Positions 1 through 36,979 of a stretch of 36,979 nucleotides of DNA are shown piece after piece; the stretch's first letter is position 1; each line of letters opens with the position of its first letter. Both the position numbers and the translations under genes were made by a program. The notes beneath the pieces were generated by a model, which did no database searches, was not told the DNA's origin, and worked only from the letters and a program-made list of their open reading frames with translations. This stretch comes from Desulfovibrionales bacterium (GTDB lineage: Bacteria > Desulfobacterota > Desulfovibrionia > Desulfovibrionales > Desulfovibrionaceae), in assembly GCA_030156255.1 (NCBI GenBank), contig JASGMV010000040.1, forward strand, positions 1 through 36,979, in the 5' to 3' direction.

Positions 1-262
1 ATTCATAGGCAGTCACCTCCTCTTGGAGGTCTTGAGCTATCGCACAGTCGGAGTTGTAGTCAATGAAGTCGAATTCCACACGCCGCGTCGAGGAACCCGA
101 TGAATTTTGCTCAGATGCTTGTACTGCGAGGAGTCCAGTCCTCCTCCCAAGAGAGGAAACGAGACTGGTTTTTGATCGAGTCTGATTGTATACTCTGTTG
201 GAAGGATACGCCAGAACTGGCGCGGGACTGGCGATGGATCGCTCGGATCAGGCTGGGAACCC
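1..262. other. Left edge, no confident gene
   Basis: No gene can be assigned. On the plus strand one frame is open from the window edge to a TGA at 101-103 and could be the last 33 codons of an upstream gene. On the minus strand a different frame is open from about 245 leftward off the edge and also reads like protein (it contains EFDFIDYNSDC), but it has no convincing start or ribosome binding site. The two overlap, so at most one is real. The sequence to the left would decide. Confidence 0.3.
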
Positions 263-2455
263 ATGAGGCTCATAACAACGTTGGCGCATAACCCTTTTCG
301 TCCAAAGCTGTGGCATGCGCAGCTTCTTGGACTATTGGCCTCAAGTATTTTCCTGATGGCGGCCTTGACGCCTGCGATGGCCGCCGCCCCCGACCCTGCT
401 CTCAATCTGACTTCGGAGGAGACGGCCTGGCTCAATAAAAACAAGGACAGCATCCTGTATGGCCCCAATCCCTATTGGCCCCCAGGCGACTATATGGAGA
501 ACGGAGAGCACAAGGGGATTGTCGCCGATTACATCAAGATATTCGAAAAAAAGCTCGGTGTTGAATTTAAACGCGTCTATTATAGCGATTGGGATAGTTT
601 CTATCATGGCCTGATGACGGGCGAGTACGATCTTGTCGGCGCTTGCCAGGAAACCGAAGAGCGCCAAAAGGTTCTCGTATTCACCGAACCCTTCCTGAAA
701 ACGCGGCTTGTCGTTTTGACCAGGACGAACAGTCCGCGCCTGAAGTCCCTGGATGAGCTCAACTCCATGACAATCGCCGGGATCGAGGGGTATTCCAGCC
801 TGGACTACGTAACAACGAAATACCCCGGGGCCAAAATCGTTCACTGTGAAGATGACCTGACGGTTTTGCTGAAAGTGTCGGCGGGCGCGGCCGATGGGGG
901 CGTTATAGATTATATGCTGGCCAGCTATCTGGTCGACAAATACGGCATCACGAATCTGAAATACGACACCGAACTCGATTTTCACTGGGATCTGCGATTC
1001 GCCGTCAATAAAGAAAAATCCACGCTCCGATCGATTCTTGACAAGGCGCTTCACACCATAAGCGAGGAACAGCGGCAGGCTATTTATAATAGATGGGTGG
1101 GCATCAGGCTTGAACGCGGTCCGGGTTTTTTTGAACGCAACCTGGAAATTATTGCAGCCTTCTTCGTCGTTATTCTGTTCCTGCTCGTCGGGGTGATAAT
1201 CTTTAATCGCTTCCTACAAAAGCAGGTCTCCGCACGCACGAAGGAGCTCAAGCAAAATGAGCAAGTATTAAGGGATGCTAAAGACGCCGCCGAAGCCGCC
1301 AACCGGACCAAGAGCGAATTTCTCGCCAACATGAGCCATGAGATACGAACCCCTCTCAATGGAGTGATTGGCATGCTCCAACTTGCTAAAACCACAGATT
1401 TAAATAGCGAGCAGACAGAGTACGTCGAGACAGCCATCCGCTCGAGCAAACGATTGACTCGTCTGCTATCCGACATCCTCGACCTGGCCAGGGTGGAAGC
1501 CGGAAAGCTTGAAATCTCCATGGAGTCGTTTGATTTTAATGATGCGATGGAATCCATCCTGCAGCTTTTCGCCCCTTCCGCCAAAGAGAAGCAGTTGGAT
1601 TTGTTGATGCGCGTCAATCCCGGTATCCCGGCGGTGCTGCAAGGGGATGGCGCGCGGTTGCAGCAGGTGCTCAGCAATTTGGTCGGCAACGCCATCAAAT
1701 TCACGAACAAGGGAAGGGTTGAAATTGACGCCCAACCCATGCCGTCGCCCAACCCCAATAAATGCCGTGTGTTATTTTCGATCTCCGACACAGGGATAGG
1801 CATCAGCGACGAGGTGATGGGCAAGCTGTTTTCGCCTTTTACCCAGGCGGAAGGAAGCTACAAACGCCGATTTCAGGGGGCTGGCCTTGGACTGGTCATC
1901 TCAAAGCGTCTTGTGGCGCTCATGGGCGGCTCTATGGCTGTGGAAAGCGAAGAAGGAGTGGGGTCATCCTTTTATTGCAGCATCCCTTTCACCATTCCCG
2001 AGCCAACGGTTTTAGATCCTGGCGTTATCCAAAAAACGATACGCTCGGACAGCCTCAAGGTGCTGTTGGCGGAGGATGACGAGACATCGAGGATCGCGGC
2101 CCAGAAATATCTAGAGAAACTGGGACATCAGGTGCAGACTGTCGATGATGGAGAGCAGGCGCTTGCGAGACTGCAAGAAGCTCCCTTTGACATCGTGTTC
2201 ATGGACATTCAAATGCCCGCCCGCGACGGGATAGAAGCTACGAAAGCAATCAGAAGCGGGGACGCCGGAAACAAGAACAAGGACGTGCCTGTCGTCGCCA
2301 TGACGGCATACGCCATGAGCGGAGACAAAGAAAAGTTTTTGAAGGCCGGCATGAATGATTACATTCCCAAGCCGGTCGATATGGAAAAACTTCAGGCGTT
2401 ATTGGTGAAAATGTTCAAAGGTTATCGCGGCGGCGAGCAATCCGTTTCCTCATAA
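263..2455 (+). CDS. Hybrid sensor histidine kinase with periplasmic solute-binding sensor
   Basis: 730 residues. Likely signal/anchor at about 20-41, then one periplasmic bacterial extracellular solute-binding family 3 domain (about 50-285), a TM helix at about 294-314, a short coiled coil, HisKA with phospho-acceptor His359 (motif [10 protein letters not shown]), HATPase_c (N-box around NAIKF at 476-480, G1 DTGIG at 509, G2 GAGLGL at 539) and a C-terminal receiver with Asp648 and Lys703. There is no PAS or HAMP domain between membrane and kinase, as in simple BvgS/EvgS relatives, so ligand binding outside probably couples straight to HisKA. The ligand is unknown; family 3 domains usually bind amino acids or similar small solutes. 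No separate response regulator is adjacent, so the output partner lies elsewhere. The ribosome binding site before the ATG is weak, but the signal peptide supports this start. Confidence 0.93.
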
Positions 2456-2639
2456 CCGCGCGGGAATAGATGCGAGACTTTGTTGGCGACAATGATCAGA
2501 AGGCGACGCCTGCGGGGGCGAGGGGAGGACGTTCGCCTTGGCGTCCAGGGCGACAGCGGACTCCATGCGCTTTTCTTCGGCATCCGTAGGGGATCGATGA
2601 TTCCGCTCCAACGCTCGATATTCCGCACCGGCCGCTGCT

Positions 2640-2659
2640 CCCCGCACGGCGCCGCGGGG
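2640..2659. terminator. GC hairpin between convergent genes
   Basis: CCCCGC and GCGGGG form a six-pair stem around an eight-base loop in the 220-bp gap between the ends of the kinase gene and the DsrE-family gene. No T tract follows on either strand, so an intrinsic terminator is only possible, not shown. Confidence 0.25.
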
Positions 2660-2675
2660 GCGTAGGCTCCCGTCA

Positions 2676-3017
2676 TCATATGGTGATCAGAGGCGCCTGC
2701 TCCTTGATGAGTTCGGTCAAAGGCGCGCCCCACATCTGTACGTCGACCCCAAGGCTCTGAAGCGCGTCTTTCACCCCGAGCCGGTCGGCGCAGGCTTCAC
2801 ACGCGCAGAACTCGACGCCGTCGTTCTGGGCGTCCGTTATCAGAGTTTGAATGTGCGGGTTTTCGGCGGCCAGTTGCGCCGTCGCTCCCCAGATAATCAC
2901 CTTCACTTTTTCCCACCACCCCCTTCGCGCGGAATTGCTGGCATACATCAACACCATCAACTCGGACGTCACGGGGTCCGCGTTGGTCCACAGGATGTTC
3001 AACTTGTCCTTGTCCAT
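2676..3017 (-). CDS. DsrE-family small protein
   Basis: 113 residues, one DsrE/DsrF-like domain. The N-terminal strand and phosphate-loop-like start (LNILWTNADPVTSELM), a central segment (KVIIWGATAQLAAENP) and the cysteine motif CEACADRLG at about 72-80 are typical of the cytoplasmic DsrE-like family, whose members often take part in sulfur relay or oligomerise as small redox or sulfur carriers. No function can be given for this member. A strong ribosome binding site (AAAGGAGGAGG) precedes the ATG. It diverges from a TetR regulator, and its candidate promoter lies between two matching operator-like repeats, so repression by that regulator is likely. Confidence 0.85.
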   Translation of the reverse strand: MDKDKLNILWTNADPVTSELMVLMYASNSARRGWWEKVKVIIWGATAQLAAENPHIQTLITDAQNDGVEFCACEACADRLGVKDALQSLGVDVQMWGAPLTELIKEQAPLITI

Positions 3018-3125
3018 GGCTCCTCCTCCTTTTTATCGTTCATGAGCCGCGGCGCGAGTTTCGGAAGACGCCCGGCTTGTTTCCTGCCGCCTGTTTCGTC
3101 CGGCGTCTCGTCGCATCGAGTCAAC

Positions 3126-3192
3126 TTGAATGTTCACTAAAGTTAGAGACAGGGAAAGCGCTTGTCAACAACTTTTTGAATGTTTACTCAAA
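3126..3192. promoter_or_regulatory. Pair of TetR operator-like repeats flanking the promoter
   Basis: TTGAATGTTCACTAAA (3126-3141) and TTGAATGTTTACTCAAA (3176-3192) are near-identical direct repeats whose starts are exactly 50 bp apart, about five helical turns. Each is an imperfect dyad of the form TGAATG-N2-TACTCA, a layout common for TetR-family sites. The first overlaps the -10 of the minus-strand promoter and the second lies just upstream of its -35. The second also overlaps a weak plus-strand -10-like TACTCA placed 17 bases after TTGTCA, which could serve the TetR gene itself. Binding by the adjacent TetR protein is inferred. Confidence 0.55.
3140..3168 (-). promoter_or_regulatory. Sigma-70-type promoter of the DsrE-family gene
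   Basis: On the minus strand a perfect TTGACA (3168-3163) is followed after exactly 17 bases by TAACTT (3145-3140). The start codon is about 120 bases downstream. This is the best-formed promoter-like pair in the window. Confidence 0.65.
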
Positions 3193-3246
3193 ACGAGGGC
3201 GTAATTCGCGACTCGTTGAATCCCGGCTCGCCCGCGAGGTGCATCC

Positions 3247-3819
3247 ATGGCGAAAGCTCAGTACGACAGGGAAGAGGTCATCGATAAATCGCTCGAATTG
3301 TTTTGGCGGAACGGCTTCAGCGGTTCGTCCATGCAGCAGGTGGTGGAGACGACGGGCCTCAAGCCCGGGTCGATCTACTATTCGTTCGGGAACAAGGAAG
3401 CCTTGTTCAAGGAAGCCTTGGACCACTACGCCCGGGCGAGTCTTGCGCGAATCCGGACCACGCTGGATTCCGCGCCGAGCGTCGGGGAAGGCCTTTGCCT
3501 GTTTTTGGAGAGGATGGCGGGCGAGGCCGCCAAGCAAGAATTCCGAAGCTGCTTTCTGGTCAAGACTCAGCTCGAACTGGCGGCTGACGGCGGCGAATTG
3601 CACGCCTTCGCCGCCGCCAAGCTGCGCGAGGTGGAGGCCCTTTTCCAGAGCTATCTCGAAAGAGAATATGACAGGGAGACGAGCAGGAATCGTGCGGCCG
3701 GCATCATGCTGCACATCTTCGGCATGCGCGTCTACGGCTACCAGCCGAACTCGGTGGATCGCATGCTCCGGGTGCTGCGTGAAAGCTTGCCCTGGCTGCC
3801 ATGGCCCGACGAACCTTGA
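3247..3819 (+). CDS. TetR/AcrR-family transcriptional regulator
   Basis: 190 residues. The N-terminal helix-turn-helix domain (about 6-60) carries the usual pattern: GFSGSSMQQVVETTGLKPGSIYYSFGNKEALF. The C-terminal ligand-binding half has RSCFLVKTQLELA, matching the GCL(L/V)-type segment of one TetR subgroup. GAGGTG lies eight bases before the ATG. It diverges from the DsrE-family gene, with two operator-like repeats between them, so it probably represses that gene and itself. The inducer is unknown. The ferric-reductase-like gene begins 120 bases downstream on the same strand and could be co-transcribed. Confidence 0.92.
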   Translation: MAKAQYDREEVIDKSLELFWRNGFSGSSMQQVVETTGLKPGSIYYSFGNKEALFKEALDHYARASLARIRTTLDSAPSVGEGLCLFLERMAGEAAKQEFRSCFLVKTQLELAADGGELHAFAAAKLREVEALFQSYLEREYDRETSRNRAAGIMLHIFGMRVYGYQPNSVDRMLRVLRESLPWLPWPDEP

Positions 3820-3938
3820 GCCCCTCCAGCCGTGGGCTCAAGTCCACGCCCGAAAGAACATATCTATCGGGCGCCATGGCGCAGTCTGCGGCTATGTGGT
3901 ACGAGCACCGGAAAGCGTAGACTTCGGAGGGGTTCCAC

Positions 3939-5282
3939 GTGTTAAAGATCATGATGCTGGCGGTATACAGCCTCTCTCCATTGATTCCGGCTATCCTGTT
4001 TTTTTCCGCGCCCACGGGGGCGTTGACGAAAGGCTTGAACGCGGTCGCCGTGACTTTCGGCATGGTCGCTTACGTCTGTTTTTGTTGGCAGTTCATTCTT
4101 GTCTCTCGCGTAAAGTTCATCGAACGCGTTGTCGGGCAGGACCGCCTGATTCGATTCCATCTGTACGTTGCTCTTGGCGCATTGGCGTGTGCAGGGCTTC
4201 ATTCCAGCCTGATTCCGGGACTGAAGGGGAATGGACTGCAGGCTTCGATCGGACAATTGGCGTTGAATATATTCATATATATTTCAATATTCAGCGCTAT
4301 ATTTTTAAGCGATTTTTTCGTAACCAAGATTCCACACGCCAAGAAATGGCGCGATCTTCTCGTTGCCCGCATCCGCTTGGACCGTAAATGGTCCCTCTAC
4401 GCGCACCGGGTGCTGGCCCTTGCTCTGGCCTTGGCCTGTCTGCATATCATGCTTGCACCCGTGCAGGGGCGGGCCCTCTTTAAAGGTTCGATTTTCATCT
4501 ACTGGGCAGTGGCGATGTCCGTGTATGGTTACCGTGCGTTTCCCCGCAAACGGCGCCTTGGCCGGAGGCCGTACCGAGTCACGGAAGTGAGGCCGGAGTC
4601 AAAGGACGCTTGGACCGTTTCTTTGGAGCCTGCAAGCGGCCAGGCGTCCATATCTTTTGCGCCTGGCCAGTTTATCTATTTCACGCCGCTGACCGGGAAA
4701 CTGCAACGGGAGGAGCATCCATTCAGCATATCCTCGTCGCCCCGCGAGAACATCAGTGTGACCGTCAAGTCGCTCGGTGATTTCACCTCGAAAATCGGCG
4801 GCCTGGAGCGTGGTGATTATGTCCGGGTGGACGGTCCTTACGGCAGATTCAGCTACCGCCTCGTCCGCCGTGGCGCCGAGCTGGTTTTCATCGCCGGGGG
4901 AATCGGCGTAACGCCGTTTCTCAGCATGCTGCAGGACCTTTCCCGCGAGGCCCCCGATAGAAAGGTGATTTTGCTATGGGGCGCAAAGCATGAAAAGGAT
5001 CTGATTCGCGTCAAGGAGATCGAAGCTTTGGCCGACCGGCTGCCCAACCTGTCCTTTTATCCCGTACTGTCCCGAGAGACGAGTTACAGCGGTTTGCGAG
5101 GCCGTATCGACAAAAATTTGTTGGTAAGGATTTTAGGGCCGCAGCCGGCCGGCGGGGCGGGCGACGCGCAAAGGGAGTTTTTTATTTGCGCGCCGCCCGT
5201 GGTTATCGATAGCGTTGCGCGCTTTCTGCAGCAGTTGGGCGTGGCGAAGCGGAAGATTCATTTCGAAAAATTTTCCTTTTGA
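3939..5282 (+). CDS. Ferric-reductase-like transmembrane flavoprotein
   Basis: 447 residues, GTG start nine bases after CGGAGGGG. The N-terminal half has about six hydrophobic segments with two His pairs, His74/His88 and His156/His169, at the spacing expected of bis-heme ligands in the ferric reductase-like/NADPH oxidase superfamily. The C-terminal half is a ferredoxin-reductase-type module: FAD site HPFSISSS at 260-267, GPYGRF at 299-304, NAD(P)-binding GGIGVTPF at 320-327 and a terminal ICAPP at 416-420, where many relatives have CGPP. It should move electrons from NAD(P)H through FAD and heme across the inner membrane. The acceptor (metal, oxygen, quinone or a protein) cannot be told from sequence. 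Nearby DsrE/TetR genes hint at a redox or stress setting, but this is only context. Confidence 0.88.
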   Translation: MLKIMMLAVYSLSPLIPAILFFSAPTGALTKGLNAVAVTFGMVAYVCFCWQFILVSRVKFIERVVGQDRLIRFHLYVALGALACAGLHSSLIPGLKGNGLQASIGQLALNIFIYISIFSAIFLSDFFVTKIPHAKKWRDLLVARIRLDRKWSLYAHRVLALALALACLHIMLAPVQGRALFKGSIFIYWAVAMSVYGYRAFPRKRRLGRRPYRVTEVRPESKDAWTVSLEPASGQASISFAPGQFIYFTPLTGKLQREEHPFSISSSPRENISVTVKSLGDFTSKIGGLERGDYVRVDGPYGRFSYRLVRRGAELVFIAGGIGVTPFLSMLQDLSREAPDRKVILLWGAKHEKDLIRVKEIEALADRLPNLSFYPVLSRETSYSGLRGRIDKNLLVRILGPQPAGGAGDAQREFFICAPPVVIDSVARFLQQLGVAKRKIHFEKFSF

Positions 5283-5334
5283 GGTGGAGGGGCCGCTTGC
5301 TTTGTCCTTTGCGGCCATCGCGCGCCATACAATA

Positions 5335-5457
5335 GAGCATATTACGCTTGAAATGCTTGCTTCACGGCGAGCGTAGCTCGCCTGCAAGCATTCCGCAGCA
5401 ATGATTTGCGGAAAAATCCTTGCCGAGCAGTTAAATTTTTTCAAAGTTAACCTGCTC
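5335..5457 (-). repeat. Three-hairpin repeat, copy A (inverted)
   Basis: Read on the minus strand it begins GAGCAGGTTAAC and ends ATATGCTC. It has three hairpins in order: a first arm pair GAGCAG/CTGCTC with inner TTAA/TTAA, a second around AAGGATTT/AAATC, and a third GAATGCTTGC/GCAAGCATTT enclosing GGCGAGC-TACGCTCGCC. Over the last 91 bases it matches copy B at roughly 85 percent by hand alignment. It starts 52 bases after the ferric-reductase-like stop. The rest of the 453-base gap (5283-5735) shows no gene. Confidence 0.8.
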
Positions 5458-5735
5458 AAGCGGCTCAAGCGGGGAGCAGTGAGGAGACGGCCCTGCGCGT
5501 TCTATCCCTTGGTCTCAGTATTGAGAGAATGCGGCGCCCTGCATGTTGCTCAATAAAGAGGACGCTCGTCTGCGATCTGGACATCGCCAGCGAAATTTGT
5601 TTTTATCGTTAAACGTTCGGCTTCCGCCGCGCGGTGGCGTCGGGTTCGGCTTTTATCCGGGGGCCGCAGACAACTGATTGCCCCGCCAGCGCTTCCGTCG
5701 CGGACGGGCAACAATCTAGCAGCAGAGGGAGCATC

Positions 5736-6182
5736 ATGTACCTCATTTATCTTGCCGCGGCGTCTTTGTTGTTCGCTCTTGTAAACATCATTTTTTTTGG
5801 CGGTCCCGTGGCGGCCTCGCTTGTGAAATGGATATTGACCATCCTGGTCGGCTTTGGATCGATCTGGGCTTTTTTGGGGCATTATTTCAAATCCGACGAG
5901 ACCGCACGCTTCATCGGCTGGCCGGAGGGGAATCCTTTTCAAAAGGAGATCGCTTTCGCCAACCTGGGCTTGGGAGTGAGCGGCGTGCTGTGTCTCTTCT
6001 CCGGTACGGGATTTTGGCTGGCCACCATGGTCTTCACCACGATTTTCATGGTCGGGGCCTTCTCGGTCCATGTGGGTGAGCAAAAGCGCACCGGAAACCG
6101 CAACCCCGGCAACGCGGGAGGCATTTTTTACGCGGACATCACGATTCCCATTGTCTTGTGGTTTCTCTACCTTTTCGTCTAG
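5736..6182 (+). CDS. Four-TM conserved membrane protein, DUF6790-like
   Basis: 148 residues with four predicted hydrophobic helices (about 2-20, 27-45, 70-92, 93-112 or nearby, plus a hydrophobic C-terminus). Polar conserved-looking features between helices include NPFQKEIAFANLGLG, a His in SVHVGEQK, and NPGNAGGIFYADI before the last helix, resembling the DUF6790 family. Function is unknown. The ATG at 5736 is chosen because AGAGGGAG sits five bases before it and the protein begins directly with a TM helix; the frame stays open 34 codons upstream without a plausible signal. The gene lies alone between two inverted copies of the three-hairpin repeat. Confidence 0.8.
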   Translation: MYLIYLAAASLLFALVNIIFFGGPVAASLVKWILTILVGFGSIWAFLGHYFKSDETARFIGWPEGNPFQKEIAFANLGLGVSGVLCLFSGTGFWLATMVFTTIFMVGAFSVHVGEQKRTGNRNPGNAGGIFYADITIPIVLWFLYLFV

Positions 6183-6262
6183 CTGCGTTCTCGAAGCAGC
6201 CCACTCGGCGGCTGGCGTGAATGCATACGGTACGCCGGGAATGCTGAACGGACCGGCCAGCA

Positions 6263-6383
6263 GCAGCTGAATATTGAAAATATTCAACTGCGCGGCAAGG
6301 ATTTGCGGGCAAATCCTTGCCGCGAAATGCTTGCCGGCGGGTGACGCTCGCCGTGAAGCAGGCATTTCAAGCGCAGTATGCTC
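6263..6383 (+). repeat. Three-hairpin repeat, copy B
   Basis: Starts GCAGCTGAATATTG, then the core CGGCAAGGATTTGCGG, then GAAATGCTTGCC paired with GAAGCAGGCATTTC, ending TATGCTC. The first hairpin has different arms from the other copies (TGAATAT/ATATTCA) but remains base-paired. It lies 80 bases after the DUF6790-like gene and is inverted relative to copy A. Confidence 0.8.
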
Positions 6384-6497
6384 TGAAAAACGACGCGCTG
6401 GAGCTGCGGCTTTCCCGACAAGATGTCCTCCCGACGGTTATCCTCGCTGTGCACAGGCTTGACCGAATAAAGGCCTGTGGGCTATATGACGCGTTCG

Positions 6498-6515
6498 CCC
6501 GGCGTTTCCGCCGGG
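6498..6515. terminator. Perfect hairpin just before the tRNA gene
   Basis: CCCGGCG-TTTC-CGCCGGG, seven perfect pairs, 14 bases before the tRNA. It is followed by TGCGATTTTG, a poor T tract. It may be a terminator for upstream transcription or a tRNA-leader element. Confidence 0.35.
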
Positions 6516-6529
6516 TGCGATTTTGATGC

Positions 6530-6625
6530 GGAGAGGTACCGAAGTACGGTCGTAACGGGCCCGACTCGAAATCGGGTTGTCGCTGAGTAAGCGGCACGTG
6601 GGTTCGAATCCCACCCTCTCCGCCA
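6530..6625 (+). tRNA. tRNA-Ser (anticodon CGA)
   Basis: A complete class II tRNA: acceptor stem GGAGAGG/CCTCTCC, D stem CCG/CGG, anticodon stem CCCGA/TCGGG with loop CTCGAAA giving anticodon CGA (reads UCG), a long variable arm with stem GTCGC/GCGGC, T arm GTGGG-TTCGAAT-CCCAC, discriminator G and an encoded CCA. TCTTTTTT directly after (6627-6634) can end transcription. No copy of its 3' end was seen elsewhere, so there is no sign of an island inserted here. 6626-6910 holds no other recognised feature. Confidence 0.97.
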
Positions 6626-6910
6626 TCTTTTTTAAGAACTCGCTCCATTCATTTTTCTAGCGTTCAAATCAAATAACCGCACGCCTGGGCAGTTGCACCT
6701 GCTACAGGCCCACGTCCTCGCCGGTGATTGTCCCTGCGACGCAGCGCCGTCATCCCTTTGTATAGCGCTTTCTGCAATTTGCTCTAGCCGTCAGCGATAG
6801 CAGGCCGCTGAAAGCAACATTTCTATCACCCTATAGTTGCTCTGTTTTGCGGCCGATATGGTTGTGATGGCGTTCGTTTAACCATTGCTGAGAATATGCA
6901 TGGAGTCCTT

Positions 6911-7510
6911 ATGGATATCGGTATGACGCAACCATTTGTTGTTTCTTCTGGCCAACAGGGCGTTTCGCCCAACGTCGACGCCAACATCGACAGCCTTGCC
7001 GGGGCGGATGGAGCAAGTCGGCGAATGGGAGAGGTCGACGCGCCGGCTGGCGGGGACGACGTACGCATTTCGGAAGCCGCCCGGAATCTGTTTGCCGAAG
7101 CCGCCGCGAATCAAGGACTGGCTGAACAAAATGGCGGGAAGGATGCATCCGCAGACGCTGCGGAGCATTCAGCCGGAGCGTTCGAAACTTCGGGCGAATC
7201 TCCGCAGGCGACCGGGGCTGAAGAGAGCGAAGGGACCGGCGATGCGGAGGAAAGCCATAGCCCTAAAGAGGAGATGCTTGATAGGCTTTATGAGCAGTTG
7301 GAAGAGGCGCAGGAAAGGCTGGAAGCGGCCCAAGAGCAGCTGAAGGCGGCCATGGCCGAGCTCAATAAGTCGACGGAGGACGAGTCGGCGAAGCTCGCAG
7401 CGCAAACCCGGGTTGACGCCGCCCAGTTGGCGGCCGTTCAGGCGCAAGAGGAGGTGGCGGAAGTTCAGCAAGCAATCCAGGATGCTCTTTCGGAGAAACA
7501 AAGAAGATAA
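6911..7510 (+). CDS. Hypothetical acidic coiled-coil protein
   Basis: 199 residues from the ATG at 6911, preceded by GGAG five bases upstream; an in-frame ATG at 6896 is possible but lacks a ribosome binding site. The N-terminal half is polar and low-complexity (Ala, Gly, Glu, Asp, Ser), with a short segment VRISEAARNLF like the N-terminal peptide seen in some secreted or FlgM-like proteins. The C-terminal half (about 115-195) is a strong predicted coiled coil rich in Glu, Ala, Gln and Leu. No TM helix or signal peptide is seen. I do not recognise a family and assign no function. Confidence 0.7.
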   Translation: MDIGMTQPFVVSSGQQGVSPNVDANIDSLAGADGASRRMGEVDAPAGGDDVRISEAARNLFAEAAANQGLAEQNGGKDASADAAEHSAGAFETSGESPQATGAEESEGTGDAEESHSPKEEMLDRLYEQLEEAQERLEAAQEQLKAAMAELNKSTEDESAKLAAQTRVDAAQLAAVQAQEEVAEVQQAIQDALSEKQRR

Positions 7511-7701
7511 CAGTTAGGAAGCGAAAGGCCGCTTCGAACCGCCTTGACGCGCTGTTTTCGGATACGCAGGCGTTCACTGCGGAATTCGCGAGTGCACAAG
7601 GTTGCCCAGCATGGGGGGACGCAGCAGGTTCTCGTCCGGGGTCGTAAATTTCCATCCCACCTCCGGCCCTGCCGCCGCTTCGGCCTGTCTCCCCGCGCGG
7701 T

Positions 7702-8109
7702 CTATTCGCCGCGCGCCCATTTCCGAATCCAGCGTTTTACCGGATCTTGCACGGAGGAGGCGGCCTCCGAGTAGTTGGGATTGCCCGTGGCGTAGATGAT
7801 GGGCAGTTCGGCGCCCGGGGCCATGATCTCGGCTTCCTGGGGCGGCAGGCAGCTTGTTCCGTAGCGGGAGACGCCGGACTGGTCCACGAAGCGGTAGCGC
7901 ACCATGCGGCAAGGCTGGCCGGAGATGCTGCTTTGCCCGGCGGCGACGTCCACAACTTTGGCGAACGTCTCCTGGCTGCTTAATGCGAACATGCGCTCCT
8001 CGCGCATGGTTTGATAGGGAAGGATCGACAGCAAAAAGATCACCAACGCGGCGGCCGCCAGTCCGATCAGCGTGCGAACGCGCAGACGGCGTTTAGACTT
8101 GGCCGCCAT
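7702..8109 (-). CDS. DUF3592-like small membrane protein
   Basis: 135 residues. A basic N-terminus (KSKRRLRVR) and one TM helix (about 13-31) are followed by an extra-cytoplasmic domain with the DUF3592-type pattern: AKVVDV, then VRYRFVDQSGVSRYG, a proline-glycine turn (APGAELPIIYATGNPN) near the end. Two Cys residues (in GQPCRM and TSCLPP) could pair outside the membrane. Function is unknown. It stands alone on the minus strand, diverging from the TPR gene; 7511-7701 contains nothing I can name. Confidence 0.75.
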   Translation of the reverse strand: MAAKSKRRLRVRTLIGLAAAALVIFLLSILPYQTMREERMFALSSQETFAKVVDVAAGQSSISGQPCRMVRYRFVDQSGVSRYGTSCLPPQEAEIMAPGAELPIIYATGNPNYSEAASSVQDPVKRWIRKWARGE

Positions 8110-8171
8110 AGCGCATATCCGTTGTTTGATGGAGCGCCGGCGCGGCGGTTTTGCTCCAGGTGATCCGAGGC

Positions 8172-8369
8172 ATGCAACCTCCCGGTTCGCAGTGGGTTCG
8201 TTATTCGAAGAAATTACGTGAATTTGCTTCTACCGGCAAGCGCTCGTCCTTACCTGCGCGCAGGCTTTGGGACCGGGAAAGCTTGAAGCTGGCGGGGAAA
8301 GAGCGTAAGAAAATCTTGTCCGCCACGGCGGTCGTATGTGGGATTTTGATTGAAAAGGGGCTGGGCTGA
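8172..8369 (+). CDS. Possible small basic ORF upstream of the TPR gene
   Basis: 65 codons from an ATG nine bases after AGGTG, ending in TGA immediately before the ATG of the next gene. The peptide is basic (many Lys/Arg) with a short hydrophobic end (ILSATAVVCGILIEKG). Abutting stop and start would fit translational coupling, but there is no family match and the frame could be chance. Treat as doubtful. Confidence 0.22.
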   Translation: MQPPGSQWVRYSKKLREFASTGKRSSLPARRLWDRESLKLAGKERKKILSATAVVCGILIEKGLG

Positions 8370-9521
8370 ATGGCGCACGAAGAATCTTCAAAGCTCGACA
8401 AGCTGCTCAATCGGCTGGAGCATTGCAACGAGGAGAGCTCCCATGCTCTTTGCATGAGCGCCTTCCTGGCCCCTCTGCCCATACCGTACGAGATACTCGA
8501 AGGGGCCTTCGGCCCGGGACCCATGCCGGTGCTTCAGCCGCTGTCCCGCCTGGGGCTGATCGAGGTGGACCGCGAGAACCGAACCTACACGCTCCGGGAA
8601 GATTTGCGCGAAGATATTTTGTCCGACCTTGGGCGGGAAGAGGCCGCCGAATACGCAGGGCTGGCCGTCGACGCCGTGAGTGCGGCGCTTCCTGCTCCGG
8701 AGCAGAGCCGAGAAGGCTTGTGCGACCGGCTGCTTCCTCACGCTTTGGCCTGCGTCCAGCACATGGGAACGTTCCGGGTCTACTACCGGCAGGACGCCCG
8801 TCTGCTGTTGGCGGCCGGATTCTGTTTTTTCGACCAGGGCCGGTTTGCGCAGGCCGAGCCGTTGTTTCGCAAGGCGCTGGATGTGGTCGAGAAGACCTAC
8901 GGCATGGACCACGTAGAGTACCTGCGCACGATGGGAGATCTTTCGGCCTGCCTGGAGGAATTGGGCAAGGACGACGAAGCGGAGTCCTTGCTGCTGCGTT
9001 GCGTGATGACGGCCCAGGAGGCTTTTGGACGCGAGCACCCCGAGCACGCCGTGGCGTTGACGAATCTGGCGGGCTTCTACATGGACCGCGATTTGTGCGA
9101 GAAGGCCTTGCCGCTGTATCGCCAGGCAGTGAAGATCAACACCAAGGCCTATGGCGATTCGAGCGTTGAAGCCGCCCGGGACGTGAATAATCTGGCGACG
9201 GCCTTGGACCGCCTCGGGAGGCTGGACGAGGCCGAGGACCTGTACCGCCGCGCCTGGTCTCTCTATGAGGCGACCATCGGTCCGGATCACGCCGACACGG
9301 GGGTGGTGGTGAACAATCTCGCCGGCGTGCTGGAGGCCCGGGGGGAGGTCCGCGAGGCCGGGGCGTTGTATCGCCGGAGACTGGAGATTTTGCAGGCCAA
9401 CTACGGCGTGGACCTGAGTTGCCCCGAGGTGGAGGAGGCGGTGGCTGATTACGCCGCGTTTCTCAAGGCCTCACGCCGGGCCACGGTGTTGGAGCGCCTC
9501 AAGCGCAAGGGCGGGCTGTAA
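8370..9521 (+). CDS. Winged-helix plus kinesin-light-chain-type TPR protein
   Basis: 383 residues, cytoplasmic. The N-terminal 100 residues (SSHALCMSAFLAPLPIPYEI, then LQPLSRLGLIEVDREN, then TYTLREDLREDIL) look like the winged-helix segment found after the NTPase in STAND (NB-ARC/NACHT-type) proteins. From about 145 to 365 there are five TPR units of the 42-residue kinesin-light-chain type (repeating A-LY-RAL-I-E-YG--H pattern). The NTPase and any N-terminal effector of a STAND protein are missing, and no matching ORF lies upstream. It is probably a scaffold for protein contacts. The gene ends in a structured region and a strong terminator. Confidence 0.8.
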   Translation: MAHEESSKLDKLLNRLEHCNEESSHALCMSAFLAPLPIPYEILEGAFGPGPMPVLQPLSRLGLIEVDRENRTYTLREDLREDILSDLGREEAAEYAGLAVDAVSAALPAPEQSREGLCDRLLPHALACVQHMGTFRVYYRQDARLLLAAGFCFFDQGRFAQAEPLFRKALDVVEKTYGMDHVEYLRTMGDLSACLEELGKDDEAESLLLRCVMTAQEAFGREHPEHAVALTNLAGFYMDRDLCEKALPLYRQAVKINTKAYGDSSVEAARDVNNLATALDRLGRLDEAEDLYRRAWSLYEATIGPDHADTGVVVNNLAGVLEARGEVREAGALYRRRLEILQANYGVDLSCPEVEEAVADYAAFLKASRRATVLERLKRKGGL

Positions 9522-9528
9522 AACCGTC

Positions 9529-9602
9529 CGGACTCCTTCGTCCCTTGGGACGGCGGGTTGCATCTCCGAAGGTCCGTCGTTCAAGTCCGCTCCCCGTTAC
9601 CA
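9529..9602 (+). ncRNA. Structured, tRNA-3'-end-like segment
   Basis: Downstream of the TPR gene. CGTCCC-TT-GGGACG (9539-9552) is a perfect hairpin, nested inside GGA(CT)CCTTCG paired with CGAAGGTCC. It is followed by GTTCAAGTCC, a T-loop-like sequence, and ends GTTACCA, 11 bases before a strong terminator. A complete tRNA cannot be folded: no matching 5' acceptor strand, D arm or anticodon stem. It may be a decayed tRNA, a small RNA or only a structured 3' UTR. Confidence 0.3.
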
Positions 9603-9612
9603 AAGATTGCAC

Positions 9613-9648
9613 GGCCTTGCAGGCGGTTCGCCTGCAAGGCCTTTTTCT
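9613..9648 (+). terminator. Strong intrinsic terminator
   Basis: GGCCTTGCAGGC and GCCTGCAAGGCC form twelve perfect pairs around the loop GGTTC, followed at once by TTTTTCTT. It ends transcription of the TPR gene or of the structured segment before it. Confidence 0.92.
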
Positions 9649-9830
9649 TGGCCAACACCGGAATCAATAAGCTTCAAGCCTTTATGGCAGGCCCGAATCC
9701 CGAATGTCGTCCTCTGCAACGTCTGAGACCAATGCTTCAAGCATGGGACGCTCTTTTTATGACGGCCTCTTGAGATACGTTTTAATACCGCCAGCGGTTC
9801 AAATTTTCTCCCGCCATGAAAGAATCAAGC

Positions 9831-9855
9831 GGTGAGGGCCGCCGAAGCCCTCGCC
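9831..9855 (-). terminator. Hairpin after the DUF169 gene
   Basis: GGTGAGGGC and GCCCTCGCC form nine pairs (one G-T) around a seven-base loop, 20 bases past the DUF169 stop. On the minus strand TTGATTCTTTC follows nearby; on the plus strand ATTTGATTTTTTG follows, so it may work both ways. Confidence 0.5.
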
Positions 9856-9875
9856 ATTTGATTTTTTGATGAAGC

Positions 9876-10724
9876 TTACTCTGTTGTCTCTCCCCACGCC
9901 TTGGCGCTGCGATCCACCTTTTTGCGCACGCTCTTCCAGTCGGTGTCGTAATTGAACATCGACTCCGGCAGGGCGGCCAGCATCTTTTCGTAGAGGCTCA
10001 AGGGAACCGTGAACGTCAGTTCGTCGGTTTTCATGAATTTTCTGGCCGAGGGGTCGAGTCCGCCGAGGACGGCTTTTTCCAGGCCCTGCTCTTTGTAGTA
10101 GAGGGGCCAACCGAGCATGTGGGTGCAGCCGGCGCCAAACGGGGAGACCACGCACTCCATGTCGCCCGTGGTGAACACCGTTTGAATGAAGAGTCCGGTC
10201 AGTATCTCGGGCCTGGCGAAAAAGATGATGAACTCCGGCTCCTCACCATCGGTGAATTGGGACAGGGGTTTGAAGATGCAATACTTGGCCGGGGCTTTGC
10301 GAGGGTTCACCCTGAGCATGAACTCGCGCATGGCCTCGGGATTCGGCATATACCGTTCCCCGTGCAAGGGCGAACCCTCGAATCCCGTGGACACGTAATG
10401 TTCAACGAACCGGAGATGCGGCTTCATCATGGAGCAGTAATACACACCTCCGACGCATCCGTATTCTTCCGCGGAGATGAAGGCCGCGCCGTGCTTTTTC
10501 CTGGCAAGCCAGACATTGCCCATGACGCAGGAGAACGTGCCCATGACCGCCATCATGTCCAACTCTCCCCGATCCTCCAGCTCGCGCGAGATGGGCGTTC
10601 CCACCTTCGGGCCGTATGCATTTTCCGGCTTGGTGTCGGCGTAGTGGACCCCGAAAGGCTCCTCGCTCAAGCCGAGATGCTCCATAAAAGTGGCGGTGCC
10701 GTCGAGTATGGATTGCATTGCCAT
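9876..10724 (-). CDS. DUF169-family protein
   Basis: 282 residues, no signal peptide. The overall pattern matches DUF169: an N-terminal helical start (LGLSEEPFGVHYAD), Cys-containing central segments (YGCVGGVYYCSMM) and the late hallmark VVSPFGAGCTHMLGWPL at about 197-213. Family members are common in anaerobes and have no settled function; several conserved Cys and Gly suggest metal or cofactor binding. AAAGGAGGAAG precedes the ATG. It diverges from a LysR regulator with a shared 133-bp region containing an inverted repeat, so it is the likely target of that regulator. Confidence 0.88.
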   Translation of the reverse strand: MAMQSILDGTATFMEHLGLSEEPFGVHYADTKPENAYGPKVGTPISRELEDRGELDMMAVMGTFSCVMGNVWLARKKHGAAFISAEEYGCVGGVYYCSMMKPHLRFVEHYVSTGFEGSPLHGERYMPNPEAMREFMLRVNPRKAPAKYCIFKPLSQFTDGEEPEFIIFFARPEILTGLFIQTVFTTGDMECVVSPFGAGCTHMLGWPLYYKEQGLEKAVLGGLDPSARKFMKTDELTFTVPLSLYEKMLAALPESMFNYDTDWKSVRKKVDRSAKAWGETTE

Positions 10725-10781
10725 GTCTTCCTCCTTTGGTTGATCGTTTTAATCCACCGCCGCATGGGCGTGTTGCCTTTC

Positions 10782-10804
10782 GGCATGCCTTTTCATACCA
10801 TGCC
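10782..10804. promoter_or_regulatory. Inverted repeat, candidate LysR site
   Basis: GGCATG-N11-CATGCC, a perfect 6-bp dyad in the region shared by the divergent DUF169 and LysR genes. The size and spacing suit a LysR-type operator, although the core is not the standard T-N11-A in textbook position. AT-rich TTAAAATAAATAGATTG (10810-10826) just after it could hold a -10 element for the LysR gene. Confidence 0.4.
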
Positions 10805-10857
10805 CGTGGTTAAAATAAATAGATTGAATGGAAAACTCTTTTTAACGGGTGGGCATA

Positions 10858-11745
10858 ATGGTGCAGGGTTTTTTCACGGACATTCCGTTGCTGGTGGAAG
10901 TGGCGAGACAGAAAAGTTTTACCAATGCGGCGGAAACACTGGGAATAAGCGTATCGACCCTGTCCAGGCGCATCAAGCTGCTGGAAGAACGGATGGGGGT
11001 GCTCCTTTTTTATCGGGACACCCGTAGCGTCGAGCCTACGGACAACGGCGCCTATCTGTTGGACCGATGCGGATTCATCCTTGAGGAAGCGCGGAAGGCC
11101 TATGACGCCGCGGTCGGGAACATGCAAAACCCGTCAGGATTGATCCGGATTTGTATGTTTCGGGATATCTACGGCAAGCCGCTCAAGGGCGCGCTGATGG
11201 ATTTTGCTACAAAGTGGCCGGACATCCAGATGGAAATAACCATCGTGGAGCACCCCGTGGACATGCGCACGGATCCCTATGACGTGGCGTTTCTCATCGG
11301 GCCGTCCATCGCTCCGCCGTTGGTCGCCAGGAAGCTGCTGACCGTCGAGCCTTTTCTTTACGCTTCGCCCAAGCTGTTCGAACGCTATCCCATGCCCGTG
11401 GAGCCCAACGACCTGCGCCAACTGCCATGCATCGTCCTTCAGCGTTTCGGGCGACGGTGGCCTATGCAGAACGGCAACCGACAGGTGACCGTCGAGGTGC
11501 AGCCGAAATACAACTTCAGCTCCGTGGAAATGTGCCGTGATTTCATCCTGGCCGGGCATGGCGCGGCCCTGCTCCACAGGGAGCTGGCCGAACCGGATGA
11601 GAAGGCGGGACGTCTGGTGCGCCTGCTCCCGGATTGGAGCGGCGGATTCGCGCACGACGTGAATCTGGTGACAGGCTCCAGCCAGCTTCCCCGAAGGGTG
11701 CGCCTGTTCGTCGATCACATACTGTCTACCCGCGCCTTGCTGTGA
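10858..11745 (+). CDS. LysR-family transcriptional regulator
   Basis: 295 residues from the ATG at 10858, with GGGTGG five bases upstream; an in-frame GTG three codons earlier is less likely. The N-terminal helix-turn-helix (about 5-60) reads SFTNAAETLGISVSTLSRRIKLLEERMGVLLFYRDTR in pattern, close to LysR consensus. A substrate-binding domain of the periplasmic-binding-protein type follows from about 88 to 290. It probably regulates the divergent DUF169 gene and itself. The co-inducer cannot be told. Confidence 0.93.
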   Translation: MVQGFFTDIPLLVEVARQKSFTNAAETLGISVSTLSRRIKLLEERMGVLLFYRDTRSVEPTDNGAYLLDRCGFILEEARKAYDAAVGNMQNPSGLIRICMFRDIYGKPLKGALMDFATKWPDIQMEITIVEHPVDMRTDPYDVAFLIGPSIAPPLVARKLLTVEPFLYASPKLFERYPMPVEPNDLRQLPCIVLQRFGRRWPMQNGNRQVTVEVQPKYNFSSVEMCRDFILAGHGAALLHRELAEPDEKAGRLVRLLPDWSGGFAHDVNLVTGSSQLPRRVRLFVDHILSTRALL

Positions 11746-11862
11746 CCGGCGCATCGGAATGCTGAGGCGGTCCCACGCAAGGCGCTTTTGCCTTTTCCTG
11801 TTTCGCGGAGAGGCTATCCAAAGCGAGAGCGGCCCCTCGTCGGGGCGCGCTTCAATCCCCTG

Positions 11863-11885
11863 GCGGCGCCGAGTCGTGGCGCCGC
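11863..11885 (-). terminator. Perfect GC hairpin at the end of the TPR gene
   Basis: GCGGCGCC-GAGTCGT-GGCGCCGC, eight perfect pairs touching the stop codon of the minus-strand TPR gene, between convergent genes. No T tract follows, so factor-independent termination is uncertain. Confidence 0.4.
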
Positions 11886-12709
11886 TACTTGCCGTCTACG
11901 GCGCCGAACATCTTTTTTTCGACAAGTTTCAGGGTCTTTTTGGCCGCGCCGAAGGATGGTTTGATTTTCAGCGCGGCCCGCAACGCGTCATAGGCGTCGT
12001 CCCATTTGCGCCAGTCGATGTAGTTGCGCGCGGCGTTGTAAAGCAGGACCTCGTCGTCCGGTTTGATGGCCAGGGCCATGGAGAAATATTGCTCCGCCTC
12101 TTTGAATTTGCCGAGTTTGCGCAAGGCGGAGCCTGCCAGGTTGAGCGCGCCGACGTCGTCGTCTTTTGCGTCCACGGCCATGACGAACAGCTCCGAAGCT
12201 TCGTCGTAGGCCTCGCATTGCATAAGCAACCGGCCCATCTCCGCGATGAACGCCGCGTCGTTCTTGAATTCTTTGGCCCCCATCCGGAATACTATGTAGG
12301 CCTTTTTCAGCAGGCCTTCGCTGATGAGCCTTTTGCCTTTCTCCACGTAGCCTTGTTTTTTTGAGTCGGCCTGGGCCTGGGCGGCCTCTTCCTTGCGTAT
12401 TTTGTGGCTGCTCACTTCGTTGAAAAGGGGCGCCAGCCCGCGGATCAGGTTGACTTCCTGGCCGCCTGCGTACTGCAGTCCGGTGGGGAGGATTTCGCGA
12501 AACCGCGGGCTGAAATTGAGAGCGTAAACAGCCTTGTGCAGTTGGTTTTCGAAATCCGCCTGCTCACCCCTGAGCAGCTTCGGCTTTGCGTCCAGATAGT
12601 ACTTGACGCCGATCGCCAAGGCCTGGATGGCTTTCGTCAGGTGATCCTCTTTGATCATCCCCTTGGCGATCAGCAGATGCCTTTTGGCTTCTCGAAGCTT
12701 GTCGGACAC
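11885..12709 (-). CDS. TPR-repeat protein
   Basis: 274 residues from a GTG at 12709, ten bases after AGGAG; a TTG two codons upstream is closer to it and cannot be excluded. The protein is soluble with no signal peptide. The N-terminal half is helical (AKRHLLIAKGMIKEDHLTKAIQ and similar). From about 120 to 265 there are three to four classical 34-residue TPRs (AYDEASELFVMAV, GKFKEAEQYFSMALAIKPDD, WDDAYDALRAALKIKP). The likely role is a protein-interaction adaptor; the partner is unknown. CCGCTTTAAGCGG at 12731-12743 is a perfect palindrome just upstream of the ribosome binding site and may be an operator. Confidence 0.85.
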   Translation of the reverse strand: MSDKLREAKRHLLIAKGMIKEDHLTKAIQALAIGVKYYLDAKPKLLRGEQADFENQLHKAVYALNFSPRFREILPTGLQYAGGQEVNLIRGLAPLFNEVSSHKIRKEEAAQAQADSKKQGYVEKGKRLISEGLLKKAYIVFRMGAKEFKNDAAFIAEMGRLLMQCEAYDEASELFVMAVDAKDDDVGALNLAGSALRKLGKFKEAEQYFSMALAIKPDDEVLLYNAARNYIDWRKWDDAYDALRAALKIKPSFGAAKKTLKLVEKKMFGAVDGK

Positions 12710-12849
12710 GCGCAACAGGCTCCTTTATCCCCGCTTTAAGCGGTGAGGACAGAATTCCGGACGACTCTCCACAGTTATTCGTATTCTGTAGGAGCGTAAA
12801 AGTCCATAGCAAAACAACGCGGTATCAGCAGGGAAAACTGCGTTTCGCC

Positions 12850-13467
12850 CTATTGGGGAAGATACCACTCGTCGGTCGGTTCGTCAGGGCCGAAGGGCTC
12901 GCTCTCTTTATCTTGCGGAGCCTTTTCATCGTAGCACTGTTTTTCCTGCTCAATCCACTCCGGAACGGCGATTCGGATGGAGTTTCCCTTGGTGTAAGAT
13001 TCGTCGTCGCTGACGGAGTGCATGAGGATGAGGCTCATGGAAGTTTTCTTATCCAGGGGAATGGACCATTTGTAGGCGGACGCCGTGCCCCAGGAGTTGC
13101 CGCGGAAGTCCACGGGCTTGCCGAAACGGGCCATGAGTTTTTTCGCCAGGTCCTGGGCGAATTTCAGTTCATCGTTTTCATACTTCATTTTGATACGCAG
13201 GATGCGCCCTGGTTTGGCGCAGTTGCCATAACTCACGTAACCGCTCTTGTACCCCTTGGTGGGAGTGAGCTTGACGCGGGTCAGATACGGTTGGCTCCAC
13301 AGCGGGAGCGCCGTGTTCTTATCCATGCGGGCGGCGAACTCGTTGCTGTTTTGCCCGATTTTGATTCCGGCGATGGTAAGCGGCGAAGCGGCGCCGGCTT
13401 CAGCGGCCGGCGCCGCCAAGATCAGCGCAGCGCACCAAAACATTGCATAAACAAAGAGTCGTTGCAT
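12850..13467 (-). CDS. Exported protein of unknown function
   Basis: 205 residues from the ATG at 13467, six bases after AAAGGAG; the frame runs further upstream but that part lacks any signal. A clear Sec signal peptide (QRLFVYAMFWCAALILAAPAAEAG, cleaved near 23) precedes a domain that begins PLTIAGIKIGQ, resembling small periplasmic proteins whose first strand carries an I-GIxxG pattern. Two Cys (in GNCAKP and EKQCYDE) could form a disulfide. The C-terminus is acidic. I do not recognise the family. It diverges from the PfkB kinase gene. Confidence 0.82.
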   Translation of the reverse strand: MQRLFVYAMFWCAALILAAPAAEAGAASPLTIAGIKIGQNSNEFAARMDKNTALPLWSQPYLTRVKLTPTKGYKSGYVSYGNCAKPGRILRIKMKYENDELKFAQDLAKKLMARFGKPVDFRGNSWGTASAYKWSIPLDKKTSMSLILMHSVSDDESYTKGNSIRIAVPEWIEQEKQCYDEKAPQDKESEPFGPDEPTDEWYLPQ

Positions 13468-13584
13468 CTGATACTCCTTTATTTTGATATGCGAGCAAGC
13501 CGTACCATAAAGAACTACATGAAGAAAGTCCGAAGTTGTCTCTTTTTTGCGAACAACGGCGGACCGCTCGCCGCATGGGCCCGG

Positions 13585-13613
13585 TTGACACATCAAATCC
13601 CCTTCGTTAGCTC
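13585..13613 (+). promoter_or_regulatory. Candidate promoter of the PfkB kinase gene
   Basis: A perfect TTGACA (13585-13590) with a 17-base spacer and a poor -10 TAGCTC (13608-13613), 85 bases before the start codon. Only the -35 is convincing. Confidence 0.35.
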
Positions 13614-13697
13614 AAGGGACTTTGAGGTTCATTCGGCGGAAAAACCTGGCGCCGCTTTGCCGTCGGTTTCAACTCCCCGTTGCGCCAAGGAGCACCC

Positions 13698-14624
13698 ATG
13701 CATATTTATATTTCCGGTTCGCTTGCCTATGATCGCATCATGACGTTTCCCGGCAATTTTTCCGACCACATCTTGCCGGACAAGCTGCACATTCTGAACG
13801 TCTGTTTTCTGGTGGACAGCCTCGAGGAAAAATTCGGAGGCACGGCCGGCAACATCGCCTATACGCTTTCGCTGCTTGGTGAAAAGCCTCTGATCATGGC
13901 TGCGGTGGGGCGCGACTTCGACGCCTACGAGCGCCATCTGGCCCAGCTTGGCTTGCCCCTGGAGGGGGTGCGCCAGGTGGAGCAGGAATTCACGGCCGGG
14001 GCCTACATCACCACGGACTCCAACGACAATCAGATCACCGGGTTCAACCCGGGCGCCATGAAGCATCGCGCCGGATTCGAGGCCGTCAACGGCGGCCCCG
14101 GAGCATCCCTGGGCATCGTTTCGCCGGGCAACGTGGACGATATGGTCGGCTACGCCAAATTGTTCCGGGAGAAAGGCGTTCCGTACATTTTTGACCCCGG
14201 CCAACAAATTCCCGCCTTGTCCAAGGAAAACATGCTCGAGGCCCTGACCGGCTCGGAGGCCCTGGTCTCCAACGACTACGAGCTGGAGATGATCTGCCGC
14301 GCGCTGGGCGTCGAGTGGTCGGAGTTGTTGGGACGCACCAAGGCTGTGGTGACCACTTTGGGGGGGGAAGGCGCGTTGGTGCGCAATGGCGTTGGCGAAG
14401 TCCGCACGCCCGCCGTGCGTCTCGAAAAGACCGTTGATCCTACGGGCGCCGGGGACGCGTTCCGCGCTGGTCTGTTGAAAGGATTGTCCTCGGGGCGGAC
14501 GTTGGCGGAGGCCTCCATTCTTGGCGCCGCCTGCGCCTCGTTTTGCGTGGAGCGCCACGGAACCCAGGAGCACACGTTCACTCGAGAGGAACTGGAGGCC
14601 CGGATGCAGGCGTTGCAGAGCTAG
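13698..14624 (+). CDS. PfkB-family carbohydrate/nucleoside kinase
   Basis: 308 residues from the ATG at 13698 (AAGGAG just upstream). A ribokinase-fold enzyme that transfers phosphate from ATP to a sugar or nucleoside hydroxyl. The N-terminal substrate-site motif GGTAGNIAYTLSLLG (about 47-61) and the C-terminal DPTGAGDAFRAG with catalytic Asp253 and the anion hole are both intact. The sequence style (SGSLAYDRIM at the start, NDNQITGFNPGAM) resembles archaeal/bacterial adenosine-kinase-like members, but the substrate cannot be fixed. No sugar-uptake genes adjoin. The stop codon is followed by two different intergenic repeats. Confidence 0.92.
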   Translation: MHIYISGSLAYDRIMTFPGNFSDHILPDKLHILNVCFLVDSLEEKFGGTAGNIAYTLSLLGEKPLIMAAVGRDFDAYERHLAQLGLPLEGVRQVEQEFTAGAYITTDSNDNQITGFNPGAMKHRAGFEAVNGGPGASLGIVSPGNVDDMVGYAKLFREKGVPYIFDPGQQIPALSKENMLEALTGSEALVSNDYELEMICRALGVEWSELLGRTKAVVTTLGGEGALVRNGVGEVRTPAVRLEKTVDPTGAGDAFRAGLLKGLSSGRTLAEASILGAACASFCVERHGTQEHTFTREELEARMQALQS

Positions 14625-14662
14625 CGTCGCGTCCGGCAGTTTTATATGCCAGGAATCGGTGC

Positions 14663-14760
14663 TCCGCGATAAGCGGCGTACGCTTTGCCGGAAGCCGCGT
14701 TTTCCAGCGAGCGATCTTGTGCGAAAATGTATATGACGTTCCCGGACGCCGCACAGGAGC
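14663..14760 (+). repeat. Second repeat family, copy 1
   Basis: Begins CCGCGATAAGCGGCGTACGC and ends GGACGCCGCACAGGAG. It matches 19560-19660 over its full length at about 70 percent by hand, with shared blocks GCGGTTTTC-like, GATCTTG-like, GCGAAA, TATAT and the final CGGAC-CC-C-CAGGAG. It lies 38 bases after the PfkB stop codon. Confidence 0.65.
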
Positions 14761-14782
14761 CGTCTGGCGTTTTCATGCACTG

Positions 14783-14879
14783 GAGCGGTTGCAGGAATTG
14801 GCTCGCGACTTTTTGCCGCGAAATGCGCGCAAGCGGGCGGTCTCGCCGTTCAGGCAGGCATTTCAGACGTAAAACGGTC
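14783..14879 (+). repeat. Three-hairpin repeat, diverged copy E
   Basis: Matches the family at GGCTCGC, TTGCCGCGAAATGC, CGCCGTTCAGGCAGGCATTTCA and the end CGTAA--GGTC. The first hairpin is missing and the second is decayed. It follows directly on the second-family repeat. Confidence 0.55.
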
Positions 14880-14935
14880 GCAACGATTTTTTCGATTCGC
14901 CCTGCGACCTCCCTCATGGGTCCCTGTAATGAACG

Positions 14936-14966
14936 CGCGTGGAAGCCCGCAACGGGCTTCCACGCG
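14936..14966. terminator. Perfect 14-bp hairpin without T tract
   Basis: CGCGTGGAAGCCCG and CGGGCTTCCACGCG, fourteen perfect pairs around a three-base loop CAA. No run of T follows on either strand. It could be a factor-dependent terminator, a protein site or a remnant of a mobile element. 14967-15220 holds nothing else I can support. Confidence 0.5.
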
Positions 14967-15220
14967 TCCCACCGACTTGGGCCAACTCCAATCCATGGAG
15001 AGGGTTGCGCAATTTTTTATGCAACAATGCGCCTCCGATTCGCCGTATTTCTGCAGTGCATCTTTTATAGACAGGCGTAGATGATTTTCTCTTTCCTTGC
15101 GGTCGCTGTTGCAGGCCGGCGCCGGTATTTTTGAAGACGCATAAAAGCAGCGCAGGCGACTCATCCGGCCTGTGGGCGTAGAATTTCGTATCGTGTTGCG
15201 CCTGCTATTAAAAATTTACG

Positions 15221-15247
15221 CTTTTGTTTTTAATCACTCAACAAAAG
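15221..15247. promoter_or_regulatory. Inverted repeat in an AT-rich stretch upstream of a kinase
   Basis: CTTTTGTT-N11-AACAAAAG, a perfect 8-bp dyad about 230 bases before the kinase start, followed by a second small dyad AATC-AAAA-GATT (15248-15259). The AT-rich setting contrasts with the GC-rich surroundings and suits a promoter or operator. Confidence 0.35.
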
Positions 15248-15342
15248 AATCAAAAGATTTCAGTTGCAAAAGGCGGCGAATCCTCCTTTCTCTGCTGGAC
15301 CGACACCCCCCTTGTGCGTATATAGTAGGTTTCTGTTCTCTG

Positions 15343-15458
15343 GAGCATGTCAACTTTGCAAAAGTTGCCATGCTCGGCAAGGATTCGCTCGCAAATCCTT
15401 GCCGCGAAATGCTTGCAGGCGTCCGCCGTTAAGCAAGCATTTCAAGCGTCATACGCTC
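15343..15458 (+). repeat. Three-hairpin repeat, copy C
   Basis: First hairpin GAGCATG-T-CAACTTT / AAAGTTG-C-CATGCTC, fourteen pairs with one mismatch and loop GCA. Second: GGCAAGGATT and AATCCTTGCC. Third: GAAATGCTTGC and GCAAGCATTTC. It ends six bases before the AGGCGGAGGT ribosome binding site of the kinase gene, so it would lie in the 5' leader of any longer transcript. Confidence 0.82.
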
Positions 15459-15473
15459 CAAGGCGGAGGTCGA

Positions 15474-17957
15474 ATGGGTAAGGATTCCGAAAGAATCGAG
15501 CAGCTTCAGAACGAACTCCGGAAGGCGTTGGACCGCATCGAAGATTTGGAGTCGAAACTTGCAGCTGCGTCCGCGCGCCAGTCTGCGCCTCAACCGAACG
15601 CTTCGGAAAAGCGCCTTGCGAACGTTATCGAGTGCATGCCCGAACCTGTGCTCGCATTGGACAAGGAGGGGCGCGTCACGGTTTGGAGCCGCGGCATGGC
15701 GCAGATGACCGGGATTGCAGCGGAACGGGTGCTCGGTCTGGGCAAGGAAGACCGCCGGGGACTTTTGAACGGCCAGGACTTGTTTTTCCTGGCGGATTTG
15801 ATCGTGCGTCCCGACCCCGAACTGGAGGCCCTGTACGTGGATATGGAGCTGGATGGTCAGCTCTTTTCGATTGAACGGGAGATGGAGAACCTGTCCTACA
15901 AACCGTATTTGGCTTGGGGGTTGGCCGCGCCTCTTCTGTCGCCGGACGGCGAACTCGAAGGGGCGGTGGAGTGCATCAGAAATATTCACCGCCTCAGGTC
16001 CCTGGAGCAGGAGCTTCGGGAAGGCGAAGAGCGGTTCCGGCAGGTGGTGGAGTCCATTCGGGAAATGATATGGTTCGAGGATTACGCCACGAGGGAGATG
16101 CTTTACATCAGCCCCGCGTGCGAAGAACTCCTAGGGTACAGCCGCGAAAGCCTGCTCGGCAAGAAGCGTGCGCTGTATGAATTTATTTATCCTGGCGATC
16201 GGGAGCTTGTCGACACTGCGCTGGAGCGGCTGCAAGAGGCGGGCGGGTTCGTCGAACAAGAACATCGCATGGTGCACAAGAACGGGCGCATCGTTTGGGT
16301 GTGGCTGCGTATTTATCAAGTATTGGACAGCGCCGGAGCCGTGCATCGCCTGGTGGGCGTCGCCGAGAATATTACGCAGCGTAAGTTCGCCGCCGAAGCC
16401 TTGGAAAATTCCCTGGCCCGGTTCAGCACCTTGGTGCACACGTCGCCGGACGCTATTTTCCAGATTGATTTGCAGGGCGTCGCCACCTACGCCTCACCTC
16501 GGGCGCTGGAGATGCTCGGTCTGGAGGATGAGGGAGAGGCGCTGGGGCGCAGCGCCTTCGCTTGGCTGGAGTTCGAAGACAGAGAGCAGGCGAGGGCTGA
16601 GATGGCGCGCTCTTTGGTCCGGGAGGATGAAGACTACACGACGCACGACTACAAGATGCGTCGCAAGGACGGGACGAGTTTTGTCGGATCGGTCTCCTCC
16701 GCGCCTCTCCGAAACCCGGAAGGCCAGGTGGAGGGATTCATTTCCGTGATGCGCGACGTTACGGACAAAAGGCTTATGGAGAAGCGGCTCTTGGCCGCCA
16801 AAGAGGCCGCGGAGGCTGCGAGCCAGGCCAAGAGTGAATTTCTGGCCAACATGAGCCATGAAATCCGCACCCCGCTCAACGCAATTCTGGGAATGTTGCA
16901 GCTGCTGGGCATGTCCGGGCTCACCGAGCAGCAGGAGCGCGACGTGGAGACGGCGTTCAACGCCGGGCAGAGCCTGCTGCGCATCATTTCGGATATTCTT
17001 GATTTGTCCAGGGTCGAGGCCGGCAAGTTGGACCTTTACTGCGAGATCGCCAATCTGGCCGATGTCGTTCTTCCGGTGGTCAGCGGGTTGAAGGATGAAG
17101 CCGCGCGAAAAGGCCTGGAGTTGAAGTTGGACATCGAACCCGGGACCCCCGCCGAATTTGTCGGAGACGCCGCTCGGTTGCGTCAGGTGTTGTTCAATCT
17201 CGTGGGCAACGCCGTGAAATATACGGACGCCGGAGAGGTCGAACTGTATGTTCGGACTTTACCGCAATTTGAAAACGAGCGCGGGACGGTGTGGTATTTC
17301 CTCGTCACGGATACGGGCGTGGGCATCCCCGACGACAAACTGGCGGTTATTTTCGAGAGCTTCACGCAGGTGGACGGCTCTTATACGCGAAGCCATGGCG
17401 GCGTCGGCCTCGGGTTGGCCATTGTCAAGAGGCTGGTCACGCTGCTGGGCGGCGGATTGACCATGGCCAGCCGGGAGGGGCGACAGGGAGCCGAGGCTCA
17501 TTTCTCCGTCCGGATGCCGAGGCCTGGGAGCCAGATGCGCGAAGAAAAAAAGGAAGAGGCCGTCGTCCCGGCCAAGGCCGCACGGCGGGCCCTTCTGGTG
17601 GAGGACGAGCCCGTGAACCGCTTGGCCGCCAAACGATTGCTGGAAAAGCTCAACCTGGAGGTGGTCAGCGCCAACAACGGCAAGCAGGCTCTGGAGTTGC
17701 TGGAGCGGGAAGCGTTCGACGTGCTGTTTATGGATGTTCAGATGCCTGTGATGGACGGCCTGACCGCGATTCGCATTCTGAAAGCGGAGCCGCATCGGTT
17801 CAAGAATCCCGCGTCGCCGATCGTCGCCATGACCGCGCACGCCATGGAGGGGGATATCGAGATGCTGCGGGAGGCGGGCGTCGATGACTTCGCCCTGAAG
17901 CCGATCATGTTCAACCGCCTGAAAGAGATCGTGGATGCACTCCACTTGTTTCCTTGA
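15474..17957 (+). CDS. Cytosolic three-PAS hybrid sensor histidine kinase
   Basis: 827 residues. No TM helix, so a cytoplasmic sensor. A short coiled coil (5-35) leads to three PAS domains (about 45-170, 185-305, 315-435; the second ends with a PAC-like VGVAENITQRK and the third with VMRDVTDKR). HisKA with His462 ([10 protein letters not shown]), HATPase_c (NLVGNAVKY at 575, DTGVG at 613, GGVGLGL at 642) and a receiver with Asp754 and Lys809 follow. The PAS ligands are unknown; no Cys/His set pointing to heme was noted. The ATG at 15474 has GGAGGT three bases before it; an upstream in-frame start exists only because the frame runs through repeat copy C. A weak hairpin TTCGCC-GCC-GGCGAA with a short T run (18003-18020) follows. 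No response regulator is adjacent. Confidence 0.93.
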   Translation: MGKDSERIEQLQNELRKALDRIEDLESKLAAASARQSAPQPNASEKRLANVIECMPEPVLALDKEGRVTVWSRGMAQMTGIAAERVLGLGKEDRRGLLNGQDLFFLADLIVRPDPELEALYVDMELDGQLFSIEREMENLSYKPYLAWGLAAPLLSPDGELEGAVECIRNIHRLRSLEQELREGEERFRQVVESIREMIWFEDYATREMLYISPACEELLGYSRESLLGKKRALYEFIYPGDRELVDTALERLQEAGGFVEQEHRMVHKNGRIVWVWLRIYQVLDSAGAVHRLVGVAENITQRKFAAEALENSLARFSTLVHTSPDAIFQIDLQGVATYASPRALEMLGLEDEGEALGRSAFAWLEFEDREQARAEMARSLVREDEDYTTHDYKMRRKDGTSFVGSVSSAPLRNPEGQVEGFISVMRDVTDKRLMEKRLLAAKEAAEAASQAKSEFLANMSHEIRTPLNAILGMLQLLGMSGLTEQQERDVETAFNAGQSLLRIISDILDLSRVEAGKLDLYCEIANLADVVLPVVSGLKDEAARKGLELKLDIEPGTPAEFVGDAARLRQVLFNLVGNAVKYTDAGEVELYVRTLPQFENERGTVWYFLVTDTGVGIPDDKLAVIFESFTQVDGSYTRSHGGVGLGLAIVKRLVTLLGGGLTMASREGRQGAEAHFSVRMPRPGSQMREEKKEEAVVPAKAARRALLVEDEPVNRLAAKRLLEKLNLEVVSANNGKQALELLEREAFDVLFMDVQMPVMDGLTAIRILKAEPHRFKNPASPIVAMTAHAMEGDIEMLREAGVDDFALKPIMFNRLKEIVDALHLFP

Positions 17958-18142
17958 CGCCGCCTGCGTCCGGTGCATGCAATACCTTCACGTGTAGCGG
18001 TTTTCGCCGCCGGCGAATTTCACGGCGCGTTGGCCTCGCGATGCATTCTGGCGTTTCCGGGCAATATTCCACGCAACCTTGCGCGAGGCTGGACCGCGTG
18101 AGCGGATGGAAGGCGAATCGCCTCAAAAGGATGGTCGTCGGC

Positions 18143-18172
18143 AAAAAAGAAGCCGACCTCTAGAGATCGGCC
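18143..18172 (-). terminator. Intrinsic terminator of the 53-residue membrane protein gene
   Basis: On the minus strand GCCGATCTC-TA-GAGGTCGGC (one mismatch) is followed directly by TTCTTTTTT. It lies 64 bases after the small gene's stop codon. Confidence 0.75.
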
Positions 18173-18235
18173 TGAAAGGAGTACAAGAGGCTGGAGAAAA
18201 GATACCAGCGTTTTCCGCCGCCGGGCGGGGGGGAG

Positions 18236-18397
18236 CTAATGATGGTCTTCCGCAACGGCTTGGCGGACTCGCCGGACGCCCATGAAGATGATCCAAGCCA
18301 AATAGAGGAAGATGAGGCTCACTCCAACGGCGCCGGCAGTGGTGGACATGGTCATGTTCCGGAGCAGTTCGATGATCGTGTGGAAGATGTAAGCCAT
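18236..18397 (-). CDS. 53-residue single-TM membrane protein
   Basis: Starts at the ATG at 18397 with GGAGGT four bases upstream; an in-frame ATG further up lacks such a site. A polar N-terminus (AYIFHTIIELLRN) is followed by one hydrophobic helix (about 20-37: GAVGVSLIFLYLAWIIFM) and a basic, then His-ended tail (GVRRVRQAVAEDHH). Its own good promoter and terminator make it an independent gene. Size and layout resemble small accessory subunits of membrane oxidoreductases or small regulatory membrane peptides, but I do not recognise it. Confidence 0.75.
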   Translation of the reverse strand: MAYIFHTIIELLRNMTMSTTAGAVGVSLIFLYLAWIIFMGVRRVRQAVAEDHH

Positions 18398-18430
18398 GGC
18401 GACCTCCGCGAATGTATTTGAAACTGGAAA

Positions 18431-18459
18431 GATTTTCTCTTGGAATGCGGTGGATGTCA
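18431..18459 (-). promoter_or_regulatory. Promoter of the 53-residue gene
   Basis: Perfect TTGACA (18459-18454), a 17-base spacer and GAAAAT (18436-18431) on the minus strand, about 35 bases before the start codon. Confidence 0.55.
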
Positions 18460-18486
18460 ACCCAAAACGAATGATTGCGGAACTGA

Positions 18487-18540
18487 TTAGCTCGCTAACA
18501 CTTTTTTACCCTTGATGAACCGCCGAAAATAGTATTTTAT
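18487..18540 (+). promoter_or_regulatory. Promoter of the PilZ gene with upstream dyad
   Basis: TTGATG (18512-18517), 17-base spacer, TTTTAT (18535-18540), 31 bases before the PilZ start codon. TTAGC-TC-GCTAA at 18487-18498 is a perfect dyad just upstream, placed between this promoter and the diverging one at 18431-18459, so one protein could control both. Confidence 0.45.
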
Positions 18541-18571
18541 TTGATGAGGAGAAAGCTGGCAGGAAGCGCTT

Positions 18572-19498
18572 ATGTCGTTGATGGATTGGTTCAAGGGGCT
18601 TTTTGCTCGAAGCGGGCCTTCGCGAAAAGACCCGCCGGAGGCTTTGTCTCGCCCACGGAAAAAAACTCGAACCACTGGAGCCAAACGAAGCGCTTCCGAC
18701 AAGGGGCCCGAGCTTGAAATTCAGCCGCCCGCTAAAAAACGGAAGAAAAGACCAGCTTCCGAGAGCACGCCTCCTGTCTCCGACGCCGGGAAAACCGGCA
18801 AGAAACGCAAGACGAAATCTGCGGCCAAAGAGCAGACGTCCAAAACTTCCGAACTTTCCGCCCCAAAAGCCAAGCCGGTCGCCAAGGCTGCGAACTCGTC
18901 GGCCAAGACCGCCAAGCCGGCGGCCGAGACTTCCAAGCTAAGCGTCCGGAGCGCGAGCGAGCCGGACGTTGGCGCTCGAAAGTCCAAGCGTTCCGGCGCC
19001 AAGGCCTCCAAGAAAAAGGCCATCGCCCGGCCGACCAATCCTGAACTGGCCATCAAGCTGGAAAAGGGGAAGAAAAAGCCCGCCAAAGCCGAGCCGGCGC
19101 CTGAGCCGGCGCCGGAGAACGGCGAGTTGGCCTTTGGCGTCCAGATCAAGGAAAAAAAGGCGGAGCGCAGAAAAGCCTTCCGGGTGTCCATCTCCAGTAT
19201 GCAGGCCGTGGTGCATGAAGAGCAGACGTCCGTTACCGTCCGGGACGTCAGCGTGGTCGGCATCGGTTTGGCGGCGGAGGGCGCCGAGAAACTCAAGCTC
19301 GGCAAGACGTTCTTGATCGACTTGGTGGATGACGGGGCGGTTGTGGCCGAGAAGATGCAAGCCAAGGTCATGCGCAAGCAGCCCGACGTCGTCGGGCTCA
19401 TGTTCGTGGAGATGCGCCGCAGGGACGAGGATACGCTGTACGACATTGTCTTGCGCGAGCAGAAGCGCATGGCCGAGCGCCGTCGCAAGAAGGACTGA
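18572..19498 (+). CDS. PilZ-domain c-di-GMP receptor with long basic tail
   Basis: 308 residues. The first 13 residues (SLMDWFKGLFAR) could form an amphipathic membrane-binding helix. Residues about 14-190 are low-complexity and disordered-looking, rich in Lys, Ala, Pro and Ser (PPAKKRKKRPAS, AKTAKPAAETSK, GAKASKKKAIAR), like histone H1 or AlgP-type tails. The C-terminal PilZ domain (about 200-295) keeps both ligand motifs: RKAFR (RxxxR) and DVSVVG (DxSxxG). It should bind cyclic di-GMP; the effector role (motility, polysaccharide, DNA or membrane contact) is unknown. AGGAAG precedes the ATG. The next two genes on this strand encode small TM coiled-coil proteins after a 558-bp gap. Confidence 0.88.
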   Translation: MSLMDWFKGLFARSGPSRKDPPEALSRPRKKTRTTGAKRSASDKGPELEIQPPAKKRKKRPASESTPPVSDAGKTGKKRKTKSAAKEQTSKTSELSAPKAKPVAKAANSSAKTAKPAAETSKLSVRSASEPDVGARKSKRSGAKASKKKAIARPTNPELAIKLEKGKKKPAKAEPAPEPAPENGELAFGVQIKEKKAERRKAFRVSISSMQAVVHEEQTSVTVRDVSVVGIGLAAEGAEKLKLGKTFLIDLVDDGAVVAEKMQAKVMRKQPDVVGLMFVEMRRRDEDTLYDIVLREQKRMAERRRKKD

Positions 19499-19559
19499 CG
19501 GCGCCAGGCCGACCTGCGGGATTCTCCCCCAAAGCCTTCCGAATGATTCCCGGGCGTCG

Positions 19560-19660
19560 CGCCGTGATAAACGGCGTAAGCTCTGCTGAAAATGCGGTTT
19601 TCAGCAGCGTGGTCTTGAGCGAAATGCCTATATACGAATGTCGCGGACACCACGCAGGAG
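19560..19660 (+). repeat. Second repeat family, copy 2
   Basis: Begins CGCCGTGATAAACGGCGTAAG and ends CGGACACCACGCAGGAG, matching 14663-14760. Here the inner hairpin is perfect: GCTGAAAA-TGCGG-TTTTCAGC in outline. It lies about 60 bases after the PilZ stop. The remaining gap up to 20056 holds only a candidate promoter. Confidence 0.65.
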
Positions 19661-19798
19661 AAGGGCGTGCTTTTCTTCCGGCCCCTTTCCTTCCGTTGCG
19701 TAGCGCGCATTTCCTGCGGGGAACGCGCCTGCAGCCTTTTTGCCTGGCGTTGCTTGCGCGCCGTGCCGGTGTGCTGTTTGCTAACAAGGTGTATTTAT

Positions 19799-19826
19799 TT
19801 GTGATACTTTGTAGTGAATTGATAAT
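19799..19826 (+). promoter_or_regulatory. Candidate promoter for the TM coiled-coil pair
   Basis: TTGTGA (19799-19804), 16-base spacer and GATAAT (19821-19826) in an AT-rich stretch, about 230 bases before the first gene, which would leave a long 5' leader. Confidence 0.35.
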
Positions 19827-20056
19827 CTTCACAAAAAATCTGAAACCGGGTATGCCGGATGTACGCAATGCGTTTGGGTGACCGCGTTCTAAACATGCAG
19901 TGAAAACTTTATGGAATTTTTTGAAAGAAAGGCTGGTCGCGTTCGCAGGGAAAGAGTTTCCGACGGCCGTTGCTTCTCTTCCGAGGGCCGGTCGGTCTTG
20001 CGACGGATGGTGCAGCCTTGTATGCGGCCGTGCGACCGGCGAAAGGAGAGGCTCGA

Positions 20057-20344
20057 ATGAGCGGTGTGGAGTTGATGATCGTGCTGCTCGTTTTGAGCGT
20101 CGTCTGCCTGTTTCTTTTTCAACAGTACGATGTTTGCTCCAAGGACGTCGCTTCCCGGCGTCTGGCCTTTGAGCAAAAGAAAGTGAAGGTTGAGAGAGAA
20201 ATCGGTTTGCAGGAGCAATCTTGCGAGCGGTTGGGGGAGTCTATCGCCGAACTTGAGAAGCGGATTTTGCTTCTGGAGCAGGAGATACAGGAAGGAGGGG
20301 GACGCCTCCCGGCGGCGACGTCGAATGGAGAGCAGGAATGTTGA
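20057..20344 (+). CDS. Small single-TM coiled-coil protein, first of pair
   Basis: 95 residues from the ATG at 20057, preceded by AAAGGAGAGG; the upstream open frame is ignored. One N-terminal TM helix (about 4-24, VELMIVLLVLSVVCLFLF) is followed by a coiled coil (about 35-80) with heptads (ESIAELEKRILLLEQEIQE). Expected to sit in the inner membrane with the coil in the cytoplasm. Its stop overlaps the start of the next gene by seven bases, so translation is coupled. It has the same layout as that gene, suggesting a hetero-oligomer. Family not recognised. Confidence 0.72.
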   Translation: MSGVELMIVLLVLSVVCLFLFQQYDVCSKDVASRRLAFEQKKVKVEREIGLQEQSCERLGESIAELEKRILLLEQEIQEGGGRLPAATSNGEQEC

Positions 20345-20772
20345 TCGTTTTTTTGTTGAGCTTGTTTTTTTTGATTGTAGCGGTTGTTGTGCGCAGCAAC
20401 ATTCATAAGAATCACCAGGAGCAAGTTGCTCGGATCAAGCAGGAAGAGCGGGAGCTGGACGACAGGCTGGAGACGCTGTTGGTTCGCCGTCGGCGGATGG
20501 GCCGGGAGGCGGAGGCGTTGGAGGATCGCATCGTGCTGCTGGAGCACGGCGCAGCCGAGGTGGGGCAGTCTGGCGTTTCTTCCGGAACCGCCGCCGGAAA
20601 CGGGGAGCGCGCGGCGAGCTGGCTGCTCAGCTCCGGGAAGCTTTCTTTGGATAACTATGGCAAGGTTTTGGATTTAATAAAAAAAAGCAACGGGGAACTG
20701 GGCTTCCTGGATGCTTGCCTGGTGTTGAAGGCGATCAGTCGCTCCGACGCAGAGTTGGCCTCCAATCGCTAA
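20338..20772 (+). CDS. Small single-TM coiled-coil protein, second of pair
   Basis: 144 residues. N-terminal TM helix (2-18, LIVFLLSLFFLIVAVVV), then a coiled coil (about 25-75, ERELDDRLETLLVRRRRMGREAE in outline), a Gly/Ser linker and a C-terminal helical segment of 45 residues (SGKLSLDNYGKVLDLIKKSNG) that looks like a folded helical domain. The start lies inside the end of the preceding gene, with GGAGAGCAGG upstream. No family recognised. The location near a PilZ gene may point to envelope or motility work, which is inference only. Confidence 0.72.
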   Translation: MLIVFLLSLFFLIVAVVVRSNIHKNHQEQVARIKQEERELDDRLETLLVRRRRMGREAEALEDRIVLLEHGAAEVGQSGVSSGTAAGNGERAASWLLSSGKLSLDNYGKVLDLIKKSNGELGFLDACLVLKAISRSDAELASNR

Positions 20773-20790
20773 AGCAGTCTCGACGTCAGG

Positions 20791-20877
20791 GCAGCTCAAC
20801 TTTGAAAAAGTCAGGCTGCTCGGCAAGGATTTGCTCGCAGATCCTTGCCGCGAAATGCTCGAAGGCCGCGATTGCTC
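20791..20877 (+). repeat. Three-hairpin repeat, copy D (third arm altered)
   Basis: First hairpin GCAGC-TC-AACTTT with loop GAA and AAAGT-CAG-GCTGC; second GGCAAGGAT/ATCCTTGCC; then CCGCGAAATGCTC, after which it leaves the family. A different dyad, GGCCGCG (20864-20870) with CGCGGCC (20892-20898), sits where the third hairpin should be. It starts 18 bases after the TM coiled-coil stop. Confidence 0.72.
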
Positions 20878-20965
20878 TCCTCGCGCGGCGGCGCGGCCGG
20901 CATGGAGAGAATTTTCCGCCTCGTGGAGCTGCTGAAAATCCTCTCATGCGGTCGGCAGGCCGCCC

Positions 20966-21322
20966 TCACCCCATTTTGCTGCAATATTTCGCCTGGACGG
21001 CGGACGTTTTTTTCATGGCCTTTCCATAGCCGACCAGGCGCTTGTTTTGGCGTTTCGCGTTCTGGAGATCTTTCCTGAAGGAGTCTTGGAGTTTCAAGGC
21101 CTCCGTTGTGATGCGGCCTTGCAGGCGCTTGAGCTGGTGGAGTTTATCCAGCATATCGGTCAGGCTCACGCCCTCCCGGTCGGCAATGGCTTCTCCGAGC
21201 AGCTTGCTGCGATTCATGGCCAGCTTCTCCGCCTCCTCGACCTCGCCGGACTGGAGATGGATCAGTTCGGTTTCTCCGATGCGCAGGGCTTGGTCGAGTT
21301 GGTTCAACGCGTTGCTGCTCAT
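20966..21322 (-). CDS. Small helical protein, possibly FlgN/FliT-like chaperone
   Basis: 118 residues, all-helical in outlook. The N-terminal half (LDQALRIGETELIHLQSGEVEEAEKLAMNRSKLLGEAI) has the look of flagellar export chaperones of the FlgN/FliT kind: a repeated small helix, then an R-x2-LL segment. The C-terminus is basic (KRQNKRLVGYGKAMKK). It starts three bases after the stop of the preceding gene and is the last of a four-gene minus-strand operon. The chaperone idea is inference from pattern and neighbours, not from a clear family match. Confidence 0.68.
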   Translation of the reverse strand: MSSNALNQLDQALRIGETELIHLQSGEVEEAEKLAMNRSKLLGEAIADREGVSLTDMLDKLHQLKRLQGRITTEALKLQDSFRKDLQNAKRQNKRLVGYGKAMKKTSAVQAKYCSKMG

Positions 21323-21325
21323 GGC

Positions 21326-21940
21326 TCAACTCCCGCACTTGTCCCGATTGTTGCGGATGTCTTCCCGCAGGGAGGCGATGACTTTCTTCCAGTGCCCCAC
21401 GGCGGGCAGGAATTCGTACTCCAGGAGATCCGACAGCAGAATCCAGTCCTCGTTTTCGGTGACTTCGCTCATTTCTGTGAGGAGTTCCGAGATTTCCTTG
21501 GCGGCGGCCAGAAATTCCGGGTGCTCCGCGAGGCTGAATTCGTCCCGCAACACGCCGATCATACCCATGAAGTCTCGCGTCACGTCCAGGAGGTCCTGGT
21601 ACATCTCCAAAGCTTCCGAATCGTCGGCCCTGCGGAACAGTTCGGCCACTTCGCCGGCGCCTTTGGACATGAGCTCCACGACTTTGTAGAGTTCGCGAGT
21701 GATGCTTACGGCCATTTCGTCAAGAGGCACGGAGACGATTTCCAGAGACTCCACTTCGCCGATGTCGATGTCTTCCGACTGGTGCGGGTAGATCTCGCTG
21801 AAGGGTTCGTTGTTCAGTAAAACGTCCGTGACGACCCGGTCGCTCAGCAAACCTTCTTCGACGATCGTGTTGAAGACCTGCTCCAGGTTCTCGCAGTTCT
21901 TGACCGAGAGGTCGCTTTTTTGTCCGTCGATAACGATCAT
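21326..21940 (-). CDS. Hypothetical acidic protein, beta-grasp-like start
   Basis: 204 residues, strongly acidic, with no signal peptide or TM helix. Residues 1-70 (MIVIDGQKSDLSV, then LEQVFNTIVEEGLLSDRVVTDVLLNNEPFSE) suggest a small mixed alpha/beta domain of ubiquitin-like size. Residues about 75-200 are helical, with many Glu and Leu (ELYKVVELMSKGAGEVAELF). AAGGAGGAGCC precedes the ATG. It lies between the glycosyltransferase and the chaperone-like gene, so it is likely a dedicated partner in the same process. Family not recognised. Confidence 0.72.
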   Translation of the reverse strand: MIVIDGQKSDLSVKNCENLEQVFNTIVEEGLLSDRVVTDVLLNNEPFSEIYPHQSEDIDIGEVESLEIVSVPLDEMAVSITRELYKVVELMSKGAGEVAELFRRADDSEALEMYQDLLDVTRDFMGMIGVLRDEFSLAEHPEFLAAAKEISELLTEMSEVTENEDWILLSDLLEYEFLPAVGHWKKVIASLREDIRNNRDKCGS

Positions 21941-22004
21941 CGCAGGCTCCTCCTTCGGTGGTGTGACAAATTTTCCGGCTGCAAGCCGGTTGTCCTGGAT
22001 TTAT

Positions 22005-23579
22005 TCAAGATGCGTGCCGATCGCTATCGGAGAAGGCGCGAAGGCTGCGAAGCAGGGTCATGTATCGTTCGATGACGGCCGACAGGCCGGGCAGGCTCAT
22101 GGCGTAGTTTTGCAATTCGAATCTCCACAGGCCGGCCAAGCTCGCCAGATGGGGGCAGGTTTCCAGAGTTTGTTGGAATCGTTGGCAAAAGGTCAGAAAC
22201 TTTGATTTCAGGGCCGGGCGCGGATCGCGCGCCAGCAAGGCGCATTGCTGCAGAAGCAGCTCGCCTATGGCCAAGGCGTCGGACGCCGTTTGGCTCAGGG
22301 ACGCTTGCAAGTCCTCGGACAATGGGGAAAGTCCGTCCAATGCGCCGGGAGGCTCGCCGTCAAGAAACCGACGGAAGAGGCGGCGTTGAATCTTGATCCA
22401 TCGCACCCGGTCCGTCCGGTCATGGCCGGACAACGACTTGAGAAAGCGCCAGTTTTCCTCGTCCAGCACGGTTTCCCAAACACGGGGACCGGCTGTGACG
22501 CTTTGGGGCCACTGCCCTTCCCGGAGTCGCTGGCGGACCAGATCGGCTACGGTTTGGGCGTCGATGGCCTGGCGGCAGGCCTGGTTGCGCGGGCACGGCT
22601 GCTTGAAGGGACAGGGGTGGCAGTCCATATCGGGCTCCAGGCACAAACAACCGAGACGGGCGGGGCCGGTGTCGAACGGCTGGGCCGTGGCCAGGAAAAT
22701 GGCGGCGACCGGCAGGCCAAGGGCCGCGGCCAGGTGCATGGTGCCGGTGTCGTTGGTCACGCAGGCCGAGGCGCTGGACAGCGCCGCCGCCAGTTCGGAC
22801 AGGGATGTTTTGCCCACGAGGTCGATGACCGGAGTTCGGTTTTTTTCTTTGAAGCGCAGGGCCAACGGTGTTTCGGCGGCCGATCCCAGCAGCATGGGCG
22901 CGAGGGCCTCCTGCTCCCAAAGCCGCGTCGCCAGCTCCCGAAATTTTTCAACCGGCCAGCGGCGCATGTCGTTGCTGGCGCCCAGTTGCAAGGCGATGAG
23001 CCCTTTGGCGCCGGGCGGCGTTGCGCGCGACAGGCTGGCCTCCATGCTGCGCGACGTCGGGCCTTCCGGCACGGCGGCCGACAAGCCCTTGCCGGAGTGG
23101 GGCAGGCCGGCCACGCGAACGAACAGGTCCACGATGTTGAATGGGCTTACCCCCCGTTCTGCGGCCGCCAGCTGCAAAAACGCCGCCCACGGGGAGGAAT
23201 CGGCGTTGAAGCCGTAGCCGTCCACGAGAAATCCCCTGGCCGGGACGCCTGCAGCGGTCATTCGGTGCGTGAGCAGACGGCTGGTCAAAGACGGCGTCAG
23301 GTTGATGACCAAATCCGGGGCGAATTCATCGTAGAGGTCCCGAATCCAGGATTCGAGGCGTTGAACGCCGGACGGCCAGCTTCGTTGCAAATCGGACAAC
23401 AGCCCCGCGCCGGGCAGCGGAGCGATTTTTTGGGCGTCCGGCAGCAGCTCCGCGGCTTGGGCGAAGTTCTCCAGGCAGACGGCGCCCGCCTTGAACCCGG
23501 CCTCGGACAGGCCGGCCATGACCGGCTGGCTTTGCAGCAGGTCGCCGAAGCGCGTCAGGTTGAGGACCAGTGCGTTCAT
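22005..23579 (-). CDS. Glycosyltransferase family 9 (heptosyltransferase-like)
   Basis: 524 residues. The first 345 form a GT9 (GT-B fold) enzyme: the N-terminal N-LTRFGDLLQSQP (7-19), the GLIALQLGASNDMRRWP segment (193-209) starting the C-terminal Rossmann half, the sugar-nucleotide loop TNDTGTMHLAAALGLPVAAIF (275-295) and a Cys-rich stretch CHPCPFKQPC typical of the family at about 320-329. GT9 enzymes transfer heptose or related sugars to LPS core, or to protein in some flagellar systems. Residues 345-524 are an extra helical extension not needed in LPS heptosyltransferases. The ATG overlaps the kinase stop (ATGA), so the two are translationally coupled. This coupling points to a glycosylation target linked to the kinase's pathway. 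Confidence 0.88.
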   Translation of the reverse strand: MNALVLNLTRFGDLLQSQPVMAGLSEAGFKAGAVCLENFAQAAELLPDAQKIAPLPGAGLLSDLQRSWPSGVQRLESWIRDLYDEFAPDLVINLTPSLTSRLLTHRMTAAGVPARGFLVDGYGFNADSSPWAAFLQLAAAERGVSPFNIVDLFVRVAGLPHSGKGLSAAVPEGPTSRSMEASLSRATPPGAKGLIALQLGASNDMRRWPVEKFRELATRLWEQEALAPMLLGSAAETPLALRFKEKNRTPVIDLVGKTSLSELAAALSSASACVTNDTGTMHLAAALGLPVAAIFLATAQPFDTGPARLGCLCLEPDMDCHPCPFKQPCPRNQACRQAIDAQTVADLVRQRLREGQWPQSVTAGPRVWETVLDEENWRFLKSLSGHDRTDRVRWIKIQRRLFRRFLDGEPPGALDGLSPLSEDLQASLSQTASDALAIGELLLQQCALLARDPRPALKSKFLTFCQRFQQTLETCPHLASLAGLWRFELQNYAMSLPGLSAVIERYMTLLRSLRAFSDSDRHAS

Positions 23580-26038
23580 GCCGGGGCGACCTGCTCCATT
23601 TTGCGCCGGATGGCCTCGGCTGTCGCCTCGTAGGTCGGCTCCAGTTCATCGAGACGGCATTCGAAACTTTTCAGATCGCCTCCTCGGCCGAATCTCTCCA
23701 AACAGTAGGCCAGCTCGGCCAGTCTCGCCGCTCCCACACTCAGGGAGATGCCTTTCAGGGAGTGGGCCAAATCTCCGGCTTCGCGCAACCGGCCTTCCTG
23801 GTGGGCCGCCCGGAGCTCCTGGATGCGAACCGGGGCGTCCTCCAAATATAATACGAACATTTCGAACAGGAAATTTTGGTCGTTGTCCAGCCGCTCCAGC
23901 GCCATGTAGACGTCCAGCAGGGGGCGGCGCGGGTCTTCGTCCACAACAGGCGCGGCCAAAGGCGCGCGCGGGGGGGCGTCGCCGAGGGCCGAGGCCATGG
24001 CCGCCTCCAGTTCGGACGGATTGACGGGTTTGGGTACGTATTCGTTCATGCCGGCTTCGATGAACCGCTCCCGGTCGCCCCGCATGGCGTGGGCCGTGAA
24101 GGCGACGATGGGCGTGGCCGCCACCCTGGGGTCCCCGTGGGCGCGGATGGCCTTGGTCGCCGTGACGCCGTCCATTTCGGGCATCTGTATGTCCATGAGC
24201 ACGATGTCGTAGGCCGTGCGCTCCAACGCCTCCAGAGCGTGGCGGCCGTTGACGACCACATGCACCGAATGTCCCCGGCGCCCTAAAAGTTTGACGAGCA
24301 CCTGCTGGTTCACCTGGTTGTCTTCCGCCAGCAGGATGGACAGCGGCCGCTTCGGGTCCTGGCTACGGGCCGCTTCCTCGGCCAGGCGCCGCCGTTCGAG
24401 TTCGGCGATCTGCTCTTGCGAAGCCGGCCGAAGCGGTACGCTGAGAAGAAAGCTCGTCCCTTGGCCGGGCTCGCTTTGGACAGATATGGCGCCTCCCAGC
24501 AGGTGGATCATGCGCCGGCATATGGCCAGCCCGACGCCGGCGCCGCCATAGCGGCGCGAAAAGGACTCGTCCGCCTGGTGGAACACGTCGAATATCCTGC
24601 TCAACTCGGAGTCGCAGATGCCGACGCCGGTGTCCTCCACGGCGAAATGGGCCACGCAAGGCGCTTCGTTCGCCTCCGAAGGTCGGGTGAGGTCCACCTT
24701 CAGGGTGATGGCTCCCTGGTCCGTAAACTTGACGGCGTTGCCGAGCAGGCCGAAAAGAATTCGCTGCAGCCGTCCGTGGTCGCCGATGAAGAACAGCGGG
24801 GGGGCGGGCGGCTCCAGGTTGAATTGCAAGGCCTTTTGTTGGGCCCTTGGCCGGACCTCCCGGGATATCTGCTCCAGCATTCGGGAGAGGTCGAAGGGGC
24901 TTTCCTCCGGCTCGAGGGTTTCCGTGTCGAAGCGTGCGTAATCCAGAATGTCCGAGAGCACGGCGAGCAGTTGTCCGGTCGCGTCCCGGATGGTGGCGGC
25001 CATTTCCTGCTGGTCGGCGGCCAACTCGGAGGAGAGCAATATCTCCGTGAGCCCGGTCACGGCGTTGAGGGGCGTGCGCAGTTCGTGGCTCATGTTGGCC
25101 AGGAAATGGGTCTTGGCCATGTTGGCGGCCTCGGCCGCGTCCTTGGCCGCGATCAGTTCTTCCTCCATGCGTTTGCGGTCCGTGAAGTCGTCCACGGTCA
25201 GAATAAGGCCTTCGGCGCAACTGGAGTCGATGGTTTTGGCGTGGACGCGGCCCCACTGCGCCGAGCCGTCCTTGCGCCGCAATAGCTGCTCGCCCAAATA
25301 TTCGCCCGTCTGCAGGATGCTTTCCTCGACCTCTCGCCGTCGCCGGAGATTTTCTTCATCGGAGAAAAAAATATCCTCGGTTTGGCGGCCTTGGAGTTCT
25401 TCCGGAGCGTAGCCGAGAATTTCCTCGAATCGGCGATTGGTCTTAACCAGCGCCTTGTTGCGGATCAGCGTGACGCCTATCAGACTGTTGTCCAACAGAA
25501 TTTGGAGTTCGTTAAGGGCGCTTTCGAGCCTGCGGTTCGCGGCAAGGAGGTCGGTGTTGTCCTGCAGCGCGCCGACCACGTTTTGGGAGCCGTCCTCCCG
25601 GATCGCCCAGGCCAGACGCAGCTCCATTTCCCGAAACCCGTCTTTGCCCTGGATTTGGATGTTCCGCATGGCCGAGGTTTCATCGGACGGCGAAGCCGTC
25701 CAAAACGGGTCGTTCGGGGGGAAAAACGCTTCGGCTCGCCGCCGGCAATTGTCCAGGACGGCGTCGCGGCCCTCGCAGCCGCACGAGCAGCCGAGCTGCT
25801 GCGCGAAGGCTTGGTTGGCCCAGAAAAAAGCGCTGTGGCCGCCAGCCAGAAACACGGGAATGGGAATGGCCTCCATCAGGGAAAAGAGTGCGCCGGAGCC
25901 GCAAAAGGACTGGGCGGTTTCCTCCGGGCGGCTGTCTTTCCGAGGGCGCAGCGAGCGGCGGCGAAAGAGCCAGGACGCGATGGCGCCGATCAGAAAAGAT
26001 GCAACAACCGCTGCATACAGAGGAAGGTGCAATGTCAT
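23576..26038 (-). CDS. Hybrid histidine kinase with Hpt (TM-PAS-PAS-HisKA-HATPase-REC-Hpt)
   Basis: 820 residues from the ATG at 26038, with AAGGA upstream; a TTG 11 codons earlier is less likely. One N-terminal TM helix (6-25) and no periplasmic domain. The first PAS-like domain (about 48-165) holds a Cys cluster, Cys84, Cys86, Cys88 and Cys98. A second PAS (about 175-290) ends TVDDFTDRKR. HisKA has His318 (MSHELRTPLN). HATPase_c is complete (NAVKF at 434, DTGVG at 469, GAGVGL at 499). The receiver has Asp616 and Lys670. A C-terminal Hpt domain (about 705-815) carries the phosphorelay His759 in HSLKG. All four relay sites are on one chain, as in BarA/ArcB-type kinases, so it can feed a separate response regulator. 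It heads the GT9 operon. Confidence 0.93.
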   Translation of the reverse strand: MTLHLPLYAAVVASFLIGAIASWLFRRRSLRPRKDSRPEETAQSFCGSGALFSLMEAIPIPVFLAGGHSAFFWANQAFAQQLGCSCGCEGRDAVLDNCRRRAEAFFPPNDPFWTASPSDETSAMRNIQIQGKDGFREMELRLAWAIREDGSQNVVGALQDNTDLLAANRRLESALNELQILLDNSLIGVTLIRNKALVKTNRRFEEILGYAPEELQGRQTEDIFFSDEENLRRRREVEESILQTGEYLGEQLLRRKDGSAQWGRVHAKTIDSSCAEGLILTVDDFTDRKRMEEELIAAKDAAEAANMAKTHFLANMSHELRTPLNAVTGLTEILLSSELAADQQEMAATIRDATGQLLAVLSDILDYARFDTETLEPEESPFDLSRMLEQISREVRPRAQQKALQFNLEPPAPPLFFIGDHGRLQRILFGLLGNAVKFTDQGAITLKVDLTRPSEANEAPCVAHFAVEDTGVGICDSELSRIFDVFHQADESFSRRYGGAGVGLAICRRMIHLLGGAISVQSEPGQGTSFLLSVPLRPASQEQIAELERRRLAEEAARSQDPKRPLSILLAEDNQVNQQVLVKLLGRRGHSVHVVVNGRHALEALERTAYDIVLMDIQMPEMDGVTATKAIRAHGDPRVAATPIVAFTAHAMRGDRERFIEAGMNEYVPKPVNPSELEAAMASALGDAPPRAPLAAPVVDEDPRRPLLDVYMALERLDNDQNFLFEMFVLYLEDAPVRIQELRAAHQEGRLREAGDLAHSLKGISLSVGAARLAELAYCLERFGRGGDLKSFECRLDELEPTYEATAEAIRRKMEQVAPA

Positions 26039-26404
26039 ATTCGATCCTTGGCGAGGAAAATGACTCGTCAACTGTTTCTAGTATGCAACACGTCCTGTAA
26101 TGTAGGGAAAATAGTTCGGTTTTTTCATGGAGCCTTCCGTTCCTGGCGCCCTGGGAGCGCCGCGCGTCTTGGGGCGAATCCGATACAGCGACCATACTCG
26201 ATTTGGAAACCTCTTGCAAAGTTCCGCACATCTGGTCCGCCAGCGGGGGGCGGAAATTGACAGTTTCCCAAACTTGATTTTTCCGGTAAAATCATTATCT
26301 CCCTTTGCCAACCGGGCGATAACGCCTGCTCGCCGCCTGCAACCGCGTGAAGCCCGTTTCGGGCGTTTGCGAGATTAAGAGACAGATGTATTCGAGGTGA
26401 ACAT
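26039..26404. other. Intergenic region between divergent kinase and riboflavin operons
   Basis: 366 bases without a gene. No FMN riboswitch is visible: the RFN hallmark segments are absent. GCCCG-TTT-CGGGC (26352-26364) is a small hairpin 40 bases before ribBA; GGCGC-N7-GCGCC occurs near 26138-26154. An AT-rich stretch around 26270-26300 (TTGATTTTTCCGGTAAAATC) probably holds one or both promoters, but no pair stands out. Confidence 0.5.
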
Positions 26405-27637
26405 ATGCCGTTGTGCACGATTGAGGAAGCCATCCGTGACCTGCGCCAGGGCCGGATGATCATATTAGTGGATGACGAGGACCGTGAAAACGAAGGCGAT
26501 CTGACCATCGCCGCCCAGCACGCCACACCCGAGGCGATCAATTTCATGGCCACTTACGGCCGCGGGCTTATCTGCCTGCCTATGGCGTCCGGCATCGTGG
26601 ACCAGCTCAAGCTGCCCATGATGGCCGAACACAACGAGTCCAGCTTCGGCACCAATTTCACCGTCTCCATTGAAGCCCGCGAGGGGGTGTCCACGGGAAT
26701 CTCGGCCTATGACCGGGCCCGGACCATCGAGGCCGCCGTGTCCGAAGACGCCCGGTCCGAGGACATCGTGACGCCGGGCCACGTGTTTCCGCTTCGGGCG
26801 CGCGACGGAGGCGTGCTCGTCCGCGCCGGGCAGACCGAGGGCAGCGTGGATCTCTGCCGGTTGGGCGGAATGCGCGAGGCCGCGGTTATTTGCGAGATCA
26901 TGAAAGACGACGGGAACATGGCCCGGATGCCCGATCTTGAGATTTTCGCCAAAGAGCATGGCCTGCTGATCGCTTCGATCAAGGACCTCATCCGTTACCG
27001 GCTGCGGATCGGCAATTTCTCGGTCAAAAAGGTGGCCGAGGCGGAGCTTCCCACCCGCTACGGCCATTTCACGACCAAGGCGTTCCACTCCCTGAACGAC
27101 GGGCGCACGCACATCGCCCTGGTCATGGGCGAGATCACGCCGGACGAGCCCATTCTGGTGCGGGTGCACAGCGAATGTTTGACCGGCGACGTGTTCCACT
27201 CCGCCCGTTGCGATTGCGGCGACCAGCTCGAAGCGGCCATGTGCATGATCCAGAACGCCGGCAAAGGCGTGCTGTTGTACATGCGCCAGGAGGGCCGCGG
27301 CATCGGTTTGGGCAACAAGATTCGAGCCTACCATCTGCAGGATATGGGCTGCGACACGGTGGAGGCCAACCGGCGGCTCGGTTTTTCGCCGGACCTTCGC
27401 GAGTACGGCACGGGCGCCCAGATTCTGGTATCGCTCGGCGTCTCCAAAATGCGGCTGATGACCAACAACCCGAAAAAGATCGTCGGCCTTCGGGGGTATG
27501 GGCTTGAAGTGGTGGAGCGGGTGCCGATCGAAATGGACGCCTGCCCCTACAACATCAAGTATCTGAGAACCAAGAAGGAAAAGATGGGCCATTTGCTCCA
27601 TCTCGACGACAACGACCAAAACGAGAACGAGGGCTAA
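26405..27637 (+). CDS. ribBA: Bifunctional 3,4-dihydroxy-2-butanone-4-phosphate synthase / GTP cyclohydrolase II
   Basis: 410 residues, both domains intact. Residues 1-205 form the RibB half with the acidic metal-site loop [11 protein letters not shown] (23-33) and the later TPGHVFPL. Residues 206-400 form the RibA half with zinc ligands Cys258, Cys269 and Cys271 ([16 protein letters not shown]) and RQEGRGIGL. It makes the two precursors of riboflavin from ribulose-5-phosphate and GTP. GAGGTG lies before the ATG. The stop codon is one base from ribH, the next enzyme's gene. Confidence 0.97.
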
Positions 27638-27638
27638 G

Positions 27639-28100
27639 ATGAAAACCATCGAGGGAAAACTGGATGCGTCGGGTAAAACCTTCGCTCTGGTCGCCAGCCG
27701 TTTCAACGACTTCATCGTGGACCGTTTGATATCCGGCGCGGTGGACTACCTCAAACGCCACGGCGCAAGCGAAGAAAATTTGACGCTTGTGCGCGTCCCC
27801 GGCGCCTTTGAAACGCCTATCGCGGCCAAAAAGCTGGCCGCGGCCGGCAAGTTCGACGCCGTGATCTGCCTGGGGGCGGTCATCCGCGGCGCAACGCCCC
27901 ATTTCGATTTCGTGGCTTCGGAATGCGCCAAGGGCTTGGCGCACGTCATGCTGGAGCATGAGGTCCCCATCGGCTTCGGCGTGCTGACCTGCGACACGCT
28001 GGAGCAGGCCATCGAGCGGGCCGGCTCCAAGGGCGGGAACAAAGGGGTCGAGGCGGCCCAGGCCGCCCTTGAAACCTTGCGTGTTCTGGAGCAGATATAA
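27639..28100 (+). CDS. ribH: 6,7-dimethyl-8-ribityllumazine synthase
   Basis: 153 residues, usual length. It condenses the butanone phosphate from RibB with the pyrimidine intermediate to give lumazine. Motifs seen: [12 protein letters not shown] near the N-terminus (substrate-binding Phe/Asn region), [13 protein letters not shown] (phosphate and pyrimidine site), [16 protein letters not shown] with the catalytic His in the PHFD segment, and [11 protein letters not shown]. It forms large capsid-like or pentameric assemblies in relatives. It follows ribBA by one base and precedes nusB by three. Confidence 0.97.
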
Positions 28101-28103
28101 ATA

Positions 28104-28553
28104 ATGGCGAAAAAGAGCCCCAGAAGGTCCGGGCGCCGGCTGGCGTTTCAGGTCCTCTACGGTTTGGACGCCTCCCGCCGGACGGATTGCGCTCGGGCCT
28201 TTGACGAAAACCCCGCCGTGCTGGAGCAGGGCGGGGGCGAAGCCTCGGATTTCGCCCGGACCCTGGCGTGCGGCGTCTGGGAGAAACTCCCCGCGTTGGA
28301 CGAGGTCATCGGAAAATTGTCCAAACGGTGGCGCTTGGAGCGCATCGCCAAAGTGGAGCTGGCTATTTTGCGGTTGGGCCTCTACGAGATTCTCTATTGC
28401 CAGGACATTCCGCTGAAGGTGGCCATCAACGAAGCCGTGGAGTTGGCCAAAAGGTACGGAGACGAGAACTCGGGAACGTTCATCAACGGCATCCTGGACG
28501 CCGCGGCCAAGGCCGTCGATCATGGTGAGCTTGGAATTCGTCACGGAAGCTGA
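28104..28553 (+). CDS. nusB: Transcription antitermination factor NusB
   Basis: 149 residues. All-helical RNA-binding protein of the rRNA antitermination complex with NusE (S10). Matching segments: GRRLAFQVLYGLDA at the N-terminus (basic arginine-rich RNA contact), then ERIAKVELAILRLGLYEIL and VAINEAVELAKRYGDENSGTFINGIL, the most conserved family stretch. The last 11 residues overlap the start of the next gene by 32 bases. The gene order ribH-nusB is common because both are house-keeping genes in one transcript. Confidence 0.95.
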   Translation: MAKKSPRRSGRRLAFQVLYGLDASRRTDCARAFDENPAVLEQGGGEASDFARTLACGVWEKLPALDEVIGKLSKRWRLERIAKVELAILRLGLYEILYCQDIPLKVAINEAVELAKRYGDENSGTFINGILDAAAKAVDHGELGIRHGS

Positions 28554-29091
28554 CGGCGTTGTCCCGGGATTTCCTTTGCTGCGCCTGCGAACCGGGGATG
28601 CGCGCCCCGGGCCGGTGCTGCAGTGCGACGGCCGTCGGCCCGGAGGAGAGGCGTTCACCCTGACGTGGAACGCCGCTCACGGCGCTGATCCCAAGAGGTG
28701 GGTGCAAGGCTTGGCCGACTGCCTGTCGGGATTGGGATGGGAGCACTGGCGTCTTTCGAGAGATTCCTGGACCCTGTTCGGCGGATTGGACGCCCAGGCC
28801 TTGGATGCGTTCGCCGACGCTTTTTGGCCCGTGTACCGGCCCGTCGGCCGTATGCGGGTTTTGTTGGATATTCCGGACGAACCCGGCCTGCGGGATGCGG
28901 CTCGGGCGTGGACCGGACGCCATAAGCATTTGCGATTCGACCTGAAGCTCGCTGAGCTGCTTCAGCCGCCCGAGACCGAGAAGGACGGATCGCTCCTGGC
29001 TCGGTTGCGTCGGGCCGTTACAAGCAATGTACGGGCGTTGCCCCAAAGGATACATCATGGCCATAGGCAGATACGAACCGGCGAAGATTGA
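28522..29091 (+). CDS. Hypothetical protein overlapping nusB and leuS
   Basis: 189 residues; starts 32 bases inside nusB (AAGG upstream) and ends 35 bases inside leuS, each in a different frame. It is mostly soluble, with many Trp and Arg ([55 protein letters not shown] in pattern). The middle part looks like a genuine folded alpha/beta protein. The C-terminal ten residues are read from leuS start DNA and may be incidental. No family recognised; position between nusB and leuS suggests a conserved lineage-specific gene. Confidence 0.7.
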
Positions 29092-31552
29092 GAAAAAATG
29101 GCAGGACGTTTGGGAGTCCTCGCAGTGCTTCAAGTGCGGGACGGACCCTTCGCGGCCAAAATATTACGTTCTGGAAATGTTTCCCTATCCTTCGGGCCGC
29201 ATCCACATGGGCCACGTGCGCAACTACTCCATCGGCGACGTGGTGGCGAGGTTCAAACGCATGCGGGGCTTCAACGTGCTGCATCCCATGGGCTGGGACG
29301 CCTTCGGCCTGCCGGCCGAAAACGCCGCCATCAAGCATAAGACCCACCCCGCCGCCTGGACCTACGGCAATATTTCCGACATGCGCAGCGAGCTTCGCCG
29401 GTTGGGATACTCCTACGACTGGGCCCGGGAGCTGGCCACCTGCCGGCCGGAGTACTACCGCCACGAGCAGCTTTTTTTCACCCGGTTCTTCGAAAAAGGT
29501 TTGGTCTACCGAAAGAAGGCGCCTCAAAACTGGTGCCCGTCGTGCATGACCGTCCTGGCCAACGAGCAGGTCGAGGACGGCAAGTGCTGGCGTTGCGACT
29601 CCGAGGTGGAGCAGAAGGAGCTTTCCCAGTGGTTCTTGCGCATCACGGACTACGCCGAGGAGCTTCTGGAATGGCTCCAGCGCATGGAGGGCCACTGGCC
29701 CGAGCGCGTGTTGACCATGCAGCGCAACTGGATCGGTAAATCCGTCGGCGCGGAGATCGCCTTCGAGGTCGAAGGGTTGGAGTCCTCTGTCAAGGTCTTC
29801 ACCACCCGGCCCGACACCCTCTACGGCGCCACCTTCATGAGTCTGGCCGCCGAGCATCCCCTGGTGGAGACGTTGATTCAGGATTCCCCCGAAGCCGGAA
29901 AGGTGCGGGAGTTCACGGCGCGCATCCGCAATATGGACAAGCGCGTGCGCACGGCCGAGGACATGGAGAAGGAAGGCGTGTTCACCGGCCGATATTGCCT
30001 CAACCCGGTCACGGGCGAACGGATGCCCATCTTCGTGGCCAACTTCGTGCTTATGGACTACGGCTCCGGCGCGGTCATGGCCGTTCCGGCCCACGACCAG
30101 CGCGATTTCGACTTCGCCAAGAAGTACGGCCTGCCCATGCGCGTGGTCATCACGCCCAAGGGGGGCGACCTCAAGGTCGAGGACCTGACCGAAGCCTATG
30201 CTGCGCCCGGCGTGCTGGCCGCCTCCGGCGAGTTCACGGGCATGGACAACGAACGCGCGAAAGAGGCCATCGTCGAGCATCTGGCGGCCAAGGGGCTTGG
30301 CGAACCCACGGTGAACTACCGCCTCAAGGACTGGAACATCTCCCGGCAGCGTTTCTGGGGAGCGCCCATTCCCATTATTTTCTGCGAATCGTGCGGACCG
30401 GTCGCCGTGCCGGCCGAAGACCTGCCCGTGGTTCTGCCGGAAGACGCCATGCCGCTGGCCGACGGACGGTCGCCCTTGTCCTCGCTGGACAGCTTCGTGA
30501 ACGTCCCGTGCCCCAAATGCGGCCGACCGGCCCGTCGGGAGACGGACACCCTGGATACGTTCTTCGAGTCGTCCTGGTACTTCGCGCGCTACACCAGCGC
30601 GCGCGACGAGACGCCTTTCGACGAGGAGGCGCTGCGGTACTGGATGCCCGTGGACCAGTACATCGGCGGCATCGAGCACGCCATTCTGCACCTGCTCTAT
30701 TCCCGTTTTTTCACCAAGGCCCTGCGCGACGAGGGCTTCATGCCCGTGGACGAGCCCTTCAACAATCTGCTGACCCAGGGCATGGTGTACAAAGACGGGG
30801 CCAAGATGTCCAAGTCCAAGGGGAACGTGGTGGACCCCGGCTCCATGATCGAAAAGTACGGCGCGGACGCCACAAGGTTGTACATCCTGTTCGCCTCGCC
30901 GCCGGAAAAGGACCTGGAGTGGTCCGACGCCAGCGTGGAGGGCGCTTACCGGTTCGTGAACCGGGTCTGGCGGTTGGCCCAGGATCTGGAGGGGCGGGTT
31001 CCGTCCCTTGCTCCCTGCTCGGACCCGGGCGGCATGGAGCTTTCCGCTTCGGCCAGGGACCTTCGGCGCAAGGAGCATGAGACGGCCCTCAAGGTCGCCG
31101 CGGACGTGGAGGAGCGCTTCCAGCTCAACACGGCCATCGCCGCGGTCATGGAGCTGGTCAACGAGGTCAGCCGAAGCAAGGATGAACTGATCGAGACTGA
31201 AGACGGCCGTTTCGTTCTGGGATCGGCCCTGGCCACGACCCTTTGCGTTTTGTCCCCGTTCACGCCGCATCTCTGCGAGGAGTTGTGGGAGGCGTTGGGG
31301 TACGAAGGCCGTCTGGCCGAAATGGCTTGGCCGTCGCCTGACGAAGCCGCGATGAAGGTGGACGCCGTCACGCTGGCCGTGCAGGTCAACGGAAAGGTCC
31401 GGGGAACGCTCTCCGCGCCGGTCGACGCCTCGGACGAAGCCGTGAAGGAGGCGGCGCTGCAGGTGGAGAACGTGCAGCGGCGCCTGGAGGGCAAGACGGT
31501 GCGTAAGATCATCGTGGTGAAGGGCAAGCTGGTCAATATCGTGGCGGGGTAG
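29057..31552 (+). CDS. leuS: Leucyl-tRNA synthetase
   Basis: 831 residues from the ATG at 29057 (AAAGGA upstream); the frame is open ten codons earlier without a signal. Class I synthetase that charges tRNA-Leu. Signature HMGH at 50-53 (the HIGH motif) and KMSKS at 583-587, with the CP1 editing domain between (about 220-400, with [12 protein letters not shown] and its conserved Asp region). A zinc-like Cys set ([17 protein letters not shown]) is present in the connective region. The C-terminal anticodon-binding and tail domains are complete (ends VKGKLVNIV). It sits in an overlap chain with the upstream hypothetical gene; lptE follows by seven bases. Confidence 0.98.
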
Positions 31553-31559
31553 CGTCGGG

Positions 31560-32069
31560 ATGCGCAGCGCGAGGAAACGACTCGGCTTTTTGCTGGCCGC
31601 CGCGGCGCTTTCGGCGCTGTTGGGCTGCGGCTACTCCTTCCAATCCGACTCCGGCCCCATCGTGCTGCCGGAAGGCGTTCGCACGCTGGCCATCTACAAG
31701 GTGGAGAATCCTTCCTTGGAAGTCTGGCTGGAGCCGTCCATCCGCTCCAAGCTCCGCGACGAGATCACCCGTCGCGGGCAGGTGGTCTGGGCCGATTCCT
31801 CCAAAGCCGATGCGCTGTTGTATGTGGTGGTTCAGAGTTTTGTGTTGACCAGCGACGTCAAGAGCTCGAAGGACCAGACCTTGAAATACTCCGCCAAGCT
31901 GAAAATGCAGGCGAACATCAAGGATCGCTTGAGCGGTCGGACGTTGTGGCGTTCGGGGCTGATCGACATGACCCAGCCGTACTTTCTCGACCAGCAGGCC
32001 CAGGCGGAGCAGATGACCGTCGAACTGGCCGTGCGCGAGTTGGTCGACAGGATGAGCCAGAATTATTAG
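31560..32069 (+). CDS. lptE: LPS-assembly lipoprotein LptE
   Basis: 169 residues. A signal peptide with lipobox ending LLGC (Cys23) and the following GYSF mark it as an outer-membrane lipoprotein; the GCGYSF start is typical of LptE. The mature part keeps the family pattern (VRTLAIYKVENPSLE, LRDEITRRGQV, ADALLYVVVQSF). It plugs the LptD barrel and helps insert LPS in the outer leaflet. Order leuS-lptE-holA is the common arrangement, which supports the call. GAGCGC-TTTTCC-type hairpin (32071-32100) follows, without a T tract. Confidence 0.9.
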   Translation: MRSARKRLGFLLAAAALSALLGCGYSFQSDSGPIVLPEGVRTLAIYKVENPSLEVWLEPSIRSKLRDEITRRGQVVWADSSKADALLYVVVQSFVLTSDVKSSKDQTLKYSAKLKMQANIKDRLSGRTLWRSGLIDMTQPYFLDQQAQAEQMTVELAVRELVDRMSQNY

Positions 32070-32258
32070 AGCGCATTTTTCCTGAAAAGGGAAAACGCCC
32101 TGCAGGATTTGTAACTCCTTGTCGTGAAACGCCGGCGGTGGGAGCGGGCGTTTCGAAGGCAAAGCGATGCAGGGGAGCCTGTTCGCTCCCGGCCGCGGGG
32201 CTTTGAGGCCGTTGCCCTGCGGCGACCGTTTCCTTTCAGCAGGCCTTTCGAGGCGCGT

Positions 32259-33230
32259 ATGTCCCGGCCCGGCTTCAATTTCATGATATGCCCCGACGCG
32301 GAGATTCTGCGCCGGATGGTCTCGGAGGCGTTGGCCGAGCACTGGGGCGACAATTATGAGCGTCGGGTGTTCTGGGGCGACGACGAGACGTTGCCGCCGG
32401 AGTTTTGGGCCGAGTTGACCACGCCGAGCCTGCTCGGGACAAACAAGGTTCTTTTGGTTCGCCGAGCCAACAAACTCAAGGCCGAGGATTTCGCGAAACT
32501 GGTTCGTCCGTTGGGGAGCAAAAGCTCGACCATCTGGCCGATCTTTTGCCTGGAGGGCGAATGGTCCCGCAAAGGACCGAGCGCGCCGGCGGCCTTGTCC
32601 CGCAAAAAGTACTATCAAGTCGCCCAGGAGCGGGGCTGGGTGCGCGAGAATCCGGGGCTGACCCGGAAGGACGCCCAGGGGTTCGTCCGGACCTGGCTGG
32701 ACCGGGAAGGGCTCAAGGCGTCGCCCGAGGCCGTTCGGACCTTGGCGCAGGCCTTGCCCTTGGACGGATCGGCCGCAAGCCTGGAGTTGGACAAGATCGC
32801 GCTGGCCGTGGGCGAGGACAGGACCGTGGCGCCCGAATTGGCCCGGTTGGTGGCGCCCCATGATGACATGGACCTGTTCGGCTTCTTCGAGGAACTGAGC
32901 CGCCGGGGGGGATCGGCCCAGGTCTGGAGCCAGGTCCTGAAGGACCACTCCAAAAGCGAATCCATGATCTTCGGGCTGGTGGGGTACACGGCCCGCCAGG
33001 CCCGCCAGTACGCCTTGTTGCTGGCCGGCGAGCAGGACAAGGTCAAACTGCCTCCGTTTATCAAGAACAAATTGATGGAGCAGGCGCGCCGACTCGGACC
33101 CGCCGGGGTAGTCCGGCTGTTCGAGTTGTCCCTGGAGGCGGAGTTGGCTGTAAAAAGCGGTCGTTTGAGCCAGGAACAGAGTCTTGAGACACTGGTTGCC
33201 GGTCTGGCGGCGGCGTTTTCCCGAAGTTGA
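32259..33230 (+). CDS. holA: DNA polymerase III subunit delta
   Basis: 323 residues from the ATG at 32259, six bases after CGAGG; the frame is open 45 codons upstream in poorly conserved, Arg-rich sequence, so the later start is preferred. The delta subunit opens the beta clamp within the clamp loader. Seen: an N-terminal AAA-like domain lacking a P-loop (ICPDAEILRRM, LTTPSLLGTNKVLLVRR), and the C-terminal helical collar (DMDLFGFFEELSRRGGSAQVWSQVL, RQARQYALLLAG). It follows lptE by 189 bases. Confidence 0.88.
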   Translation: MSRPGFNFMICPDAEILRRMVSEALAEHWGDNYERRVFWGDDETLPPEFWAELTTPSLLGTNKVLLVRRANKLKAEDFAKLVRPLGSKSSTIWPIFCLEGEWSRKGPSAPAALSRKKYYQVAQERGWVRENPGLTRKDAQGFVRTWLDREGLKASPEAVRTLAQALPLDGSAASLELDKIALAVGEDRTVAPELARLVAPHDDMDLFGFFEELSRRGGSAQVWSQVLKDHSKSESMIFGLVGYTARQARQYALLLAGEQDKVKLPPFIKNKLMEQARRLGPAGVVRLFELSLEAELAVKSGRLSQEQSLETLVAGLAAAFSRS

Positions 33231-33278
33231 GCGGTCGGTTTAGGGAAATTTGTATTTTTTATCTCCAGAAATAGCTTG

Positions 33279-33298
33279 TCGGACGTTTTTTCGTCCGA
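33279..33298. terminator. Hairpin between holA and radC
   Basis: TCGGACG-TTTTTT-CGTCCGA, seven perfect pairs with an all-T loop, in an AT-richer 120-base gap. No T run follows the stem. It may weaken read-through into radC, or do nothing. Confidence 0.35.
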
Positions 33299-33350
33299 TA
33301 TTGAAGAGAAACGAGAGCAATTTCCGTTCGGGAGTTGACTTGGGCGTCCT

Positions 33351-34028
33351 ATGAGCAAAAATCCGCACTATTACGGCCATAGACGCCGCCTGAAAGAGCG
33401 ATTGCTCGCGGAGCCCGGCGCGTTGGCGGACTACGAGGTGCTGGAGCTGCTGCTGTCCTACGCCCGCCCCCGGTGCGACACCAAACCCACGGCCAAAGCC
33501 CTGCTTGCGCGATTCGGGGGGCTGAAGGGCGTGCTCCGGGCCGAGGAAGACGACTTGTTGGACGTTGAAGGCCTCGGGGACGCCCAGGTTTTGTTTCTTC
33601 ATCTGATTCGGGAATTTCTGGCCCGCTTGGAGGAGGAGCCGGTCCGGCGGCGCGAGGTGCTTTCCAGTCCGGGCAAAGTCGCCGATCTGGCCCGGGCCAG
33701 GTTCGGCTCGTCCCGCACCGAGCAGATGTGGGTGGCGCTGGTGGACAACAAGAACCGGCTCATGTCCTGGAAGCAGGTCAGCCAGGGGACGGTGAGCGAG
33801 GCGCCCGTCTACCCCCGCGAGGTGATGGCGTTGGCTTTGCGCAGCCAGGCCGGCGGGGTGATTCTGGTCCACAACCACCCCGGCGGGGACCCCAACCCTT
33901 CGGGCCAGGACATGGAGATTACGCGCCGCATCGCTCGAAGCGGGCTGGAGCTTGACGTGAGGGTTCTGGATCATATTATCATAACCGAAGATGGGTTTTT
34001 CAGCTTTCAGGAGCGGGGATTGTTGTAG
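33351..34028 (+). CDS. radC: RadC-family JAB/MPN protein
   Basis: 225 residues, full length. An N-terminal helix-hairpin-helix region (about 20-80, DYEVLELLLSYARPRCDTKPTAKALLARFG in pattern) precedes a JAB/MPN domain with zinc motif HNHPGGDPNPSGQD at 174-187 (His174, His176, Asp187 and Ser184 in place). The family was named for DNA repair, but that link is disputed and the biochemical role is unsettled. Weak ribosome binding site. It is followed after 26 bases by the acylphosphatase gene. Confidence 0.93.
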   Translation: MSKNPHYYGHRRRLKERLLAEPGALADYEVLELLLSYARPRCDTKPTAKALLARFGGLKGVLRAEEDDLLDVEGLGDAQVLFLHLIREFLARLEEEPVRRREVLSSPGKVADLARARFGSSRTEQMWVALVDNKNRLMSWKQVSQGTVSEAPVYPREVMALALRSQAGGVILVHNHPGGDPNPSGQDMEITRRIARSGLELDVRVLDHIIITEDGFFSFQERGLL

Positions 34029-34054
34029 AGCGCATCGGTCCAAGGGGGGAGTCC

Positions 34055-34327
34055 ATGGCCATGAGCTTGCATTGCGTGGTGACGGGCAGGGTGCAGGGCG
34101 TGTTCTTCCGCGCTTGGGTGCATGACCAGGCGGTCCAGAGAGGGCTCGCCGGCTGGGTTCGGAATCTGGCCCACAACTCGGTGGAGGTTTTGGCCCAAGG
34201 AGAGGAGCGGGCTTTGCAGAATTTCAAGAATCTTCTGCGCCAAGGAGCCCCCCTGAGCCGCGTGGAGGAGGCGGAGTGCCGCATGATAGAGCACGACGAG
34301 TTTTACAACAACTTTCAGATTCGGTGA
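34055..34327 (+). CDS. acyP: Acylphosphatase
   Basis: 90 residues, usual length. It hydrolyses acyl phosphates. The signature GRVQGVFFR (11-19) with catalytic Arg19 and GWVRNL (33-38) with Asn37 are in place. The SVEVLAQGE strand completes the ferredoxin-like fold. GGGGGGAG lies a little before the ATG. It lies between radC and lon, probably in one transcript. Confidence 0.95.
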   Translation: MAMSLHCVVTGRVQGVFFRAWVHDQAVQRGLAGWVRNLAHNSVEVLAQGEERALQNFKNLLRQGAPLSRVEEAECRMIEHDEFYNNFQIR

Positions 34328-34361
34328 ATTTGATCCGAATTCTAGGGGATGAACAGATACA

Positions 34362-36932
34362 GTGAAAAAGAAAACGAAATCTCCCATGAAGGCTCTGCGC
34401 CTGGTTCGGCGTAAGGACCGGAATAAGTCGCCGGAAAACGCCAAAGAGCGAGAAGAGGCCACTTCCGGCGCAGTCCGGGAGGCTTCCGCGCCGGAAGTGA
34501 AGGAACGGGGGCGCTCCCGGAAGACCACCAGCTTGGCCGCGCTGGAAAACATCGCCCATGGCCCTATTTTTTCCGAAGAGCCGACGGAGCACGACGACGA
34601 GCATCCCAAGGCGGAGATTCCCGGCGAACTTCCGGTGTTGCCGGTGCGCGACATCGTGGTGTTCAACTATATGATCCTGCCTTTGTTCGTCGGCCGGGAC
34701 AAGTCGGTCAAGGCCGTGGAGGCCGCCTTGTCCGGGGACCGTCAGATTTTGATCCTGACCCAGCGCGACGAAAAGCTGGACGACCCCGAGCCTCGGGACC
34801 TGTACGAAACCGGCACGGTGGGCATGATCATGCGCATGCTTAAGATGCCCGACGGCCGGCTCAAGGTGTTGATCCAGGGATTGGCCCGAGCCCGGGTGAA
34901 GCGGTTTTTGTCCAGCGAACCTCATTATGTGGCCAAAATCGAGGCCATCCACGAGCAACAGCCCAAGGAGCTGACGCCCGAACAGGAGGCGCTGGTGCGT
35001 TCGGCCAGGGAGCAGAGTGAAAAAATTCTCTCCCTGCGGGGGGTTTCCTCTTCGGACATCATGAGCGTGCTGAACAGCGTCCAGGACCCGGGGCGGCTGG
35101 CCGATCTGATCGCCTCCAACCTGCGCATGCGCATCGAGGACGCACAGGCCATTCTGGAAAGGGAGGACCCCATCGACCGCTTGAAGCTGGTCTCAAGCCA
35201 GCTGGTCAAGGAGGTCGAGGTCGCCTCCATGCAGAACAAGATCCAGTCCATGGCCAAGGAAGGAATGGACAAGGCGCAACGCGATTTTTACCTGCGCGAG
35301 CAACTGAAGGCCATTAAGAAGGAGCTGGGCGACACCGGCGACGACGCCGAGGAGATCGAAGAATACCGCGAGGCCATCCTGAAGGCCAAGATGCCCAAGG
35401 ATGTCCGCCGGGAGGCCGAAAAGCAGCTCAAACGCCTGGAGACCATGCATCCCGAGTCGTCCGAGGCCACGGTGGTGCGCACCTATCTGGATTGGATGAC
35501 CGAACTTCCGTGGCGCAAGCAGTCCCGCGACCGGTTGGACATCAAGGAAGCGGCCAGAATTCTGGATGAGGACCATTACGACTTGGAGAAGGTCAAGGAG
35601 CGCATTCTGGAGTATTTGAGCGTGCGCAAGCTCAATCCGGACATGAAAGGCCCCATCTTGTGCTTTGTGGGGCCTCCGGGGGTGGGCAAGACATCCCTGG
35701 GCCGGTCCATCTCCAGGAGCCTGGGCCGGCGGTTCCACCGCATGTCCCTGGGCGGCATGCGCGACGAGGCGGAGATTCGGGGACACCGCCGCACCTACAT
35801 CGGCTCCATGCCGGGGCGGATCATCCAGGGGATCAAGCAGGCCGGGACCCGCAATCCGGTGATCATGCTCGACGAGGTGGACAAGCTGGGAAGCGATTTC
35901 CGCGGCGATCCGTCCTCCGCATTGCTGGAGGTCTTGGACCCGGAGCAGAACTTCTCCTTTACCGACCATTACCTGAACGTGCCGTTCGATCTGTCCAAGG
36001 TGATGTTCATCTGTACGGCCAACGCCCTGGACACCATTCCGCGGCCGTTGCTCGACCGTATGGAAACCCTTCGCATCGAAGGGTACACCGAACAGGAGAA
36101 GGTCAAGATCGCCCGGCGTTACCTGCTCCCGCGCCAAGTCAGCGAGAACGGCCTTCAGGACGAGGAAATGGTCATCAGCGACGCCGCCTTGTCCAAGATC
36201 GTCAGGGAGTACACCCGCGAGGCCGGCCTGAGAAACATGGAGCGCGAAGTGGGCCGCATTTGCCGCAAGGCGGCGCGCAGAAAGGCGGAAGGGGCCGCTG
36301 GTCCCTTCAAGATCGCGCCCAAGGACGTGGAGCGATACCTTGGGGTTCCTCCTTTCCGGGAAGACGAAAAGGAGCTGGAGTTGCCCCCGGGAGTCGCCTT
36401 GGGTTTGGCCTGGACGCCTTACGGCGGAGAGATTCTCCATATCGAGGCCTCTTCCATGCAGGGCAAAGGCAAGTTGATTCTCACCGGCAAGCTGGGCGAC
36501 GTGATGAAGGAGTCGGCCCAGGCCGCTCAATCCATCGCCAGGGCCAGGGCTGGACGCTACGGGCTCGACCCCGAATTCGCGGAGAAGCACGATCTCCACA
36601 TTCACGTCCCCGCGGGCGCCACGCCGAAAGACGGCCCGTCGGCCGGCATCGCCTTGGTGACCGCTTTGCTTTCCTGCCTGACCAACACGCCGGTGCGCGC
36701 CGATCTGGCCATGACGGGCGAGATTTCCCTGCGTGGCCGGGTGCTGCCCGTCGGCGGCATCAAGGAGAAGATACTGGCGGCCGTGTCCCAGGGATTGAGC
36801 ACCGTGGTCATTCCGGCGCAAAACGAGAAGGACCTTGAGGAAATCCCCAAGGAGCTGCGCAAGAAGATCGAAATCCGCACCATCGAACGGGTGGAGGAGA
36901 TCTGGCCCATCGCCACGGGACAGTCGCAATAG
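34362..36932 (+). CDS. lon: ATP-dependent Lon protease
   Basis: 856 residues from a GTG start; AGGGG is about 13 bases upstream. Cytoplasmic AAA+ protease for damaged and regulatory proteins. After a charged, basic N-terminal extension of about 85 residues comes the LON substrate domain (from LPVLPVRDIVVFNYM, 90-280), a helical linker, the AAA+ module with Walker A GPPGVGKT (437-444) and Walker B IMLDEVDK (501-508), and the protease domain with catalytic Ser760 in PKDGPSAG and Lys803 in GGIKEK. The extension is absent from E. coli Lon (784 residues). It is the last gene in the run, followed by a terminator. Confidence 0.97.
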   Translation: MKKKTKSPMKALRLVRRKDRNKSPENAKEREEATSGAVREASAPEVKERGRSRKTTSLAALENIAHGPIFSEEPTEHDDEHPKAEIPGELPVLPVRDIVVFNYMILPLFVGRDKSVKAVEAALSGDRQILILTQRDEKLDDPEPRDLYETGTVGMIMRMLKMPDGRLKVLIQGLARARVKRFLSSEPHYVAKIEAIHEQQPKELTPEQEALVRSAREQSEKILSLRGVSSSDIMSVLNSVQDPGRLADLIASNLRMRIEDAQAILEREDPIDRLKLVSSQLVKEVEVASMQNKIQSMAKEGMDKAQRDFYLREQLKAIKKELGDTGDDAEEIEEYREAILKAKMPKDVRREAEKQLKRLETMHPESSEATVVRTYLDWMTELPWRKQSRDRLDIKEAARILDEDHYDLEKVKERILEYLSVRKLNPDMKGPILCFVGPPGVGKTSLGRSISRSLGRRFHRMSLGGMRDEAEIRGHRRTYIGSMPGRIIQGIKQAGTRNPVIMLDEVDKLGSDFRGDPSSALLEVLDPEQNFSFTDHYLNVPFDLSKVMFICTANALDTIPRPLLDRMETLRIEGYTEQEKVKIARRYLLPRQVSENGLQDEEMVISDAALSKIVREYTREAGLRNMEREVGRICRKAARRKAEGAAGPFKIAPKDVERYLGVPPFREDEKELELPPGVALGLAWTPYGGEILHIEASSMQGKGKLILTGKLGDVMKESAQAAQSIARARAGRYGLDPEFAEKHDLHIHVPAGATPKDGPSAGIALVTALLSCLTNTPVRADLAMTGEISLRGRVLPVGGIKEKILAAVSQGLSTVVIPAQNEKDLEEIPKELRKKIEIRTIERVEEIWPIATGQSQ

Positions 36933-36952
36933 CCGCGCTCTTCATATCGTAG

Positions 36953-36979
36953 AAAAAACCCCGCGAGGAATTCCTCGCG
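36953..36979. terminator. Palindromic terminator, cut by the window edge
   Basis: AAAAAACC then CGCGAGGAA/TTCCTCGCG, nine perfect pairs with no loop in the visible part. The full element would read as a bidirectional terminator if the next bases are GGGG and T. It ends the lon transcript. Confidence 0.75.

Follow-up and report, generated by a model that had tools for sequence, protein, structure and literature searches.

A gene for a DsrE-family protein and a gene for a TetR-family repressor stand back to back in a Desulfovibrionales bacterium, and two matching repeats lie between them, on either side of the dsrE promoter. What do these repeats do, and do both of them act on dsrE? In the following, the window means the whole stretch of DNA that was analysed, 36,979 nucleotides long (contig C64 of genome G000). 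Very probably it contains a functional genetic switch of a well-known kind, the repressor and gene set of which are apparently undescribed.

Layout of the gene pair and its promoters

The two genes are divergent, dsrE on the minus strand and tetR on the plus strand, and their start codons are 229 bp apart, slightly above the distance of under 200 bp that the excerpt of PMC3511530 gives as a rule of thumb. The features are as follows (bit scores of operators come from the weight matrix described below).

2676 to 3017, minus strand: DsrE-family protein, the proposed target gene (113 aa; PF02635, 27.5 bits)
3123 to 3144, no strand: predicted operator 1, centre 3133.5, over the dsrE -10 and predicted transcript start (28.5 bits; conserved position)
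3140 to 3145, minus strand: candidate dsrE -10, TAACTT, on the border of operator 1 (genomes G061, G239, G312 and G321 also have this hexamer at 17 nt from TTGACA)
3162 to 3167, plus strand: tentative candidate tetR -35, TTGTCA, overlapping the dsrE -35 (same place in G061, locus L005)
3163 to 3168, minus strand: dsrE -35, TTGACA
3173 to 3194, no strand: predicted operator 2 (23.3 bits), centred at 3183.5, which covers the candidate tetR promoter and lies upstream of the dsrE -35
3185 to 3190, plus strand: weak candidate tetR -10, TACTCA, inside operator 2 (17 nt from TTGTCA; 2 of 6 positions match TATAAT)
3247 to 3819, plus strand: TetR-family repressor (190 aa; nearest solved relative CifR, 6nsn)

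The DsrE-family protein passes the gathering score of PF02635 (cut-off 22.7 bits) over profile columns 31–112 of 116, and its copies in genomes G047, G007 and G030 are 65%, 59% and 58% identical. It carries a CACEAC cysteine cluster, the last two cysteines of which (CxxC) are kept in the relatives inspected. At the N-terminus of the TetR protein is a TetR_N helix-turn-helix (PF00440, 47.4 bits; cut-off 24).

The first-pass annotation had described matching repeats 50 bp apart around the dsrE promoter, and this description holds: TTGAATGTTCACTAAA at 3126–3141 and TTGAATGTTTACTCAA at 3176–3191 are 88% identical, with a start-to-start distance of 50 bp. Each copy is an imperfect dyad, with the halves AACTTGAATGT and TCACTAAAGTT in the first and TTTTGAATGT and TTACTCAAAA in the second, and extends to 22 bp; the right half of operator 1 is poor (CTAAA). 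The dyad centres flank TTGACA-17-TAACTT on the minus strand, so that the two promoter elements, with their 17-nt spacer, lie between and partly inside the repeats. In other words, a palindromic predicted operator overlaps the core promoter of the divergent gene.

A strict consensus scan of positions 2400–4000 returned no sigma-70 promoter, because TAACTT agrees with TATAAT at only three of six positions. The dsrE promoter is a candidate call, for which the evidence is its conservation, the -35 and a distance of 17 nt from there to a weak -10. Transcription would be expected to start about 7 nt past the -10, near 3133, which is the centre of operator 1, with operator 2 centred about 50 bp upstream. 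For tetR, two promoter layouts were seen among the relatives. In one, a TTGTCA-like -35 is followed after 17 nt by TAYTCA, with this -10 within operator 2; in the other, found at seven loci, TTGAAY lies within operator 2 and TATANT 17–18 nt further on. Neither layout was found at some of the orthologous loci, and in the window only TTGTCA-17-TACTCA fits. The suggestion that the second repeat could overlap a weak opposite promoter for tetR is therefore borne out in part: judged from these layouts, operator 2 probably extends into the core promoter of tetR under both, with a -10 candidate that is weak in the window and a promoter less certain than that of dsrE.

We hold it highly probable that the repeats are operators of the adjacent TetR, by which dsrE would be blocked from two ends, tetR would be autorepressed, and both would be released on thiol stress. 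We infer binding and repression; the sites and their conservation were observed computationally. One TetR dimer would sit on operator 1, over the dsrE -10 and start site, and a second would occupy operator 2, immediately 5' of the dsrE -35. Two such dimers would span most of the footprint of RNA polymerase, so that repression would amount to steric exclusion from both ends, and since operator 2 overlaps the likely tetR core promoter, its occupation would also mean autorepression.

The operator pair in relatives and away from tetR

TetR orthologues were collected from the relatives set (3 of its 98 other genomes; 61–68% identity), from four further genomes of the class (E <= 1e-30) and from 23 genome_contigs records (44–68% identity), the titles of which span several phyla. 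Together with the window, this makes 31 loci, near-identical ones (e.g., L073 and L075) being kept. The 350 bp upstream of each tetR were scanned with a site threshold of 13 of 16.

At least one site was found upstream of the orthologue at 30 of the 31 loci; L083, with an orthologue 48% identical, has none within 350 bp. A pair 48–55 bp apart is present at 19 loci: 14 pairs at exactly 50 bp, two at 48, and one each at 51, 52 and 55. At seven other loci (six gammaproteobacterial by title and one from Kiritimatiellaeota), the operators number two or three and follow each other in steps of 23–24 bp, with one further 33-bp step at two of these loci. Three loci have a single operator, and the two sites of L070, one of them weak, are separated by 87 bp. 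The pair counts disregard additional weak sites (score 13) at L069, L070 and L074, and the tally of 31 loci leaves out three pairs discussed below, namely a pair away from tetR in G061 and second pairs in G007 and G030. At the gammaproteobacterial loci L077, L079, L080, L084 and L085, three operators, mostly 23 bp apart and with no 50-bp pair, precede glutathione S-transferase (GST) or peroxiredoxin genes. The second G030 pair (L103, 1667 and 1715; 48 bp) is located 3' of tetR without a clear target gene, and may be what remains after a target disappeared.

All 19 pairs enclose a -35-like NGTCAA (TGTCAA in 16), which is 29 or 30 bp from the centre of operator 1 in 17 of them and 27 and 35 bp in the other two. 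The first-pass annotation would have been refuted by absence of the repeats from orthologous regions with the same gene pair; they are present, at exactly 50 bp, in all five other loci where dsrE is directly divergent from tetR (L004, L064, L068, L069 and L081; DsrE identity 49–67%). The pair in orthologous loci thus supports the proposal of paired operators for the adjacent TetR around the dsrE promoter, as far as comparison of sequences can.

Does the pair belong to dsrE, or is it simply one operator for each of two back-to-back promoters, without joint action on dsrE? The latter, which is compatible with TetR binding, is a real if unlikely possibility. It agrees with the overlap of operator 2 with the candidate tetR promoter, with a distance of 50 bp that is out of helical phase, and with G061, where the ORF list shows nothing divergent from tetR, which keeps one operator with TTGTCA beside it. 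The main objection comes from target promoters that are apart from tetR and keep both operators around TTGACA-17. In G061, on a different contig from tetR, TTGACA-17-TAACTT has an operator on either side, 49 bp from each other; the gene after it encodes an FMN reductase (PF03358), and dsrE comes about 270 bp further along the same strand. Upstream, the closest ORF longer than 100 aa has the same orientation, and a 78-aa opposite ORF listed as overlapping the operator is taken as spurious. G007 has a second pair, 50 bp apart around TTGACA-17-TATTTT, before peroxiredoxin and dsrE genes and 350–400 bp from the tetR-side operators. These two cases indicate that the pair belongs to the target promoter and not to the back-to-back arrangement alone, and they are the strongest evidence, at the level of sequence, that both sites would act on a dsrE-type promoter. 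A further objection is that in L004, L073 and L075 (two of them near-identical) the -35 has moved by 1 bp, and the operators are still 50 bp apart.

This constancy may reflect some direct constraint on the distance, and a related idea is that the promoter is shut by dimers that bind cooperatively or are joined by a short loop of DNA. In its favour, both sites are strong and their distance is almost constant (exactly 50 bp in 14 of 19 pairs). Against it, 50 bp corresponds to 4.76 helical turns (10.5 bp per turn), and distances of 48, 49, 51, 52 and 55 bp are also found. Repressor loops are usually longer than 50 bp, and TetR dimers usually bind without tetramerisation. We regard such a mechanism as quite improbable. 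The version in the first-pass annotation, in which the 50-bp period puts both sites on the same helix face, had to be given up, because the sites are about 86 degrees off and the spacing varies among relatives (48, 51, 52 and 55 bp); helical phase gives no support to cooperative binding. Under steric exclusion from both ends, the near-fixed distance would fit the geometry of the promoter itself, with operator 1 on the -10 and operator 2 just upstream of the -35.

Co-occurrence with the TetR orthologue and the question of chance

Could the sites belong to another regulator, with the TetR gene a bystander? Of the 348 genomes of the class, seven contain a pattern written for the spaced pair, at one place each, and its reversed control has no match. 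These seven are among the eight genomes with an orthologue (E <= 1e-30), and the pair is absent from all 340 others (Fisher p = 7e-14, ignoring relatedness); since the pattern was written from these same sites, the figures describe its specificity and are not an independent discovery. The orthologue-bearing genome missed is G007, the pairs of which deviate in letters. As a contrast set, 30 loci of dsrE homologues were scanned at a score of at least 14. Sites were found at the dsrE loci of the window, G007, G030 and G061, all in orthologue-bearing genomes, and a lone site (15 of 16) at L037 of G065, a genome without an orthologue at E 1e-30; the other 25 loci have none. The lone site near dsrE is what a different regulator would predict, and against it stand the co-occurrence in the class and the sites upstream of the orthologue in 30 of 31 loci, across several phyla by title and beside differing neighbour genes. 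We therefore reject another regulator as very improbable.

That the repeat arose by chance has a negligible probability and is already refuted by its conservation, by scores far above random and by its unique places in the genome (at most one mismatch), even though the 13-mer with three mismatches is no rarer in the window than chance (9 occurrences against 8.0 expected), a count on which the case for operators is not based. A symmetric weight matrix was built from 58 sites at 29 other loci, with the window left out, and over the whole window the two sites rank first and second (28.5 and 23.3 bits), the third match scoring 4.7 bits. In 300 first-order Markov sequences of window length, the top score averaged 5.4 and reached at most 20.0. 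In its own genome (3.84 Mb in 106 contigs), the shared 13-mer TTGAATGTTYACT occurs with at most one mismatch only at the two places in the window, and the reversed 13-mer once; the spaced pair occurs once and its control not at all. With at most two mismatches, 22 sites were found against one for the reversed control, from which a wider regulon is not claimed.

Several observations concern the rest of the genome and the window. A perfect match to the operator consensus, TTGAACATTTGTTCAA, stands singly within an ORF of another contig (G000:C35, 72040–72055; L105, centre 3048), and may be chance or a second target. At 3939–5282, 3' of tetR, is a gene for a ferric-reductase-like flavoprotein with NAD and FAD domains (Ferric_reduct just under the cut-off), and the 119-bp gap between the two genes contains none of the eight best matrix matches of the window. 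A 123-nt inverted repeat (83%) at 5334–5456 and 6262–6384 surrounds a DUF6790 gene (5634–6182), with a further copy (78%) at 15344–15458. The matches listed in the own genome include 42 of this element, itself included (40 of 105 candidates scored), and its full-length copies are at most 95% identical, which suggests a dispersed REP- or MITE-like family.

The proposed sensor cysteine, the neighbouring genes and known relatives

What might the repressor sense? Cys102 is present in all 31 orthologues and Cys84 in 30, and the recognition region reads GLKPGS in 29 and GLQPGS in two. Cys102 shares its alignment column with Cys106 of NemR from E. coli K-12. A cysteine in this column is common among TetR repressors. 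We infer that the window TetR senses thiol stress: oxidative, electrophilic or reactive-sulfur stress would modify Cys102, perhaps with Cys84, and the modified dimer would leave both sites, so that dsrE and tetR would be switched on together.

The genes directly divergent from tetR were identified by tblastn. They include dsrE itself in 6 of the 31 loci (the window among them), an AhpC/TSA-type peroxiredoxin in 12 (ten at least 56% identical to that of L066, PF00578; L067 and L070 at 39–40%), GST in three, each with a second GST behind it (Pfam test on L077), and a carboxymuconolactone decarboxylase-like protein in four (L063, PF02627; L073, L074 and L075), that of L073 having no Pfam match despite its likeness to those of L074 and L075. 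None of these four types is divergent at the remaining six loci, which include an alpha/beta hydrolase (PF07859) in L078 and a protein without a Pfam match in L071. In G007, L088 and L089, dsrE lies behind the peroxiredoxin gene. For the genome of the window, a search for a G007-like peroxiredoxin gave no match, a result that leaves absence unproven as it had no positive control. Judging by these assignments, the common theme is thiol and redox defence, and the genes induced in the relatives would be those for peroxiredoxin, FMN reductase, a carboxymuconolactone decarboxylase-like protein or GST.

Among solved structures, the closest to the window TetR is CifR of Pseudomonas aeruginosa (PDB 6nsn and 6nsm; E 7.5e-22), which also has a divergent gene; the position aligned with Cys102 is Cys in 6nsn and Ser in 6nsm. 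The excerpt of PMC8244358 describes CifR as an epoxide-responsive regulator of an epoxide hydrolase operon, and two CifR binding sites are named in the title of a work cited there. In contrast, the target here is DsrE, and in relatives peroxiredoxin, FMN reductase and GST; no alpha/beta hydrolase is among the five window proteins scanned around TetR, and L077 has a gene downstream that looks like one by eye. NemR of E. coli is a cysteine repressor beside nemA and gloA, whereas the neighbours in the window differ, and the 16 NCBIfam matches of the window TetR include no NemR model (the presence of which in the library is unconfirmed). In Pantoea ananatis, thiol-stress genes are repressed by AltR, a NemR-like member of the TetR family that has palindromic operators at several promoters and needs Cys100 for its response to thiosulfinate (excerpt of PMC13178969); its operator as given there, CAATCTAC-N6-GTAGATTG, is unlike the window motif TTGAAYRWWYRTTCAA, and its target cluster is also different. 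DitR of Stenotrophomonas maltophilia, another TetR repressor, probably has three boxes across one promoter, one between the -35 and the -10 and another immediately 5' of the -35 (excerpt of PMC9342713), and differs in its cysteines (92 and 127), its operator and its MFS transporter targets. Both the mechanism and the family are known: a CifR/NemR-like TetR, with multiple operators on one promoter as in DitR. Among the matches listed in the open-licence literature, there was no paper on this operator, the TetR-DsrE pair or the regulon, and six 16-mers of the motif matched one Mollicutes restriction-modification paper.

As a broader and tentative idea, to which we give somewhat less than an even chance, these loci may represent an undescribed thiol-stress regulon that is spread over several phyla under one cysteine-bearing TetR, and in which a near-fixed sandwich module (operator, about 7 bp, TTGACA, 17 bp, and a -10 at the edge of the second operator) travels as a unit with the target promoters; in sulfate reducers, a DsrE-type sulfur carrier would then be tied to stress from electrophiles or reactive sulfur.

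An unnamed TetR and an unnamed DsrE-family protein become a probable regulator-target pair with a defined predicted binding motif, and the operator shared with relatives ties the DsrE protein to genes of redox defence (peroxiredoxin, FMN reductase and GST). With this motif, the regulon can be traced through many environmental anaerobes and through marine gammaproteobacteria, while the cysteine shared by all orthologues offers a direct handle on what the TetR senses.
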